Shown here: piece by piece, positions 1 through 56,953 of the stretch | How the letters are laid out: each line of letters starts with the position of its first letter | How positions within the stretch are numbered: position 1 is the first letter of the stretch | Assembly: GCA_012521995.1 (NCBI GenBank) | Contig: JAAYLH010000080.1 | Span: forward strand, 1 to 56,953 | Reading direction: 5' to 3' | DNA: 56,953 bases | DNA from: Bacteroidales bacterium | Lineage (GTDB): Bacteria; Bacteroidota; Bacteroidia; Bacteroidales; UBA7960 | The notes under the pieces: model-generated | What the model saw: only the letters and a program-made list of their open reading frames with translations | Database searches by the model: none | Told to the model about the DNA's origin: nothing | Program-made: the position numbers and the translations under genes

Positions 1-5
1 CATTT

Positions 6-908
6 TTAGTTTTTCTTTTTACATTCCTCATTTATTCCTAACACGTAATTTTCAATCACCTCTATTTCGCGTGCGGTTTCCCATCCATCAAAACCTTTCA
101 GATGATTGTATTGGATGCTTGCTTCAAAGGCTGAAAGATATTTTGCAGCTAAAGGCTTATAAGACCAATGCCACTTTTCTTCTTCATAGCCTTCGGGGCG
201 TTGGACATCACGGGCAGTATAGGGTTGGCAGAAGCCAAAGCGGGAGGCATTTGCCGACAGCCAATCGTAAACATTCTTGCCCTGCCCCGACTCAAAGTAG
301 CTGTTGACCAGGCTGTTCAGGTCGATATCAGTGCCCCAGTGATGGCGGGAAGTCCCCGGCATGGAGCTGAAGCGCAGGATCTCACGGGCGCGTTCAACAG
401 GGTCTACAATACCGGTTGCCCGGATGTTGCCTTCGAGCATTTGCCTTCCATTCCATTTGTCATTCCATATGCGGCGCTGGTGATTGAAGGTACGCATGGC
501 TGAAATAACAACAAGCTTGATCCCATCGGCAGCGGCGGCGGCGTGCATTTCCTTAAAAGCCGCATAGGCGCCTTTGTGCATATACATGCCCGGACGACTG
601 GCAAAACGGTCTTCAATCCGGACAAAATCATCATGGGCCGCAGGATCAATTTTCCCAAGCAACAGCTCAGGGAGAATTGAAGGGATCTGATTCTGGGAAT
701 GGCTTTCCATTTGGTTAGTGGTTTCTTCAGTTTGTGTAGGGGTTTGATCTTCAGCTTGGATGGAAATATAGAAGCCGGTGTCGGAGCCAGGCTTTTCCTG
801 CTTTATAAAGAGGAACACGGCAGTCAGGATTATTACCAGGGAGATTGCCAGCCAGCCATTAAGCCTGTTGATTATTCTTTTCTTCAAAACGTTCAAAGCT
901 TTTGTCAA
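6..908 (-). CDS. VanY-type D-alanyl-D-alanine carboxypeptidase (M15B)
   Basis: Probable zinc carboxypeptidase that trims the terminal D-Ala of peptidoglycan stem peptides outside the cytoplasmic membrane. Residues 18-36 form one hydrophobic segment (signal anchor), followed by a Gln/Thr-rich linker to about residue 85. The M15 signature SxHxxGxxxD is seen at 187-196 (His189, Asp196), and the second metal/catalytic part EKWHW at 244-248 (Glu244, His247). Length (300 aa) fits a membrane-anchored member. No ATG precedes the anchor in frame; the start used is TTG at 908, and the next Met is residue 67, inside the linker, so the start is uncertain. Two bases after the stop codon an ATG lies at positions 3-1 on the same strand, so another gene may begin just off the window edge. 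Family assignment is firm; substrate is inferred. Confidence 0.85.
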   Translation of the reverse strand: MTKALNVLKKRIINRLNGWLAISLVIILTAVFLFIKQEKPGSDTGFYISIQAEDQTPTQTEETTNQMESHSQNQIPSILPELLLGKIDPAAHDDFVRIEDRFASRPGMYMHKGAYAAFKEMHAAAAADGIKLVVISAMRTFNHQRRIWNDKWNGRQMLEGNIRATGIVDPVERAREILRFSSMPGTSRHHWGTDIDLNSLVNSYFESGQGKNVYDWLSANASRFGFCQPYTARDVQRPEGYEEEKWHWSYKPLAAKYLSAFEASIQYNHLKGFDGWETAREIEVIENYVLGINEECKKKN

Positions 909-948
909 ACAAATTTATCCAAATTCATTGGAAATTTACGCCCGAAGC

Positions 949-983
949 TTGTTGTTTCATTCTTTCAACTTGTTTTATCTTTG
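949..983 (+). promoter_or_regulatory. Candidate Bacteroidota promoter for arfB
   Basis: TATCTTTG at 976-983 matches the TAnnTTTG -7 element exactly. A TTG-containing stretch (CTTGTTG, about 948-954) lies 21 bp upstream and could be the -33 element. It is 58 bp from the arfB start. Inferred from consensus only. Confidence 0.4.
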
Positions 984-1041
984 GAAATTGAAATTTCTAA
1001 TGCAGGGGCCTTCATACACCCTGACCTTTTAAATCTGTTCA

Positions 1042-1455
1042 ATGATGGACTTCCCTCCGGTTGCTGAGCGAAATTTTCTTCCTGAATTGCGCTTTCAGAC
1101 CGCCCGCAGCAGCGGGCCGGGCGGGCAACATGTAAACAAGACAGAGACCCGCGTAGAGCTTTACTTTCCTGTTGAAAATTCTGCCTTGCTCAATGAGGAA
1201 GAGAAGGAACGGATCCTGCAAAAGCTTCAGAAGCGCATCAATGCCGATGGCGAACTGATGGTCAGTTCAGAAAAGACCCGATCACAGGCCAAGAATAAGG
1301 AAGACTGCATTGCGAAGTTTTATGACTGGATAAAGAAAGCCCTGCATATCCAGAAAAAAAGGGTTCGCACCCGTCCTTCGGCGGCCAGTGTAAAAAAAAG
1401 ACTGGAGGCTAAACGCCTCCAGTCTGAGAAAAAATCTTTGCGTAAAAAGCCCTGA
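1042..1455 (+). CDS. arfB: Alternative ribosome-rescue peptidyl-tRNA hydrolase ArfB
   Basis: Releases nascent peptides from ribosomes stalled at the 3' end of an mRNA without a stop codon. The GGQ catalytic motif is at residues 27-29 within SSGPGGQHVNKTETRVEL, the hallmark of class I release-factor-like domains. The protein is 137 aa, ArfB-sized and lacking the codon-recognition domains of RF1/RF2. The C-terminal tail after about residue 105 is Lys/Arg-rich, as expected for the segment that enters the empty mRNA channel. Two Met codons are adjacent (1042 and 1045). The gene is divergent from the carboxypeptidase and meets the S9 peptidase tail to tail with no gap. Its 3' end also encodes the hairpin of the opposite-strand terminator (1391-1425). 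Confidence 0.93.
   Translation: MMDFPPVAERNFLPELRFQTARSSGPGGQHVNKTETRVELYFPVENSALLNEEEKERILQKLQKRINADGELMVSSEKTRSQAKNKEDCIAKFYDWIKKALHIQKKRVRTRPSAASVKKRLEAKRLQSEKKSLRKKP
1391..1425 (-). terminator. Rho-independent terminator of the S9 peptidase, inside arfB
   Basis: A perfect 11-bp stem (AGACTGGAGGC at 1399-1409 with its complement at 1415-1425) and a 5-nt loop. Read on the minus strand it is followed by a run of eight T, the classical intrinsic terminator. It lies entirely within the last codons of convergent arfB, so the coding sequence for the basic tail doubles as terminator for the neighbouring gene. Confidence 0.8.
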
Positions 1456-3477
1456 TTATTTAAGCCACTGATCAAGCCATTTAAAGAACTCACGCTGCCA
1501 GAGGATGCTGTTTTGGGGCTTGAGCACAAAATGGCTTTCTTCGGGGAAGAACAAAAAGCGGCTGGGGATGCCCTGCAGCTGGGCTGCGTTGAAGGCCTGC
1601 ATCCCCTCGGACTTGGGCACGCGGTAATCACGCCCACCGTGGATCACCAGGATGGGTGTATCCCAATTGCCCACAAAGTTGTGGGGAGAGAAATCGTAGC
1701 TATGCGGCCGGGGCTTCTCCCAATAGGAGCCACCAAGGTCCCAGTTGGCAAAGAACATCTCCTCTGTAGAGCCATACCAGCTCTCGAAGTTAAACATTCC
1801 GCAATGGGCGATGAAGGCCTTAAACCGCCCGTTGTGGTTTCCGGCCAGCCAATAAACCGAGAAGCCCCCGTAGCTTGCGCCCACAGCTCCCAGGCGGTTC
1901 TCATCCACAAAGGGCTCAGCCGCAACGGCATCGATGGCACTAAAATAATCTTTCATATTTTGCCCGCCGTAATCCTGGCTGATCTGGTCGTTCCACTCCT
2001 GTCCGAAAGTTGGCAGGCCACGACGGTTGGGGGCCACGACAATATAATCGTGGGCAGCCATGATCTGGAAGTTCCAGCGGTAGGAGAAATACTGGCTCAC
2101 GGCACTCTGGGGGCCACCTCCGCAATACAACAGGGCGGGATATTTCTTATTGGGATCGAAGTTGGGAGGGTAGATAACATAAACAAGCATATCCTTATCG
2201 TCGGTAGTTTTCACCCAGCGTTCTTCCACACGGCCCATCTCCAGGCGGTCAAGTACTTCGGCATTCACAGCGGTAATGGCTTGTTGGGTGGTACCCCTGC
2301 GGCCTTCCTCCACGCGATAGATCTCGGTGGGCATCGACATGCTCATGCGCTGGGCAACGAGGTAATTCCCTGCCAGGGCAACAGATTGATAATCGTGCAT
2401 CCCTGTAGTGATCTGGTCGATGCGACCATTGCCCATATCCAGGGAGTATAGCTGATAGGTGGCATTAACCCCACTCAGAAAATAAAGCCTTCTGCTGTCA
2501 GCTGACCATACGAGGTGGTCGGAGCTCTGGTCAAAGCCTTCTGAATAATCACGCCAGTTGCCTGTTTGGAAGTCCATGACCAGGATGCGGTTTTTATCGG
2601 CCTCAAAGCCGGGCCGCTCCATGCTTTCCCAAGCCATGTAACGGCCATCGGGCGAGAAGACCGGGTTTTTATCATAACCGGGATTAAACTCGGTAAGGTT
2701 TTTAGTCTGCCCCCCGGCCAGTTCATAAAGGTAAATATCGGTGTTTGTGCTCACGGCCCATTCCTTGCCTTCCAGTTTTTTGCAGGTGTAGGCCAGGGCT
2801 TTGCCGTCGTGAGTCCAGGCAATCTGCTCGTTGCCACCAAAGGGTGCCACGGGGGAGTCATAAGGTTGCCCTTCCATAATGTCCCAATGACGGCCAATCA
2901 TCCCATCCATATATGGGGCTACGAAGATGTGGCTGTAGTTCTCATCCGACCAGCCATTCCAATGCCTGTACATCAGGTCATCATAAACCAAGGCATCTGC
3001 TTGCGGGAGGTCTGGATGCAGGTCATGAACCGTTGGCATCATCTTCACTTCTTTGGTAAAGAAGATGTGCTTCATATCAGGTGCATAGCCAAATCCTGTG
3101 ATGCCACCTGCAATTTCGGTCAGTTTAACCTGGTTACTGCCATCAGGTTCCATTTCCCAAAGCTGGCCTTCACGAATAAAGCCGATTTTTCTGCCGTCGG
3201 GGCGCCAAACACCATTGGCCTCGCTGGCTTCTGTGCGAGTGAGGCTACGAGGCTGGCCGCCTTCAACCGCCACCACAAAAAGGTCACGAGAGCCCCTGTT
3301 GGTTTCAATGTCATAGGAAGTCACCCCATAAAGCACCTGCGTGCCGTCGGGCGAGATCTGCACATCGCTGATGCGGTTCAGTTCCCACAAGTTCTCGGGG
3401 ATCATGGCTTTGCGCTGAGCTGGCAGCGCGATGGAAATGGCCAGCACCAAGCTGGCCAGTAAAAACAATCTTTTCAT
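1456..3477 (-). CDS. S9 family prolyl oligopeptidase-type peptidase
   Basis: Secreted serine peptidase expected to cut short peptides, as in the DPP/acylaminoacyl peptidase group. The N-terminus has a signal peptide (about residues 1-20, ending near PAQ). Residues 30-400 hold repeated TolB/WD40-like blades (for example SPDGTQVLYGV, SPDGRYMAWES). The C-terminal alpha/beta hydrolase domain shows the nucleophile elbow GASYGG with Ser535, Asp617 in GGRDYRVP, and His649 in ESHFV. Length 673 aa is normal for the family. The start ATG at 3477 gives the signal peptide directly. It ends at the base next to the arfB stop. No operon partner is obvious. Confidence 0.93.
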   Translation of the reverse strand: MKRLFLLASLVLAISIALPAQRKAMIPENLWELNRISDVQISPDGTQVLYGVTSYDIETNRGSRDLFVVAVEGGQPRSLTRTEASEANGVWRPDGRKIGFIREGQLWEMEPDGSNQVKLTEIAGGITGFGYAPDMKHIFFTKEVKMMPTVHDLHPDLPQADALVYDDLMYRHWNGWSDENYSHIFVAPYMDGMIGRHWDIMEGQPYDSPVAPFGGNEQIAWTHDGKALAYTCKKLEGKEWAVSTNTDIYLYELAGGQTKNLTEFNPGYDKNPVFSPDGRYMAWESMERPGFEADKNRILVMDFQTGNWRDYSEGFDQSSDHLVWSADSRRLYFLSGVNATYQLYSLDMGNGRIDQITTGMHDYQSVALAGNYLVAQRMSMSMPTEIYRVEEGRRGTTQQAITAVNAEVLDRLEMGRVEERWVKTTDDKDMLVYVIYPPNFDPNKKYPALLYCGGGPQSAVSQYFSYRWNFQIMAAHDYIVVAPNRRGLPTFGQEWNDQISQDYGGQNMKDYFSAIDAVAAEPFVDENRLGAVGASYGGFSVYWLAGNHNGRFKAFIAHCGMFNFESWYGSTEEMFFANWDLGGSYWEKPRPHSYDFSPHNFVGNWDTPILVIHGGRDYRVPKSEGMQAFNAAQLQGIPSRFLFFPEESHFVLKPQNSILWQREFFKWLDQWLK

Positions 3478-3588
3478 GTTGTTCTGGTTTTATGTTTAGC
3501 TTTCAAGAAGGCAAGATTCTGGGCGTAAAAATAGCAATATAATAATGGTCGGGGAAAGATAATTTTTGAAAAACTTAAGGAAAGGAGA

Positions 3589-4884
3589 TCAGGCAGATGG
3601 ACTTTCCATTTGTTCACGCTTCCTGCGCAATAATCCGCCTAGGGTGTCAATCAGTCCAAAATAACTCAGCAGAATCAGGATATGAATGTAATGGTGTAAG
3701 AAGATCATGGAAACATACACCAGTGCCAGGAGCAGGAAATAGCTCCAACGCTCAAGCAGAAAAACCCAAATTCGCTGCAGAAGAGTCTTGCCTTCAGGCA
3801 GGTCCATATGGTGAAAGAAAATATGGTAGGTACAAAAGAAAAACACTACAAAAAGCAGGAGCAAATATCCCCTTGAGATAATATTATCGCCCTGACGAAG
3901 GGATTCAAGGATATTGATCAGCACAATAGGTCCCGCAGCAAATGCCGAGATGGTTTGATGCAAATCATAAACCCCTTCAATATCTCCGATAACCACCACC
4001 TGCCCTTCTCCCAGAAAATAATCCTCGAAAAGGCCCAGATGAATGTAGCTAAGGCCTTCCACAAAATCAGACTGCACGTACCTGAATTCAGGGATAACTG
4101 TATTTATCACCCAGCGCCCATCCAGGGTATAATAGGGAATGAACCACCATTTTTTCCTTTCCATGGATTTTCCTGAGATGTTTTCATAGGCCAGTAATGG
4201 CACTTGTTTATAATGCTCATACATGATGAAACTGTATTTCAGGAATTGCTCATTGAGATAAGAGGATCGATATTGAGAAAGTCCTGACTTACCCTCAAAC
4301 ACAGGGGTCACCAGGGCTTTTTCCTGGTCGTTGTAAAAGGCAGGCATGGCAAATTTGCCTTTTGCAGAAAGGCTTCTTATGACCTCCTGCAACAGGCTGT
4401 CGGCTTGTGAGTCGGCTGAGGGAAGTTCAAAAAACACATCGCAGATCACAAAGGCGATGCGGTCTGAATTCACATCCAGGATCCTGAGTTTCTCCGCAAG
4501 AAGCCTGCGGTCTGTTATTACGGTATTGATGGTATTGTCATTGTCCAGTGGCAGCAGGGCATTGTTTTTAGAGGTATTGATTACGAGGTAACGGTCTGAA
4601 ACATTGTCCGGAGGTGGTTTATTTAAGATCACATCATTTACAAAAGCCCGCATGTTCATATGGTCGTTCATGAAGCCAAATCCGTCCATTACATTCACAT
4701 ATCCAAGCCAAAGCATCACCAGGGCAATCAGCCAGATGGAATGCACCGCTGAGAGGATGGCATGCTTCCCCTTCATACCGGGAAATAAAAAGAAAATGAA
4801 CCTATTGAGAGAAATTTTCAGTTTACCCCAAAATTGAGGTAGCCTTGTTTTCTTGCTTTTCCCTGGATGTGCCTTTTGAGCCAT
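3589..4884 (-). CDS. CHASE2-domain membrane sensor without an output domain
   Basis: Predicted membrane protein with an extracytoplasmic CHASE2 sensory domain. A transmembrane helix spans about residues 41-62, followed by a long soluble part to about 330. Its end carries the CHASE2-like stretch VVVIGDIEGVYDLHQTISAF then PIVLINILESLRQGD, equivalent to the conserved 'G-A-T-x-x-D-x-x-x-T-P ... G-v-x-i-H-A-n' region that precedes the C-terminal helices. Three or so hydrophobic segments follow (about 335-357 and two between 380 and 420). It ends in a short charged tail, with no kinase, cyclase or CHAT output domain. It lies 20 bp downstream of the CHAT protein gene, so it is probably the last gene of a three-gene operon. 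The CHASE2 call is by motif reading and moderately sure. Confidence 0.68.
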   Translation of the reverse strand: MAQKAHPGKSKKTRLPQFWGKLKISLNRFIFFLFPGMKGKHAILSAVHSIWLIALVMLWLGYVNVMDGFGFMNDHMNMRAFVNDVILNKPPPDNVSDRYLVINTSKNNALLPLDNDNTINTVITDRRLLAEKLRILDVNSDRIAFVICDVFFELPSADSQADSLLQEVIRSLSAKGKFAMPAFYNDQEKALVTPVFEGKSGLSQYRSSYLNEQFLKYSFIMYEHYKQVPLLAYENISGKSMERKKWWFIPYYTLDGRWVINTVIPEFRYVQSDFVEGLSYIHLGLFEDYFLGEGQVVVIGDIEGVYDLHQTISAFAAGPIVLINILESLRQGDNIISRGYLLLLFVVFFFCTYHIFFHHMDLPEGKTLLQRIWVFLLERWSYFLLLALVYVSMIFLHHYIHILILLSYFGLIDTLGGLLRRKREQMESPSA

Positions 4885-4904
4885 ATAGAAGAAAAAATGG
4901 AGGT

Positions 4905-7900
4905 TTAACGAATCAGTTCAAATCCTGCCCAAAGACTGGGCTGATCTGGATACTGGCTTTTCATATCCTGCCTGGCTTTAAAAAAAGCCCCTTCAATGGA
5001 ATGACTATTTACCAGGTAGCCATAAAAAAGTGTCATGAGCTCCATGGTCTCAAAGTCGGGCACTTCCCAAAGGGAAACGATAAGATTCTCCACACCAGCC
5101 ATAAACAAGGCCCGCTGAAGACCAAACACCCCTTCATTTCCCCTGATGTCGCCCAGCCCGGTTTCACAGGCGGAGAGCACCACCAGTCGGGTTCCATCCA
5201 AATTCATGTTCGACAGTTCATAGGCTGTCAGGATACCATCTTCAATCCCTGCTGGGGGTACTCCCCTTGCCCAGGTCTGGTTGGCCCCCGAGAACAGCAG
5301 TCCACTGCGTAGCAAGGGATGATCAGCCATGCTAAAGACCTCATTGGTACGGGCATCCAACGTTCCGCGATGGAGGTTATCATGATCCTTTGGTGGGAAA
5401 CTAAAGCCATGGCTGGCAACGTGGATTATTGAAGGGGACCTTCCCTCAAGGGCCTTAAACGACTCTTCGGTGGCTTGCTTCCCTGTGAAAGCATGAGAGC
5501 GAAGGTTCTGCCCCGCCAATAGATTGCTGATCTGTTCCACCTCGGCGAGGGTGCCAGGAAGGTAACTCCAGTCCGCTCCCCGCAAACTCCTGTTTCCACC
5601 CGGGATGGTATTTTCAGCCATGGTTTCGGGATTGTAGTTCCTCGCCAGGTGGGCCAGGGTGGTTGCATCTGTATTGTAATCAATGCCCCCGAAGAAAAAC
5701 CCAGTTTCTCCATTAAAGTCCGGGGGTTGGGCCATTAAATTACGCGTTGATGCCAGGTTGTGAAGCTCAAAACGGTCGGAAAGGACTTGTCCACCTGGCA
5801 AGTGAATGGCAGAAAAGGAAAAACGATGCAACAACCCAGTAGGAGAAAAATAAATTACCTTAACTCCTTCCAACAGAGGCAGCATGGGTTCAATGATCAG
5901 ATTGAAAAGACTTTCATTGCCCGGGGCGTACAATTGATCGGGATGCTGCAGTGCCAAGGGATTCAATTCATTGCCCACCGTCAGAAATACCATTCGTGGG
6001 TATTCATATTCAGGCCGCAACAACAGACCGCAATAGAAAATGGAATCTGTTTCTCTGACCCCATCATAATAGTTAAAACTAAGAAACTCCAGGGCTGCCT
6101 CATTGGGTCTCAAGGCATTTCTTACCTGAAGAAAGGCATCCTCTTCAGCCAGCAGCGTATTGATAGGTGTACCCAGACTTATCAGGCGCTGCTTCATTTG
6201 TTTCTGAATGTCATCCAGCTCCTGCTCAAGACCTGCAGGGTCCTGGGTGCGCTGTGGGGCCGGCATTGCATAGATGGCCTCCATTTCTGCCCGCACCTGC
6301 CGCTGACGTTCATTAAGCCGTTGTAACTCATTATCGTTACTATCCTCAACTGCTTCCTGCATTTTTTTTGAAGACTGCAAAAGCAAACCCTTTAAAAAAA
6401 GTTGATTGTCATAAGCCCTGCCTCCTAGCTCAGGAAACGCACCTGTCAACCTGTAATACATTGAATGATATGCATCAAAGTACCTGGTAATATTATTGTT
6501 TATGTAGGCCTCCATTTCCCTTTCTGACCAAATCAGGAGGTTATGGTCAACTAGTTCTATTATTTCCTGGTTACTTTCAATTGCCCTTGTTTTCCCCAGG
6601 ATCAGATTGCCTGCACCCTCAAGATACACGGATTGATTGTGTTTTTTGGTAAGAAAATCAGGGTGGTGTCCATCACCAATGGAAACCTGGGCATTCATGG
6701 CTTTCTCATTCCACTGAAGGGCGCTTTCAAAATCTCCAGTTTTGGCATATACCATTGAAAGGTTACCCATAACGTTTGCATACTCCCTCAAATGGGTATA
6801 ACCTGAATCTTCAAAAACCTCAATGGCTTCCAAATAGTTTACCTCTGCTTTTTCAAGTTCACCCTTGTACCAATAAATTGTTGCCAGGGTGCCCATGCCC
6901 GTGGCATAATCAGGCTCATGTATACCGCCCCTGGGTGCTGATACCTGGCTCCTTAAAAGGTAGTCCTCAGCTAAGTCATAATCGCCTTCAAACATGGCTA
7001 CTCCACCCAGAATACTTAAGCCCGAGGCATAAACATCAAGGTCGGTTTTCCCGATCTGTTCAAGCAGGGTCATGCCTTCTGCCACATACGATCTGGCCTT
7101 TCCAAGGTTATACATTTTGGTATAAACCATGGCAAGGTTTATCAGCGCAGAGCCGATCTCTTCTTCTTTGCCCGAACGTGAGTCTTTCATGGCCTCCAGG
7201 TATTCTAAAAAATACCTTTCTGCGGTATCATATTCACCCACCATTGAATACAATGACCCCAGGACATTGACCATGTCGAGGTATGCTCCCTTTTGTTTTC
7301 CCAGGAAAAGAAGTGAATAGCCTCTGGGCATATTTTGCATCGCATCTTTCAGACGCTCGGCAGCAGGAATCATTTTATTCCACTCAAGCGTTTCTGTATA
7401 GTATTGAAGAAGCTGACTATCAATATTCAATTTATCAGAAAAACTTTCAATCGCATTATTCTCAAGCAATTCAACATACAATGGCTCGCCTTCCTTTTTA
7501 TACCCTTTATTCCAAAATTGATCGGCGAAAATTTTTATTATCTCAAAATATTCCTTTGATGCCGCGCCATGCTTTAGCTTAACTAAAGGCACACTTTTAA
7601 GATAGCTTTTCAACGCTTCCTGCTCACGGCCTTCATTCCAGTAAGCATCACCCAAATGGATATATATTGTTGCCATTTGCTCGTGCTCTTCGCCTAGTTC
7701 ATTCTTTACCAGGCCTGCAAAGGTTTCAAGGTAAGGGATTGCCCGCATATAATCATTTTGCTCTTTATACTTTTCATAAATACGGGTTAGTATGGTTGAA
7801 AAACCACTTCGTAAAGGATCCGGCAAAGCCGAATAAACACTGAGTGCCTTTGAGTAATATTCTTCAGCCTGGCCAGGCTTGTTAAAATCGTGATAAAGCA

Positions 7901-8315
7901 AACCCAGGTAATAATACATATACCCTGCACGGTTTGTATTCCCGATTTCTTCAAGTATACTGGTAGCTGCCAAATAGAATTTTTCGGTATTCACAAAATC
8001 CTTGAGGGTTTCCAGATAATTGTCGCCTATCCGCTCCAGGCAGACGGAGGTAGCAAGTGAAACTTCGAGGTTAATGTCCAGGGCCTGGTTCAGATAATCA
8101 ACAATCCTTTGTGCAGGCCATTGCTTATTGAATTGTGTAATATTTTGCGTTTGAACCCAATGCGTAAGGGGCTGGCCATTCTTGTAATACATGGCATTAT
8201 TGATGGTACCCTCACCATCATAGGCCACCCTCATCCCATCGCTTTTGCCCTGGGCTGATGCCATAAGGGGAAGGAGCAAAACAAAAAGTAAGACTGAAAC
8301 GATACTTTTTCTCAT
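4905..8315 (-). CDS. TPR-CHAT caspase-like protease, exported
   Basis: Large predicted exported protein (1136 aa). The ATG at 8315 gives a clean signal peptide (about residues 1-21, ending ASAQ) and leaves 10 bp to the upstream gene; an in-frame start at 8399 would add 28 residues and overlap that gene, so it is rejected. Residues 60-610 are tetratricopeptide repeats (for example ATIYIHLGDAYWNEGREQEA, YYLGLLYHDFNKPGQAEEYY). About 680-760 is a coiled-coil-like helical region. The C-terminal CHAT domain, a caspase-fold peptidase, has the dyad His969 in IIHVASHG and Cys1050 in VVLSACETGLG, and ends in the usual WAGFELIR. Both catalytic residues are present, so it should be active. Substrates are unknown. 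Neighbours are a FecR-like protein and a CHASE2 sensor. Confidence 0.9.
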   Translation of the reverse strand: MRKSIVSVLLFVLLLPLMASAQGKSDGMRVAYDGEGTINNAMYYKNGQPLTHWVQTQNITQFNKQWPAQRIVDYLNQALDINLEVSLATSVCLERIGDNYLETLKDFVNTEKFYLAATSILEEIGNTNRAGYMYYYLGLLYHDFNKPGQAEEYYSKALSVYSALPDPLRSGFSTILTRIYEKYKEQNDYMRAIPYLETFAGLVKNELGEEHEQMATIYIHLGDAYWNEGREQEALKSYLKSVPLVKLKHGAASKEYFEIIKIFADQFWNKGYKKEGEPLYVELLENNAIESFSDKLNIDSQLLQYYTETLEWNKMIPAAERLKDAMQNMPRGYSLLFLGKQKGAYLDMVNVLGSLYSMVGEYDTAERYFLEYLEAMKDSRSGKEEEIGSALINLAMVYTKMYNLGKARSYVAEGMTLLEQIGKTDLDVYASGLSILGGVAMFEGDYDLAEDYLLRSQVSAPRGGIHEPDYATGMGTLATIYWYKGELEKAEVNYLEAIEVFEDSGYTHLREYANVMGNLSMVYAKTGDFESALQWNEKAMNAQVSIGDGHHPDFLTKKHNQSVYLEGAGNLILGKTRAIESNQEIIELVDHNLLIWSEREMEAYINNNITRYFDAYHSMYYRLTGAFPELGGRAYDNQLFLKGLLLQSSKKMQEAVEDSNDNELQRLNERQRQVRAEMEAIYAMPAPQRTQDPAGLEQELDDIQKQMKQRLISLGTPINTLLAEEDAFLQVRNALRPNEAALEFLSFNYYDGVRETDSIFYCGLLLRPEYEYPRMVFLTVGNELNPLALQHPDQLYAPGNESLFNLIIEPMLPLLEGVKVIYFSPTGLLHRFSFSAIHLPGGQVLSDRFELHNLASTRNLMAQPPDFNGETGFFFGGIDYNTDATTLAHLARNYNPETMAENTIPGGNRSLRGADWSYLPGTLAEVEQISNLLAGQNLRSHAFTGKQATEESFKALEGRSPSIIHVASHGFSFPPKDHDNLHRGTLDARTNEVFSMADHPLLRSGLLFSGANQTWARGVPPAGIEDGILTAYELSNMNLDGTRLVVLSACETGLGDIRGNEGVFGLQRALFMAGVENLIVSLWEVPDFETMELMTLFYGYLVNSHSIEGAFFKARQDMKSQYPDQPSLWAGFELIR

Positions 8316-8325
8316 ACCCCGCTGT

Positions 8326-9195
8326 TTATTGCCCTTCAAAGGCTTGATCAATCTTATCCAGGAGCCAGTTGCTGGCTTCCTCTGAGGAATAAATCCCAAA
8401 GGTTCTTTGAATCTGGCGCTCGCTAACCATCCTGGGGACTAACAAATGGAATATCGCTTCCTTATCCATCACCATTCCATCAAATTGGGCAGAGGCAAAA
8501 AAGGAAAGGATATCATCCAGAAAATAAAGTTGGAATGGTGCAATTTCATCTTCCAGTTTAGTCTCTTGGCCTGTATCACTATTCACCAGGAATAATTTCA
8601 GGTCTTTAGTTTCAAATGAATTCTGTAAACCTTCCCCATCAGACCCCCGCCCACCAAACAAATGCCTGCGGGTAAGAAAAAGAGAATCATTATGCCCTAT
8701 GACGCTTTCAAAAAGCGCTCCATCAAAATCGTACCGGGCAACCAGTTGAACCGGTCCTGAAAATCGGTATTTATCCAACCCTGCGCACAGAACGGTGTCC
8801 TCAGTTAGGAGTACCAGGGCTGACTCACCGGGATTGAACGCCCTCTGAAATTCAAAGTCACTGCGAATAAATTTTACTCCACGGGTAGCCAGCATCAGGT
8901 CACGTCCGGGATTGGCAGCCTGGGCCGGGATTACAACGATCTTTCGCCTGCTGGCATCCAGTAATTGAAGGAAGTCCTGGCCGCTCCCAAAGTCCATCCG
9001 GGCAAATTCTCCCCGCATATTTAATGCATCGCTCAGATCTGAAAGCTCGAGCTTGTCACCACGCTTTAATTCCTGCCCATTATAAGTCACCTTTCCCCTG
9101 ACCATCACCACCTCATAGGGAAACTGGGCAAAACCATTGACTGCACTGTTAAGCATTATGAACTGGAAAACCAACAAAAAGAATCCCCTTTTCAT
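8326..9195 (-). CDS. Secreted FecR-like protein, first gene of the CHAT cassette
   Basis: Not firmly recognised. It has a signal peptide (residues 1-23, cleaved near GFAQ). Residues 25-90 read like a FecR-type domain: VVMVRGKVTYNGQELKRGDKL followed by a region of short beta strands, as in many proteins where FecR sits beside CHAT or CHASE2 proteins. The remaining 200 aa have no motif I recognise. The ATG at 9195 is preferred to GTG at 9198. The gene is 10 bp upstream of the CHAT gene, so co-expression is likely. Inference: an extracytoplasmic partner or regulator of the protease. No catalytic residues are apparent. Confidence 0.6.
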   Translation of the reverse strand: MKRGFFLLVFQFIMLNSAVNGFAQFPYEVVMVRGKVTYNGQELKRGDKLELSDLSDALNMRGEFARMDFGSGQDFLQLLDASRRKIVVIPAQAANPGRDLMLATRGVKFIRSDFEFQRAFNPGESALVLLTEDTVLCAGLDKYRFSGPVQLVARYDFDGALFESVIGHNDSLFLTRRHLFGGRGSDGEGLQNSFETKDLKLFLVNSDTGQETKLEDEIAPFQLYFLDDILSFFASAQFDGMVMDKEAIFHLLVPRMVSERQIQRTFGIYSSEEASNWLLDKIDQAFEGQ

Positions 9196-9250
9196 CACGA
9201 TTGTAATTTTGGATCACCTTTAAAAAGCAACTATTGCGCGTCGAACAAAC

Positions 9251-9258
9251 CAAATGTA
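9251..9258 (-). promoter_or_regulatory. Candidate -7 element for the FecR-CHAT-CHASE2 operon
   Basis: On the minus strand TACATTTG matches TAnnTTTG exactly, 56 bp before the ATG at 9195. A good -33 TTTG is not seen at the usual distance (TTTC lies about 22 bp upstream). Weak to moderate. Confidence 0.4.
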
Positions 9259-9333
9259 CTAATTAATAAAAATAAGCATCGAAATTAAGCGGGAAATTCC
9301 GAAACAATACGTCTAATTTAAATCCATTCTAAA

Positions 9334-9357
9334 TAAAAAAAGGGCCAGAAAGGCCCC
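9334..9357 (-). terminator. Intrinsic terminator of recA
   Basis: On the minus strand GGGCC, loop TTTCT, GGCCC, then seven T. It lies 26 bp past the recA stop and separates recA from the CHAT operon. Confidence 0.85.
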
Positions 9358-9382
9358 TTCAAAGACATCTCAGAAAAGAACC

Positions 9383-10399
9383 CTATACAGTCTCTTTAAC
9401 TGCTTCGCGAATCTTTGTTTCAATCTCCTCAGATAGTTCGGGATTGTCGAGCAGCAATTGTTTCACGGCATCCCTGCCCTGCCCCAGCTTGGTCTCTCCA
9501 TAGCTGAACCACGAACCCGACTTTTTGACGATGTTATGATCGACGGCCAGGTCCACTATCTCACCAACCTTCGAGATGCCCAGCCCGAAAATGATATCAA
9601 ATTCAGCCTGGCGGAATGGCGGGGCGAGTTTATTTTTCACCACCTTCACCCGGGTACGGTTACCTACGGCACTATCGCCTTCCTTGATCTGGGAAATGCG
9701 TCGGATATCCAGACGAACGGAAGAATAAAACTTCAAGGCATTACCCCCTGTGGTCGTCTCAGGATTGCCAAACATCACCCCAATCTTCTCGCGAAGCTGG
9801 TTGATAAAGATGCAGCAGCAGCCTGTCTTGTTGATGGTACCCGTAAGCTTGCGCAAGGCCTGCGACATCAGCCTGGCCTGCAATCCCATCTTAGAGTCAC
9901 CCATTTCGCCTTCTATCTCTGCCTTAGGCGTCAGGGCTGCCACCGAGTCGATGACAATGATGTCAATGGCCCCCGACCGGATCAGGTTCTCTGCAATCTC
10001 CAAAGCCTGTTCCCCGTTGTCGGGCTGGCTCACCAGCAGGTTCTCAATGTCTACGCCCAGTCTCTTGGCGTAGTTGCTGTCGAAGGCATTTTCTGCATCA
10101 ATAAAGGCGGCAATACCCCCGGCCTTTTGTGCTTCCGCAATAGCGTGAATAGCCAAAGTGGTCTTACCCGAAGATTCGGGACCATAGATCTCCACCACGC
10201 GTCCTCGCGGCAGTCCGCCTGTGCCCAGGGCAAGGTCCAGGGTCAGTGAGCCCGTGCTGATGGCTTCTACAGGAACTACGGCCGAGTCACCAAGCTTCAT
10301 TATGGTGCCCTTGCCATACGACTTCTCAATCTTATCCAGCGTCAACTGCAAAGCTTTCAGCTTCTCGGCGTTTACGCTTTTTTCTTTTTCTTTACTCAT
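9383..10399 (-). CDS. recA: Recombinase RecA
   Basis: Cytoplasmic ATP-dependent strand-exchange protein of homologous recombination and coprotease for LexA-type repressors. The Walker A motif GPESSGKT is at residues 73-80 and Walker B is the hydrophobic stretch [10 protein letters not shown]. The L2/ATP-sensing part appears as [22 protein letters not shown]. Length (338 aa) is typical. One visible oddity: the usual DAEHAxD motif reads DAENAFD (Asn104 in place of His, next to the catalytic Glu). It is probably transcribed alone, with its own candidate promoter and a terminator. Nothing like a LexA box was identified. Confidence 0.98.
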
Positions 10400-10445
10400 A
10401 CAAATGATTATATTTCAATACGTTAATGCAATTATTCCTAACTTT

Positions 10446-10476
10446 CAAATATATTAATTTTTTTCCTTTTACGAAA
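10446..10476 (-). promoter_or_regulatory. Candidate recA promoter
   Basis: Minus-strand TATATTTG (10453-10446) matches TAnnTTTG. A TTTC (10476-10473), one base off the TTTG -33 element, lies 20 bp upstream. The region is very AT-rich. Confidence 0.45.
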
Positions 10477-10487
10477 CTTTTTTTCTT

Positions 10488-11111
10488 TTACGGCCTTTTT
10501 AAATGGACCAGCTTTTTGGTCTCAAAAAAGGCTTCCTTAAACCACTGGCTTAAATCAAACACCTTGTTCTGCCACATAATCTGCTCAAGCTCCGCATCAA
10601 AATCGCCCCCTTTCAGGTAAAGGATTCCATTGGGGAGGGGGTGACTTCTGCCGGGTTTTATCAGATGTTTCACCCAAGCGGAAAATACGGGGAGGGAAGT
10701 CACAGCCCTGCTCACCACAAAGTCGAATTGTTCATCGATGGTTTCTGCGCGCATCTGGCGAGCCTTAACATTCTCTAGCCCCAGGGCATCGACCACTTCT
10801 TCCACCACAAGGATCTTTTTACCAATGCTGTCCACCAGCAAAAACTCGGTATCAGGGAAAAAGATGGCAAGGGGAATCCCCGGGAAACCGCCCCCTGTCC
10901 CTACATCAAGCACCTTTGTGCCCGGGAGAAAGTTGATTACCTTGGCTATTCCAAGCGAATGGAGCACATGGTGGACATAAAAATGATCCATATCCTTGCG
11001 CGAGATCACATTGATCTTGTTGTTCCATCCCACATACAATGACAGCAAGGCTGCAAAGCGCTCATATTGAACATCTTTCAGTTCAGAAAAATATTTCCTG
11101 ATGACTTCCAT
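10488..11111 (-). CDS. rsmG: 16S rRNA (guanine527-N7)-methyltransferase RsmG
   Basis: SAM-dependent methylation of G527 in 16S rRNA. The GidB/RsmG SAM-binding loop VLDVGTGGGFPGIPLAI is at about residues 69-85, followed by VDSIGKKILVVEEVVDALGL and, further on, the conserved FDFVVSRAVTSLP. Size (207 aa) is typical. It lies upstream of recA on the same strand with an 88-bp gap that carries a candidate recA promoter, so the two may be separate units. It is divergent from the glucosaminidase gene. Confidence 0.96.
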   Translation of the reverse strand: MEVIRKYFSELKDVQYERFAALLSLYVGWNNKINVISRKDMDHFYVHHVLHSLGIAKVINFLPGTKVLDVGTGGGFPGIPLAIFFPDTEFLLVDSIGKKILVVEEVVDALGLENVKARQMRAETIDEQFDFVVSRAVTSLPVFSAWVKHLIKPGRSHPLPNGILYLKGGDFDAELEQIMWQNKVFDLSQWFKEAFFETKKLVHLKRP

Positions 11112-11262
11112 TTCCTTCCCCTGCTTGTCAGGATTCCTGACATTACGTTTGTCACAAAGCTAATGAAAGCTGCTCATCCTGTAACATATGAAAAATAATT
11201 TTTTCATTGAAACGTTTTTGTGGAGAATAGCGTATCATTACTAAACCTCAATTGATCAATCC

Positions 11263-12258
11263 ATGCGATATTCATCAAAAGCCGTGTTGAAGAAGCTTTT
11301 TCTGTTTACCGTAGTATTTTGCCTGTTGTTCCATGTCCATGCCGAAGCCCAGCGGAGCATGACCCGAGAAGAATATATTGCAACCTACCGTGACATTGCC
11401 ATCGAAGAAATGCGCCGCAACGGCATTCCTGCCAGCATTAAGCTGGCCCAGGGCATCCTCGAGTCGGGCTTTGGCAACAGCGAGCTGGCGCGGGTGGCCA
11501 ACAACCACTTTGGCATCAAGTGCAATGGCTGGAACGGCCGGACCATGCTACAGGATGATGACCGCAAAAACGAATGTTTCCGAGCCTACAACAGCGCCAC
11601 GGAGTCCTTCCGCGACCATTCTCAGTTTCTGCGCACCCGCCCTTGGTATGCCTCCCTGTTTGAACTCAACCCCACCGACTACAAAGCCTGGGCTCACGGG
11701 CTGCGTCGCGCAGGCTATGCCACCAACCCCAGGTACGCCCAGCTCCTGATCCGCGTCATTGAAGAAAACAATCTGTCACAATACGACCAGATGGCCATCG
11801 CCATGGTTGGCGAACTTCCTGAATTGCCTAACCTGCGCACTGTAGGAAGCCGTCCCGCAAGCCCCGCACCCACCCAGACCGTTGAAGACTTTGCCCCTGT
11901 TTCATTTGAAACCTACCGCGTGGTGAAAACCAACAACCGCATCAAATACGTGGAAGCACGTCCCGGCGACACCCCTGAGAGCCTTGCACAAGAACTGGAC
12001 ATGCGCCCCTGGCAGATCATCCGCTACAACGAAATGCAGGAAAGCCAGCAAATCAGGCCGGGGCAGATCGTTTACCTTCAACCCAAACGCAAGAAGGGCG
12101 TGAAAGCTGTCCACATTGCACAACCCGGCGAGACCATGTACGACATCTCCCAGCAATACGGCATCCTGCTCGATCATTTGCTCAGCCGCAACCAAATGGA
12201 GCTATGGCAGCAACCCACCGTGGGCCAGAGAATCCTTCTTAGGGGAAGGGCAAAATAA
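11263..12258 (+). CDS. GH73 glucosaminidase with two LysM domains
   Basis: Exported peptidoglycan hydrolase cutting the glycan strand, of the FlgJ/LytG type. Signal peptide about residues 8-30 (ending AEAQ). Catalytic domain about 36-175 with Glu67 in AQGILESGFGNSELA and the family stretch NNHFGIKC. Two LysM peptidoglycan-binding repeats follow: about 228-275 (ARPGDTPESLAQELDMRPWQIIRYN) and about 282-328 (QPGETMYDISQQYGILLDHLLSRN). Length is normal for Bacteroidota members. It is monocistronic by appearance, with a hairpin-T terminator just after it. Confidence 0.93.
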   Translation: MRYSSKAVLKKLFLFTVVFCLLFHVHAEAQRSMTREEYIATYRDIAIEEMRRNGIPASIKLAQGILESGFGNSELARVANNHFGIKCNGWNGRTMLQDDDRKNECFRAYNSATESFRDHSQFLRTRPWYASLFELNPTDYKAWAHGLRRAGYATNPRYAQLLIRVIEENNLSQYDQMAIAMVGELPELPNLRTVGSRPASPAPTQTVEDFAPVSFETYRVVKTNNRIKYVEARPGDTPESLAQELDMRPWQIIRYNEMQESQQIRPGQIVYLQPKRKKGVKAVHIAQPGETMYDISQQYGILLDHLLSRNQMELWQQPTVGQRILLRGRAK

Positions 12259-12271
12259 ATTCACCCTTTTG

Positions 12272-12297
12272 AAAAAGCGCTTCAAGCGCTATTTTTT
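12272..12297 (+). terminator. Likely intrinsic terminator after the glucosaminidase
   Basis: AGCGCT repeated on either side of a 3-base turn (AGCGCT is self-complementary), then ATTTTTTA. Short stem and tight loop, so moderate strength. Confidence 0.6.
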
Positions 12298-12327
12298 ATT
12301 TCCTTTGCAGGGCAATCTGAAATCCTT

Positions 12328-12612
12328 ATGCTTGAAATTCTCGTTTTAATGGCCCTTGGGATGCTGGTGGGATATATCCTTCGCGGGAAACAAAAAGCCA
12401 TTTCCGGAATAGAAAAAGCCATCCTGTGGAGTATTTTCCTGCTTTTATTCTTTCTTGGTCTATCCATTGGAGGCAACGAAGTAATTATGGCCAGCCTGCC
12501 CTCGCTGGGCCTCAACGCCCTGATCATCACCCTGGGTGGGGTAGCCGGTAGCATTATTGCAGCCTGGGCTTTATGGAAACTGGTCTTTAAAAAAGTCAGG
12601 AGGGAAGAATGA
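12328..12612 (+). CDS. LysO-type lysine exporter, N-terminal half (DUF340)
   Basis: Small membrane protein (94 aa) with three hydrophobic segments (about 1-17, 30-48, 58-82). It corresponds to the N-terminal part of LysO/YbjE, the L-lysine exporter, which in Enterobacteria is a single polypeptide of about 300 aa. The stop overlaps the start of the next gene by 4 bp (ATGA), indicating coupled translation of two halves of one transporter. Family recognised from the pair; the substrate is inferred from LysO. Confidence 0.75.
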   Translation: MLEILVLMALGMLVGYILRGKQKAISGIEKAILWSIFLLLFFLGLSIGGNEVIMASLPSLGLNALIITLGGVAGSIIAAWALWKLVFKKVRREE

Positions 12613-13220
12613 GGACCAGCCTGATCATCCTTTTGTTCTTCGTGGCAGGCCTGCTGGCAGGGCTCTTCGGGGTTTTTCCCGAAAGCTTCAATGGAAAGGA
12701 CCTGAGCACCTGGGCCCTTTACCTGCTGATGTTCCTGGTGGGCATCAGCATTGGGATCGATCATCGCGCCCTCGATGCCCTGAAGTCGCACGGATTTAAG
12801 TTATTCCTGGTCCCCCTTACGACCATTATTGGCACCTTTGCAGGCGTGGCTGCCACCCATCTGGCCACCACCAACCTGCTGTTTGGCGAGAGCCTGGCCG
12901 TGGGCGCAGGGTTTGGTTATTACAGCCTGTCGAGCATTATCATCGGCGAACTGCACAGCGAAGCCCTGGGTGTCACTGCCCTGCTAGCCAATGTGATGCG
13001 CGAGATCATCACCCTGCTGATGGCGCCCTTCTTCATGGTCTGGTTCGGAAACCTTGCCCCCATTACCGCCGGAGGCGCCACAAGCATGGACACCACCCTG
13101 CCCATCATTACCCGTGCATCAGGCAACGACTTCGCCATAGTTTCTCTCTTCCATGGAATGATGCTTACCATACTGGTGCCCTTTCTGGTGACCTTAATCA
13201 TTTCCTTGCTATCCCCTTAG
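12609..13220 (+). CDS. LysO-type lysine exporter, C-terminal part
   Basis: Membrane protein (203 aa) with about six hydrophobic segments. It carries the LysO core with FLVGISIGID, AVGAGFGYYSLSSIIIGEL, ALLANVMREI and a GGATSMDTTLPII motif close to the C-terminus. Together with the upstream 94-aa protein it makes up a full-length exporter. It overlaps the 3' end of comEC on the other strand by 4 bp, tail to tail, and no terminator is visible between the two. Confidence 0.85.
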   Translation: MRTSLIILLFFVAGLLAGLFGVFPESFNGKDLSTWALYLLMFLVGISIGIDHRALDALKSHGFKLFLVPLTTIIGTFAGVAATHLATTNLLFGESLAVGAGFGYYSLSSIIIGELHSEALGVTALLANVMREIITLLMAPFFMVWFGNLAPITAGGATSMDTTLPIITRASGNDFAIVSLFHGMMLTILVPFLVTLIISLLSP

Positions 13221-15394
13221 AAACGATACCCAGATCCAGCCCTTTTTATCAGCGACCTTCCCCGGAAAGAATTGCCCTGGTTCAGATCTGCTACGAACGC
13301 CCCATCTTCACGGATGTTCCAGTATTCCATCCCTGCTTCTTCGCAGGCCTTCTCCCAGCGCCGGCTGATCCAGGTATAGTTCGATCCATCGACGATGACA
13401 AGGTCGGGATGCAAGCATTCCAGTACCTTCATTGGGTCGTGAAGGGGGCTGAGGCTGACGACCAGGTAATCGATCGGGAAAACCGGTTGTGGGAGCTCTT
13501 TCGGACAGTCTGGTTCGAGCAAAAACATATGCTTTTCCCCAAAACGAATGAATGATCCCTTTCGGGAAAAATGATTCTCTGATACAAGAATGGAGTCCTT
13601 TCCGGAAGCCCTTACTGAGTTGACAGACTGCACCCCAAGCCTCAAGCGGTTTCCTTCCGTCTGATATCCAATTTGTCCATCAACCACTTCCGGGTCACCA
13701 CATAGCACACATACCGCACGCTTACCCTGGATGAAGTCGATGGCTCCGGCCCTGTTTAAGGCATATACCACCAGGCCCTGCTGCTGCAGGTTACGGATGC
13801 TGCGAACAGAAAAGGATGTCATCGCCAGCAGCAACGACATCAAGGCCAGCGGCAGCATTTTCCTGCTGCCCTCCACCACGAAAAGGCCCAGGAAAAGCAG
13901 CACCAAAAACAAGCCCATCACTTCAGGCAGGCTGATGTATACCCCGCTCAGGGTGGAGTAAGGCAGGCCTTCAATAAAATGCACTGAGCGGTGCATAATA
14001 AAAACCAGTCCATAAAGTGCTTTCCCCATGAGAAAACCCAATCCAGGGATCACCGAGAACAAAAGTGCGCCCAGGGCCGCATAGATAATAAGCCCCGCCA
14101 GGGGCACAACAACCAGGTTGGTGAAAAGAAAATAATTGGGAAATTGGTGGAAGTAATACAGGCTTAGGGGGCCAGTGGCCAGCTGTGCGGCCAGCGACAC
14201 ACATACCAAGGCCCAGGCCTTATCAAGCAAAAAATTCCCGAAAGTGACAAGCTGGTAAAAGACGGGCTGCAGGGCCACAATGCTGAGTACCGCCAGGTAG
14301 GACATCTGAAACCCCACCCGGGTGATGATCCAGGGATCAATGACCATCAGCAGCAGGGCTGATGCCGCCAGATTGTTATAAATGCTGGTTGGCCTCCCCA
14401 TACCCTGCCCCAGGGCCACAAAGCTGAACATAAGGGTGGCGCGCAGCACCGAAGGAGAAAAACCGGTAATGGCAGCATAAAACCATAAAACAAATATCAC
14501 CAGGCCAGTCTGAACGATCCTTCCCCTTCGGAACCTGCTCAGAAATCCCAGCAAAAACCACATCACCAGGTAAATAATCCCCACATGCAGGCCCGAAACA
14601 CAGAGCACGTGCATGGCGCCTGCCCCGGCAAATTCACGCTGCAGGTCTACATCCAGAAAATCGCGGTAGCCCAGCACCAAGGCTGTCACCACAGCGAACT
14701 CCTTCCCCCCCAACCCACTTTTCCTAAAGCTTTCTATCGCCCGTTCACGCAAGGCCAGCGCCCAATGAAGGATCAGGTTGCCTTTGTTATCTCCTGTCTT
14801 TTCCCAGCTCCCTGATGCCCGCCAGGCCTGATGGTAAATGTTGCCCATGGCCAGGAAGCGCTTGTAATTAAACTCGCCCGGATTTCGGGGCGCCTCCACC
14901 TCATGGAAATTATTCGCCACCAAAAGATAATCGCCATAGCGCAAGCCTGCTGCCAAACTGTCCTTTTCGAGGTAAAGCATGAGCCTGCCCTTTACCCGCC
15001 TTTCGGTGCTGTCGCCCAACAAGCACCCGGCCTCAGCAATGACCTGATACGAATTCGCCTTTTCTGAAACTGGCTCTCTTACCTGCAGAAGCAAGGTTCC
15101 ACCAGCCTCCCCATAATGGCTGAAATGATCGGAACGGGATATCTGTCGGTGGTTTTGAGATAAATGAAAACCCGTCGTGAACAAAATTAGGAATGTCCAG
15201 GCCCCGAAGACCCACCGTCCCGAAAAAACAGAAGAAAAGACCTTGCGGGCAAGGATCCCAAAGATGCAAAAAAGAAGATAGGTATATAAGAATGTTTTTG
15301 CGGGGACAAAAAAGTTGGCCGTCAGATGGGTAATGATTCCGGCAGCCAGGGGCACGATCAGCCGGGCCAGGGGGATATGTGCTCCCGCACTCAT
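13217..15394 (-). CDS. comEC: ComEC/Rec2 family DNA-uptake channel
   Basis: Inner-membrane protein expected to pass single-stranded DNA during natural transformation. Residues 1-65 hold the first hydrophobic segments; about 90-200 is the DUF4131/OB-like part with CLLGDSTERRVKGRLMLYLE; about 225-500 is the Competence domain with the hallmark HVLCVSGLHVGIIYLVMWF and GFSPSVLRATLMF. The C-terminal 200 aa are shorter than the metallo-beta-lactamase domain of Bacillus ComEC, and no HxHxDH zinc motif is visible, so nuclease activity of this part is doubtful. Length is 725 aa. It is upstream of nothing obvious in competence. Confidence 0.9.
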   Translation of the reverse strand: MSAGAHIPLARLIVPLAAGIITHLTANFFVPAKTFLYTYLLFCIFGILARKVFSSVFSGRWVFGAWTFLILFTTGFHLSQNHRQISRSDHFSHYGEAGGTLLLQVREPVSEKANSYQVIAEAGCLLGDSTERRVKGRLMLYLEKDSLAAGLRYGDYLLVANNFHEVEAPRNPGEFNYKRFLAMGNIYHQAWRASGSWEKTGDNKGNLILHWALALRERAIESFRKSGLGGKEFAVVTALVLGYRDFLDVDLQREFAGAGAMHVLCVSGLHVGIIYLVMWFLLGFLSRFRRGRIVQTGLVIFVLWFYAAITGFSPSVLRATLMFSFVALGQGMGRPTSIYNNLAASALLLMVIDPWIITRVGFQMSYLAVLSIVALQPVFYQLVTFGNFLLDKAWALVCVSLAAQLATGPLSLYYFHQFPNYFLFTNLVVVPLAGLIIYAALGALLFSVIPGLGFLMGKALYGLVFIMHRSVHFIEGLPYSTLSGVYISLPEVMGLFLVLLFLGLFVVEGSRKMLPLALMSLLLAMTSFSVRSIRNLQQQGLVVYALNRAGAIDFIQGKRAVCVLCGDPEVVDGQIGYQTEGNRLRLGVQSVNSVRASGKDSILVSENHFSRKGSFIRFGEKHMFLLEPDCPKELPQPVFPIDYLVVSLSPLHDPMKVLECLHPDLVIVDGSNYTWISRRWEKACEEAGMEYWNIREDGAFVADLNQGNSFRGRSLIKRAGSGYRF

Positions 15395-15453
15395 CTCTTG
15401 CTGTAAATGTAAGGCGTTTTTACATTCCCCGCAAGGGTATCATCAATTGATGC

Positions 15454-16578
15454 TCAGGAATTTGCCTGAAGGAATTCTATTAGTTCGGAAGCTGCCAATT
15501 CGCTGGCGCCTCTCCCTCCCAGAACCTTGCGCAGAGACCGGTAACCTTCTTTCATGCGGTCCACGTAATCTTCATCGCTAAGCAGACGGTTTAGTTCCTG
15601 CTTCAGGTCTTTGAAGTTAAAGTCATCCTGGATCATTTCCCGAACAAGGGACCGATCCATCACCAGGTTTACCAGGGAGATGTACTTCACCTTAACCAGC
15701 TGACGGGCAATGAGGTAGGAAATTAAGCCGGCACGGTAACATACAGCTTGAGGCACCCCAAACAAGGCCGTTTCAAGGGTTGCAGTCCCCGAGGTGACCA
15801 GTGCCGCTTTTGCGTGGGCCAGCAGACGGTAAGTCTGTCCGAAAATCGTTGTCACTTCGGTCCCGGCGGTCAGTTCACTGTAATAACTTTCAGGATGTGC
15901 CCTCACCCCTGCCACCACAAACTGATGGTTGGGAAAATACGGGGCAAGGGATGCCATCAGCTTCAGGGAAGCCTTTAGTTCCTGCCTGCGGCTGCCGGGC
16001 AGCAGGGCAACAATGGGGCGTTCATCCAGCGTATTCTCCCTGAGGAAATTTTCCATGCTGTCCTCAAGGGTGTATTCCTCCAGGGCATCGAGCAGGGGGT
16101 GACCCACATAGGAGACATCTACCCCGAAACGCTCGTAAAAGGGTTTTTCAAAAGGCAGGATCACCAGCATCCTGTCCACATCACGGCGAATCTGCTTCAC
16201 GCGCGACTGCTTCCAGGCCCATATTTGCGGGGAAATATAATACACCACCTTGATGCCATGTGCCCTGGCATACTTGGCCATCCTGAGGTTAAAGCCCGGG
16301 TAATCTATCAGGATCAGCACGTCGGGCTTCCAGTCAAGCAGGTCCTTTTTGCACAAGGCAATATTACTGAGGATGGTGCGTAGGTTCAGCAGCACCTCCA
16401 CAAAGCCCATAAAAGCCAGCTCGTTGATATGTTTAACCGGCTCCCCCCCCTGGGCCAGCATGCGGTCGCCTCCCCATATTCGGAAGCGGGCATCTGCATC
16501 ACGCCGTTTCAGCGCCCCCATCAGGTTGCTGCCGTGCAAATCGCCTGAAGCCTCTCCTGCAATGATGTAATACTTCAT
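15454..16578 (-). CDS. lpxB: Lipid-A-disaccharide synthase
   Basis: Membrane-associated GT19 glycosyltransferase joining UDP-2,3-diacylglucosamine and lipid X in lipid A synthesis, showing a Gram-negative outer membrane. Starts with the family signature YYIIAGEASGDLHGSNL. Other family stretches are YPGFNLRMAKYARAHGIKVVYYISPQIWAWK and FYERFGVDVSYVGHPLLD, with LPGSRRQEL and SGTATLETALFGVPQAV in the C-terminal half. The ATG at 16578 is preferred to an in-frame GTG three codons earlier. It is downstream of surE and a small membrane protein in one likely operon. Confidence 0.97.
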   Translation of the reverse strand: MKYYIIAGEASGDLHGSNLMGALKRRDADARFRIWGGDRMLAQGGEPVKHINELAFMGFVEVLLNLRTILSNIALCKKDLLDWKPDVLILIDYPGFNLRMAKYARAHGIKVVYYISPQIWAWKQSRVKQIRRDVDRMLVILPFEKPFYERFGVDVSYVGHPLLDALEEYTLEDSMENFLRENTLDERPIVALLPGSRRQELKASLKLMASLAPYFPNHQFVVAGVRAHPESYYSELTAGTEVTTIFGQTYRLLAHAKAALVTSGTATLETALFGVPQAVCYRAGLISYLIARQLVKVKYISLVNLVMDRSLVREMIQDDFNFKDLKQELNRLLSDEDYVDRMKEGYRSLRKVLGGRGASELAASELIEFLQANS

Positions 16579-16596
16579 GTGATGCACTGACTGGTT

Positions 16597-16869
16597 TTAC
16601 ATGAAGATAAATATCGAGAGGAAATACAGGAAGGTGATCAGGATGATCCCGCGGCCTGCTCGGTCATACTTCAGCTTCACCATATAATACCTGAAAGCAA
16701 TCAGGTTGGCTGCAATGCCCACCAGGCCCGGCACCTGCGGGTTTGGAGGATAAAGAAGGCCCTGCGTCCTGCCCCAGAGACTCAGGGCAAGGATCGTCAG
16801 CCCGTAAAACACCAGCGGAAGCAGAAGTCCAATAAGGATTCCCAGGGTCCAGTCGTCTTTTTTAAACAT
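16597..16869 (-). CDS. Small membrane protein of unknown function
   Basis: Ninety residues with two or three hydrophobic segments (about 9-31, 45-62 and 75-90) and a short charged middle (YYMVKLKYDRAGR). No known domain recognised. Its start overlaps the end of surE by 8 bp and it stops 18 bp before lpxB, so it is almost certainly translated as part of the surE-lpxB operon. Confidence 0.7.
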   Translation of the reverse strand: MFKKDDWTLGILIGLLLPLVFYGLTILALSLWGRTQGLLYPPNPQVPGLVGIAANLIAFRYYMVKLKYDRAGRGIILITFLYFLSIFIFM

Positions 16870-17632
16870 CGAATTTCCAGTTTTTTATCTCGGGAATGAT
16901 TTGATGCGCGGTGAAGTCAAATTGCGTAGGCACCAGCGAGATGTAATTGGTGGCCAGGGCCCACTCATCGGTTTCATTGCTGTTTTCATGCAGCTCAAAG
17001 CGCCCCGTGAGCCAGAAGTAATCGCGCCCCCTGGGGTCTTTGCGGTGGTCAAATTCTTCGTCCCAGTTGGCGTGGGCCTGGCGACACACCCTGACCCCCC
17101 TGATCTGGTCCTCGGGCACGGCAGGGATGTTCACATTGAGGCAGATGCCCGAGGGAAGTCCATTTTTCAGCACGTTGCGGGCAATCTCCTGAATAAACTT
17201 TTTAGCAGGCAAAAAATCGGCGTCAAAGCGATAGTCTAACAGCGAGAAGCCGATGGAAGGGATGCCTTCCATGGCCCCTTCAATGGTTGCCGACATGGTG
17301 CCGCTGTAGATGACATTGATTGAAGAGTTGGAGCCGTGGTTGATGCCCGACACCAGCAGGTCTGGCTTGCGGTGCAACACCTTGTTGACAGCGATCTTCA
17401 CACAGTCCACGGGGGTGCCGCTGCAACTAAATTCCATGTGATCGCCATCCACACTGATTTTTTCAAGGCGCAGGGGCTTTTCAAGGGTCACCGCATGCCC
17501 CATGCCGCTCTGCGGGCGGTCGGGGGCCACTACTACCACCTCGCCCAATTCAAGCATAAAATGCACCAGGTTCCTGATGCCGGGGGCCATCACCCCATCG
17601 TCGTTGGTTACTAAAATAACAGGTTTTTGCAT
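16862..17632 (-). CDS. surE: 5'/3'-nucleotidase SurE
   Basis: Metal-dependent phosphatase acting on nucleoside monophosphates. The N-terminus ILVTNDDGVMAPGI contains the metal-binding Asp11-Asp12. GHAVTLEKPLR, SCSGTPVDCVK and LLVSGINHGSNSSINVIYSGTMSATIEGA are the other SurE signatures, with Asn and Ser ligands in place. Length 256 aa is normal. It is the first gene of a tight surE - small membrane protein - lpxB run, a neighbourhood seen in other Bacteroidota. Confidence 0.97.
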   Translation of the reverse strand: MQKPVILVTNDDGVMAPGIRNLVHFMLELGEVVVVAPDRPQSGMGHAVTLEKPLRLEKISVDGDHMEFSCSGTPVDCVKIAVNKVLHRKPDLLVSGINHGSNSSINVIYSGTMSATIEGAMEGIPSIGFSLLDYRFDADFLPAKKFIQEIARNVLKNGLPSGICLNVNIPAVPEDQIRGVRVCRQAHANWDEEFDHRKDPRGRDYFWLTGRFELHENSNETDEWALATNYISLVPTQFDFTAHQIIPEIKNWKFDV

Positions 17633-17710
17633 GTATATAATTTTCTATTGCAAAGCTAATCAAAAAGGGATGTTTTTCCATTCAAAATCCGCCCTGGCGT
17701 CCGGCGAAAT

Positions 17711-18289
17711 CTAAACCCGGGTAACCCCGCCCGAAACGATGAACTTCATGGCCTCGGCAGAAGGGATATCCAGCGGGCTCACCTGGTCGGCAGGCACAAG
17801 GAACAACTCGCCCGAAAAGTTGTAGGAATGGGGCATATACACCGCCACAATCGCCTTGCCAAGGCCCAGGGCCGAAAGGTCTTCTTCCGTAAGGAAGCCC
17901 ATCTTCATCAACTGGTTCTCCCTGTTCATCACCACCAGCACCGGGCGCGTAAACTTCTTTTTCTTGCCCATAAAGGCTGACATCAGGTCCTGCATGGAAG
18001 AATACAGGATCCGCACCAGCGGCACCCGGTCAAGCAGACGTGCAACCAGTTTCGATAGCCGCGTTCGGATCAGCAGGGAACCCACCGCCCCTGCCAGGGT
18101 AATAAAGGCCAGCACGATCAGAAGTCCCAGGCCGGGGATCTTAAGGGGGATCAGGCCATCGAAAAAAACAAGCACCCGCCAGATCACATACAGGGTAATG
18201 GAAATTGGGGCCACCAACAGCAAGCCCTGAAAAAAGAAACCCAGGATCTTACGGAAAAGACTTCGGGATGCAGAGGGTTGTGATTCCAT
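17711..18289 (-). CDS. DUF502 family membrane protein
   Basis: 192-aa inner-membrane protein with two hydrophobic segments (about 14-36 and 52-73) and a C-terminal soluble part. The latter includes LDRVPLVRILYSSMQDLMSAFMGKKKKF and YNFSGELFLVPADQV, typical of DUF502. The function of the family is not established. It is 78 bp upstream of surE on the same strand and may share its transcript. Confidence 0.85.
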   Translation of the reverse strand: MESQPSASRSLFRKILGFFFQGLLLVAPISITLYVIWRVLVFFDGLIPLKIPGLGLLIVLAFITLAGAVGSLLIRTRLSKLVARLLDRVPLVRILYSSMQDLMSAFMGKKKKFTRPVLVVMNRENQLMKMGFLTEEDLSALGLGKAIVAVYMPHSYNFSGELFLVPADQVSPLDIPSAEAMKFIVSGGVTRV

Positions 18290-18403
18290 AGTGTGTATTT
18301 TTTACGCAAAGGTAAGCCTGAAACCCAGACAGCCCCTGGTGGGTTTAACGATTTTTAACGCCGGTCAAAATGGCAGGTTTAAGGCTATGGCCTGTTTTTT
18401 GAC

Positions 18404-18411
18404 TAATTTTG
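18404..18411 (+). promoter_or_regulatory. Candidate -7 element for the zinc metallopeptidase
   Basis: TAATTTTG matches TAnnTTTG; a TTTA at 18378-18381 is a possible weak -33 element (22 bp spacing). It is 43 bp from the ATG. Confidence 0.42.
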
Positions 18412-18454
18412 GGCAGTAAAATTCTGACAAGTAATCCTTTAAAAACAAATCAAT

Positions 18455-19132
18455 ATGCCGGGAATTTATATTTTATTCTTTGTCTTCATGGTGCTGAGCT
18501 ACCTGGTGTCGGCCCGTCTGCAGTCACGTTTCAAAAAATATTCGAAGGTGGGCCTTCGCTCAGGGCTTTCGGGCCGTGAGGTAGCCGAAAAGATGCTTCG
18601 CGAAAGCGGCGTAGAGGGCGTAAGGGTAATCTCCACCCCTGGACGACTGACCGACCACTACAACCCCCTCGACAAGACCGTAAACCTCAGCCCCGAGGTG
18701 TATAACGGGCGCAGTGTGGCCGCCGCCGCCGTGGCAGCCCACGAATGCGGGCACGCCGTACAACACGACAGGGCCTATGCCTTCCTGAAGATGCGCTCAA
18801 GCCTGGTGCCCATCATCAGCTTCAGTTCAAAATACATGCAGTGGGTGTTGCTGGCAGGAATCCTCCTGATCGAAACCTTCCCGGCCATTATGCTGGCAGG
18901 CATCATTATGTTTGCCCTCACCACCCTCTTCAGCTTTGTCACCCTGCCCGTCGAATTCGATGCCACCAGCCGTGCACTAGTCTGGCTCAGCGATTCGGGC
19001 ATGACAGTGGGTGAAGAACACACCCAGGCCAAGGACGCCCTCAAGTGGGCCGCCCTCACCTATGTGGTAGCAGCCCTGGCTTCCCTGGGGACCCTGCTCT
19101 ATTACATCATGATCTATTCCAGGAGAAACTGA
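18455..19132 (+). CDS. YugP-type neutral zinc metallopeptidase, membrane-bound
   Basis: Membrane-bound metallopeptidase family protein (225 aa). First transmembrane helix at residues 1-17, zinc motif HECGH (AAHECGHAVQHD, about residues 97-108), then two or three hydrophobic segments (about 125-170 and 200-220). The middle VISTPGRLTDHYNPLDKTVNLSPEVYNGRSVAA is characteristic of the family. The substrate is unknown. It is followed by a strong terminator, so it forms a single-gene unit. Confidence 0.9.
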   Translation: MPGIYILFFVFMVLSYLVSARLQSRFKKYSKVGLRSGLSGREVAEKMLRESGVEGVRVISTPGRLTDHYNPLDKTVNLSPEVYNGRSVAAAAVAAHECGHAVQHDRAYAFLKMRSSLVPIISFSSKYMQWVLLAGILLIETFPAIMLAGIIMFALTTLFSFVTLPVEFDATSRALVWLSDSGMTVGEEHTQAKDALKWAALTYVVAALASLGTLLYYIMIYSRRN

Positions 19133-19156
19133 TCCCAATTTTCTGGAAGACACAAG

Positions 19157-19191
19157 CCGCCCCGGGGGCAAGCCTTGGGCGGTTTTTTTTT
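19157..19191 (+). terminator. Intrinsic terminator after the zinc metallopeptidase
   Basis: CCGCCC at 19157-19162 pairs with GGGCGG at 19177-19182, followed by nine T. Confidence 0.85.
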
Positions 19192-19738
19192 ATCCTCATT
19201 ACTTATATGATTGATAATTAAGCCAAAATCAGTCCTGGGCCCTCCCACCAAGCTGCCAGGGTGGTGTGCAGTCATTACAGATCAGAGGCCGGCATGAACA
19301 TGGTACGAGCATGGTACGAGCATGGTGTCACCATTATATTTTATTTTACAATAAAGATTAATATTTTTCAAACAAAAATTAAATTTCTTAAGAATATTAA
19401 CAAAATTAGTTTAATTGTAAAATCTTATTCTTTTGTCAGCATATTTTATTCTTCTGATTATTTTTCTTATTCAACCACCAAATCTGGGAATAGGGCAGGT
19501 GGATCCATTTCACTTCAGGAACCTTCCGGAAAAAGAAAAAAAGGAATAGCCCTATGCCAATCATTGGCTGCCTGACCCTCCTGAAAGGAAAAATAAATTC
19601 GTTGGAAAAAATAATTTTTATAAATTGGCCCGTTTTTCGGTATGAATGCATAACCCTCCAGGCACCGGAAGGGGATTGGGTTCATTCCGGAAACTATCAT
19701 ACTTGATTTCAATGCAACCATAAAACAAAACTTTAAGT
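19192..19738. other. Gene-free stretch of about 550 bp
   Basis: AT-rich from about 19330 onward. It holds the short 11-bp tandem repeat at 19298-19326 and otherwise nothing I can support: reading frames here are short, low in coding character and start without context. It must contain the promoter of the hydrolase at 19739, but no clear TAnnTTTG was found. Confidence 0.5.
19298..19326. repeat. Tandem 11-bp repeat, about 2.6 copies
   Basis: The unit CATGGTACGAG occurs twice in perfect tandem and a third copy breaks off after CATGGT. It is preceded by a diverged CATGAA. It lies in a non-coding region downstream of a terminator. The 11-bp period equals that of the inverted repeat cluster at 41454-41512. 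Confidence 0.75.
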
Positions 19739-20995
19739 ATGCGCAGGGTTTTATTATCTCTTGTCTTAACTGCTTTTTTGTCAGGGCTTTTGGCCCAATC
19801 AGAGGGCCTTTTTCACACCCTGAGGGTTCACGTCGACCATTGGGACCCTTTGGCCGGGACCACCGAAATCCATTATGAATTCGGGGCTGCCTTTTCGCCT
19901 GGTAAGCCCACAATTTTTATCATTGCTGACGCCCAGCAATTCTATGTCCGCAAAGGAGCTGTGGCCAGGCTTCAGGCCACCCTGCTCGATTCAACATTCA
20001 ATGTAGTAGGCATCATCGGGCGGAACTATAATGATGAGCTCAGGGATTTGGTTACCGACCCTTCCGGGGAGGTCGACTGGGTGAAGGCCCATAAGATCTT
20101 TTCCTGGCCGCAATATGTTAACGACATTGAGGAAGTCAGGAAAAAGGTGGTTGGACCTGAGGGCACCATCTTTCTCTACGGACAATCGGGCGGGGGATTG
20201 CTGATCCATCAGTACCTGAGTCTTTACGGCCGTCATGTGGATAAGGCCTTTACAGGAGCTTCCGTCAACTATTCACTGGATGCCAGGCTTGGGATCCAGC
20301 ACGACAAGTTCTGGGAAGAAGTGGTCAGGGGAGAACACGGATTTGAAGGGAAAATGAAGACCCTACTGGAAAGCCCTTCTATTGACCGGGCCGACCTTGC
20401 GATGCTGTTTCAGCGCCAGCATTTCTTCGTAAACCCCGACAGCCTATGCCATGAAAGAAACCGCTTGCTTGAGGTGTTGCTGGAAGGCGACTCGGTCTCC
20501 ATTGAAAGTTACATGGAGGTATATCAAATAAACGCGATCCGGGAAATGAATGCCACTTCTTTCGGGATCCCCATCCGGGTGCGGGTTTTTGAGTTCGTTT
20601 TCCCCCTGCTGGAGGATTTCAGGATAAGGGAAGACGCCTTATTTCCAAACACAGAAAATATGTACTTTTCGACCCTGCCTATAATTGAGAAATACCGGGC
20701 AAATGAGATCCAGCCCCTTGAGATGTCCTTTGAGGATCTGCATGATATGAGCACCCGGGTATTTGTCCTGGCCGGCAGGTGGGACCACACCGCCGACTAC
20801 CGTTCACAGATCGCGCTGGCCTCATCCTATCCAAAGCATGTCCTGTTTTTGGCCAATGACAACCATACCTTCAACACCCTAAAACAAGACGGGAAATACC
20901 AGGGCCTGATCATTTCCTTCTTCAACTCTGCAAACCTCAGGGAGATGAAAGAGCTTTTGAAAGGGGATTTTTTGAAATACCGTTGGGTGGAATAA
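19739..20995 (+). CDS. Exported alpha/beta hydrolase of unknown substrate
   Basis: Signal peptide at residues 1-20 (ending LLAQ), then an alpha/beta-hydrolase fold. The nucleophile elbow is FLYGQSGGGLLI (Ser of GQSGG, about residue 150). A likely acid is in LAGRWDHTADYR and the late His in LANDNHTF, both in the expected order near the C-terminus. Length 418 aa. Probably periplasmic. Substrate cannot be told. It stands alone between an AT-rich gap and a convergent maf gene. Confidence 0.8.
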   Translation: MRRVLLSLVLTAFLSGLLAQSEGLFHTLRVHVDHWDPLAGTTEIHYEFGAAFSPGKPTIFIIADAQQFYVRKGAVARLQATLLDSTFNVVGIIGRNYNDELRDLVTDPSGEVDWVKAHKIFSWPQYVNDIEEVRKKVVGPEGTIFLYGQSGGGLLIHQYLSLYGRHVDKAFTGASVNYSLDARLGIQHDKFWEEVVRGEHGFEGKMKTLLESPSIDRADLAMLFQRQHFFVNPDSLCHERNRLLEVLLEGDSVSIESYMEVYQINAIREMNATSFGIPIRVRVFEFVFPLLEDFRIREDALFPNTENMYFSTLPIIEKYRANEIQPLEMSFEDLHDMSTRVFVLAGRWDHTADYRSQIALASSYPKHVLFLANDNHTFNTLKQDGKYQGLIISFFNSANLREMKELLKGDFLKYRWVE

Positions 20996-21066
20996 AGGAA
21001 GCCGGGAAGCAGAAAAAGTGGGAGACCGCAGGAAGGAAGAAATATCCCCTTAACTGGATGGTCAGC

Positions 21067-21663
21067 CTAAAGTTTGAGCAGGGTGAGGATTTCAGTATAA
21101 ACCCGCTCAACGGGCAGGCCCACCACATTGGGGTAGGAGCCTTCGATGTGGTGGATGCCCACATGTCCGATCCATTCCTGGATGCCATAGGCCCCGGCCT
21201 TGTCGAAGGGTTTGTAGTTCGTCACATAGTATTGGATCTCCTCTTCCGTGAGAAGCCGGAAGAACACGCGGGTAGTTTCATAGAACAGCCTTTCCTGCTT
21301 CTGATGGCGTAGACAGACCCCCGTGATCACCTCGTGGTCCTTGCCCGAGAGGCTGCGCAGCATTTCGACGGCGTGGGCATGATCGCCCGGCTTATTGATG
21401 ATCTGGCCAGCGTCTACCACGATGGTGTCGGCTGCGATCACCACCGTCTTAGGCGATTTAAGTTCTTCATCAAATGCGATTGCCTTTTCGCGGCTGAGCC
21501 GAAGGGCGACCTCGTGGGGAGGCAGGCCGGGCGGGAATGTTTCGGAGGTAGGCTTGACCATCACCCTGAACGGAATTCCGGTCTGGGCGAGCAATTCCCG
21601 GCGCCGGGGCGATTGCGAGGCAAGGATAATATCGAAGGATTTCAGATTCTCGAAAAATTGCAT
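21067..21663 (-). CDS. maf: Maf family nucleotide pyrophosphatase
   Basis: House-cleaning hydrolase of non-canonical or dTTP/UTP nucleotides. N-terminal ILASQSPRRRELLAQTGIPF is the Maf signature; VVIAADTIVVDAGQIINKPGD contains the catalytic Asp region; GAYGIQEWIGHVGIHHIEGSYPNVVGLPV closes the domain. Length (198 aa) is standard. The start ATG shares a base with the stop of the upstream UbiA gene, so translation is coupled. Confidence 0.95.
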   Translation of the reverse strand: MQFFENLKSFDIILASQSPRRRELLAQTGIPFRVMVKPTSETFPPGLPPHEVALRLSREKAIAFDEELKSPKTVVIAADTIVVDAGQIINKPGDHAHAVEMLRSLSGKDHEVITGVCLRHQKQERLFYETTRVFFRLLTEEEIQYYVTNYKPFDKAGAYGIQEWIGHVGIHHIEGSYPNVVGLPVERVYTEILTLLKL

Positions 21664-22607
21664 CAGATCCCGATAAAGAAATATTGAACAATCATTGACA
21701 AAACCCCCGCCAGCATGATCAGTTTAAGGAATCGCTGGATGATCCTGAAATCTTGCACACCCAGGGCTTTGCTTGCGTGATAGAACACCACCATGAAGGG
21801 GATGGTTATCATGACCAGGAAATAGGACATGATTGTAAATCGTCCCTGGAGGGCCATATAAACCATATAAGCCACGATCGTAAGGATTGTAAGGCCCATG
21901 ATTACCAGGACCACCTTGCGGGTTGTTTCGAGGCCCTTTACCACAGCCAGTGAACGGCAGCCTGTCTTCTTATCGCCAGCATGGTCTTCCAGATCCTTGA
22001 TAATTTCGCGGCATAAGGAGGTCATAAAGGCGAAGAAGGAATAGAAACGGGCAAAGAAGTTGACCTCCATCATCTCAGGGCTGACGGCATACTGAAGGCT
22101 TGCCGCGCGGTATTCGACCAGCCACACCAGAAGGATGACCATAGCCGAAAGCAGGGCGATGGTGATGTTTCCCGTAAGGAAGCTGCGCTTGAATCGCACG
22201 CTGTAGAGCCAAAGAGCCATGGCCACCGCCAGGAAGATTAAAGCCAGGGGCCAGTACTGGATCTTCCAGGAGAGGTAAATCCCCAGCATAACGCCCAGGA
22301 AGTTGAGTACCGAGTGGATCAGGATGGTGGCGCGGCGCGTGATCAGACGGCCCACGATCACTTTGTCGGGCTTATTGATACGGTCGATCCTCAGGTCAAA
22401 ATAATCATTGATGGCATAACCCGCGGCGCTGACCAGCATGGTGGCCAGCACCAGGAGGAGGAAGTCGGTCTGTGAAAGAGGCAGCGAATATCCTGTATTG
22501 CGAAACACAGGCAGGATAATGCAATACCTGAACAACACCTGGGTTAGGGCTACCATAACCAGGTTGTACCACCGCACCAGGGATAGAAAAGCGCCAAGTT
22601 TCCGCAT
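21663..22607 (-). CDS. UbiA-type prenyltransferase (GGGP synthase-like)
   Basis: Polytopic membrane prenyltransferase (314 aa). The two Asp-rich motifs are visible: NDYFDLRIDRINKP (first, about residues 67-80) and DLEDHAGDKKTG (second, about 205-216), which bind the Mg-pyrophosphate. About eight or nine hydrophobic segments. Bacteroidota members of this subgroup are usually named geranylgeranylglycerol-phosphate geranylgeranyltransferase, but a quinone-pathway aromatic acceptor cannot be excluded from sequence alone. It is in a compact minus-strand set with the KdsC-like gene and maf. Confidence 0.82.
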   Translation of the reverse strand: MRKLGAFLSLVRWYNLVMVALTQVLFRYCIILPVFRNTGYSLPLSQTDFLLLVLATMLVSAAGYAINDYFDLRIDRINKPDKVIVGRLITRRATILIHSVLNFLGVMLGIYLSWKIQYWPLALIFLAVAMALWLYSVRFKRSFLTGNITIALLSAMVILLVWLVEYRAASLQYAVSPEMMEVNFFARFYSFFAFMTSLCREIIKDLEDHAGDKKTGCRSLAVVKGLETTRKVVLVIMGLTILTIVAYMVYMALQGRFTIMSYFLVMITIPFMVVFYHASKALGVQDFRIIQRFLKLIMLAGVLSMIVQYFFIGI

Positions 22608-22625
22608 ACTTTTAAAAGCAGTTTT

Positions 22626-23147
22626 TTACCAGTGGAACCCGTCATCGTTAAACCAGGTGCCGTGCACCTTCATCACCTGCTCGATGACATCGCGCACGCA
22701 ACCCTCACCGCCTTTAAAGGCGGAAATGTATTTGGAGATGTTCTTGATCTCCTGGGCCGCATCGGCGGGGCAGGCAGGCACCCCCACGAGGCTCATCACC
22801 TCATAATCGGGAATATCATCGCCCATATAGAGAATGTGGGCAGGATCCACATTTTTCTCATTCATAAATCTGTTGAACACCTCCAGTTTATTGCTAACGC
22901 CCAGGTAGATGTCCTCCACGCCAAGCAGGGCAAATCGGGCCCTGACGGCCTTGCAGTTGCCGCCCGATATGATCATGATCTTATATCCTTTGCGAATGGC
23001 AAGCTGAAGGGCATAGCCATCCTTGACGTGCATGCTGCGCAGCATTTCATTGTCGAGGGTCAGCAGGACCGTGCCACTGGTCATGACACCATCCACATCA
23101 AACACAAAGGTTTTTACAGATGAAAGCAGTTGTTTGTAATTGGTCAT
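22626..23147 (-). CDS. KdsC-like HAD-IIIA phosphatase
   Basis: Cytoplasmic HAD hydrolase resembling 3-deoxy-D-manno-octulosonate 8-phosphate phosphatase. Motif I is FDVDGVMTSG with Asp nucleophile; motif II IMIISGG; motif III region MGDDIPDYEVMSLVG. The start at the ATG 23147 (MTNYKQLL) gives a 173-aa protein, the usual size; a longer frame up to 23246 adds a non-conserved leader and is rejected. Role in lipopolysaccharide inner core is a reasonable inference, given lpxB nearby. No kdsA or kdsB is in view. Confidence 0.88.
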   Translation of the reverse strand: MTNYKQLLSSVKTFVFDVDGVMTSGTVLLTLDNEMLRSMHVKDGYALQLAIRKGYKIMIISGGNCKAVRARFALLGVEDIYLGVSNKLEVFNRFMNEKNVDPAHILYMGDDIPDYEVMSLVGVPACPADAAQEIKNISKYISAFKGGEGCVRDVIEQVMKVHGTWFNDDGFHW

Positions 23148-23263
23148 AGTGCTCGTGTTTTTAAGGTCTACAGGCAAAAACTCATCCGGCAATAAAGTTA
23201 AGACAATTTCCCGGTTTTTGATCATGACAGCCCCGGGATGATTCATTCAGGGCCTGTTGGGGG

Positions 23264-25654
23264 CTATTCGGGTTTTTCCCTGTGCTTCCACCGGTGGCGG
23301 AAGGCAATGACAAATCCGACCAGCATCACAATGATGCTAAACCACAGCAAGTTGATAAAGGGGAAGATGACGGTTTTAATGATGACAAAGTCGGGCCGCA
23401 CTTCGAATACTTCAAGGATGATGTTCATAGGTTTTTCACTCACTTCCCTGAAGCGGAACTTCAGGCCAAGATCTAAAATTTCAGCGTCCTGATAAAGGAT
23501 GGCCCCATTGCGGACCACAAACACAGGCTTCACCTCATAGTTTCGCCCGAAATGGGTCACCAGCTCCAGGCTGGCTGTGATGCTGAGGTTGTTGGGGTCC
23601 AGAACTCCATCCGGGGCTTCCACGCCTTTGAGCACGAGTTTATGGTTTTGCACAGGCAGGGTGTCGTTGATGGCAATCTCGGCCTCCTGCAGCAATTGTT
23701 CGTCTGCAGGGGGTGTACCTTCAACAGGAAGCTCGGCAAAGGTCACATAGGTAAAGATATCGCGCGTCAGGCTGTAATGCGAAAAGGGCTCATACACATT
23801 GCCCATGCGGTCGTTGAGCAAGACAGAGGGGAAGGAGCTAAATGACTTATAAAATTCCCCGTCACGGTTCTTTTTCAGGAAATCAATTTGGTAGACGATG
23901 CGCTCTTCCTCCCGGGTCTTATTCACGTAAGTGACATAAAACTCGCCCATAGGCAATACCTCGTCGCGCACCAGCAGCAGGTTTTCGCTTGACGGGAAGC
24001 TTGCCCCCAGTTCGTAGCCGGAAGTGTTTTGCGAGATGGCCTCCTTTTTCGAGAAGGTAAGCATGATGGCCAGCAGGAAAAGAGCAATCCCGAGGTGGCT
24101 GACGATGGCCCCGTTGGTGGCATACTGACGATAGAACCGAAGCACCAGGTCGAGGGAGGAAAAGAGGGCAAACAAGGCCGCAAAGACATAAAGCAGGAAG
24201 CCGGGCATGGTTATCTTATAGAACACCAGGATAAGGATGGTTCCAATGAGTGCCAGCGCAAGGCTGAGGATTACCGAGCGCAGGAACTTCTTCATGTCAT
24301 TATTGCCCCATTTGATGAAATGCGTTGCCCCGATAAGCAGGGCCAGCACAATGGCGAAGGGCAACTGCCAGGCGTTGTAATGGGCCACCACATCGGATGG
24401 GGGCGCCAGATTGGTGCCGGCCACCCGGTTCAGCACGGGTATAGAAGTTGTAAAAATAATCTGGAAGGCAGAAAGCACCAGTACCAGGGCACCAATAAAC
24501 AGCCAGAACTCGCGGGTAAAGGGCTCTTCACTTTCCCTTGCGGGGAATGCACGTAAATTTCTGAAAATCAATACTAAAGAGAGGATCAAGAAACTAAAGA
24601 TATACACCACCAATTGCCTGCCCATACCATCATTGCCGAAGGAATGGACAGAGGTGTCGGAGAGCACGCCACTACGGGTCAGGAAAGTGGAGTAGATCAC
24701 CAGGATAAAAGCCAGGATTGTAAACAGGAAAGTCGGGAAGAGGTTGTTTTTTCTTTTGTTTGAGATCAGCATTGTATGGAGGGCGGCTACCAACACAAGC
24801 CATGGCACCAGGGAAGCATTTTCGACGGGATCCCAGGCCCAGAAACCTCCAAAGGTAAGCGATTCGTAGGCCCAAACGCCACCCAGAAGCAGGCCTGCCC
24901 CAAGGAAGAGCACCCCAAGCAGGGTCCAGGGCAGGGCAGGACGGATCCATTGGTGGTATTGTTTTCTCCAGAGACCAGCCAGCGCATAGCTAAAAGGTAC
25001 GAGTATAGCCGCAAATCCAATGAACAGGATTGGGGGGTGCGACAGCATCCAGAAGTTCCGCAGCAAGGGATTGAGTCCATTGCCGTCCAAAATCATTGAG
25101 ACATAATTCGGGTTTTGGAAAAGCGGTTCAGAGGCATATTCTGGCAGGTGGCGCAAAAGGACAAAGGGACTCATCCCGATCTGCAGACTCCCCAGTTTCC
25201 AGCCCAGCATCATGGATACCATAAATCCCTGTGAAAGGGCGAAAAAGGTCATCACCGGGCTTTCCCAGGTTTTGGCATAGCGAATCAAAAGGTTTCCAAA
25301 CACTGCCTGGCAAAGGGTCCAGAACAGGAAGCTACCCTCCTGCCCTGCCCAAAAGGCAGAGATCATATAGCCCAAGCCAAGGTTGTTTTCGACATGGGCC
25401 CAAACGTAACGGTACTCATAAAAGCGATTCAACAGGATGTAGAACAGGAAGAAAGATGCCATGAGCACCAACAGGCTGTGGGTCCTGAATGCGATCCTGC
25501 CCCAATGTCGCCACTGGCGGCTGTCGTTACTTTTCGAAGTGGAAGCCTGGAGGTATGCGAAGGCGGCAATTAGTGCCGAGACAAAGGCCAGCACCAGGGC
25601 GAAACGGCCCGCATTGCCTGGAAAAAGGTGTTCACCCAGGTATTGTATTTCCAT
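23264..25654 (-). CDS. ccmF: CcmF/CcsA-type cytochrome c haem lyase
   Basis: Large polytopic membrane protein (796 aa) for covalent haem attachment to c-type cytochromes in the Ccm (system I) manner. The WWD haem-binding domain reads GVWAYESLTFGGFWAWDPVENASLVPWLV (about residues 262-290). Other CcmF signatures are MLSHPPILFIGFAAILVPFSYAL and FLTRSGVLSDTSVHSFGNDG. About 14 hydrophobic segments precede a C-terminal periplasmic region (about 560-770) and a last helix. Typical length is 650-820 aa. Other ccm genes are not in this window. Confidence 0.92.
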   Translation of the reverse strand: MEIQYLGEHLFPGNAGRFALVLAFVSALIAAFAYLQASTSKSNDSRQWRHWGRIAFRTHSLLVLMASFFLFYILLNRFYEYRYVWAHVENNLGLGYMISAFWAGQEGSFLFWTLCQAVFGNLLIRYAKTWESPVMTFFALSQGFMVSMMLGWKLGSLQIGMSPFVLLRHLPEYASEPLFQNPNYVSMILDGNGLNPLLRNFWMLSHPPILFIGFAAILVPFSYALAGLWRKQYHQWIRPALPWTLLGVLFLGAGLLLGGVWAYESLTFGGFWAWDPVENASLVPWLVLVAALHTMLISNKRKNNLFPTFLFTILAFILVIYSTFLTRSGVLSDTSVHSFGNDGMGRQLVVYIFSFLILSLVLIFRNLRAFPARESEEPFTREFWLFIGALVLVLSAFQIIFTTSIPVLNRVAGTNLAPPSDVVAHYNAWQLPFAIVLALLIGATHFIKWGNNDMKKFLRSVILSLALALIGTILILVFYKITMPGFLLYVFAALFALFSSLDLVLRFYRQYATNGAIVSHLGIALFLLAIMLTFSKKEAISQNTSGYELGASFPSSENLLLVRDEVLPMGEFYVTYVNKTREEERIVYQIDFLKKNRDGEFYKSFSSFPSVLLNDRMGNVYEPFSHYSLTRDIFTYVTFAELPVEGTPPADEQLLQEAEIAINDTLPVQNHKLVLKGVEAPDGVLDPNNLSITASLELVTHFGRNYEVKPVFVVRNGAILYQDAEILDLGLKFRFREVSEKPMNIILEVFEVRPDFVIIKTVIFPFINLLWFSIIVMLVGFVIAFRHRWKHREKPE

Positions 25655-25768
25655 AGTGGTTGCTAATTATGTTGGGGACAAAAATACCCAAATATTCCAA
25701 AAACGAGCCAGGCATAATCAAAAAGGGTGGTTAAGCCTGCCAGGGTTCATAAAAAAGCATCAAAATAA

Positions 25769-27175
25769 TTACCAGGAGAACATTGGAGCAACCTGCTCTT
25801 TACGCGGTCTGTAGCTAAACACCCAGTTGAGGCCTGCGTGCAGGGTTGTGGCCTGGAGGGTGTGGGGCTGGATAGCCCCAAAGAAATTGTTGCTGACCAG
25901 GTAAAGTTGCAGGGGGCCCAGGTTCAGGTTGAAGCCCACGCCCAAATTGGTATAATTCCAGTGAATCACGGAATAGGACAAAGCCAGGCTGAAAGCATGG
26001 ATGGGTTTTACGTTGTAGGATAAGGTAAAAGAAGGATACCACTGCCCCTTATAGATCTCGGTGCGGTTGAGCAAAGCCAGCTTATGGCGCGGGCTCAGGT
26101 CGTAGGCAACAGAAGCATAGAGCTTGGCGGGCAAAACCTGGCGGAAGCTCCTGTTGCTCTCGGAGATATCAAACACGCTTTTCAGGGAATCGAGCAGGTT
26201 GTCGAAGGCGTCGCCTTCTTCCTCATCGCCGGAGAAGAATTCCTCGAGTTCAATGCCTTCAAATTCAAATTCGCCCTGCATTTCAAAGTTCTCGACGCCC
26301 TGCTTCCAGTGGATGGTCCCAAGGTCGTTGGCGCTGAATGCCAAGGTAAGGTTGTCAGTGGCCTTGAAGGAAAGGCCGAAATCAATGCCGCCTCCAAGGT
26401 TTCCCGTATTGGTCATATAATCGTAGATGTCGGGATCAAATTCAAAGTCTTCGTCAAGCGAGTCCAACGGGCTAAATGGCAGGGGAGAGGATATGTTAAC
26501 GAGCAATTTGGCATCGAGCAGCAGATCGTAGGTATCGGGAGCGGTTTTAAGGCTGAGATCGCTGCGCTCGAACCATACACTCGACAAGCCGTGTAAAGCC
26601 TTGAGCCGAATGCCTGCATAAAAGCGGTCGGTGATTTCACGCGAAAAACTCATGGCATACTCGCGGTAATGCGCATAGTCAAAACCAAGACCATCAAAAT
26701 TGCCCGGGCGGTTTTCCTGCATAAACTGGTCGTTGCCTTTAAACAGCAGTAACAAAAAATCGTGGGGATAGCCAAAACGAGCGCCTGCATGGTCAGTAAG
26801 GGAGAAGGTCAGATAGTTGCGCTTGGCGCGAAAGCCAAAGGAAAGGACCTCGAGGCTGGCATCCCCATCCATATACTCATGCTTTCCCAGTTTGCTTAGC
26901 AAATGGTCTTCATCCCAGTAGAATTCATCGTTTCCGTCCTTTCGTAATATGTCGCGCAGGGCAAAGCCGCTGTTGCCAACCCCTGCATAAATAGATGACA
27001 GCCCGGGCATGCCAATGAAGATGCTGGCTTGCGGCATCAGGGCTGGATTGCTGTAGGTCGACTGGGGAATTCCCTGGAGCCAGTACAGGGTATTGTAATA
27101 CTGACCATAGCTTTTGCCCTGGGCCAGAAAGATCAGTATTAAAGGCAGGGCCAATGTAAACAGATATCTTTTCAT
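25769..27175 (-). CDS. DUF5723 family outer-membrane beta-barrel-like protein
   Basis: Signal peptide about residues 1-24 (ending KSYGQ), then QYYNTLYWLQGIPQSTYSNPALMP, which is the DUF5723 N-terminal signature. The remaining sequence alternates hydrophobic and polar residues in short strands (for example LSFGFRAKRNYLTFSLTDHAG) and contains an acidic loop. This pattern is typical of a Bacteroidota outer-membrane beta-barrel. Function is unknown. The start at 27175 leaves 20 bp after the upstream lipoprotein gene, while the longer frame has no signal peptide, so 27175 is preferred. Likely last gene of the surface operon. Confidence 0.82.
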   Translation of the reverse strand: MKRYLFTLALPLILIFLAQGKSYGQYYNTLYWLQGIPQSTYSNPALMPQASIFIGMPGLSSIYAGVGNSGFALRDILRKDGNDEFYWDEDHLLSKLGKHEYMDGDASLEVLSFGFRAKRNYLTFSLTDHAGARFGYPHDFLLLLFKGNDQFMQENRPGNFDGLGFDYAHYREYAMSFSREITDRFYAGIRLKALHGLSSVWFERSDLSLKTAPDTYDLLLDAKLLVNISSPLPFSPLDSLDEDFEFDPDIYDYMTNTGNLGGGIDFGLSFKATDNLTLAFSANDLGTIHWKQGVENFEMQGEFEFEGIELEEFFSGDEEEGDAFDNLLDSLKSVFDISESNRSFRQVLPAKLYASVAYDLSPRHKLALLNRTEIYKGQWYPSFTLSYNVKPIHAFSLALSYSVIHWNYTNLGVGFNLNLGPLQLYLVSNNFFGAIQPHTLQATTLHAGLNWVFSYRPRKEQVAPMFSW

Positions 27176-27194
27176 GGGTCTTTCTCCTGTTGGA

Positions 27195-28781
27195 TTAAAA
27201 CTCAACGATGACTTTTCCCTTTATGCGGGCTCCGATCTTAACATCCAGGGTCTGGTCGTCATAAATCCTGACTACCTGTTCCCCCTGGTTGGCTGAAGAC
27301 ACCCTTGCCGCGAGGATTAGGGATGCGCTGTTGAGGAAGGCCTGGGTCTGCTCTTCGTCAAGCAAGATGCGCGTATAGGTACGCTCGGGGGCAATCACAT
27401 GGCCCTGCGCATCAACACTTGCGGATTCTATAAGGTTGAAGTCCTCCACACCTTCGAACAAAACGCCTTGCACCTGGTTAAGGGAGTCGGCAAATTCCAC
27501 CTGCAGGAAGAGTTCGACAGGCATTCCATTCACTACATCCACAGCTAGCTCAATCCATTCCACTTCCTCGATGGAGTCATTGCGCGAAAGCGCCAGTGTA
27601 TCCTTAAAGCTAAAACCCGTGGCAGTGCCGTTCAGGGGCAGTTCGAGCTCTACATGCACATCAAGCCTGCTCTGCTCCAACACAAAAACCTTTTCCTGTG
27701 AGGGGTTTAGCTGGGCAGAGAAACTGGAATAAAGCGTCGTGGGGTAAAGTTCCACCCCGCCTACAATATTGGAGTTATCCCTGTTGAGGATGAACTCGGA
27801 GTAGGCGGTTTGCCCAATCTGATTGATGTCAGGCCCCAAAATGATCCATGGGTTGGGAATACCTGTCAGGGGGTATTCGTTCTCGTCTTTGCGCAGGAAT
27901 AAGTCGTTGGTCTGAACGGCAATATCCAATCCAAAGGAATTCCAGGCCCGAAGTCGAATTCTGGGGTCCTCAAAGTACAGTTCACCTTCAAAATCGCTGT
28001 CAAACAGTCCGATGTTCACCCCCATTCCACCCAGGTTTAGTGGCCTTGGATCAAGGAAACCAACCATTTTCTTCAGCATCATATCCTGAAAGTTCTGGTT
28101 AAGCTCAAAGGTATAAGGCGCATTCGACGGGCTGCCTGACCCGGAAAAAGTCACATCGTAGCTGACATCAAAGAGGTTATGATCAGAACCGGAGGAATAA
28201 AAAAGAAAAGTAAAATCTGCAAGGTTCACTTGGTTGGAAGTCCCAGCTTCAATGGTCATAGAGAAAGGCTGCCCGTTCGCGTTATAGGAATCCTGCACGG
28301 TAAGGGTAACAGAAGCCTGATATCCGTCGGCCGCGAGTCCTGGAGCGAACACCTCCACCCCAAGTATGCCTTCCCTGAATACAATGGAATCGATCTGGTC
28401 ATCATATCCTGTATCATAGCCAAAGGTAAGGGTGGTGCTCCTCACCTTGTCTCTCCCGGAGGGAGAAGCCTGAAAGCTGGCCTGATACTGTTTGTGGGGC
28501 AATTGAAAGAACGTAGCCCCGCTGGCAGAAACCAGCTGGTCGCTGTATACAAGGCTGATCAGCTTATTTTCGCCCACCTCTATCAGGTCGTCATCGTCTT
28601 CCGGGATTAAATCAGATATGGTGATTGTAGAGTGCACCAGGGGCAAGGCAAAGACCGGCTGGTAAGTATAATCGGGAAGCTGATCCATCTCAAAATAGCT
28701 GTAATCGCAGGATGGCACCAGGCCAATGAGCAGCCCCGCCAGGAACAGCCGGAATTTGGTTCTGAAAAAAATCCGTTTCAT
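27195..28781 (-). CDS. Large lipoprotein of unknown function
   Basis: Probable outer-membrane lipoprotein: MKRIFF then a hydrophobic core and a lipobox-like LVPSC with Cys25. The start ATG at 28781 places this signal at the terminus; an upstream in-frame Met at 28862 is rejected for adding 27 residues ahead of the signal. The mature part (about 500 aa) is rich in beta-strand-like segments and contains acidic loops. No catalytic motif was found. It sits between the DUF3352-like gene and the DUF5723 gene, so a shared cell-surface role is plausible. Confidence 0.75.
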   Translation of the reverse strand: MKRIFFRTKFRLFLAGLLIGLVPSCDYSYFEMDQLPDYTYQPVFALPLVHSTITISDLIPEDDDDLIEVGENKLISLVYSDQLVSASGATFFQLPHKQYQASFQASPSGRDKVRSTTLTFGYDTGYDDQIDSIVFREGILGVEVFAPGLAADGYQASVTLTVQDSYNANGQPFSMTIEAGTSNQVNLADFTFLFYSSGSDHNLFDVSYDVTFSGSGSPSNAPYTFELNQNFQDMMLKKMVGFLDPRPLNLGGMGVNIGLFDSDFEGELYFEDPRIRLRAWNSFGLDIAVQTNDLFLRKDENEYPLTGIPNPWIILGPDINQIGQTAYSEFILNRDNSNIVGGVELYPTTLYSSFSAQLNPSQEKVFVLEQSRLDVHVELELPLNGTATGFSFKDTLALSRNDSIEEVEWIELAVDVVNGMPVELFLQVEFADSLNQVQGVLFEGVEDFNLIESASVDAQGHVIAPERTYTRILLDEEQTQAFLNSASLILAARVSSANQGEQVVRIYDDQTLDVKIGARIKGKVIVEF

Positions 28782-28882
28782 AGCGAATGATTTTTTTGGT
28801 AAGCTTTCAGTCAACGAAAGTATGAAAAAATTGGTGTTCAGCATACATGCACCTGATACCATATAAAAATAAGGCTAAAACC

Positions 28883-31597
28883 TCAACGTTCGCCAAGCAG
28901 GTACACCACCAGCCGGTCTTCCCTGACTGTTAATACATTCAAGGCCTGATCCTGTAAGAGGGAAACGAGAGACAATCCCTTTTCGCCGGGCAGGGGAAAA
29001 GGCACCAGAAGCCTGCCTGTTTTATCAAAAAAATAGAGTTGTCCCTGCCCCTCGGCAGTAAGGGCAATAAAAGTTTCCTGACCCACCCTAAGCTGTTGCA
29101 AGGGTAAGGCAGCTTGACCCGAAAGCGCCTGCGAGAACAAAGGCGTTCCCAGCCTGTCAAATCCCCGCAGCTGCTCCTGATCGGCAAAGATATAGACAGG
29201 GTCCTTTCCCAGGGCAGGCTTCACAAGCAGAAAGCCTGCTCCGGGGCCCAGCGAGTCGAGAACAAATGACTCCACCGCTCCGTTTTCGTCCATTTGAAGC
29301 ACCGTTCCTTCCGGACCCAGGGCCACAAAGTGTTTTCTCTCCCTTTGCTCCAGGGTAAATACAGGGTTTCGGGGCGCCAGGCGGAATGCTTCTGGCACGT
29401 TCATGCGCCTTTTCCCACGACGGTCAAAAAAGTAAGGCTTGCCTCCCTCATCAACCACCACCAGGTAATCGCGACTTCCAAGCTTCAGGTATTGAACGGC
29501 AGAAGCGGCAGGCTGGTCCAGTTCAGGCAACAGCCACCCTCCAACGCGTCGGCCGTCAACACTGAAGTTATAAACACGCTGGTCATCACCGACAAACAAG
29601 ATACGGTAATTGCGGTCGGCTTCATAATCCACAACGCTGATTCCTGTCTGTGTTTCTGAAGAGAGACGCTTGGGAAAACCTTCCACGTCTTTGCCGTTGC
29701 GATCAATGAGGTGCAGGTGGCTAGGGGTGCTGAACAGGTATTGCAGTCGGCCATTTTTATAGCGGTCCACTTGATACACCGGTGAGTTCACAAGGCCTTT
29801 GACTGGCTTTTTCCAGAGCACTTTCCCAAAGCGGTCGACCAGGTAAAATGTCCCGTTCACGTCCTGTACCACAATTTCCATTGACCCGTCCACATGATTC
29901 TTCATGCCAAAGGGGGGCGTATGTGCAGTGGTATCCAGCCTGAGCTCCCACAAATGGCGGTGAAGGCGGGAAGCTTCACCCCCCTGACTGTGCAGCGATA
30001 CGTTGGAAAAAAACAATCCCCCGCGATGAGCCGAAAACTGGGCTGTCAGGCGATCCAGGGGATATATGCCTTCGCCGATCTGCTCAAGCAGACGCCTGAT
30101 GCCCTCCTTCCAAGTAGGTTTCACCATCTCCGACAAATAGGGAATGTTGACCATATACAGCAGGTTGGATGCAGGCTGCTGAAAAATAAAATCCTCCGAC
30201 AGACGGGGCTCCTTACCTACCACTTGCCCGTAATAGATCTGCATCAGGGCTTGCTTCACCACCTGGGGACTCGCCCCCGCCAGCAGAACGGAATCCTGAA
30301 GAGCCACAAATGGCCTTTCCTCCGGCAACATGCCACGGGTAAGGTTGTTCACAAGGCCTGATGGGATAAACTGCCAGATGACCCGGTCGAAAACCGTATC
30401 AATAGGCAAAAGGCTTGCATCCTGCTCATCCCACAGCCCGGGGGTGTTCATCTGCTCCCAGAGTCCCTCGGGCTCGCTGAGATGAATCAGCGACAGCTTT
30501 CCCTCCGCGTAACTCATCCCGGGGGCATATAGCATGACCGAGGCCATCGACTGGCCAAGAAATGGAAAAAGCATCGCCTGTCTTGAAGTGTCCCCCTCTC
30601 CTTGCTCCACATCAATAGAGGGAAACATACCAATTGAATCCCCCTGCTCGCTGACCCGCTCAGAGTTGAGGATGGCAAAAGCGGCACTGGCCGAGGGAAT
30701 GTATTCAAGCAAAAAGGGTTCTGAAGGAGCCTGTTCCGAAAAGCGCCCCAGGAAGTCCCCTGGTTCTTTCCCTGACTGCGCAAATCCCGTAAGCCTAATC
30801 TCATCACCAATAAGCGCCATATCCCATCCCATCCATCCCGAGAAAGCCTCGCAGGGCATCAGGGAAGGGGGTTGCAGGCTCAAGAACAACCCCATCACTT
30901 CACACAGGCGCTGACCATTGAAAAAGACATTGTTCGCCCGCCTTCCTGCCACGGTACGAATATCCTGCAGCTCAGCAACGGTCACCAAAGAGCTGCCCGA
31001 GATGTCTTGCGTTATGGTGTGCTCAATGAGCCTTCTGCCCGTGCTAAGCAAGAGGGAACCTTTGTAAAAGGAGGCATACAGGGGCTTGCCCTCAGCGGGT
31101 TTAAAAAGATATACCATGTTCCCAAGGAAGTCATGTTCTTTTACTCCTGCGCCCTGAGCCCATAGGGCATCCAGCATTCGCTCAATCTGCCGCAAGCCTG
31201 AATCAGGATTAAACCTGATCTGCAGCAATACCGGAGACTCCCCACGCATGGAAGTGTGTACCGATACCAGCACGCGGGTATTCTTTATTGCGGCTTGGAA
31301 TTCAGCATTGGTGTCTGACAGAGAGTCGAGCATACTCAGTCGCCCCCTAAGGCGAGCCACCTCCTCCAGAGATATCAACTCATCCCAAGCCAGCGTATCC
31401 GAAAGGAAAAACGAGGTGATGTCTTTGGTTTCGTTTAAATCGACTACCAGCCAGGCATCCGACGGGACCAGGGCGAAAGGGTCCAGATTGCGGATTTCGC
31501 TGCGGCGCTGAAAATGCACAAGCAAGCCCCAAAGGACAACAACTATAAGGATGACTGCGATAAAAAAAGCCCAGGCATCAAATCGAAATTTCTTCAT
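28883..31597 (-). CDS. DUF3352-like anchored protein with propeller-like C-terminus
   Basis: 904 aa with one N-terminal membrane helix (about residues 9-27) and a large outside part. Residues 40-520 look like DUF3352-type (ALVPSDAWLVVDLNE, LYASFYKGSLLLSTGRRLIE). From about 600 on the sequence has repeats such as FYLVDRFGKVLWKKPVKG, LHLIDRNGKDVEGFPKRL and PYFFDRRGKRRMNVP, resembling PQQ-like beta-propeller blades. No enzyme motif seen. It is 23 bp downstream of the T9SS subtilisin gene, so an operon is likely. Family assignment is tentative. Confidence 0.65.
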   Translation of the reverse strand: MKKFRFDAWAFFIAVILIVVVLWGLLVHFQRRSEIRNLDPFALVPSDAWLVVDLNETKDITSFFLSDTLAWDELISLEEVARLRGRLSMLDSLSDTNAEFQAAIKNTRVLVSVHTSMRGESPVLLQIRFNPDSGLRQIERMLDALWAQGAGVKEHDFLGNMVYLFKPAEGKPLYASFYKGSLLLSTGRRLIEHTITQDISGSSLVTVAELQDIRTVAGRRANNVFFNGQRLCEVMGLFLSLQPPSLMPCEAFSGWMGWDMALIGDEIRLTGFAQSGKEPGDFLGRFSEQAPSEPFLLEYIPSASAAFAILNSERVSEQGDSIGMFPSIDVEQGEGDTSRQAMLFPFLGQSMASVMLYAPGMSYAEGKLSLIHLSEPEGLWEQMNTPGLWDEQDASLLPIDTVFDRVIWQFIPSGLVNNLTRGMLPEERPFVALQDSVLLAGASPQVVKQALMQIYYGQVVGKEPRLSEDFIFQQPASNLLYMVNIPYLSEMVKPTWKEGIRRLLEQIGEGIYPLDRLTAQFSAHRGGLFFSNVSLHSQGGEASRLHRHLWELRLDTTAHTPPFGMKNHVDGSMEIVVQDVNGTFYLVDRFGKVLWKKPVKGLVNSPVYQVDRYKNGRLQYLFSTPSHLHLIDRNGKDVEGFPKRLSSETQTGISVVDYEADRNYRILFVGDDQRVYNFSVDGRRVGGWLLPELDQPAASAVQYLKLGSRDYLVVVDEGGKPYFFDRRGKRRMNVPEAFRLAPRNPVFTLEQRERKHFVALGPEGTVLQMDENGAVESFVLDSLGPGAGFLLVKPALGKDPVYIFADQEQLRGFDRLGTPLFSQALSGQAALPLQQLRVGQETFIALTAEGQGQLYFFDKTGRLLVPFPLPGEKGLSLVSLLQDQALNVLTVREDRLVVYLLGER

Positions 31598-31620
31598 ATA
31601 CTATCCTTTGGCGGGATTGA

Positions 31621-34470
31621 TTATTCGAGCCTTAACAGGATAAACTGCTCCTGCTTGTTATAGCTTTCCAGTTGCAGGATATAACTGCCCGGCTCAAGGG
31701 AAGGAACAGAGAACTTAAACTCCTGCAGGCTCCCTGCCTGCGTTTGTATCTCCTTTTGCCAAACCCTGCGCCCCTCAAGACTGAGGAGGGATACCACAGC
31801 GCTCCCTGTAGTTTCAGCGGTCAATTCCACAGAAAAGCCGTCCCGGAAAGGATTGGGGAATACCCGCCTGATCTGCTGACCTACGTACTTGCTCAGGGCA
31901 GGGGGCAGCCCTACCTGATCGAGACCGTGATACCCTTTGTAGGCAGCTTCGGCGCTGGCCTGAAGATCTAACAGGTGATCCCCTGCCAGGATCGCATAGG
32001 CCACCAACAGGGTATCACCTGCAGGCAGATAATGCGGCCCGCTGGACACCAAGGTGGAGATTTCATTGTCCGTATCAAAGATTCCTGCCGTATTCCTGCT
32101 GGTGCGCAGGGCATTGTATTTCTCAAAATGGGTAAATCCATCACTGATGTTGATGCTTCCGTTGGCGCCCTTGTTGTCGAAGGCATAATGGTGCATCTCC
32201 CCTTCTGTGAGCAGGCTGATCCCCGAATAATGCCCGCCCTCAGCCGAAAAAGCATACCCCAGGCGATTCGCCTGATCGAAGGCGGCACGGTGGTTTTTGG
32301 GGTCATTATTCAGCCAGTTGGCAAAAAAGCCTGCATAAAAATTTGGCAGTTCCTGACCGCTCTGATTAATCAAACGGTATTCGAGGATCAGGAACTTATC
32401 CCTGGGGAAGTCCTCCCACAGCAATGCCCGATAATCCACTTTCAGCCCAATGGTGCTCAGGCCTCCGCCACTGTCATTAAAGCTGCCTTCCACTTCTACA
32501 TCGGCCCATTGAGGGTCGTCAGGAAGTTGTGCAACCTGCAGGGGGACGAGAAACTGGTTAAAGGTGCCAGAGGCCGCGCCAAACAGATTATCCACCACCT
32601 TGTTGGTATTGAGGCCTGCCATGAATCCCGCAGCCCTAACCATGTTGGGACCGTTGCGGTATACAAAGCCGAGGCCCTGGCTGTAACTGGGATAATTGAA
32701 TCCAAGAGTCCCGCTGGAACTCAGAGTCGTGGATATTTTATTGACCCTCAAATTGATAAAATCAACATTAAACAACAGGCTGAAGATTTGCCGCCCTGCA
32801 TATTCGCCCGCTTCATTGAAAAATTCGATCATGAAATACACCTGCTGATTTGAAGGAATACCCAACTGAAGTTGCAGCAGGAAAGGTTCAGTCTCGTTGG
32901 TCACCACCTGGCCCGTCCCCATGGCTCCCAGGCTGATTTGCTGGTTCTGAACCAGCACCCATTCTGAAAGCGAGGTCAGTTTTGCCGTGATGTTTTGGGA
33001 AGGCGCCAGCAGGTTCTCAAAACTGGAGGCCAGAGCCACACTTTGCCCGCCTTGAAATGCCCCAAAACTTTCAGCATCCTCAAGATGACCTAACATATCC
33101 ACATACGAATGCCCGGTTTCAGTAAGGGCACGGTACATGTTGAGACGGCCTGTGCCAAGCTGGCCTGCGTAGGCTTCATTGCCTGCCAGGGTGTCAATGT
33201 TATCAGTGGTGGCCTTCAACTGCGCGGCAATCTGGCGGGCGCTGTATTCGGGGAAATAATGCCTGAGAATGGCGGCCGCACCTGCAACCGCCGGTGTAGC
33301 CATGGACGTGCCGCTCGAGTTGATGTAGGTGGCGTTGACAAAGGTCGAAAGAATGCTAGCCCCAGGTGCGCTCATATCTACAAAGATATTGTAGGTGGAA
33401 CCGCTCCACTTGAGGTCACTGCTGTTGGTGGCGGCTACACTCAGCGCATTATGATAGGTGGCGGGATAGAAAGGAACCTGATTGTTGTCGTTACCTGCGG
33501 CCGCCACCACCAGAGCATCCCTGTTATAGGTGGCATAATCCACGATATCCCTTCCGTACTGTCCTGCCCCCGAGGTGCTGCCCCACGAACAATTGATCAC
33601 GCTGGCCCCGCGATCGGCAGCATACACAATACCCTCATATGACATGGTCAGACGACCCAGCTCATCATCCACCTTCACAGTCATAAAACGCGAGTGAAAG
33701 CCTGTTCCGGCTATGCCCGTACCATTGTCGGGAGTGGCAGCGGCTATGCCTGCCACATGTACACCGTGCCCGCTGTAATAATACTGAGGATCATTCGTGT
33801 TCATAGCAAGATCCCATCCGTAAAAATTATCCACAAAGCCGTCGTTGTCGCTGTCCTCACCGTTCAGGGTGTCGTTATAATTGTAGGCGATGGCGTTGAT
33901 GAGGTCGGGATGGAACCGGTCGTTGCCCGTATCCACAATGGCAATGACCACTGTGGAGTCTCCTTTTGAGATTTCCCAGGCATCGAAGGCCTGGATGCGC
34001 TGCAGATTATACTGCGAGTCAAGCATGGGGTCATCGGGAACATAAAGCAATTGGGGAAGATAGCGAGGCTCGGCATATTCCACCAGTCCTGTGGCATACA
34101 ATGCCTGTATGGCCTCCTCCAGGCGGTGAGGCTCGTCCAGTTCAAGCCTGTAAATCCTCGAGAGGTCCACCAGGGGCTCCCCACGCCCGTTGAATTTTTG
34201 CGCAGGCGCCTCGTGCATTGGAAAGATCTTCTGCAAGTCCTCAGCACGGTAACGGGCTATCCAGCCCTCCATCAGAGGGTGGTTTATCTGGTGAGTTTTG
34301 GCCACGGGAACCAGGTCAGGCTTGATTTTAAAAACCACCTGACCCTCAACATATTCCCCTGCCTTCAGATCCCCTGGCGCTTCAAAAAAAACAGGAGGCA
34401 CTGGCCAGGCCTTAATGGAAAAACCCAGCAGCAGGCATCCGATCAGAAAGAACTTAAATATTCCGGACAT
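31621..34470 (-). CDS. S8 subtilisin-like peptidase with T9SS sorting tail
   Basis: Secreted serine protease (949 aa). Signal peptide residues 1-22; an inhibitory pro-region about 35-145; peptidase domain about 155-450 with the catalytic triad Asp180 (IAIVDTGND), His235 (SGHGVHVAGI) and Ser389 (SSGTSMATPAVAG). The middle 470-860 is an unassigned beta-rich region. The last about 80 residues, beginning RRVFPNPFRDGFSVEL and ending GSYILQLE..., are a type A T9SS C-terminal sorting domain, so the enzyme should cross the outer membrane by the type IX system and be retained on the surface. First gene of a minus-strand block that continues to 25769. Confidence 0.95.
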   Translation of the reverse strand: MSGIFKFFLIGCLLLGFSIKAWPVPPVFFEAPGDLKAGEYVEGQVVFKIKPDLVPVAKTHQINHPLMEGWIARYRAEDLQKIFPMHEAPAQKFNGRGEPLVDLSRIYRLELDEPHRLEEAIQALYATGLVEYAEPRYLPQLLYVPDDPMLDSQYNLQRIQAFDAWEISKGDSTVVIAIVDTGNDRFHPDLINAIAYNYNDTLNGEDSDNDGFVDNFYGWDLAMNTNDPQYYYSGHGVHVAGIAAATPDNGTGIAGTGFHSRFMTVKVDDELGRLTMSYEGIVYAADRGASVINCSWGSTSGAGQYGRDIVDYATYNRDALVVAAAGNDNNQVPFYPATYHNALSVAATNSSDLKWSGSTYNIFVDMSAPGASILSTFVNATYINSSGTSMATPAVAGAAAILRHYFPEYSARQIAAQLKATTDNIDTLAGNEAYAGQLGTGRLNMYRALTETGHSYVDMLGHLEDAESFGAFQGGQSVALASSFENLLAPSQNITAKLTSLSEWVLVQNQQISLGAMGTGQVVTNETEPFLLQLQLGIPSNQQVYFMIEFFNEAGEYAGRQIFSLLFNVDFINLRVNKISTTLSSSGTLGFNYPSYSQGLGFVYRNGPNMVRAAGFMAGLNTNKVVDNLFGAASGTFNQFLVPLQVAQLPDDPQWADVEVEGSFNDSGGGLSTIGLKVDYRALLWEDFPRDKFLILEYRLINQSGQELPNFYAGFFANWLNNDPKNHRAAFDQANRLGYAFSAEGGHYSGISLLTEGEMHHYAFDNKGANGSINISDGFTHFEKYNALRTSRNTAGIFDTDNEISTLVSSGPHYLPAGDTLLVAYAILAGDHLLDLQASAEAAYKGYHGLDQVGLPPALSKYVGQQIRRVFPNPFRDGFSVELTAETTGSAVVSLLSLEGRRVWQKEIQTQAGSLQEFKFSVPSLEPGSYILQLESYNKQEQFILLRLE

Positions 34471-34559
34471 TCTTGCCTATTTTAAGGGATAAAATTAATC
34501 AAAAGGGGATAATACGTCAACTTTATTCCTCAAACTTATTCTTTTGCTGGGGTTTTTTC

Positions 34560-34567
34560 TAATTTTG
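34560..34567 (+). promoter_or_regulatory. Candidate -7 element for the phosphate transporter
   Basis: TAATTTTG matches TAnnTTTG, 22 bp before the ATG at 34590. No convincing -33 element at the usual spacing. Confidence 0.35.
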
Positions 34568-34589
34568 AGGCCGGTTTCAAAATCTAATC

Positions 34590-35633
34590 ATGATATCCCC
34601 TTTCTTCAGCCATTTGCTGATCCCTTTCCTGGTGGCCATGTTCCTGGCCATCAATATGGGTGGCAGTGGCACCGGACCCAGCTTCTCGGCTGCCTACGGG
34701 GCCAATACCATCCGAAGGTTTAAAATCCCGGGGCTCTTTGGTATCTTTGTTTTCGTTGGCGCCCTGGTGGCCGGGAAAAGAGTCGCCCTTACCATGGGGC
34801 GCGATATGCTCGATCCCGATGAAATGACCCTTGTGGTTACCACCATTGTCCTGCTTGCCGTGGCCCTTTCTCTGTTCTTGGCCAACCTCCTCTCTGTGCC
34901 CCAGTCCACCAGCCAGTCGGCGGTGTTCTCCCTGGCAGGGGCTGCCCTCTACCTCAAGAATTTCAACACCCATAAGCTGTTTACCGAAATCATCCCCATT
35001 TGGTTTCTGTTGCCACTTGCCGGTTTTTTTTTCATGCTGTTCATTTGCGTCCTTTACGATTATTTCAACCGGCGCTGGCCCCACCTGAAGGAAAAGCTGG
35101 GCAACCCAAAACTCAGCAGAATCCTCATCCTGCTCTCAGCCTGCTATGTGGCATTTGCCATCGGCGCAAATAATGTGGCCAATGCCTCGGGACCCCTTGC
35201 AGGAATGGTTACCAACGAACTGGGCATAGACCCTGCCGATGAGAAGAGTTTTCTGGTGATTGCCATCCTGACCACCCTGCTCATTGCCCCCTGTTTTGCG
35301 ATTGGAAGCTCCCTGTTGGGATTCAGGGTGGTGAAAACCACAGGAAAAGGCATCACTTCTTTCGGGCGCAACGGGGCCATTGCCATTTCCTTCGTCACCG
35401 CCTCCCTCCTGCTGCTGGTGTCGGTCACAAAAGGTATTCCTACCTCGCTGGTGCAGCTCAACGCCTTTGCCATCATGGCCCTGAGCATCCACAAGGAGGG
35501 CTGGCAGAAGACCATCTTCCACCGTACCCTGCAAAAATTCTGGACAGTATGGCTCCTGGCCCCTTCCTTTGCATTCATCACCTCTTACCTGCTGGTGATG
35601 CTGGCCGATCATTTGGGAATGCTCCTGATTTAA
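34590..35633 (+). CDS. PiT family inorganic phosphate transporter
   Basis: Inner-membrane low-affinity phosphate:cation symporter (347 aa). The two inverted PiT signatures are visible: NMGGSGTGPSFSAAYGANTI near residues 22-41 and AIGANNVANASGPLAGMVTNE about 190-210. About ten hydrophobic segments. Length matches the shorter PiT proteins. It is divergent from the subtilisin gene. Nothing suggests whether the coupling ion is Na or H. Confidence 0.95.
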   Translation: MISPFFSHLLIPFLVAMFLAINMGGSGTGPSFSAAYGANTIRRFKIPGLFGIFVFVGALVAGKRVALTMGRDMLDPDEMTLVVTTIVLLAVALSLFLANLLSVPQSTSQSAVFSLAGAALYLKNFNTHKLFTEIIPIWFLLPLAGFFFMLFICVLYDYFNRRWPHLKEKLGNPKLSRILILLSACYVAFAIGANNVANASGPLAGMVTNELGIDPADEKSFLVIAILTTLLIAPCFAIGSSLLGFRVVKTTGKGITSFGRNGAIAISFVTASLLLLVSVTKGIPTSLVQLNAFAIMALSIHKEGWQKTIFHRTLQKFWTVWLLAPSFAFITSYLLVMLADHLGMLLI

Positions 35634-35651
35634 GCTTGTTTTTAGAGAATT

Positions 35652-36107
35652 CTATCCATTAAGGGAAGGATAGTCAGGCACTTCTTCCAGGAAAACCCAG
35701 TCATTGCCCTCCCCTTTCTTGAGGCAGCAGTAATGGACCAGTCCGTTGGTCACAAGCAGGTACTTTACCCCAAAGTTGAAGTTGTAACGGGCGATCTGGT
35801 CAAATACGTCCTGGCTTAGCTTCACCGAAGGGGCCTTGCATTCGACAATCATCAGGGGCTGGCCGTCCGTGCCGTAAATTATGGCATCGGCCCGCTTCTG
35901 CATCCAGTGATACTTCAGAGAGACCTCAACGGCAATCAGCCCCAGCGGGTATTGCTTTTGCACGTGTAACCACGCCAGGAAGTGCTGCCTGACCCACTCT
36001 TCAGGCGTCAGGCTCACAAATTTCCTTCGGAAGATGTCGAAGATCTGTTTCTTGTCTTCCTCCTCCCGTATGCGAAAGGGAAATGCCGGTAAATTGAGTG
36101 ATTGCAT
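35652..36107 (-). CDS. Stand-alone HsdR N-terminal domain (PD-D/ExK-like) protein
   Basis: 151-aa protein with the HSDR_N nuclease-like domain: RADAIIYGTDGQPLMIVECKAPSVKLS gives the D...ExK arrangement (Asp of RADAII, then ECK). It lacks the helicase region of a type I restriction subunit and no hsdM or hsdS is near. Such short copies are frequent in Bacteroidota, and their role is unknown. It is convergent with the phosphate transporter, 18 bp apart, and divergent from amn. Confidence 0.85.
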   Translation of the reverse strand: MQSLNLPAFPFRIREEEDKKQIFDIFRRKFVSLTPEEWVRQHFLAWLHVQKQYPLGLIAVEVSLKYHWMQKRADAIIYGTDGQPLMIVECKAPSVKLSQDVFDQIARYNFNFGVKYLLVTNGLVHYCCLKKGEGNDWVFLEEVPDYPSLNG

Positions 36108-36158
36108 AGATATTCGGTGACAACTTTGTCAAAATTACTAATTTCGTAAAGCTTTCTT

Positions 36159-36166
36159 TATATTTG
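36159..36166 (+). promoter_or_regulatory. Candidate -7 element for amn
   Basis: TATATTTG matches TAnnTTTG exactly, 32 bp upstream of the ATG. No convincing -33 element at the usual spacing; the nearest TTTG is 30 bp upstream. Confidence 0.45.
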
Positions 36167-36198
36167 TTGTCTCATGTTTTTTCTTTTATTTCATTCTT

Positions 36199-36981
36199 AT
36201 GAAGACGCGCGAAGAAATCGTTGAGAACTGGCTGTATCGCTATACAGGGACCCATTCCGAAGAAATGGGCAAATACATCCTGCTGACCAACTTCAATCAG
36301 TATCTGCATATGTTTTCACAATGGTTCAAGGTTCCCATCCTGGGTTCCGACCGGGCCATGCCCAGCGCCACGCACGACAAGATCAGCATGATCAATTTTG
36401 GCATGGGCAGCGCCAACGCAGCCACCATTATGGATCTGTTGAGCAGCGTGAAGCCCAAGGCAGTGCTGTTCCTGGGCAAATGCGGAGGGCTCAAGAAGAT
36501 CAACAGCCTGGGCGACCTGATCCTCCCCATTGCCGCCATCCGGGGCGAGGGTACCTCAAACGACTACTTCCCCCCCGAAGTGCCTGCCCTGCCTGCTTTT
36601 AACCTTCAGAAAGCCGTTTCCACAAACATCCGAAACCACAACCTGGACTATTGGACAGGCACCATTTACACCACCAACCGCAGGGTCTGGGAACACGACG
36701 AGGAGTTTAAAAACTACCTGCGCAAAATCAGGGTGATGGGCATCGACATGGAAACCGCCACCATATTCTCCGTGGGGTTCTATAACGGCATTCCCTCAGG
36801 CGCCCTCTTGCTCGTATCCGATCAGCCCATGATCTCCACAGGCATCAAAACCGAGGAAAGCGATAAGGTCGTTTCCCAGAACTTTGTGCACAAACACCTG
36901 GAGATAGGCGTGGATGCCCTGAAAGAATTGATAAACCACGGCCTTACCGTGAAACACCTGAAATTCCATTACGACGAATAA
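36199..36981 (+). CDS. amn: AMP nucleosidase
   Basis: Cytoplasmic hydrolase of AMP to adenine and ribose 5-phosphate, of the short (about 260 aa) Bacteroidota form lacking the long N-terminal domain of E. coli Amn. Family stretches are FLGKCGGLKKINSLGDLILPIAAIRGEGTSNDYFPPEVPALP and VMGIDMETATIFSVGFYNGIPSGALLLVSDQP. The latter holds the nucleobase-binding MExAT-type motif of the PNP/UDP phosphorylase fold. It lies just upstream of holA, with a 21-bp gap, and may be co-transcribed. Confidence 0.93.
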   Translation: MKTREEIVENWLYRYTGTHSEEMGKYILLTNFNQYLHMFSQWFKVPILGSDRAMPSATHDKISMINFGMGSANAATIMDLLSSVKPKAVLFLGKCGGLKKINSLGDLILPIAAIRGEGTSNDYFPPEVPALPAFNLQKAVSTNIRNHNLDYWTGTIYTTNRRVWEHDEEFKNYLRKIRVMGIDMETATIFSVGFYNGIPSGALLLVSDQPMISTGIKTEESDKVVSQNFVHKHLEIGVDALKELINHGLTVKHLKFHYDE

Positions 36982-37002
36982 AACCCCGGGAGCACGTCCC
37001 CT

Positions 37003-38049
37003 ATGGCCAATCTGAGTTTTGAACAGATACTGAAAGACATCAAAAACAAGGTGTATTACCCCGTGTACTTCCTCAGCGGGGAAGAACCTTTTTTTGTTGA
37101 CGTCATCTCCAACTACCTCGAAGACCAGGTCCTTACGGATATGGAAAAGGAGTTTAACCTGAGCATCCTTTACGGGAAGGATACCGATATCCCCAACTTG
37201 CTGAGCGTGGCCAAGCGTTTTCCTATGATGGCCAGCCACCACCTGGTCATCGTCAGGGAAGCACAAAACCTGCGCAACCTCGAGCCCAGGGAAAACCTGA
37301 AAACCCTTAACCCTGAGAATGAGGCCCTTGTGAAATACCTCGAGAAGCCCCTCGAATCAACAATCCTGGTGTTCTGCTACAAATACAAAACCCTCGACCG
37401 CCGTCGCAAGGTGGCAAAAACAATCCTGCAAAAAGGCCTGCTGTTTGAAGGTAAACGCGTGTACGACAACCATTTACCCCCCTGGATATCGAACTACGTC
37501 AAGCGCAGGGGCTACCTCATCGGCGACAAGGCCACCCAGATGCTCGCCGACCACCTCGGAAACGACCTGGCAAAGGTCACCAATGAAATCCAGAAGCTTT
37601 TCATCAGCCTGCCGAAAGGCTCGGAAATCACCCCCGCCTCCATTGAAGAAAACATCGGCATCAGCAAGGACTTCAACATCTTTGAGCTGCAGGAAGCCCT
37701 GGGCGAAATGAACAAAACCAAGGCCTTCCGCATTGTAAAATATTTTGGCGACAACCAGAAAAGCAACCCCCTGGTGCTCACCCTGAGCATGCTCTACCTC
37801 TTTTTCCAAAAAATCATGCTCTATCATTATTCCCGCGACAAAAGCGAAAGAGGTTTGGCTTCCGCCATCGGGGTCACCCCATTCCGGATGAAGGGCTATC
37901 ACAAAGCCGCCAAAAATTACCCGCCCGAACGCCTGGAACGCATCTTTTCATACCTGCGCGACTGCGACTTGAAATCCAAAGGGGTCGGAAGCCGCTCGGC
38001 AGAGCCCGGCGAACTGCTGAAGGAACTGACATTCAAAATCATGAACTGA
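37003..38049 (+). CDS. holA: DNA polymerase III subunit delta
   Basis: Clamp-loader subunit that opens the beta clamp. Starts FEQILKDIKNKVYYPVYFLSGEEPFFVDVISNYLEDQVL, the HolA signature (no Walker A motif, as normal). LEKPLESTILVFCYKYKTLDRRRKVAKTI and LAKVTNEIQKLFISLPKGSEITPASIEENIGISKDFNIFELQEALG are domain II-III marks. Length (348 aa) is typical. EVE follows two bases after the stop, so the two are probably co-transcribed. Confidence 0.95.
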   Translation: MANLSFEQILKDIKNKVYYPVYFLSGEEPFFVDVISNYLEDQVLTDMEKEFNLSILYGKDTDIPNLLSVAKRFPMMASHHLVIVREAQNLRNLEPRENLKTLNPENEALVKYLEKPLESTILVFCYKYKTLDRRRKVAKTILQKGLLFEGKRVYDNHLPPWISNYVKRRGYLIGDKATQMLADHLGNDLAKVTNEIQKLFISLPKGSEITPASIEENIGISKDFNIFELQEALGEMNKTKAFRIVKYFGDNQKSNPLVLTLSMLYLFFQKIMLYHYSRDKSERGLASAIGVTPFRMKGYHKAAKNYPPERLERIFSYLRDCDLKSKGVGSRSAEPGELLKELTFKIMN

Positions 38050-38051
38050 GT

Positions 38052-38459
38052 ATGAATTACTGGCTTGTAAAATCAGAACCCGGTGCCTATTCCTGGCAAA
38101 GGCTGGTGAAAGACAAAAAAACAATGTGGGACGGGGTGCGCAACTACCAGGCCCGCAACAACCTAAGGGAGATGAAGCAAGGTGACCTGGTCTTATTCTA
38201 CCACAGCGTCAACGAAAAACAGGTGATGGGCATTTGCAGGGTGGTGAAGGAACATTATCCCGACCCTACCACCGACGACGACCGTTGGGTGGTAGTGGAT
38301 GTTGCCCCCGTGGAGGGCCTGAAAAAGCCCGTTACCCTTGAAGAAATCAAAAACGATGACCGCCTCGAAAACATTGCCCTTATCAAGCAATCGCGCCTTT
38401 CGGTGATGCCCCTGCCCCGCGAGGCTTTTGATGCAATTGTTGAACTCGGAAATTCCTGA
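38052..38459 (+). CDS. EVE domain protein
   Basis: 135-aa single-domain protein of the PUA-like EVE fold, which in related proteins binds modified bases in DNA or RNA. It begins MNYWLVKSEPGAYSWQRL and has WDGVRNYQARNNLREMKQGDLVLFYHS, the fully conserved EVE core. The stop overlaps the start of the cvpA gene (TGATG). The target in this organism is unknown. Confidence 0.95.
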   Translation: MNYWLVKSEPGAYSWQRLVKDKKTMWDGVRNYQARNNLREMKQGDLVLFYHSVNEKQVMGICRVVKEHYPDPTTDDDRWVVVDVAPVEGLKKPVTLEEIKNDDRLENIALIKQSRLSVMPLPREAFDAIVELGNS

Positions 38460-38971
38460 TGCCTATGAACTATATCGACTTTATCATTGCCATACCCCTT
38501 ATATGGGGCGCCATACGGGGATTTAAAAACGGATTCCTGATGGAAGTCTCAACCCTGGCGGGGCTGGTGGCTGGCATCTTCCTGGCCGTTATTGCCGCCG
38601 ACCTTGTTGGACGCGTCCTGCAAGGAATGGTCGACTGGAACCCCATCCCATTCAAGTTCCTGGCCTTTGTCATTGTGTTCGTGCTGATCGTGTTCCTGCT
38701 GAAATTCCTTGCCAAGGTGGTGGAGAACGTATTCAAGGCCATTCACCTCAACTTCTTCAACCGCCTATGGGGACTGATGTTCGGCATCATTAAGTTTGCC
38801 CTTATCCTGAGCATCCTGATGATCTTTGTCAACTACCTGAGCAAATACATTGCAATCCTGCCAGAACAGGCGCGGGAAGGGAGCCTGCTGTTGACCTACA
38901 TTGAGCAATTGGTGCATTATGTACTACCTGTCAAGGAGTTCATCCCCCTCCCACATGGCTGGAAAATTTAA
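38459..38971 (+). CDS. CvpA family membrane protein
   Basis: 170-aa inner-membrane protein with four hydrophobic segments (about 4-20, 24-47, 63-87, 97-123). Begins MNYIDFIIAIPLIWGAIRGFKNGFLMEVSTLAGLVAGIF, the CvpA/colicin V production signature. The start overlaps the EVE stop. The family role is not settled. It is in one transcriptional run with holA and EVE. Confidence 0.92.
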   Translation: MPMNYIDFIIAIPLIWGAIRGFKNGFLMEVSTLAGLVAGIFLAVIAADLVGRVLQGMVDWNPIPFKFLAFVIVFVLIVFLLKFLAKVVENVFKAIHLNFFNRLWGLMFGIIKFALILSILMIFVNYLSKYIAILPEQAREGSLLLTYIEQLVHYVLPVKEFIPLPHGWKI

Positions 38972-39015
38972 AGCCCACGCCTGTTGAAACAGATAAAAAG
39001 CCAAAAGTCCATCCT

Positions 39016-39573
39016 ATGAAAAAACTGCTACTCCTGGTCTTGCCCCTTGTTTTGCTTATCGGTTGTAAGTCGGCCAAAATGGTAAGCAGTGAAACAGCAA
39101 CATCGCCCAACACGATTTTCCAGGCCATCCCGGCGCCCGACAGCCCTGCAGAAAACCCCTATTTTTATTGCAGCGATTTTGTGGAAAACGTCTATAACTC
39201 CCTTACAATAGATGAGATGGAAAACAAATACGGCAGCCTGGTCAGCAAAGAATTTGAGCCTATCCAAAACATCCATAACGACCATCTGACCGATACCATC
39301 CTTTCCTTTTCTTCAGGCAGCAACCTCATTCAATTTCTCAAAGCCCGTCACGCTGATATTCTGTTAAGGGTTGATATCACTGATGGCCGCATCACCTTAT
39401 TTGAGAATATCCGCCCCGGGATGACAAAAGCTGATTTTCAAACTAAGTTCAGTATCCGCCACGAGCTTCCCGATGTTCTTGAGATTGGCACGTCCGAACA
39501 GACCTCTTCTTTTACCTTCCGCTTCAGAGCGGGAAAACTCAGCAGGATTTCGAGTGATTTATACATCGATTAA
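39016..39573 (+). CDS. Small lipoprotein of unknown function
   Basis: Short lipoprotein: MKKLLLLVLPLVLLIGC with lipobox Cys17. The mature part (about 168 aa) has no recognised domain. The segment near FLKARHADILLRVDITDGRITLFENIRPGMTKADFQTKFSI resembles the repeat type in SmpA/BamE-like proteins ('GMTKxxV') only loosely. It lies 44 bp after cvpA and 37 bp before the PHP gene. Expected at the outer or inner membrane periplasmic face. Confidence 0.72.
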   Translation: MKKLLLLVLPLVLLIGCKSAKMVSSETATSPNTIFQAIPAPDSPAENPYFYCSDFVENVYNSLTIDEMENKYGSLVSKEFEPIQNIHNDHLTDTILSFSSGSNLIQFLKARHADILLRVDITDGRITLFENIRPGMTKADFQTKFSIRHELPDVLEIGTSEQTSSFTFRFRAGKLSRISSDLYID

Positions 39574-39610
39574 TTTTCCTTAACGGGAAATTTAAATATA
39601 CCGTGCACCT

Positions 39611-40711
39611 ATGAAAAGCCTGATCACCACCCTTGGGGCCTTTTTCTTACTGAATTTTCTTGCTGCCCAGAATCACAGCATTGTCAAGGAACCCGATGTA
39701 TTCCCCGACCAGCCCCGGCGCGAGATCCGCATGCCGCAACTGGAAGGCTATGAGATCATCAAAGGCGATTTTCACCTGCATACCGTTTTCTCTGATGGCT
39801 CTGTCTGGCCAACGGTAAGGGTGCAGGAAGCCTGGCGCGACGGGCTCGATGCCATAGCCATTTCCGACCATGTCGAATACCGCCCTAAAAACCAACACCT
39901 TAGCGGAAGCCTCAACCAGGTGCACGACATCGCCCTGCCCGAAGCCCAGAAGCTTGGCATCATCCTGGTCAAAGCTGCCGAGATCACCCGCAGCATGCCA
40001 CCCGGTCATCTCAATGCCTTATTCGTTCGCGACATTGATGCACTGGAAAAGGACGATTACCGCCAGGCCCTGCAAGCAGCCCGCGATCAGGACGCCTTCA
40101 TTTTCTGGAACCACCCGGGCTGGCAGGCCCAGCAGCCCGACACCTGCCTGTGGTGGGACCAGCACGAGGAATTGTACGGCCAGGGCTTGATCCACGGCAT
40201 TGAAGTTTATAACTTCGATGAGTGGTACCCCGTGGCAATCGACTGGGCCAGGGAAAAAGGCCTCGCCTTTATGGCCAACAGCGACATCCACGAACCCGTG
40301 CCCTATATGCCCGGCTACAGCAACTACCTCAGGCCCATGACCCTGGCCTTCGCCCCCGAAAAAACCGAAGCAGCCCTCAAAGAAGCCCTGCTGAACAGGC
40401 AAACCGTGGCCTTCTTTGCGGGTAAGCTGGCAGGCCCTCAACACTGGCTCGAGCAAATGTTTTACGCCTCCCTGCAGATCGGAAAACCTTTCAACAAGAA
40501 AGCCGATGGCTCGGCTTCAATCACCATCACCAACCTGACCGACATCCCCATAGTCCTGCAAAATGAATCAGGCCGGACTTACCGCCTGGAAGCCCTCGGC
40601 GTAGTGATATTGCCTGTTGAACCCGCCGCGCAGGAAGCCGGTATTCCCTTCAGGGTGACGAACTTCTTTACAGGAATGAACCAAAACCTGCATGTGCTTA
40701 TCACATGGTGA
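39611..40711 (+). CDS. PHP-domain phosphodiesterase (Sb-PDE type), exported
   Basis: Predicted metal-dependent phosphoesterase of the PHP fold. Signal peptide residues 1-19 (ending LAAQ). Metal-ligand motifs: DFHLHTVFSDGS (about residues 54-65), AISDHVEYRP (about 80-90), ITRSMPPGHLNALFV with His, and MANSDIHEP late. This order matches the trinuclear zinc site of PHP enzymes. Length 366 aa. Bacteroidota members of this type are called Sb-PDE family phosphodiesterase; the natural substrate is unknown. It may end the operon that begins at amn or holA. Confidence 0.88.
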   Translation: MKSLITTLGAFFLLNFLAAQNHSIVKEPDVFPDQPRREIRMPQLEGYEIIKGDFHLHTVFSDGSVWPTVRVQEAWRDGLDAIAISDHVEYRPKNQHLSGSLNQVHDIALPEAQKLGIILVKAAEITRSMPPGHLNALFVRDIDALEKDDYRQALQAARDQDAFIFWNHPGWQAQQPDTCLWWDQHEELYGQGLIHGIEVYNFDEWYPVAIDWAREKGLAFMANSDIHEPVPYMPGYSNYLRPMTLAFAPEKTEAALKEALLNRQTVAFFAGKLAGPQHWLEQMFYASLQIGKPFNKKADGSASITITNLTDIPIVLQNESGRTYRLEALGVVILPVEPAAQEAGIPFRVTNFFTGMNQNLHVLITW

Positions 40712-40779
40712 TCGCATCCAATCAGCTCATTTTTATTTCGTTGTAACGAAAAAAATAAATAAAATGACCCGGACCAAGC

Positions 40780-40812
40780 TTTGATTTTGAAATTTAAAAT
40801 TGTGTAACTTTA
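40780..40812 (+). promoter_or_regulatory. Candidate promoter of the SRPBCC gene
   Basis: TTTG at 40780-40783, then 21 bp, then TAACTTTA (one base off TAnnTTTG) at 40805-40812; the ATG follows 27 bp later. Inferred from consensus. Confidence 0.4.
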
Positions 40813-40839
40813 AAAAAAGCAATCAAAAAACCCTTGAAC

Positions 40840-41274
40840 ATGACTGAGATCAGGACACAAATTAGCATTAAGGCCGCACCCGAAAAGATTTGGGACATCC
40901 TGATGAACTTTGAGCAATATTCGCGCTGGAATCCCTTCATCATCTCAATTTCAGGTGAAAAAAAGGTTGGAAAAAACCTGGACGTGACCATACAGCCCCC
41001 CGATGCCAAAGCCATGAGTTTCAAGCCCGTAATCCTGACCCTTGAGCCAAACAAGGAGCTGCGCTGGTCGGGTAAGATGTTTGCCAGCTTTATCTTCCGG
41101 GGCGAGCATTACTTTATCCTACAGCCCAATGCCAGGGGCACCACCGACTTCATCCACGGTGAACAATTCAGCGGCATCACCCTACCCCTTATGAAGAAAA
41201 TGCTGGAGAAAACCCGCGAAGGCTTCGAACTGATGAACCAGGAACTGAAGCTGCTCAGCGAACGACCCCAGTAA
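40840..41274 (+). CDS. SRPBCC/START-like ligand-binding protein
   Basis: 145-aa single-domain protein. MTEIRTQISIKAAPEKIWDILMNFEQYSRWNPFIISISG is the usual start of the polyketide cyclase/AHSA1-like group, followed by the long middle strand region and the final helix LMKKMLEKTREGFELMNQELK. No signal peptide. It could bind a hydrophobic ligand; no catalytic residues visible. An in-frame TTG six bases upstream is less likely than the ATG at 40840. Confidence 0.85.
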   Translation: MTEIRTQISIKAAPEKIWDILMNFEQYSRWNPFIISISGEKKVGKNLDVTIQPPDAKAMSFKPVILTLEPNKELRWSGKMFASFIFRGEHYFILQPNARGTTDFIHGEQFSGITLPLMKKMLEKTREGFELMNQELKLLSERPQ

Positions 41275-41453
41275 AAAATCTTCTTCTAAAGAATAATTTC
41301 TTCCTGGATCCATTTCACAGGCTTCTTGGGTGAGGACCTGCTCCCTCCCTATTCCCTTCTGAAATAAACCCGGGTTTTGAAAAAGGTCATACCCGGCTGT
41401 TTTACAGCCTTCTAACCACATTTTCCTTGATAAAGGAATCTTACCATCCTCTT

Positions 41454-41512
41454 AGTTAATACGGAGTTTATACGGTTTAAACCGTATAAACTCCGTATTA
41501 ACTCCGTATTAA
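41454..41512. repeat. 50-bp perfect palindrome built of phased 11-bp repeats
   Basis: Bases 41454-41478 and 41479-41503 are exact reverse complements without any spacer. The core ATACGG stands at 41459 and 41470 in one orientation and CCGTAT at 41482, 41493 and 41504 in the other; neighbours in one orientation are exactly 11 bp apart. The last copy extends beyond the palindrome, so ACTCCGTATTA occurs twice in direct tandem. It lies about 150 bp upstream of the DUF134 gene. No T-run follows it closely, so it is not an ordinary terminator. Confidence 0.85.
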
Positions 41513-41595
41513 ACAGGAATATTAATTCTCATTACAAAGAGGTGATAAGCCTTCCGGGATAGTTTTTTCCCCAGGGAATTTTTTATTGAAAAAGA

Positions 41596-41648
41596 TTTGG
41601 ATAATGAACCATAGTTCATTATCTTTGGACCGAACAAATGTTCATTAT
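41596..41648 (+). promoter_or_regulatory. Promoter with repressor-type operator for the DUF134 cluster
   Basis: TTTG (41596-41599), 20 bp, TATCTTTG (41620-41627) is a full Bacteroidota promoter. Between the two elements, overlapping the -7, sits an inverted repeat: GATAATGAAC (41600-41609), four bases CATA, GTTCATTATC (41614-41623). A third half-site GTTCATTAT is at 41640-41648, right before the ATG at 41649. A dimeric regulator bound here would block RNA polymerase. Candidates are the DUF134 protein itself or a regulator elsewhere. Confidence 0.75.
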
Positions 41649-42266
41649 ATGTCGCCCAGGACCAAAAGATTGAGAAAAGTCATCAATCCCCCAGTGATTA
41701 AGGGGTTTAAGCCTTATGGCCCCGATACCGGAAAGGGAAAGGCCGAGCCTGTAATGCTTCATTACGAGGAGTATGAGGCTTTGCGCCTTTGCGATTACGA
41801 CCTGTACAACCACCACGCGGCAAGCATTTTCATGGGCGTCTCCAGGCCCACCTTCACCCGCATCTATTCGGCCGCCAGGCAAAAAATCGCCAGGGCCTTT
41901 GTTGAGGGCAGGCAGATTGCCATTGAAGGCGGCAAAGTATATTTTGATTCTGACTGGTACCATTGCGGGAGCTGTAAATGTTTCTTCAACAATCCCGAGA
42001 AGGATCAGAAGGTGGGTGAATGCCCCCTGTGCGGGGATACAGAAAAAATCAGCGGAGTGGAAGGCGATCCTGAGAAATTCGTTCCAGAAACCTCAGTGGA
42101 AGTGGGCACAGAGCTTTGCTATTGCCCCCAATGCGGGTATGAGCAGCGGCATCAGCAGGGGATTCCCTGCAAGCAGGAAGTTTGTCCATCGTGCCAATCC
42201 CATTTAACCAGGAAAACATTACCCGGGAAACAGCCTGCCAGGCACCGGGGCGGAAGGAAACATTAA
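41649..42266 (+). CDS. DUF134 regulator-like protein with extra Cys motifs
   Basis: 205 aa starting MSPRTKRLRKVINPPVIKGFKP, the DUF134 beginning; the ATG at 41649 is right behind the operator, and upstream in-frame Mets would start inside the promoter. Residues 40-90 hold the helix-turn-helix (LHYEEYEALRLCDYDLYNHHAASIFMGVSRPTFTRIYSAARQKIARAF), a sigma70-region-4-like DNA-binding part. The second half (about 105-195) has several CxxC-type pairs (CGSCKC, CPLCGD, CPQCG, CPSCQ), so zinc ribbons or a rubredoxin-like site are likely. Typical DUF134 proteins are shorter. First gene of the redox cluster and a good candidate for the metal- or redox-responsive regulator of it. Confidence 0.85.
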   Translation: MSPRTKRLRKVINPPVIKGFKPYGPDTGKGKAEPVMLHYEEYEALRLCDYDLYNHHAASIFMGVSRPTFTRIYSAARQKIARAFVEGRQIAIEGGKVYFDSDWYHCGSCKCFFNNPEKDQKVGECPLCGDTEKISGVEGDPEKFVPETSVEVGTELCYCPQCGYEQRHQQGIPCKQEVCPSCQSHLTRKTLPGKQPARHRGGRKH

Positions 42267-42277
42267 AAAAACCAAAT

Positions 42278-42595
42278 ATGAAAGTAGCCATTACAAGCAC
42301 CGGAAACTCATTGGAATCGACTGTTGACCCGCGTTTTGGGCGCTGTGCCTATTTTGCCATTTACGACACCGACAGCAAAGCCATAGCCTTTATTCCCAAT
42401 CCTGCCCGTCATGTAGAAGAGGGCGCAGGTCCCAAGGCTGTGCAGCAAGTGGCCTCGTATGAGGCGAAAAAAATCGTATCGGGCGAGTTTGGCATGAAGA
42501 TCAAGCCCCTGCTCGACAGTCTGAAAATTCAAATGATCGTGGTGAAAGACCCCGAAAAGAAAATTATGGACATCATGGAGATGTTGAATCATTAA
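42278..42595 (+). CDS. NifX/NafY-like (orange protein-type) protein, copy 1
   Basis: 105-aa protein of the dinitrogenase iron-molybdenum cofactor family, which includes the orange protein of Desulfovibrio with its Mo-Cu sulfide cluster. MKVAITSTGNSLESTVDPRFGRCAYFAIYD is the conserved beginning; GAGPKAVQQVASYEAKKIVSGEFGMK is the central part. No nif gene is nearby, so nitrogenase maturation is unlikely. The start is the ATG at 42278, 11 bp past the DUF134 stop; a longer frame overlapping DUF134 is not supported. Confidence 0.9.
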   Translation: MKVAITSTGNSLESTVDPRFGRCAYFAIYDTDSKAIAFIPNPARHVEEGAGPKAVQQVASYEAKKIVSGEFGMKIKPLLDSLKIQMIVVKDPEKKIMDIMEMLNH

Positions 42596-42607
42596 AAAAC
42601 AAAGAAA

Positions 42608-42793
42608 ATGCCAAAGATGAACGGAACGGGCCCCGACGGCAAGGGTCCCGGCACGGGCCGCAGGCTCGGGAAATGTAAAGCCGCTGACAAAAAAGAACTG
42701 CAGGGGCAGCTTGGACAAGGTATGGGGAAGCGCCGCAAGGCAGGAGGAGGAGAAGGACAAGGAAAACGCCTGCAGAGTGGGAAGACTGAATAA
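42608..42793 (+). CDS. DUF5320-type small peptide, copy 1
   Basis: 61 aa, very basic and Gly-rich. MPKMNGTGPDGKGPGTGRRLGKC is the DUF5320 beginning. This type of peptide nearly always sits beside NifX-like and MinD-ferredoxin genes. Its function is unknown; a Cys follows the GRRLG stretch. It is 12 bp after the NifX gene. Low-complexity sequence makes homology claims weak outside the N-terminus. Confidence 0.78.
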   Translation: MPKMNGTGPDGKGPGTGRRLGKCKAADKKELQGQLGQGMGKRRKAGGGEGQGKRLQSGKTE

Positions 42794-42818
42794 ACCATTA
42801 AATTGAAAGGAGCACAAT

Positions 42819-43037
42819 ATGCCAGGATTTGATCAGACTGGTCCCATGGGACAAGGTCCTATGAGTGGCCGCCGAATGGGGCGATGCACCCAATACGGTG
42901 CAGGCCCGCAAAATCAGCCTCCCGCTTCCAACCAAACGGTTGAACCTTTGTATCCCGCAAGGGGTAAGGGATTTGGCCGCGGAAGAGGTGGACGGGGACG
43001 TGGTTTGGGATTACAAAACCGTTTCAGAGGAGGTTGA
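42819..43037 (+). CDS. DUF5320-type small peptide, copy 2
   Basis: 72 aa. MPGFDQTGPMGQGPMSGRRMGRC lines up position by position with the first copy (TGPxGxGPxxGRRxGxC), then a Pro/Gln-rich middle and a Gly/Arg-rich tail (GRGRGGRGRGLG). Separated from copy 1 by 25 bp and followed by a strong hairpin, so it closes the first transcription unit. Function unknown. Confidence 0.75.
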   Translation: MPGFDQTGPMGQGPMSGRRMGRCTQYGAGPQNQPPASNQTVEPLYPARGKGFGRGRGGRGRGLGLQNRFRGG

Positions 43038-43043
43038 TCAAAG

Positions 43044-43083
43044 ATGAGGGGAGTGAATCCTTTACTCCCCTCATTGGTTTTTA
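43044..43083 (+). terminator. Hairpin terminator after the DUF5320 pair
   Basis: Perfect 11-bp stem: ATGAGGGGAGT (43044-43054), 9-nt loop, ACTCCCCTCAT (43064-43074), then TGGTTTTT. It could be a full or partial terminator between two sub-operons. Confidence 0.75.
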
Positions 43084-43206
43084 TGTTTTTGCCAGGCAGC
43101 ATTTTTTGCCTGACCCGGGAATTTTATTATCGAAAGCCCTCATTGCACCCGACTCCAACATACACCAAATAAACCAAAAACTTTCACTTAAATCCAAAAT
43201 CAATTT

Positions 43207-43584
43207 ATGAACAAATGTATTGCCATACCCATCGAGAATGGGGTACTTTGCGCCCACTTCGGCCATTGTGAACAGTTTGCCATCGTTGAGGTGGAAAACA
43301 ATGCCATAAAAGACATCCGCGCGCTAACACCCCCGGAGCACGTGCCGGGCCTCTACCCCAGATGGGTAGCCCAGTTTGGAGTTACCGACGTGATTGCAGG
43401 CGGAATGGGTCAGAAAGCCATTGACCTGTTCAACCAGCAAAAGATCAATGTATTTGCCGGAGCACCGGTAAAAAATCCTTCTGAGCTGGTCACCGATTTC
43501 CTTGCCGGTACCCTGAGCCTGCAGGCCAACTACTGCGACCACGACAGCCACCAGCATGAGCGTGGCCACGGATGCAGGCACTGA
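43207..43584 (+). CDS. NifX-like (orange protein-type) protein with His tail, copy 2
   Basis: 125 aa. MNKCIAIPIENGVLCAHFGHCEQFAIVEV is the NifX-like beginning with HFGH, and VTDVIAGGMGQKAIDLFNQQKINVFAGAP is the family core. The tail ends HDSHQHERGHGCRH, rich in His and with Cys, a likely metal-binding end that copy 1 lacks. It begins a new run after the terminator; no clear promoter element was seen in the 123-bp gap. Cofactor carried is unknown. Confidence 0.9.
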   Translation: MNKCIAIPIENGVLCAHFGHCEQFAIVEVENNAIKDIRALTPPEHVPGLYPRWVAQFGVTDVIAGGMGQKAIDLFNQQKINVFAGAPVKNPSELVTDFLAGTLSLQANYCDHDSHQHERGHGCRH

Positions 43585-43619
43585 CAATCGAGTTAAGCGA
43601 ACCAATTAAACCAGGTATT

Positions 43620-44063
43620 ATGGAAAAAATCAGGCTTGGGATCATCATTTGCAACCGTTACAGGACTTGTGCAGGGGGAAAGTGTTTCAGATCCTTCAGA
43701 AACAGGGAAGGGGCTTTCTCCATCTATGAAGGCAAGGAGGCTGAAATTGCAGCCTATACCACCTGCGATGGCTGCCCCGGCGGGAACATTGAATATGCCC
43801 CTGAAGAGATGAAAAAAAATGGGGTGACTCAAATACATTTTGCCACGGGGCTTCTTGTAGGCTATCCGCCTTGCCACCGGCTGCAGTATTTTGATAAATT
43901 CATCCGGGAGAAGTATGGCATGGAAGTGATCCTGGGCACCCACCCCATCCCCCAGAAATATTTTATCACCCACAACAAGCTGAACACCTGGAACACGGCA
44001 TTCTGGCGGGAGGCCATCAAACCCACCCTTACGAACGAGAAGACAAGGCTGGCTTATGACTGA
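43620..44063 (+). CDS. CGGC-domain protein
   Basis: 147 aa of the CGGC domain family, thought to be metal- or redox-related. Cys pattern: CNRYRTCAGGKCFRSFRNREGAF near the start, CDGCPGG in the middle (residues about 59-65), and GYPPCHR about 98. The ATG at 43620 gives MEKIRLGIIICNRY; the longer frame from 43572 overlaps the NifX gene and is rejected. It overlaps the next gene by 8 bp. Confidence 0.88.
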   Translation: MEKIRLGIIICNRYRTCAGGKCFRSFRNREGAFSIYEGKEAEIAAYTTCDGCPGGNIEYAPEEMKKNGVTQIHFATGLLVGYPPCHRLQYFDKFIREKYGMEVILGTHPIPQKYFITHNKLNTWNTAFWREAIKPTLTNEKTRLAYD

Positions 44064-44946
44064 CAGTAAACCATTTAAGATTGCCATTGCCAGCGGGAAA
44101 GGGGGTACGGGGAAGACCCTTGTGGCCACCAATATCTTCCATACGCTGACTGGCAAAGGCATCAAAACCAGCCTGGTAGACTGCGATGCAGAGGCGCCCA
44201 ATGCCAAGTTGTTCTTTGAGGGAAGCCTGGAGCATTCTTTTGAGGTGACTCAGCAGGTGCCCGCCATCAATGAAGACCTGTGTACCTATTGTGGGAAATG
44301 CCACGAATACTGCCATTACAATGCCATATTCATCCTTCCCCCTGCCAGGGTTATCAAGGTGATCGAAGACCTCTGCCATGGCTGCGGGGCCTGCACGGTG
44401 GCCTGCAAATTTGATGCGATCACCGAGAAACCCATGCCCCTGGGCGAAGTGAGGCGCTATACCCTTGCGGGGAACCACAGCCTTGTGGAGAGCCGCATGA
44501 AGACAGGAGTATATTCGCCCGTGGCGGTCATTAAGGCAGGCATCAAAGAAGCCGGCAACGGCCGGATGGTGATCATGGACGCTCCGCCCGGGACTTCCTG
44601 TCCGTTTATCCAAACGGTTGACAGGGCAGATTACGTGGTGCTGGTCACCGAACCCACCCCCTTTGGCCTGAGCGACCTGAAGCAGTCGGTAGAAACACTC
44701 AGGGGAATGAACAAGTCCTGCGGGGTGATTGTCAACCGGGCAGGAATGGGCAACAGGGAGCTTTACGATTACCTGGAACAAGCGCGGATCCCTCTTTTGA
44801 TGGAAATTCCCTTTGACCGCAATATTGCACACACCTATGCCCACGGGGGCAGGCTGGAGGAGCTGGACCCCCATTGGGAAACGCGGTTCCTGACATTATT
44901 TGAAGAAATCAAAAAACACTATGGAAATAGCCATCATCAGCGGTAA
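44056..44946 (+). CDS. MinD/Mrp-type ATPase with inserted 2x[4Fe-4S] ferredoxin, copy A
   Basis: 296 aa. P-loop IASGKGGTGKTLVATN at residues 9-24 and IMDAPPGTSCPFIQTVD near 175 mark the deviant Walker ATPase. Between them, about residues 73-125, two ferredoxin motifs are inserted: CTYCGKCHEYC and CHGCGACTVAC, each CxxCxxCxxxC, for two [4Fe-4S] clusters. This architecture is the same as that of the two ATPases in Desulfovibrio ORP loci. It overlaps the following paralogue by 26 bp, so the two are made together and possibly pair as a heterodimer. Confidence 0.93.
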   Translation: MTDSKPFKIAIASGKGGTGKTLVATNIFHTLTGKGIKTSLVDCDAEAPNAKLFFEGSLEHSFEVTQQVPAINEDLCTYCGKCHEYCHYNAIFILPPARVIKVIEDLCHGCGACTVACKFDAITEKPMPLGEVRRYTLAGNHSLVESRMKTGVYSPVAVIKAGIKEAGNGRMVIMDAPPGTSCPFIQTVDRADYVVLVTEPTPFGLSDLKQSVETLRGMNKSCGVIVNRAGMGNRELYDYLEQARIPLLMEIPFDRNIAHTYAHGGRLEELDPHWETRFLTLFEEIKKHYGNSHHQR

Positions 44947-45790
44947 GGGAGGCACGGGAAAGTCGAGCATCAGCGCAGCCTTTGCCACAATATCGGAGGA
45001 GGTGGTCCTGGCCGATTGCGATGTGGATGCCGCAAACCTATATATCCTTTTCAACCCTGAACACGAGGAAGAGGAATCCTTCGTGGGGGGAGAAAAAGCT
45101 GTGATCGACCGGGACCTCTGCACCAACTGCGGGCTGTGTATTCCCTATTGCAACTTCGAGGCCATCGTCTTTTCTCCTGAGGGGGTGGTCATTTCAGAAA
45201 CCGCCTGCGATGGCTGCCACCTTTGCAAGCGGGTTTGTCCACACCAGGCTATCCGGATGGTTGAGATAGATAAAAGCCGCCTGTATGCCGGGGCTTTTCG
45301 CAATGGACGGATGGTTTACGGGCGGCTGGCCCCCGGTGAAGAAAACTCGGGCAAGCTGGTGAACCTGGTCAGGGAAAAAGCACAGAAACAGTCGAAAGCC
45401 TTTGGGCTGAAAACCATCATCATCGATGGCCCTCCAGGGATTGGATGTCCCGTCATTTCATCGATCACAGGGGTTGACCAGGTGGTTATCATTACCGAGC
45501 CCAGCCTTTCGGGATTGCACGACCTGGAAAGAGCTGCAGATGTCTCCGGAAGTTTCGGCATTAAAACCAGGGTCATCATCAACAAGGCTGATCTGGATGA
45601 AGCGATGGGCGATAAGATCGAAACCTGGTGCAAGGAACGCGGGCTGGAGGTAGTGGCGAAAATCCCCTTTGACCCTGAAGTGGTGAAGTCTATGGTAAAC
45701 TGCAAAAGCATCTCAGAATGGGCTCCGGATTCGAAGACCAGTCAAATACTCAGGGAAACCTGGAAAGTGCTATTAAACGGTAAAGGATGA
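44921..45790 (+). CDS. MinD/Mrp-type ATPase with inserted 2x[4Fe-4S] ferredoxin, copy B
   Basis: 289 aa from the ATG at 44921 (MEIAIISGKGGTGKSS); the longer frame from 44900 has no ATG start. P-loop residues 8-15. Inserted clusters CTNCGLCIPYC and CDGCHLCKRVC at about residues 67-110, then IIIDGPPGIGCPVISSITGVD. Paralogue of the preceding gene and of the same architecture. The stop overlaps the radical SAM start by 4 bp. Likely partner of copy A in metal-cluster handling. Confidence 0.93.
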   Translation: MEIAIISGKGGTGKSSISAAFATISEEVVLADCDVDAANLYILFNPEHEEEESFVGGEKAVIDRDLCTNCGLCIPYCNFEAIVFSPEGVVISETACDGCHLCKRVCPHQAIRMVEIDKSRLYAGAFRNGRMVYGRLAPGEENSGKLVNLVREKAQKQSKAFGLKTIIIDGPPGIGCPVISSITGVDQVVIITEPSLSGLHDLERAADVSGSFGIKTRVIINKADLDEAMGDKIETWCKERGLEVVAKIPFDPEVVKSMVNCKSISEWAPDSKTSQILRETWKVLLNGKG

Positions 45791-46731
45791 TCAGTTTTGG
45801 CCCCATTCCATCGCGCCGCTTGGGCAAAAGCCTGGGAATAAACAACATCCCGGCCCCCAAGACCTGCTCCTATGCCTGCGTGTATTGTCAGGTGGGGCCC
45901 ACCCGGAAACACACCATCACACGCCAGAATTTTTATAAACCTTCGCAAATTTTCGGGGAAGTCAGGCAACATTTGCAAAAACTTGACAAAACAGACCTGC
46001 CCGATTACCTGACCTTTGTTCCAAACGGTGAACCAACACTGGACAAGGGTCTTGGAGAAGCCATAAGGATGCTGAAAGCCCTGGACATTCCCATTGCTGT
46101 CATAACCAATGCCTCGCTTTTTAGTGAGGAAGGGGTGATCGGCGATCTGTGTGAAGCCGATTGGGTTTCCGTAAAAATGGATGCCGCAAACGAGCAGACC
46201 TGGAAAGCCATAAACCGCCCCCATAAGGACCTATATTGGGAGCAGCTTCAAAAAGGCATTGAAGAATTTGCCGCAAGATTCCGGGGTACCCTCGTAAGTG
46301 AGACCTTGCTGGTAGACAATATCAACGACGACACAGAGACAATCAGGGAAACCGCTTTCCGGGTTGCAAACTTAAATCCGGCCAAAGCCTATCTTTCCAT
46401 TCCAACCCGGCCACCGGCAAAATCGTCGGTACGCGCTCCGTCAGAACAAACCATTACCGAGGCATACCAGGCCTTTGGCGAGCAGGGGCTGGATACCGAG
46501 TTGCTGCTGGGTTTTGAAGGAACCGATACGGGGTTCACTGGAAACGCAGAAGAGGACATCCTGAATATCTCTGCCGTACACCCCATCCGGGAGGATACAA
46601 TGGCTGAACTGCTCAGAAAAAATCAGGCCGGTTTTGATCTTGTTGAAAGCCTGATCAGCGAAGGAAAGATCAAAACAGTGGAATTCAAGGGGAAGAATTT
46701 CTTCCTGCGAAACATCCGTTCGAGCGTATGA
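45787..46731 (+). CDS. Radical SAM enzyme of unknown reaction
   Basis: 314 aa. The [4Fe-4S] SAM motif is CSYACVYC (CX3CX2C) at about residues 23-30. Before it MISFGPIPSRRLGKSLGINNIPAPK is typical of the short radical SAM proteins near NifX and MinD-type ATPases. FVPNGEPTLDKGLGEAI is the GGEP-like SAM-binding segment with NGEP. Overlaps both neighbours by 4 bp (ATGA), so it is translationally coupled to the ATPase pair and DUF169. Reaction unknown. Confidence 0.9.
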   Translation: MISFGPIPSRRLGKSLGINNIPAPKTCSYACVYCQVGPTRKHTITRQNFYKPSQIFGEVRQHLQKLDKTDLPDYLTFVPNGEPTLDKGLGEAIRMLKALDIPIAVITNASLFSEEGVIGDLCEADWVSVKMDAANEQTWKAINRPHKDLYWEQLQKGIEEFAARFRGTLVSETLLVDNINDDTETIRETAFRVANLNPAKAYLSIPTRPPAKSSVRAPSEQTITEAYQAFGEQGLDTELLLGFEGTDTGFTGNAEEDILNISAVHPIREDTMAELLRKNQAGFDLVESLISEGKIKTVEFKGKNFFLRNIRSSV

Positions 46732-47342
46732 TAGAAGTGCTGAAAGAAAAATATGGTCCATACTGCCTTGGCTTAAAAATCGATTGTCGGGAAAAGGAAA
46801 CCCATATTCCTGCCCCCCAGGCACCCTTACGGTTTTGTGAAGCGGTGAGACTGGCTTTTGATAAGCCATTGCTCATAAAAGCCGAAGACTTAAATTGCCC
46901 GGGATCAAAACGCAGTATGGGTTTGTTTTTTGAGGATGAGACTTTGATGAAGAATATCCACCAGGAGAGTGGCATTGACCCTGGGATGATCAGAAAGGCA
47001 GTGAATGATATTCCCAGGCTTGATAAACCCCCTGAGAGTATTTTATTGGGCATTGACGAGGAGATGGAGAAAGAGATCAGGCCAGATTTGTTCATTCTTT
47101 TTCTTCAGCCAGCCCGGGTTATGGAGTTAATGAAACTCTATGCCCTGAAGTTAAAACAGTTCCCACTAATCAGGCCTTTTTCCTTTATGTCGGTATGCGG
47201 GAATGTGTTTGTCAGCACTTACAAAAACCGCGATTTCTGCATTTCTTTTGGTTGCCCTGATTCAAGGAAGTATGCTGGCCTGGCAGATGACCTGGTAGTT
47301 GCAGGAATCCCCTATGAAAGTTGTGTCGCCCTCTTTTCCTGA
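46728..47342 (+). CDS. DUF169 family protein
   Basis: 204 aa. FCEAVRLAFDKPLLIKAEDLNCPGSKRSMG and SFGCPDSRKYAGLADDLVVAGIPY are the DUF169 signatures with conserved Cys residues (about 62, 157, 180), which could bind a metal cluster. The family function is unknown; it occurs mainly in anaerobes. The 4-bp overlap with the radical SAM gene supports joint action. Confidence 0.88.
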   Translation: MIEVLKEKYGPYCLGLKIDCREKETHIPAPQAPLRFCEAVRLAFDKPLLIKAEDLNCPGSKRSMGLFFEDETLMKNIHQESGIDPGMIRKAVNDIPRLDKPPESILLGIDEEMEKEIRPDLFILFLQPARVMELMKLYALKLKQFPLIRPFSFMSVCGNVFVSTYKNRDFCISFGCPDSRKYAGLADDLVVAGIPYESCVALFS

Positions 47343-47365
47343 GAAAAATTTAAATTTTAAGTAAT

Positions 47366-48172
47366 ATGATGCCTGAAATAGAAAAAATACAGCTCGAGAA
47401 CGTTAAGAATGTCATCGTGGTGGCCTCCGGGAAAGGGGGCGTAGGCAAATCAACAGTATCGGTAAACCTGGCCGTAGCCCTTGCACGTAACGGATTGCGG
47501 GTGGCCCTGGTAGATGCTGACATTTACGGGCCTTCCATTCCCCGTATGATGGGGATAGAGCAAGAAAAACCGGGGGTGAACACCAAGGACCCGAAGAAAA
47601 CCATGCTTCCCATAGAGAAATACGGCATCAAGGTAATGTCGATCGGCTTTTTCATCGGCAAGAGCCAGTCGCTGATCTGGCGGGGCCCCCTGGCAGGCAA
47701 AGCAATCACCCAATTGCTGGAAGAGACTTTCTGGGATGAGATCGACGTGATGGTGCTTGACTTCCCTCCCGGGACGGGCGACATCCAAATCACCACGGTA
47801 CAGAAGCTGAACCTGACAGGTGCCATCATCGTGACCACCCCTCAGGAAATCTCGCTGAACGATGCCCGCAAAGCGGCTTCGATGTTCTCCAACCCCGATG
47901 TTGGCGTGCCCATCCTGGGGGTGATCGAGAACATGGCCTGGTTTACGCCTGAACCTCACCCTGAAGAGAAATATTTCATCTTTGGTGAAGGCGGCGGAAA
48001 ACTGCTGGCCGAAGAATTAAACACAGAGCTGCTGGGACAGATCCCCCTCGTAATGGAAGTGGCCGAAGCAGCAGAAAAAGGCCTGAGCGTGTTTGCCCAG
48101 TCTGAACAGTCGGTGATCCGGGCCTTTGACCAAATATCTGAAAAGATTGTTAATCATTCTATAACACTTTAA
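47366..48172 (+). CDS. Mrp/Nbp35-type Fe-S carrier ATPase, short form
   Basis: 268 aa (or 267 from the next Met). GKGGVGKSTVSVNLAVALA P-loop near residues 25-32; DIYGPSIPRMMGIE; MVLDFPPGTGDIQITTVQ; all Mrp marks. The N-terminal MIP18/DUF59 domain of the common Bacteroidota Mrp is absent, and the CxxC that holds the bridging cluster in many Mrp/ApbC proteins is replaced by a Pro/Glu-rich stretch (NMAWFTPEPHPEEKYFIFGE). So ATP-binding is sure, and Fe-S carriage less sure. 23 bp after DUF169. Confidence 0.92.
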   Translation: MMPEIEKIQLENVKNVIVVASGKGGVGKSTVSVNLAVALARNGLRVALVDADIYGPSIPRMMGIEQEKPGVNTKDPKKTMLPIEKYGIKVMSIGFFIGKSQSLIWRGPLAGKAITQLLEETFWDEIDVMVLDFPPGTGDIQITTVQKLNLTGAIIVTTPQEISLNDARKAASMFSNPDVGVPILGVIENMAWFTPEPHPEEKYFIFGEGGGKLLAEELNTELLGQIPLVMEVAEAAEKGLSVFAQSEQSVIRAFDQISEKIVNHSITL

Positions 48173-48198
48173 CCCAACACTTAATTTTTTTGAAACTG

Positions 48199-49551
48199 AT
48201 GAAAAAAACAGACGTATTGATTATTGGAGGGAGCGCAGCCGGGATGGTTGGCGCCCTGACAGGGAAATCATCCTGGCCCGAAAAGAAGTTTATCCTGGTG
48301 AAGAAACTCAAAGATATGATGGTTCCCTGCGGCATCCCTTATATTTTTGGCACCCTGGATAACAGCGACCAGAACATCATGCCTGTCGACGCCATGATGG
48401 AAAAGGCAGGCATTGAATCCATCGTGGATGAGGTCATCGCCATTGACAAAACAGAAAAGACCGCTACCCTGAAGGGCGGCGAGGTCATCAAATGGGAGAA
48501 GCTCCTGATCGGCACGGGCTCACAGCCGGTAAAACCCAGGTGGCTGAAGGGCGCCGACCTCGACAATGTGTTTCTGGTGCCCAAGGACAAATACTACCTC
48601 GACGACATGCTCGCCAAGCTTAAAGATTGCAAAAGGGTGGTGGTCATTGGTGCAGGTTTTATTGGGGTGGAGATTTCAGATGAGATGAACAAGCGCCACC
48701 ATGAAGTAACCCTGATCGAAAAGCTTCCCAACATCCTCAGCCTTGCTTTTGACGAACAACTCTCAAGTCGCATTGAAGAGCTCATCATCAAGCGCGGGGT
48801 GAAGGTTAGGACCAATAGCGGAGTAACGGAAGTAATCGGATCAACCAAGGTAGAAGGCATCAAGCTCGAGAATGGTGAGGTGATGGAAACCGATGCAGTA
48901 ATTCTTTCGATGGGATATAAGCCCAGCACCGAACTGGCGGTTAAATCGGGCATTCCTGTAGATGAAGATGGTTTTATCATCATTGATGAGTATATGCGCA
49001 CAATGGTTCCTGATGTATTTGCAGCAGGCGACTGTGCCCAGAAGCGAGACTTTGTCACCCGTCGACGCACCCCCATCATGCTGGCTTCCACGGCTTGCGC
49101 CGAAGCACGCGTTGCAGGAATGAACCTTTTCAACATTCACGTGGTGAAAACCTTCAGCGGCACCATTGGCATTTATTCCACAGCCATTGATGACGTTGGA
49201 TTTGGCACGGCAGGCATCACCGAAGCCCGCGCCAAAGAAGAAAACATCATTGTATACACGGGACTTTTTGAAGGCGTGGACCGCCACCCCGGTCATCTTC
49301 CGGGCGCCCACAAGCAAATGGTTAAACTGACTGCTTCACGCAATTCAGGTGTGATCATCGGGGGCGAGGTAATCGGCGGCGAAAGCGCCGGCGAGCTGAC
49401 CAACGTGATCGGCCTGGCCATTGAAAACCGAATGACCGTTAACAGCCTGATCACTTCCCAGATAGGTACACACCCCTGTCTGACGGCATCACCTGCAGGC
49501 TATCCGCTCATCAAAGCAGCTGAGATCATTGCCGCCAAAATGAGGCATTAA
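48199..49551 (+). CDS. FAD-dependent CoA-disulfide reductase-like oxidoreductase
   Basis: 450 aa from the ATG at 48199 (the TTG three codons before is less likely). Two nucleotide-binding sites: VLIIGGSAAGMVGAL at the start (FAD) and RVVVIGAGFIGVEISDE about 150 (NAD(P)H). FAAGDCAQ near residue 280 closes the FAD site. A single Cys44 in MMVPCGIPY sits where the CoA-disulfide reductase/NADH oxidase/Npsr family keeps its redox Cys. Likely substrates are a disulfide, CoA-persulfide or polysulfide, or O2. It ends the ATPase-containing run and is followed by a hairpin. Confidence 0.87.
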   Translation: MKKTDVLIIGGSAAGMVGALTGKSSWPEKKFILVKKLKDMMVPCGIPYIFGTLDNSDQNIMPVDAMMEKAGIESIVDEVIAIDKTEKTATLKGGEVIKWEKLLIGTGSQPVKPRWLKGADLDNVFLVPKDKYYLDDMLAKLKDCKRVVVIGAGFIGVEISDEMNKRHHEVTLIEKLPNILSLAFDEQLSSRIEELIIKRGVKVRTNSGVTEVIGSTKVEGIKLENGEVMETDAVILSMGYKPSTELAVKSGIPVDEDGFIIIDEYMRTMVPDVFAAGDCAQKRDFVTRRRTPIMLASTACAEARVAGMNLFNIHVVKTFSGTIGIYSTAIDDVGFGTAGITEARAKEENIIVYTGLFEGVDRHPGHLPGAHKQMVKLTASRNSGVIIGGEVIGGESAGELTNVIGLAIENRMTVNSLITSQIGTHPCLTASPAGYPLIKAAEIIAAKMRH

Positions 49552-49562
49552 TATTCTCAAGC

Positions 49563-49597
49563 AGGCGCCAGGTTGTATGACCTGGCGCCTCACTTTT
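49563..49597 (+). terminator. Hairpin after the flavoprotein gene
   Basis: Perfect 11-bp stem AGGCGCCAGGT (49563-49573), loop TGTATG, ACCTGGCGCCT (49580-49590), then CACTTTTA. T-run is short, so it could be a terminator or an attenuator before cobO. Confidence 0.6.
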
Positions 49598-49614
49598 AAA
49601 TTCAAACCCTTCTG

Positions 49615-50127
49615 ATGGCAGGATACATACACCTCTATACGGGAAACGGGAAAGGCAAGACAACGGCAGCACTGGGCCTGGCCCTCAGGGCGGCCGGCGC
49701 TGGAAAAAAGGTTGTTATCGCCCAGTTCGTCAAGGGTATGCCTTATGCAGAATTAAAACCGCTGAAGAATATCCCTGAGATTATAGTCAGGCAATACGGG
49801 CTGGACTGCTTTATAGTGAACCGGCCCACCCAAAAAGACATTGAAGCCGCCAGGAAAGGCCTCGAAGAAGTGACAACGATCATTAAGAACGATCTTTGCG
49901 ATGTGCTGATCCTGGACGAAGTTTGCATTGCCCTGTATTACCATTTGTTTGAACCTTCAGAACTCATCACCCTGTTAAAGGGGAAACCTGAAAACATGGA
50001 AATCGTGCTTACGGGGAGATATGCTCCAGAAAGCCTGGTAGAACTTGCCGACCTGGTCACCGAGATGAAGGAAGTAAAGCATTATTTCACCAAGGGGATA
50101 AAGGCCAGGAAAGGCATTGAATATTAA
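49615..50127 (+). CDS. cobO: Cob(I)yrinic acid a,c-diamide adenosyltransferase
   Basis: CobO/BtuR type ATP:corrinoid adenosyltransferase (170 aa), forming the Co-C bond of adenosylcobalamin. Walker A GNGKGKTTA at residues 9-17 and LILDEVCIAL (about 98-107) with the substrate loop. C-terminus VKHYFTKGIKARKGIEY is the usual end of the family. No other cobalamin synthesis gene is in the window, so it may serve corrinoid salvage. Confidence 0.94.
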   Translation: MAGYIHLYTGNGKGKTTAALGLALRAAGAGKKVVIAQFVKGMPYAELKPLKNIPEIIVRQYGLDCFIVNRPTQKDIEAARKGLEEVTTIIKNDLCDVLILDEVCIALYYHLFEPSELITLLKGKPENMEIVLTGRYAPESLVELADLVTEMKEVKHYFTKGIKARKGIEY

Positions 50128-50161
50128 CTGATTAACCTTTTATGAATTTAAATATTTAGCA

Positions 50162-51343
50162 ATGAAAAATCCGAATGCTGGTTTTAACACCAAACTGATT
50201 CACGCCGGAGCCTTTGAAGATGAATTTGGAAGCGCAACGGTGCCCATTTACCAATCATCCACCTTTAAGTTCAAGAATGCCCAGCACGGGGCCGATTGCT
50301 TTGCAGGCAAGAGCAAGGGTTACATCTATACCCGTATTGGGAACCCCACAATCCGTGCCCTGGAGCAAAATATCACATCGCTGGAGAACGGCTTTGACGG
50401 CATCGCCACCAGTTCAGGGATGGCAGCCATTACCAGCGTCTATATGGCTTTGCTGGGCGCCAATAGCCACATCATCAGCACAGGTGCAGTTTATGGCCCC
50501 GCCAGGGGTGTCCTCGAACAGGACTTTTCGCGCTTCAATGTGGAAGCAAGCTTTGTGGACACCTCCAACACCAAAAATATCCTGGAAGCCATAAGGCCCA
50601 ATACCAGGGTGCTCTATATTGAGACTCCCGCCAACCCCACCATGGACATCACCGATATTGAAGCCTGTGCAAAGATTGCTAAAGAGCACGGATTGCTGTT
50701 GGTGGTCGACAACACATTCTCCTCCCCATACCTGCAAAAGCCCCTCGACCTGGGCGCTGACGTGGTATTGCACTCCGTGACCAAGTTTATCAACGGCCAC
50801 GCCGACATCGTGGGCGGAATCATTGTGGCCAAAGACCCCGAAGTGTACAAAAAGATACGTCACTCGATGGTGTTTATGGGCTGCAATATGGATCCTACCC
50901 AGGCCTTTATGGTACTGCGCGGAGTGAAGACCCTTTCCATACGCATTGACAGGGCTCAGGAAAATGCTAAAAAGGTGGCAGATTTCCTGGCTAGCCATCC
51001 CAAAGTAGAATGGATCAGATATCCCGGGCTGAAGAATCATCCCCAGCACGAACTGGCCAAAAAACAGATGAAAGGCTTCGGGTCGATGATGAGCTTCGGG
51101 CTGAAGGGCGGCTATGAGGCAGGACGCAAGCTGATGGACCACGTCCAGCTGGCCCTGCTGGCCGTCTCCCTGGGTGGGGTGGAAACCCTGATACAACACC
51201 CCGCTTCCATGACCCACGCCGGTGTCAGCAAGGAAAACAAGAAAGCCGCCGGAATCACCGACGACCTGGTACGCTTCTCCGTTGGGATCGAAGATGCGGA
51301 AGACATCATTGGCGACCTGAGACAGGCTTTTGAGCATATTTAA
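50162..51343 (+). CDS. Trans-sulfuration-family PLP enzyme (methionine gamma-lyase-like)
   Basis: 393-aa Cys/Met metabolism PLP enzyme. N-terminus FNTKLIHAGAFEDEFGSATVPIYQSSTFKF is typical of methionine gamma-lyases; PLP lysine in LHSVTKFINGHADIVGG; SLGGVETLIQHPASMTHAGVSKE near the C-terminus is the substrate-carboxylate segment. The position of the characteristic Cys of true methionine gamma-lyase (in the GxxxYGCT-type loop) reads GAVYGPARG, so the exact reaction (methionine, cystathionine or homocysteine gamma-elimination) is open. Such enzymes release methanethiol or H2S. It is followed by a strong terminator. Confidence 0.85.
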   Translation: MKNPNAGFNTKLIHAGAFEDEFGSATVPIYQSSTFKFKNAQHGADCFAGKSKGYIYTRIGNPTIRALEQNITSLENGFDGIATSSGMAAITSVYMALLGANSHIISTGAVYGPARGVLEQDFSRFNVEASFVDTSNTKNILEAIRPNTRVLYIETPANPTMDITDIEACAKIAKEHGLLLVVDNTFSSPYLQKPLDLGADVVLHSVTKFINGHADIVGGIIVAKDPEVYKKIRHSMVFMGCNMDPTQAFMVLRGVKTLSIRIDRAQENAKKVADFLASHPKVEWIRYPGLKNHPQHELAKKQMKGFGSMMSFGLKGGYEAGRKLMDHVQLALLAVSLGGVETLIQHPASMTHAGVSKENKKAAGITDDLVRFSVGIEDAEDIIGDLRQAFEHI

Positions 51344-51384
51344 TCTGTCATAATTCCAAAAATCCGTTTCTTGGGTTAAGTGGA

Positions 51385-51429
51385 GCCGGCCCGATATTCC
51401 TCATTGAGGGAACGGGCCGGCGTTTTTTT
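51385..51429 (+). terminator. Intrinsic terminator after the PLP lyase
   Basis: GCCGGCCCG (51385-51393) pairs with CGGGCCGGC (51413-51421), then GTTTTTTT. It separates the lyase from the selenium genes. Confidence 0.9.
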
Positions 51430-51543
51430 ATTAACTTTGAAAGCCATTCCCTGTTCCCTTTTCCGTATCCTGTGCCCTGCGTGACATCAGCCGGAAACCA
51501 TTCAGATGATTGAAGCAGAACCATTGTTTGAGTAATTGTTCTT

Positions 51544-52578
51544 ATGATCAAAACCATTGATATACAAGAATTTAATTCCTTAAGGGCCGATTACCCCCTA
51601 CTGGATGTGCGTTCCCCTTCCGAATATGCCCAGGGACATATCCCCGGGGCAGTATGCCTCCCCCTCTTCGATGATGAGGAACGCAAGGTGGTAGGCACTC
51701 TTTATAAGAAATCGGGCCGCGAAGCAGCCATCTTAGAGGGTCTAGATTTCGCAGGGAAGAAGCTCAGGGCCTTCGTGAAGCAGGCCAGGAAAGCCATCCC
51801 CGGCAAAAAATTGCTGATGCACTGCTGGCGCGGGGGCATGCGCTCTGAAAGCATGGCATGGCTGCTGAACCTGGCAGGCTTTGACGTTTGCCTTCTGAAA
51901 GGAGGTTACAAGGCTTACCGCAGGCACGTCCTCAGCCTCTGGGAAAAGCCGGCCAACATTTTGATCCTTTCCGGGAAAACTGGAACCGGGAAGACGGAGA
52001 TCCTGAAATATATGCAGGAGCTGGGCCAGCAGGTCATCGACCTGGAAGGGATAGCCCATCACAAGGGCTCGGCCTTTGGTGCCATCGGAGAAAGTCCCCA
52101 GCCTACAAGCGAGCAGTTTGAAAACGACCTTGCCGACCAGTGGATGCTCCTTGACCCCTCCAGACCCGTATGGCTTGAAGACGAAAGCCATTCCATAGGA
52201 TCGGTATTCATCCCACACACCCTATACCAGCAAATGAACCTGGCCAGGGTGGCACGGCTCGATATGCCCAAGGACTTGCGGGTAAAACGCCTTATCATTG
52301 ATTATGCCGGCTTCCCTAAAGAGCTCCTGCTCCACTCTGTGGGGAAGATCCAGAAACGCCTGGGCGGACAAAACACCAAGGCTGCCACTGAGGCCATTGA
52401 ACGGGATGACTTTGCAACCGCCATTGCCATCGTACTCGACTATTACGACAAGGCCTACACCTACGACCTGGGCAAGCGAAAGCCCGAACAGTTCATCCAT
52501 TTGGAGACCCAGACCGAATTGGCGGAAGAGAATGCCCGCCTGGTGCTTGAGCAGATAAAACACCTGAAAGATGAATAA
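51544..52578 (+). CDS. mnmH: tRNA 2-selenouridine(34) synthase
   Basis: Uses selenophosphate to exchange sulfur of mnm5s2U34 for selenium, via a geranylated intermediate, in tRNAs for Lys, Glu and Gln. N-terminal rhodanese domain with the catalytic Cys94 in LMHCWRGGMRSESMAW. Then a P-loop ATPase part with LSGKTGTGKTEIL (Walker A about 144-151). Length 344 aa versus 364 in E. coli. The stop overlaps the NifS-SelD fusion start by 8 bp, so the selenium donor enzyme is made together with it. Confidence 0.96.
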   Translation: MIKTIDIQEFNSLRADYPLLDVRSPSEYAQGHIPGAVCLPLFDDEERKVVGTLYKKSGREAAILEGLDFAGKKLRAFVKQARKAIPGKKLLMHCWRGGMRSESMAWLLNLAGFDVCLLKGGYKAYRRHVLSLWEKPANILILSGKTGTGKTEILKYMQELGQQVIDLEGIAHHKGSAFGAIGESPQPTSEQFENDLADQWMLLDPSRPVWLEDESHSIGSVFIPHTLYQQMNLARVARLDMPKDLRVKRLIIDYAGFPKELLLHSVGKIQKRLGGQNTKAATEAIERDDFATAIAIVLDYYDKAYTYDLGKRKPEQFIHLETQTELAEENARLVLEQIKHLKDE

Positions 52579-54784
52579 GGACAAGCCCATTTACCTTGAC
52601 CATAACGCCACCACGCCCATCGACCCCGAGGTGGCACGGGCAATGCAGCCCTTCCTGGAGCAGTATTTCGGAAACCCCTCGAGCGTCCACCTCTATGGGA
52701 TTCAAACAAAGAAGGCGGTGGAAGAGGCCCGCAGGCAAATGGCCGCCCTGCTGAACTGCAATCCCGATGAGGTCGTCTTCACCAGCGGGGGCACCGAGGC
52801 CAACAACTACGCCATCAAGGGGGCCGCCTTCCAGCTCCGCGACAGGGGCAACCACATCATCACCACCACCATCGAACACCCTGCCGTCACCGAGGTCTGC
52901 CAGTTCCTGGAGAGCCAGGGCTTCCGCATCACCTATGTCGCAGTGGATGAAACCGGCCTGGTGAACCCAGCCGATATTGAAAAGGCCATTACGCCCGGGA
53001 CGATCCTTATCAGCGTGATGCACGCCAACAATGAAGTGGGCACCATTCAGCCCATTAAAGCCATCGGACAGATCACCCGCCGCCGCGGCATCCTCTTCCA
53101 TTGCGATGCCGCACAATCGGTGGGAAAGATCGATACGGACATTAAGAAAATGGGGGTCGACCTGCTCTCTGTGGCAGGCCATAAACTTTATGCTCCCAAA
53201 GGCATCGGGGCCCTTTACATCAAGCGGGGCGTTCAGTTGCAGAAACTGATGCACGGGGCCAACCACGAGCAGAACCTGAGGGCCGGCACCGAGAACGTGC
53301 TTGAGATCGTGGGCCTGGGAAAAGCGGCAGAAATTGCCAAACGGGACATTGAAGCCAATGCCCGCCAGATGCGCCTCAGCCGTGACCTGCTCTATGACCG
53401 CCTGAAGGAGGCTTTACCAGGCATCCGCCTGAACGGGCACCCCACACAAAGGCTGCCCAACACCCTCAGCATTGGCTTCCCGAATACGGAGGCCAATACC
53501 CTGCTCGATGAGCTGCAGGGCATCGCCGCTTCTGCCGGGGCCGCCTGCCACGCTGACCAGGTGGACGTATCCACAGTGCTTACAGCCATGAAGGTCCCCC
53601 TGCCATTTGCCATGGGCACCATCCGCTTCTCCACAGGCAAGCACAGCAGCCCGGAGGAGATGGAACAGGCAGCAGCCATCATCATTGAAGCCGTGAAGCG
53701 AATGAGGCCAGGGGAAAGCCTGGAAGAAGTCCAGATCCTGGAAACCGGCCCCATACACCTCACCCACTTCACCCACGGCCTGGGCTGCGCCTGCAAGATC
53801 AGGCCACAGTACCTGGAAAAAGTGCTGCAGGATATGCCTAAGGTAATGGACCCAAAAGTCCTGGTGGGCACCAATACTTCTGACGACGCAGCTGTCTACA
53901 AGATCAGCGAGGAGACTGCCATTGTCCAAACAGTCGACTTCTTCACCCCCATCGTGGATGACCCCTATGCCTTTGGCGCCATAGCCGCAGCAAATGCCCT
54001 GAGTGATATTTATGCAATGGGCGCCAGACCTTTGTTCGCCCTCAATATAGTAGGCTTCCCCAGCAACCGCCTGCCTATACAGGTACTGAAAGACATCCTG
54101 AAAGGAGCTTCCGATAAAGCCACAGAAGCCGGTATTCCTATACTGGGCGGACATACTGTAGAGGATAACGAGCCCAAGTTCGGGATGGTGGTCACCGGGG
54201 ATGTCCATCCCGCAAAAGTGCTTACAAATGCAGGTGCCAAACCCGGGGATGTGCTGATCCTGACCAAGCCCATTGGCACAGGAATTATAGCCACAGCGGT
54301 GAAGCGAGGGCTCGCCGAGGATGCTGTAGCCCACGACGCCCGCGAAGTGATGGCTGCCCTGAATGCCGACGCTGCCGGAGTGATGGAAGCCTTCCCTGTG
54401 AATGCCTGTACCGACATCACAGGATTTGGCTTGCTGGGACACCTGAAGGAAATGGTGCAGGGTTCCAGGGTGAATGCCTTCGTTTATGCCGATAAGGTTC
54501 CCCTTATCAAGGGCACCCATGAACTGGCCATGGCCGGAGCCATCCCGGGAGGCACGCGAAACAACCTGGAATTCACAAGACCCATGGTAGACTGGCCTGA
54601 TGAGATGCCTGAGTTCTTGAAACTGATCCTCTGCGATGCCCAGACCTCGGGGGGATTATTGGTGGCCCTGCCTGAGATTCACGCACAAGCATTCATCAAT
54701 CAATTCAAATCTGAACATCCCTATCGATGGGTAATCATCGGAAAAATCATGGAAAACGGTGAAGGCAGGATCAAGGTTATTTAA
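52571..54784 (+). CDS. selD: Fusion of cysteine desulfurase and selenide, water dikinase (NifS-SelD)
   Basis: One 737-aa protein with two enzymes. Residues 1-380 are a NifS/IscS-type cysteine desulfurase (selenocysteine lyase-like): DHNATTPIDPE, PLP Lys205 in SVAGHKLYAPKG, loop Cys326 in SAGAACHADQ. Residues 395-737 are selenophosphate synthetase with HGLGCACKI (Cys406, Cys408, Lys409, matching Cys17, Cys19 and Lys20 of E. coli SelD; the catalytic position is Cys, not selenocysteine) and GTNTSDDAAVY for ATP/Mg binding. The fused order would channel selenium from selenocysteine or selenide carriers straight to ATP-dependent activation. The overlap with mnmH and the absence of selA/selB in view fit use for tRNA selenouridine. 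NifS-SelD fusions are known in other bacteria. Confidence 0.95.
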   Translation: MNKDKPIYLDHNATTPIDPEVARAMQPFLEQYFGNPSSVHLYGIQTKKAVEEARRQMAALLNCNPDEVVFTSGGTEANNYAIKGAAFQLRDRGNHIITTTIEHPAVTEVCQFLESQGFRITYVAVDETGLVNPADIEKAITPGTILISVMHANNEVGTIQPIKAIGQITRRRGILFHCDAAQSVGKIDTDIKKMGVDLLSVAGHKLYAPKGIGALYIKRGVQLQKLMHGANHEQNLRAGTENVLEIVGLGKAAEIAKRDIEANARQMRLSRDLLYDRLKEALPGIRLNGHPTQRLPNTLSIGFPNTEANTLLDELQGIAASAGAACHADQVDVSTVLTAMKVPLPFAMGTIRFSTGKHSSPEEMEQAAAIIIEAVKRMRPGESLEEVQILETGPIHLTHFTHGLGCACKIRPQYLEKVLQDMPKVMDPKVLVGTNTSDDAAVYKISEETAIVQTVDFFTPIVDDPYAFGAIAAANALSDIYAMGARPLFALNIVGFPSNRLPIQVLKDILKGASDKATEAGIPILGGHTVEDNEPKFGMVVTGDVHPAKVLTNAGAKPGDVLILTKPIGTGIIATAVKRGLAEDAVAHDAREVMAALNADAAGVMEAFPVNACTDITGFGLLGHLKEMVQGSRVNAFVYADKVPLIKGTHELAMAGAIPGGTRNNLEFTRPMVDWPDEMPEFLKLILCDAQTSGGLLVALPEIHAQAFINQFKSEHPYRWVIIGKIMENGEGRIKVI

Positions 54785-54841
54785 ACAACCCATAACCGGC
54801 CCAAACCTATTCATGAACAAGAAAAACTAAAACAAAATGCT

Positions 54842-56020
54842 ATGAAAAACGGATACAACTGGAGGAAAGTGCGCAGGGCTTTTGGATTAACCAAAGAGTT
54901 AGCCTATTTCCAAAGTGCAGGCATGTCACCCATTCCCAAAAAAGTATTGAAGACTATTGAGCAATCCTATGAGAAGATCTATCTCTATGGCGATATGCAC
55001 TGGCCAGAAGACATGGAACAGTTCGGGGTGCTCAGAGGAATGCTTGCAAAGCATATCAACACGGGAGCCGAGAATTTAAGCATCCTGCAGAACACCTCTA
55101 CTGCCTTTTCCCTTGTGGCCTTGTCACTGAAAAAGGTCTTTGGCGAAGAAATGAACCTCATCTCTTTGCAGGACGAATTCCCTTCGACCAATGTTCCCTT
55201 TGAATACCAAGGCATTCAAATAAAATATGCCCAGCCTGAAGACGGCCGCTATCCCTTGGAAAAGATCCTGGAATTGGTGGATGAGCACACCCGGGGCATC
55301 GTGTGTTCTTACGTCCAGTATGGGACGGGCTTCCGGCTGGACCTGGAAGCGCTTGGTAAGGCTGCAAGGGAAAAGGGTATGCTCTTCATTGTAAACGCCA
55401 CTCAGGGCTTCCCGATGTTTCCCATTGATGTGGAACAAATGCATATTGACGTGTTAACAGCTTCCCTGCATAAATGGGGTTGTGCCGCCCACGTGGGTTC
55501 CCTGTTCTTCACTTCCCCTGATTACCGCCGCCGATTCCCCGCCCCCATTGCCGGATGGCTCTCCGTGTTGCCTCCGCCTGACGACTTCATCCCCACAGCC
55601 AAGGGAACACCCCTAACCCTATACCCCGATGCCATGCAGTATAATTTCGGGACTATCAATTTTCAAAACCTTTTGGGGCTGAAATCCGCCTTTGAATTTA
55701 TGGAAGAGATCGGCTGGGAAAGGATCCGGAAGCGAATCCTGGTGCTCACCGATAAGGTCATTGCACGCCTGATGCAAATTGAGGAAGTGGAAATCCTCAG
55801 TCCCCACACCCAGTCCTTTGAGCAATCAGGAATCATCAGCATCAACCTGAAAAGCTACAGCAATTCAGATTGCGTGGCTTATCTTGATAAACTGGGAGTG
55901 ATCACCTGCGTCCGCCAGCACAACATAAGGATTTCCTGTAACTTCTTCAACAACCGGGAAGACATTGACCGTTTGGTTGAAGGCATCCGTGCCTTCCTCC
56001 GGCAGGCCGCCAAAAAATAA
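54842..56020 (+). CDS. Class V aminotransferase-fold PLP enzyme
   Basis: 392-aa fold-type I PLP enzyme of the cysteine desulfurase/isopenicillin N epimerase-like group. PLP Lys211 in TASLHKWGCAAHVGS. The Asp of the usual VDxAQ that touches the pyridine nitrogen reads Asn185 (VNATQ), an unusual change that may alter chemistry. No Cys loop like that of cysteine desulfurases was seen in the last third. It is 57 bp after the NifS-SelD gene. Whether it acts on sulfur or selenium substrates cannot be told. Confidence 0.75.
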   Translation: MKNGYNWRKVRRAFGLTKELAYFQSAGMSPIPKKVLKTIEQSYEKIYLYGDMHWPEDMEQFGVLRGMLAKHINTGAENLSILQNTSTAFSLVALSLKKVFGEEMNLISLQDEFPSTNVPFEYQGIQIKYAQPEDGRYPLEKILELVDEHTRGIVCSYVQYGTGFRLDLEALGKAAREKGMLFIVNATQGFPMFPIDVEQMHIDVLTASLHKWGCAAHVGSLFFTSPDYRRRFPAPIAGWLSVLPPPDDFIPTAKGTPLTLYPDAMQYNFGTINFQNLLGLKSAFEFMEEIGWERIRKRILVLTDKVIARLMQIEEVEILSPHTQSFEQSGIISINLKSYSNSDCVAYLDKLGVITCVRQHNIRISCNFFNNREDIDRLVEGIRAFLRQAAKK

Positions 56021-56025
56021 GGCAT

Positions 56026-56953
56026 TTAAAGCATTTCCCCGGCCTTCTGACGGACGATCTCCCAAGCCCTGGCCACGTGCCTTTCGGCGGTCAGCCGCGA
56101 GCCTATGGCCAGCCTCAGGGTGTATTTGCCCTTCAGGCTGGTATGCGTCAGGAAAACATCTCCAACGCCGTTTATCTTTTCCAGGAAGCGCTTGTTCAAG
56201 TCGTTGAGCTGATCCTCATCCAGCCCTCCGGGATTCAGCCGGAAGCATACCAGGCTGAGCTGCACGGGCGCCAGAATCTCAAAGCGCGGGTCTTCCATCA
56301 GCCAGTCGGCAAATAAGCCTGCCAGGCGCACGTGCTCCCTGACAAAGGCCCGGATGCCTTCGATGCCATAAGAACGGATCACGAACCACAGCTTCAGCGC
56401 CCGGAAACGCCGCCCCAGCGGGATGCCCCAGTCGCGGTAGTTCTTCACCTGCTTGTCGGCGGCGGTCTTCAGGTATTCGGGGTGGATCTCAAAGGTCTGA
56501 ATCAGCATCCCCGGGTCCTGCACGAAATAAGCCGAGCAGTCAAAATTGGTCAGCATCCATTTGTGGGGGTTGAACACCAGCGAATCGGCCTTTTCGATGC
56601 CTTTCATAAAGCCCCGCAGTTCCGGTGCCACGGCCGCAGTTCCTGCAAAGGCAGCATCCACGTGCAGCCATAGCTTGTATTTTCGACAGATGTCGCCCAT
56701 CGCGTCCACGGGGTCCATGGCCATGCTCGAGGTGCTCCCCGCGGCCGCCACTACGCAGGCTGGCTGGTATCCCGCCTCCAGGTCTACCAGCATGGCCTGC
56801 TCAACCGCCACAGGGATCATCGCAATGGCCTCATCGGTGGGGATGATGCGCAGGTTCTCACGCCCGTAGCCCGCGATCTTAACCCCCTTCTCGACGCTCG
56901 AATGGGTCTCGGTGGAGGCATACACCCGCAGCCGCTGCTGATTGCCCTTCTGG
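56026..56953 (-). CDS. Aromatic amino acid decarboxylase-type PLP enzyme, cut at window edge
   Basis: Incomplete at the 5' end: the frame stays open to the last base. The visible 309 or so residues are the C-terminal two thirds of a group II PLP decarboxylase (DOPA/tyrosine/tryptophan decarboxylase type). VYASTETHSSVEKG, WLHVDAAFAGTAAVAPE with the pyridine-nitrogen Asp, and the PLP Lys in VFNPHKWMLTNFDCSA. The C-terminus has the family end LRLAIGSRLTAERHV. Substrate is not readable. It meets the class V PLP gene tail to tail, 5 bp apart. Confidence 0.88.
   Translation of the reverse strand, partial: QKGNQQRLRVYASTETHSSVEKGVKIAGYGRENLRIIPTDEAIAMIPVAVEQAMLVDLEAGYQPACVVAAAGSTSSMAMDPVDAMGDICRKYKLWLHVDAAFAGTAAVAPELRGFMKGIEKADSLVFNPHKWMLTNFDCSAYFVQDPGMLIQTFEIHPEYLKTAADKQVKNYRDWGIPLGRRFRALKLWFVIRSYGIEGIRAFVREHVRLAGLFADWLMEDPRFEILAPVQLSLVCFRLNPGGLDEDQLNDLNKRFLEKINGVGDVFLTHTSLKGKYTLRLAIGSRLTAERHVARAWEIVRQKAGEML

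What the first reader, a model, noticed from the sequence alone, without database searches (positions are those of the whole stretch)
3589..9258. Split FecR / TPR-CHAT / CHASE2 cassette
Three adjacent genes encode a FecR-like secreted protein, an exported TPR-CHAT protease with an intact His969/Cys1050 dyad, and a CHASE2 membrane protein lacking an output domain. In other bacteria CHASE2 and CHAT or FecR domains are often fused or neighbours. Here sensor, protease and regulator are separate and the protease has a signal peptide, so the caspase-like activity would be outside the cytoplasm. This could be an envelope stress or self/non-self protease system.
Basis: partly seen in the sequence, partly recalled or inferred. 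Interest (0 to 1): 0.65.

Follow-up and report, generated by a model that had tools for sequence, protein, structure and literature searches.

The report
Envelope receptor genes with swappable caspase-like proteases
In this uncultured Bacteroidota genome, three tightly packed genes encode a membrane receptor with no internal signalling part, a small exported partner and an exported caspase-like protease; related bacteria keep the receptor pair but swap the protease, which suggests a signalling route that stays in the cell envelope.

Summary
In detail: FecR-like, TPR-CHAT and CHASE2-like genes lie on the minus strand with 10 and 20 bp gaps, and the protease keeps His969/Cys1050. The FecR-like and CHASE2-like proteins have no significant Pfam match alone and are placed by family profiles.

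The CHAT trio is rare: five loci, one in another gene order, one with a broken CHASE2 gene. The constant core is an output-less CHASE2 gene with a FecR-like gene (37 of 45 loci read). The third gene changes: CHAT, C14 caspase (WD40, TPR or Sel1), subtilase or papain type. C14/CHAT genes lie within 10 kb of 11 of 37 such CHASE2 loci, 0.83 expected; in six loci found later, 4 of 6, 0.14 expected. CHASE2 genes in the window's well-supported clade sit with three peptidase types.

FecR-CHASE2 pairs with cytoplasmic outputs are published; an exported peptidase with an output-less pair I did not find in print. Export itself is not special: 31 of 36 unlinked C14/CHAT proteins also look exported. Mechanism is inferred; no support for defence.

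The parts
8326..9198 (-). FecR-like exported protein, 290 aa (GTG 9198 or ATG 9195)
   Evidence: ORF; no Pfam match better than E=0.078; homologues in L002, L003, L013 at 43-44% identity; profile link to CHASE2-linked small proteins that mostly match PF04773
8929..9120 (-). FecR-like N-terminal stretch (about residues 27-90)
   Evidence: hhalign columns; for the rest of the protein (about 200 aa) my Pfam scan gave no relative
4905..8315 (-). exported TPR-CHAT caspase-like protein, 1136 aa, ATG at 8315
   Evidence: PF12770 and TPR models; start and dyad numbering; alignment with 4 relatives
4911..5912 (-). CHAT domain; His969 codon 5411-5409, Cys1050 codon 5168-5166
   Evidence: H969 and C1050 invariant in 5 of 5
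3589..4884 (-). CHASE2-like membrane protein without output domain, 431 aa
   Evidence: 5 of 8 relatives match PF05226; profile-profile match; TM stretch at residues 42-60 and TM stretches at 339-418
9338..9360 (-). terminator-like hairpin after recA, upstream of the trio
   Evidence: 9 pairs, T-run; 7 such sites in the region against a mean of 7.9 in shuffles, so suggestive only

Best explanation
The trio is one version of an envelope-confined signalling module. A CHASE2 receptor in the inner membrane and a FecR-like periplasmic partner form the constant sensing pair. The third gene supplies an exported peptidase, here TPR-CHAT, that acts as the output in the periplasm, in place of the cyclase, kinase or phosphatase that CHASE2 proteins elsewhere carry on the cytoplasmic side. 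On a signal (probably an envelope ligand or a stress state) the pair would release or position the peptidase, which cuts envelope proteins. SHOWN by sequence: tight linkage, changing gene order, changing peptidase class on related CHASE2-FecR pairs, catalytic motifs kept in CHAT and in most linked C14 proteins by pattern, export-type N-termini, no cytoplasmic domain on CHASE2. INFERRED: physical complex, direction of control, signal, substrates, proteolytic activity.
For: Linkage: C14/CHAT genes within 10 kb of 11 of 37 output-less CHASE2 loci, 0.83 expected; 9 of 35 without the window and its orthologue G072, 0.79 expected. G339 adds one seen only by direct Pfam scan. Six further loci found later: 4 of 6, 0.138 expected, P=3.5e-06. 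Operon geometry in 16 of the 45 loci: 23 of 28 gaps lie between -7 and 52 bp with first-ATG starts, with -1 or -4 overlaps in L013, L037, L039, L049, L201 and L203. Swap: in one CHASE2 clade (99/98), L014 sits with a subtilase fragment at a contig edge, L199 with a WD40-C14 caspase, and W/L002/L013 with CHAT; fewest changes of partner on the tree 14. FecR-like genes: profiles A4/A5 found the CHASE2 neighbour in 9 loci whose proteins were not in the profiles (L043, L044, L087, L088; L199-L203). CHAT genes linked to CHASE2 form one clade apart from the unlinked ones tested (83/87 with L043). The window's genome has one CHAT place, this one, and no C14 place. Flanking genes differ: no recA or S9 match in L002, L003 or L013. 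Papers seen in passages treat FecR-CHASE2 clusters as one pathway or operon (PMC9239204, PMC5192318).
Against: In 25 of the 43 output-less CHASE2 loci other than L002/L003 I found no C14, CHAT, S8 or C1 gene (C14 and CHAT by profile in every locus, S8 and C1 only by Pfam on chosen neighbours; several loci end at contig edges), so the pair may work without a peptidase. Caspase-type genes also sit by CHASE2 proteins long enough to carry cytoplasmic outputs (5 of 34, 0.21 expected), so 'peptidase replaces the output domain' cannot be the whole story. Export is usual for these peptidases in the Bacteroidota genomes sampled. No complex model, no activity, no substrate. Both structure predictions were poor (pLDDT 51.9 and 49.6), and the PDB fold search with the first gave nothing at E<=0.001.
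Confidence: 0.5

Rival explanations
1. The peptidase acts upstream: it is an envelope protease that cuts or activates the FecR-like/CHASE2 receptor (a protease-activated receptor), and CHASE2 passes the signal on through another membrane partner, or through its own domain where it has one.
For: C14 genes also neighbour CHASE2 genes with outputs: L114/G774 is CHASE2-SpoIIE by Pfam; G613, G654, G657 and G767 are output-bearing by frame length only. This reading covers both kinds of locus.
Against: The window CHASE2 has no output domain and I saw no candidate downstream partner next to it.
Confidence: 0.22
2. Co-regulation only: envelope-related genes share an operon without a shared complex or pathway.
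For: Such peptidases are common in some of these genomes (103 C14 and 57 CHAT places in 35 genomes), and over half of the pairs read have none found nearby.
Against: Association in 14 family labels with shuffled order; one CHAT clade holds the linked ones.
Confidence: 0.18
3. The CHASE2/FecR-like pair is an inhibitor or immunity partner that protects the cell from its own exported protease, in a defence, competition or cell-death setting.
For: CHAT and caspase domains are effectors in proposed conflict systems (passages of PMC10907252 and PMC8195603); the C14 protein of L199 matches the PADLOC 'caspase' model (E=1.6e-09).
Against: The pair is common without a peptidase found; for the window trio PADLOC gives only a TPR match; neighbours look like housekeeping genes.
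Confidence: 0.07

Closest known systems
BiofilmReg operon of Burkholderia (PMC5192318, passages seen)
   Same: FecR-domain exported protein gene beside a CHASE2 membrane sensor gene, down to a two-gene form
   Different: its CHASE2 protein carries a histidine kinase output; no peptidase gene among the operon members in the passages
CHASE2 adenylate cyclase cluster of Campylobacterota (PMC9239204, passages seen)
   Same: CHASE2 + FecR-domain protein + TPR protein in one cluster, which the authors suggest is one pathway
   Different: cyclase output and a phosphodiesterase; no caspase fold mentioned in the passages
mtxA and its CHASE2-cyclase neighbour in magnetotactic bacteria (PMC4439547, one passage seen)
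   Same: mtxA is followed by a CHASE2 gene; MtxA_C (PF22121) matches 2 of 30 FecR-like neighbours, best E=0.0049
   Different: cyclase similarity on the CHASE2 protein; no protease mentioned in the passage
Metacaspase-CHASE2 fusion of Trichodesmium (PMC3501461 and PMC2853523, passages seen)
   Same: caspase-fold peptidase tied to CHASE2
   Different: one fused protein, with the metacaspase proposed to act in the cytoplasm
Craspase TPR-CHAT / Csx29 (PMC9729208, PMC10028731, search listing only)
   Same: TPR-CHAT architecture, caspase-like protease
   Different: partner of a CRISPR effector in the cytoplasm (recalled); here an export signal and no Cas gene seen by eye next to it

Membership tests
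CHAT peptidases (PF12770) | profile match over the cut-off | tested here: met
   184.8 bits against a cut-off of 24
CHAT peptidases (PF12770) | His and Cys dyad kept | tested here: met
   H969 and C1050 invariant in 5 of 5 aligned proteins
CHAT peptidases (PF12770) | proteolytic activity | not testable with these tools
   needs an assay
CHASE2 (PF05226) | Pfam match of the window protein itself | tested here: not met
   0 families at E<=1; no PF05226 match in G000
CHASE2 (PF05226) | membership through the family profile | tested here: met
   5 of 8 rows of A1 match PF05226; A1 versus A10 97.7%, E=2.5e-12
CHASE2 (PF05226) | one N-terminal TM helix, periplasmic domain, three C-terminal TM helices | tested here: met
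   hydropathy only: 42-60, 339-357, and a long 372-418 stretch that fits two helices; a weaker peak at 311-329 lies in the conserved CHASE2 end
FecR (PF04773) | Pfam match | tested here: not met
   none for the window protein; PF04773 is not among the families listed for 30 CHASE2-linked relatives (25 of 29 families shown)
FecR (PF04773) | distant profile relation | tested here: inconclusive
   A4 versus A9 80.8%, E=1.3e-05, alignment includes the signal peptide, 5 of 6 A9 rows PF04773-positive; A4 versus A5 92.7% over 54 columns
FecI/FecR/FecA sigma regulation | sigma factor and TonB receptor next to FecR | tested here: not met
   neighbours are CHAT and recA, by ORF reading
Published FecR-CHASE2 signalling pairs | FecR-like exported protein gene in one operon with a CHASE2 gene | tested here: met
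   in the window the CHAT gene lies between them; directly adjacent in many relatives
Published FecR-CHASE2 signalling pairs | cytoplasmic output domain on CHASE2 | tested here: not met
   431 aa, ends shortly after the last TM stretch
Craspase (type III-E CRISPR) | Cas7-11 gene beside TPR-CHAT | tested here: not met
   no such gene among the neighbours read by eye; CRISPR arrays were not searched for
Known anti-phage defence systems (PADLOC-DB) | profile match of the trio beyond repeats | tested here: not met
   only PDLC01169 TPR, E=1.3e-06, for the trio; the C14 protein of L199 matches the caspase model PDLC02987, E=1.6e-09, and a HEAT-ARM model

The most novel reading that the evidence does not exclude
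A class of bacterial receptors without a cytoplasmic output: CHASE2 plus a FecR-like partner signal wholly within the envelope through an exchangeable exported peptidase, most often of caspase fold, so that caspase-type proteolysis serves as an extracytoplasmic signalling output across Bacteroidota.
Probability: 0.33. Interest if true: 0.85.

Novelty: new variant of a known kind. Interest (0 to 1): 0.6.

Why it matters
Caspase-like proteins with export-type starts are common in the Bacteroidota genomes sampled here, and my searches found no paper that pairs exported ones with a receptor. The swap pattern names a receptor pair for a subset of them, says which proteins to test together, and makes the role of extracytoplasmic caspase-type proteases directly testable.

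Tried and rejected
Reading the signal peptide as special: rejected, since 31 of 36 unlinked C14/CHAT proteins have one too (home-made rule, not SignalP; 36 places that I picked, usually one or two per genome, out of 103 C14 and 57 CHAT). Reading the CHAT trio itself as widespread: rejected. The window FecR-like protein found 2 of 198 genomes of the order (window and G072) and the window CHASE2 protein 7 of 198. Reading the caspase link as exclusive to output-less CHASE2: rejected by 5 of 34 output-bearing loci. Defence system: no support for the trio. Fold evidence: two AlphaFold jobs with 3 sequences each were too poor to use; Foldseek on the first gave no match at E<=0.001; the second was not searched. 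PDB sequence searches gave only TPR-type matches among those shown for CHAT (60 of 99 shown), two weak rhodopsin matches at E=0.17 and 0.49 for CHASE2, and mainly TPR matches for the FecR-like group, with MtxA 4z29 at E=0.67.

Rows dropped before counts: L093 (G352:C14), G352:C11 and G738:C1 (weak or odd CHASE2 matches), L205 (G1085, not a CHASE2 protein by its frames), L198 (G1083, the same contig as L002). Tandem CHASE2 pairs in L081 and L094 were counted once. L002 and L003 came from a CHAT query and are left out of the enrichment tests. L204 and L200 end at contig edges. L040 has a C14-like frame by my own profile only (9.5e-20; Pfam showed no C14) and is not counted; L109 likewise has a C14 frame by my profile only and is not among the 5 of 34. 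The small protein of L041 meets profile A4 at E=0.0068 and is not counted as FecR-like. G339's adjacent C14 genes were missed by the genome search and found by Pfam. The validation expectation uses C14 counts only, and one of its six genomes (G135) had already been searched, without a match, by the single protein. 'Output-bearing' in the 34-locus control is by frame length; only L114 and L109 were checked by Pfam. The tree lacks L003, L086, L088, L200 and L204; 16 of 18 unlinked CHAT loci entered the CHAT tree.
Full report
WHAT IS THERE. The minus strand of the window carries, in transcription order, a FecR-like gene (9198 or 9195 to 8326), a TPR-CHAT gene (8315-4905) and a CHASE2-like gene (4884-3589), with gaps of 10 and 20 bp. 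A terminator-like hairpin lies at 9360-9338 between recA and the trio; the region holds no more such sites than shuffles do. Of the three proteins only CHAT, with its TPR repeats, is found by Pfam. The window genome is a draft of 3.26 Mb in 140 contigs, 97.8% complete; it has this one CHAT place and no C14 place.

NAMING THE OTHER TWO. Relatives found with the CHASE2 protein were aligned (A1, 8 rows). Five of eight match PF05226, and the profile aligns with A10, 16 output-less CHASE2 proteins, at 97.7%. The protein shows an N-terminal TM stretch, a large exported part, and TM stretches at the end, with no domain after them. The small protein is less sure. PF04773 is not among the families listed for 30 CHASE2-linked small proteins (25 of 29 families shown). 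PF04773-positive small proteins do occur one gene away from, or within about 3 kb of, output-bearing CHASE2 genes in the same phylum (G703, G705, G755, G677, G613), and profiles bridge the groups. I call it FecR-like.

HOW CONSERVED. With CHAT in the same order: L002, L003 (CHASE2 interrupted by a transposase-like frame) and G072/L013. G393/L043 has the order CHASE2-FecR-CHAT. Neither recA nor the S9-type neighbour has a match in L002, L003 or L013. The wider survey used 198 genomes of the order (protein), then profile A1 in 395 of the class (12 genomes hit), 395 of the phylum (4 hit) and 393 of the order (16 hit), and PF05226 in 247 of the phylum (91 hit; most frames 650-900 aa, room for output domains). 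Except for the last, the counts include the window's own genome; the samples overlap.

THE CORE PAIR. I read 45 output-less CHASE2 loci: the window, L002, L003, L013-L018, L035-L046 (L036 twice), L049, L050, L081-L092, L094-L096 and L199-L204. By eye and by my profiles, 37 of 45 have a FecR-like gene next to CHASE2 or in the same cluster (divergent in L046). 28 of these proteins were in the profiles; 9 were recognised without being in them. The eight without are L016, L035, L036 (first copy), L038, L039, L040, L041 (borderline, E=0.0068) and L204 (contig edge). In L038-L041 another kind of small exported protein seems to take the place, as far as I could read.

THE THIRD GENE CHANGES. CHAT: window, L002, L003, L013, L043. 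C14 caspase: L018 (WD40), L037 (four in tandem), L038, L039, L041 (convergent), L050 (two, with genes between), L083, L084 (two), L091 (WD40), L199 (WD40, plus another), L201 and L203 (Sel1), L202 (two). That is 18 of 45. Subtilase: L014, a fragment at a contig edge. Papain type: L087, and L083 besides its C14. In the remaining 25 of 45 I found none of these; C14 and CHAT were sought by profile in every locus, S8 and C1 only by Pfam on chosen neighbours, and some loci end at contig edges. By pattern, most of the 20 linked C14 frames keep GHG and DAC-type motifs (motifs recalled, with L199, L202 and L084 looked at again).

IS IT CHANCE. For 37 loci taken from CHASE2 searches, 11 have a C14 or CHAT place within 10 kb; 0.83 expected from each genome's own count and size, and no simulation of a million reached 11. 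Without the window and G072: 9 of 35, 0.79 expected. The second order search supplied six further loci; 4 of 6 have C14 within 10 kb, 0.138 expected, P=3.5e-06. The linked loci fall in 14 family labels (f1, f18, f22, f59, f72, f103, f120, f128, f159, f179, f181, f202, f214, f215). The model places genes uniformly and ignores operon structure, so the P values are rough.

TREES. On a CHASE2 tree of 40 of the 45, one clade (99/98) holds L014 with a subtilase, L199 with a WD40-caspase, and the three CHAT-linked proteins. Fourteen partner changes is the minimum; several branches are long. Linked CHAT domains form one clade (1 change; 83/87 with L043) among 21 rows, though L043's CHASE2 is in the other main CHASE2 group. 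Linked C14 domains are scattered (11 changes, 38 rows, quick tree). So this CHAT branch looks dedicated to the pair, while C14 partners were probably taken up several times.

CONTROLS THAT CUT AGAINST A SIMPLE STORY. Export-type N-termini are usual: unlinked C14 15 of 18 and CHAT 16 of 18; linked C14 8 of 9 (best frame of 9 of the 13 C14 loci) and CHAT 4 of 4. C14 also neighbours output-bearing CHASE2 in 5 of 34 loci, 0.21 expected; L114 has two C14 genes, a papain-type gene, a small gene and a CHASE2-SpoIIE gene. The peptidase could therefore lie upstream of the receptor instead of being its output.

LITERATURE. FecR-CHASE2 pairing is published with kinase or cyclase outputs (passages of PMC5192318 and PMC9239204), and mtxA is followed by a CHASE2-cyclase gene (one passage of PMC4439547). 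A CHASE2-metacaspase fusion is published (passages of PMC3501461 and PMC2853523); the section of PMC3501461 on metacaspase operons names neither FecR nor CHASE2. Passages of PMC8195603, PMC5498481, PMC13001267 and PMC10907252 were also seen. Searches for CHASE2 with CHAT and FecR, with caspase, for FecR domain with caspase domain and CHASE2, and for CHAT domain with periplasm and TPR listed no paper whose title, abstract start or passages describe exported peptidases with this pair. The library lacks most subscription journals, and listed papers were not read whole.

VERDICT. The best reading is an envelope signalling module whose constant part is CHASE2 plus a FecR-like protein and whose changing part is an exported peptidase. 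The mechanism is inferred.

Noticed in passing
window 52571-54784 (+), with 51544-52578 (+): One 737-aa frame holds a class-V aminotransferase (NifS-type) domain followed by AIR-synthase domains as in SelD, right after a gene that looks like SelU by eye: a likely selenium-metabolism fusion.
   Followed up: partly
L003, from about 5340: The CHASE2 gene of the Lentimicrobium MAG is interrupted by a transposase-like frame, while the FecR-like and CHAT frames are open.
   Followed up: partly
L037:9922-18500: Four tandem C14 caspase genes (the last cut by the stretch end) run into CHASE2 and FecR-like genes, the last junctions with 1-base overlaps.
   Followed up: partly
L083:2491-3867, L087:10666-12108, L114:6056-7483: Papain-type (C1) proteins with a DUF4384 match recur beside CHASE2 loci, in L083 and L114 together with C14 genes.
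   Followed up: partly
L082, L085, L086, L088, L089: In one family label (f204), FecR-like/CHASE2 pairs are next to genes that by eye look like SPFH/stomatin and, in some, NfeD proteins, so the pair may belong to membrane quality control there.
   Followed up: no
L044:6507-8003: A 499-aa protein with no Pfam match precedes a CHASE2/FecR-like pair in G393; its end looks transglutaminase-like by eye.
   Followed up: no
L038-L041: A second kind of small exported protein, not clearly FecR-like (L041 borderline at E=0.0068), sits next to CHASE2 in at least L039-L041, near C14 or C14-like genes.
   Followed up: no
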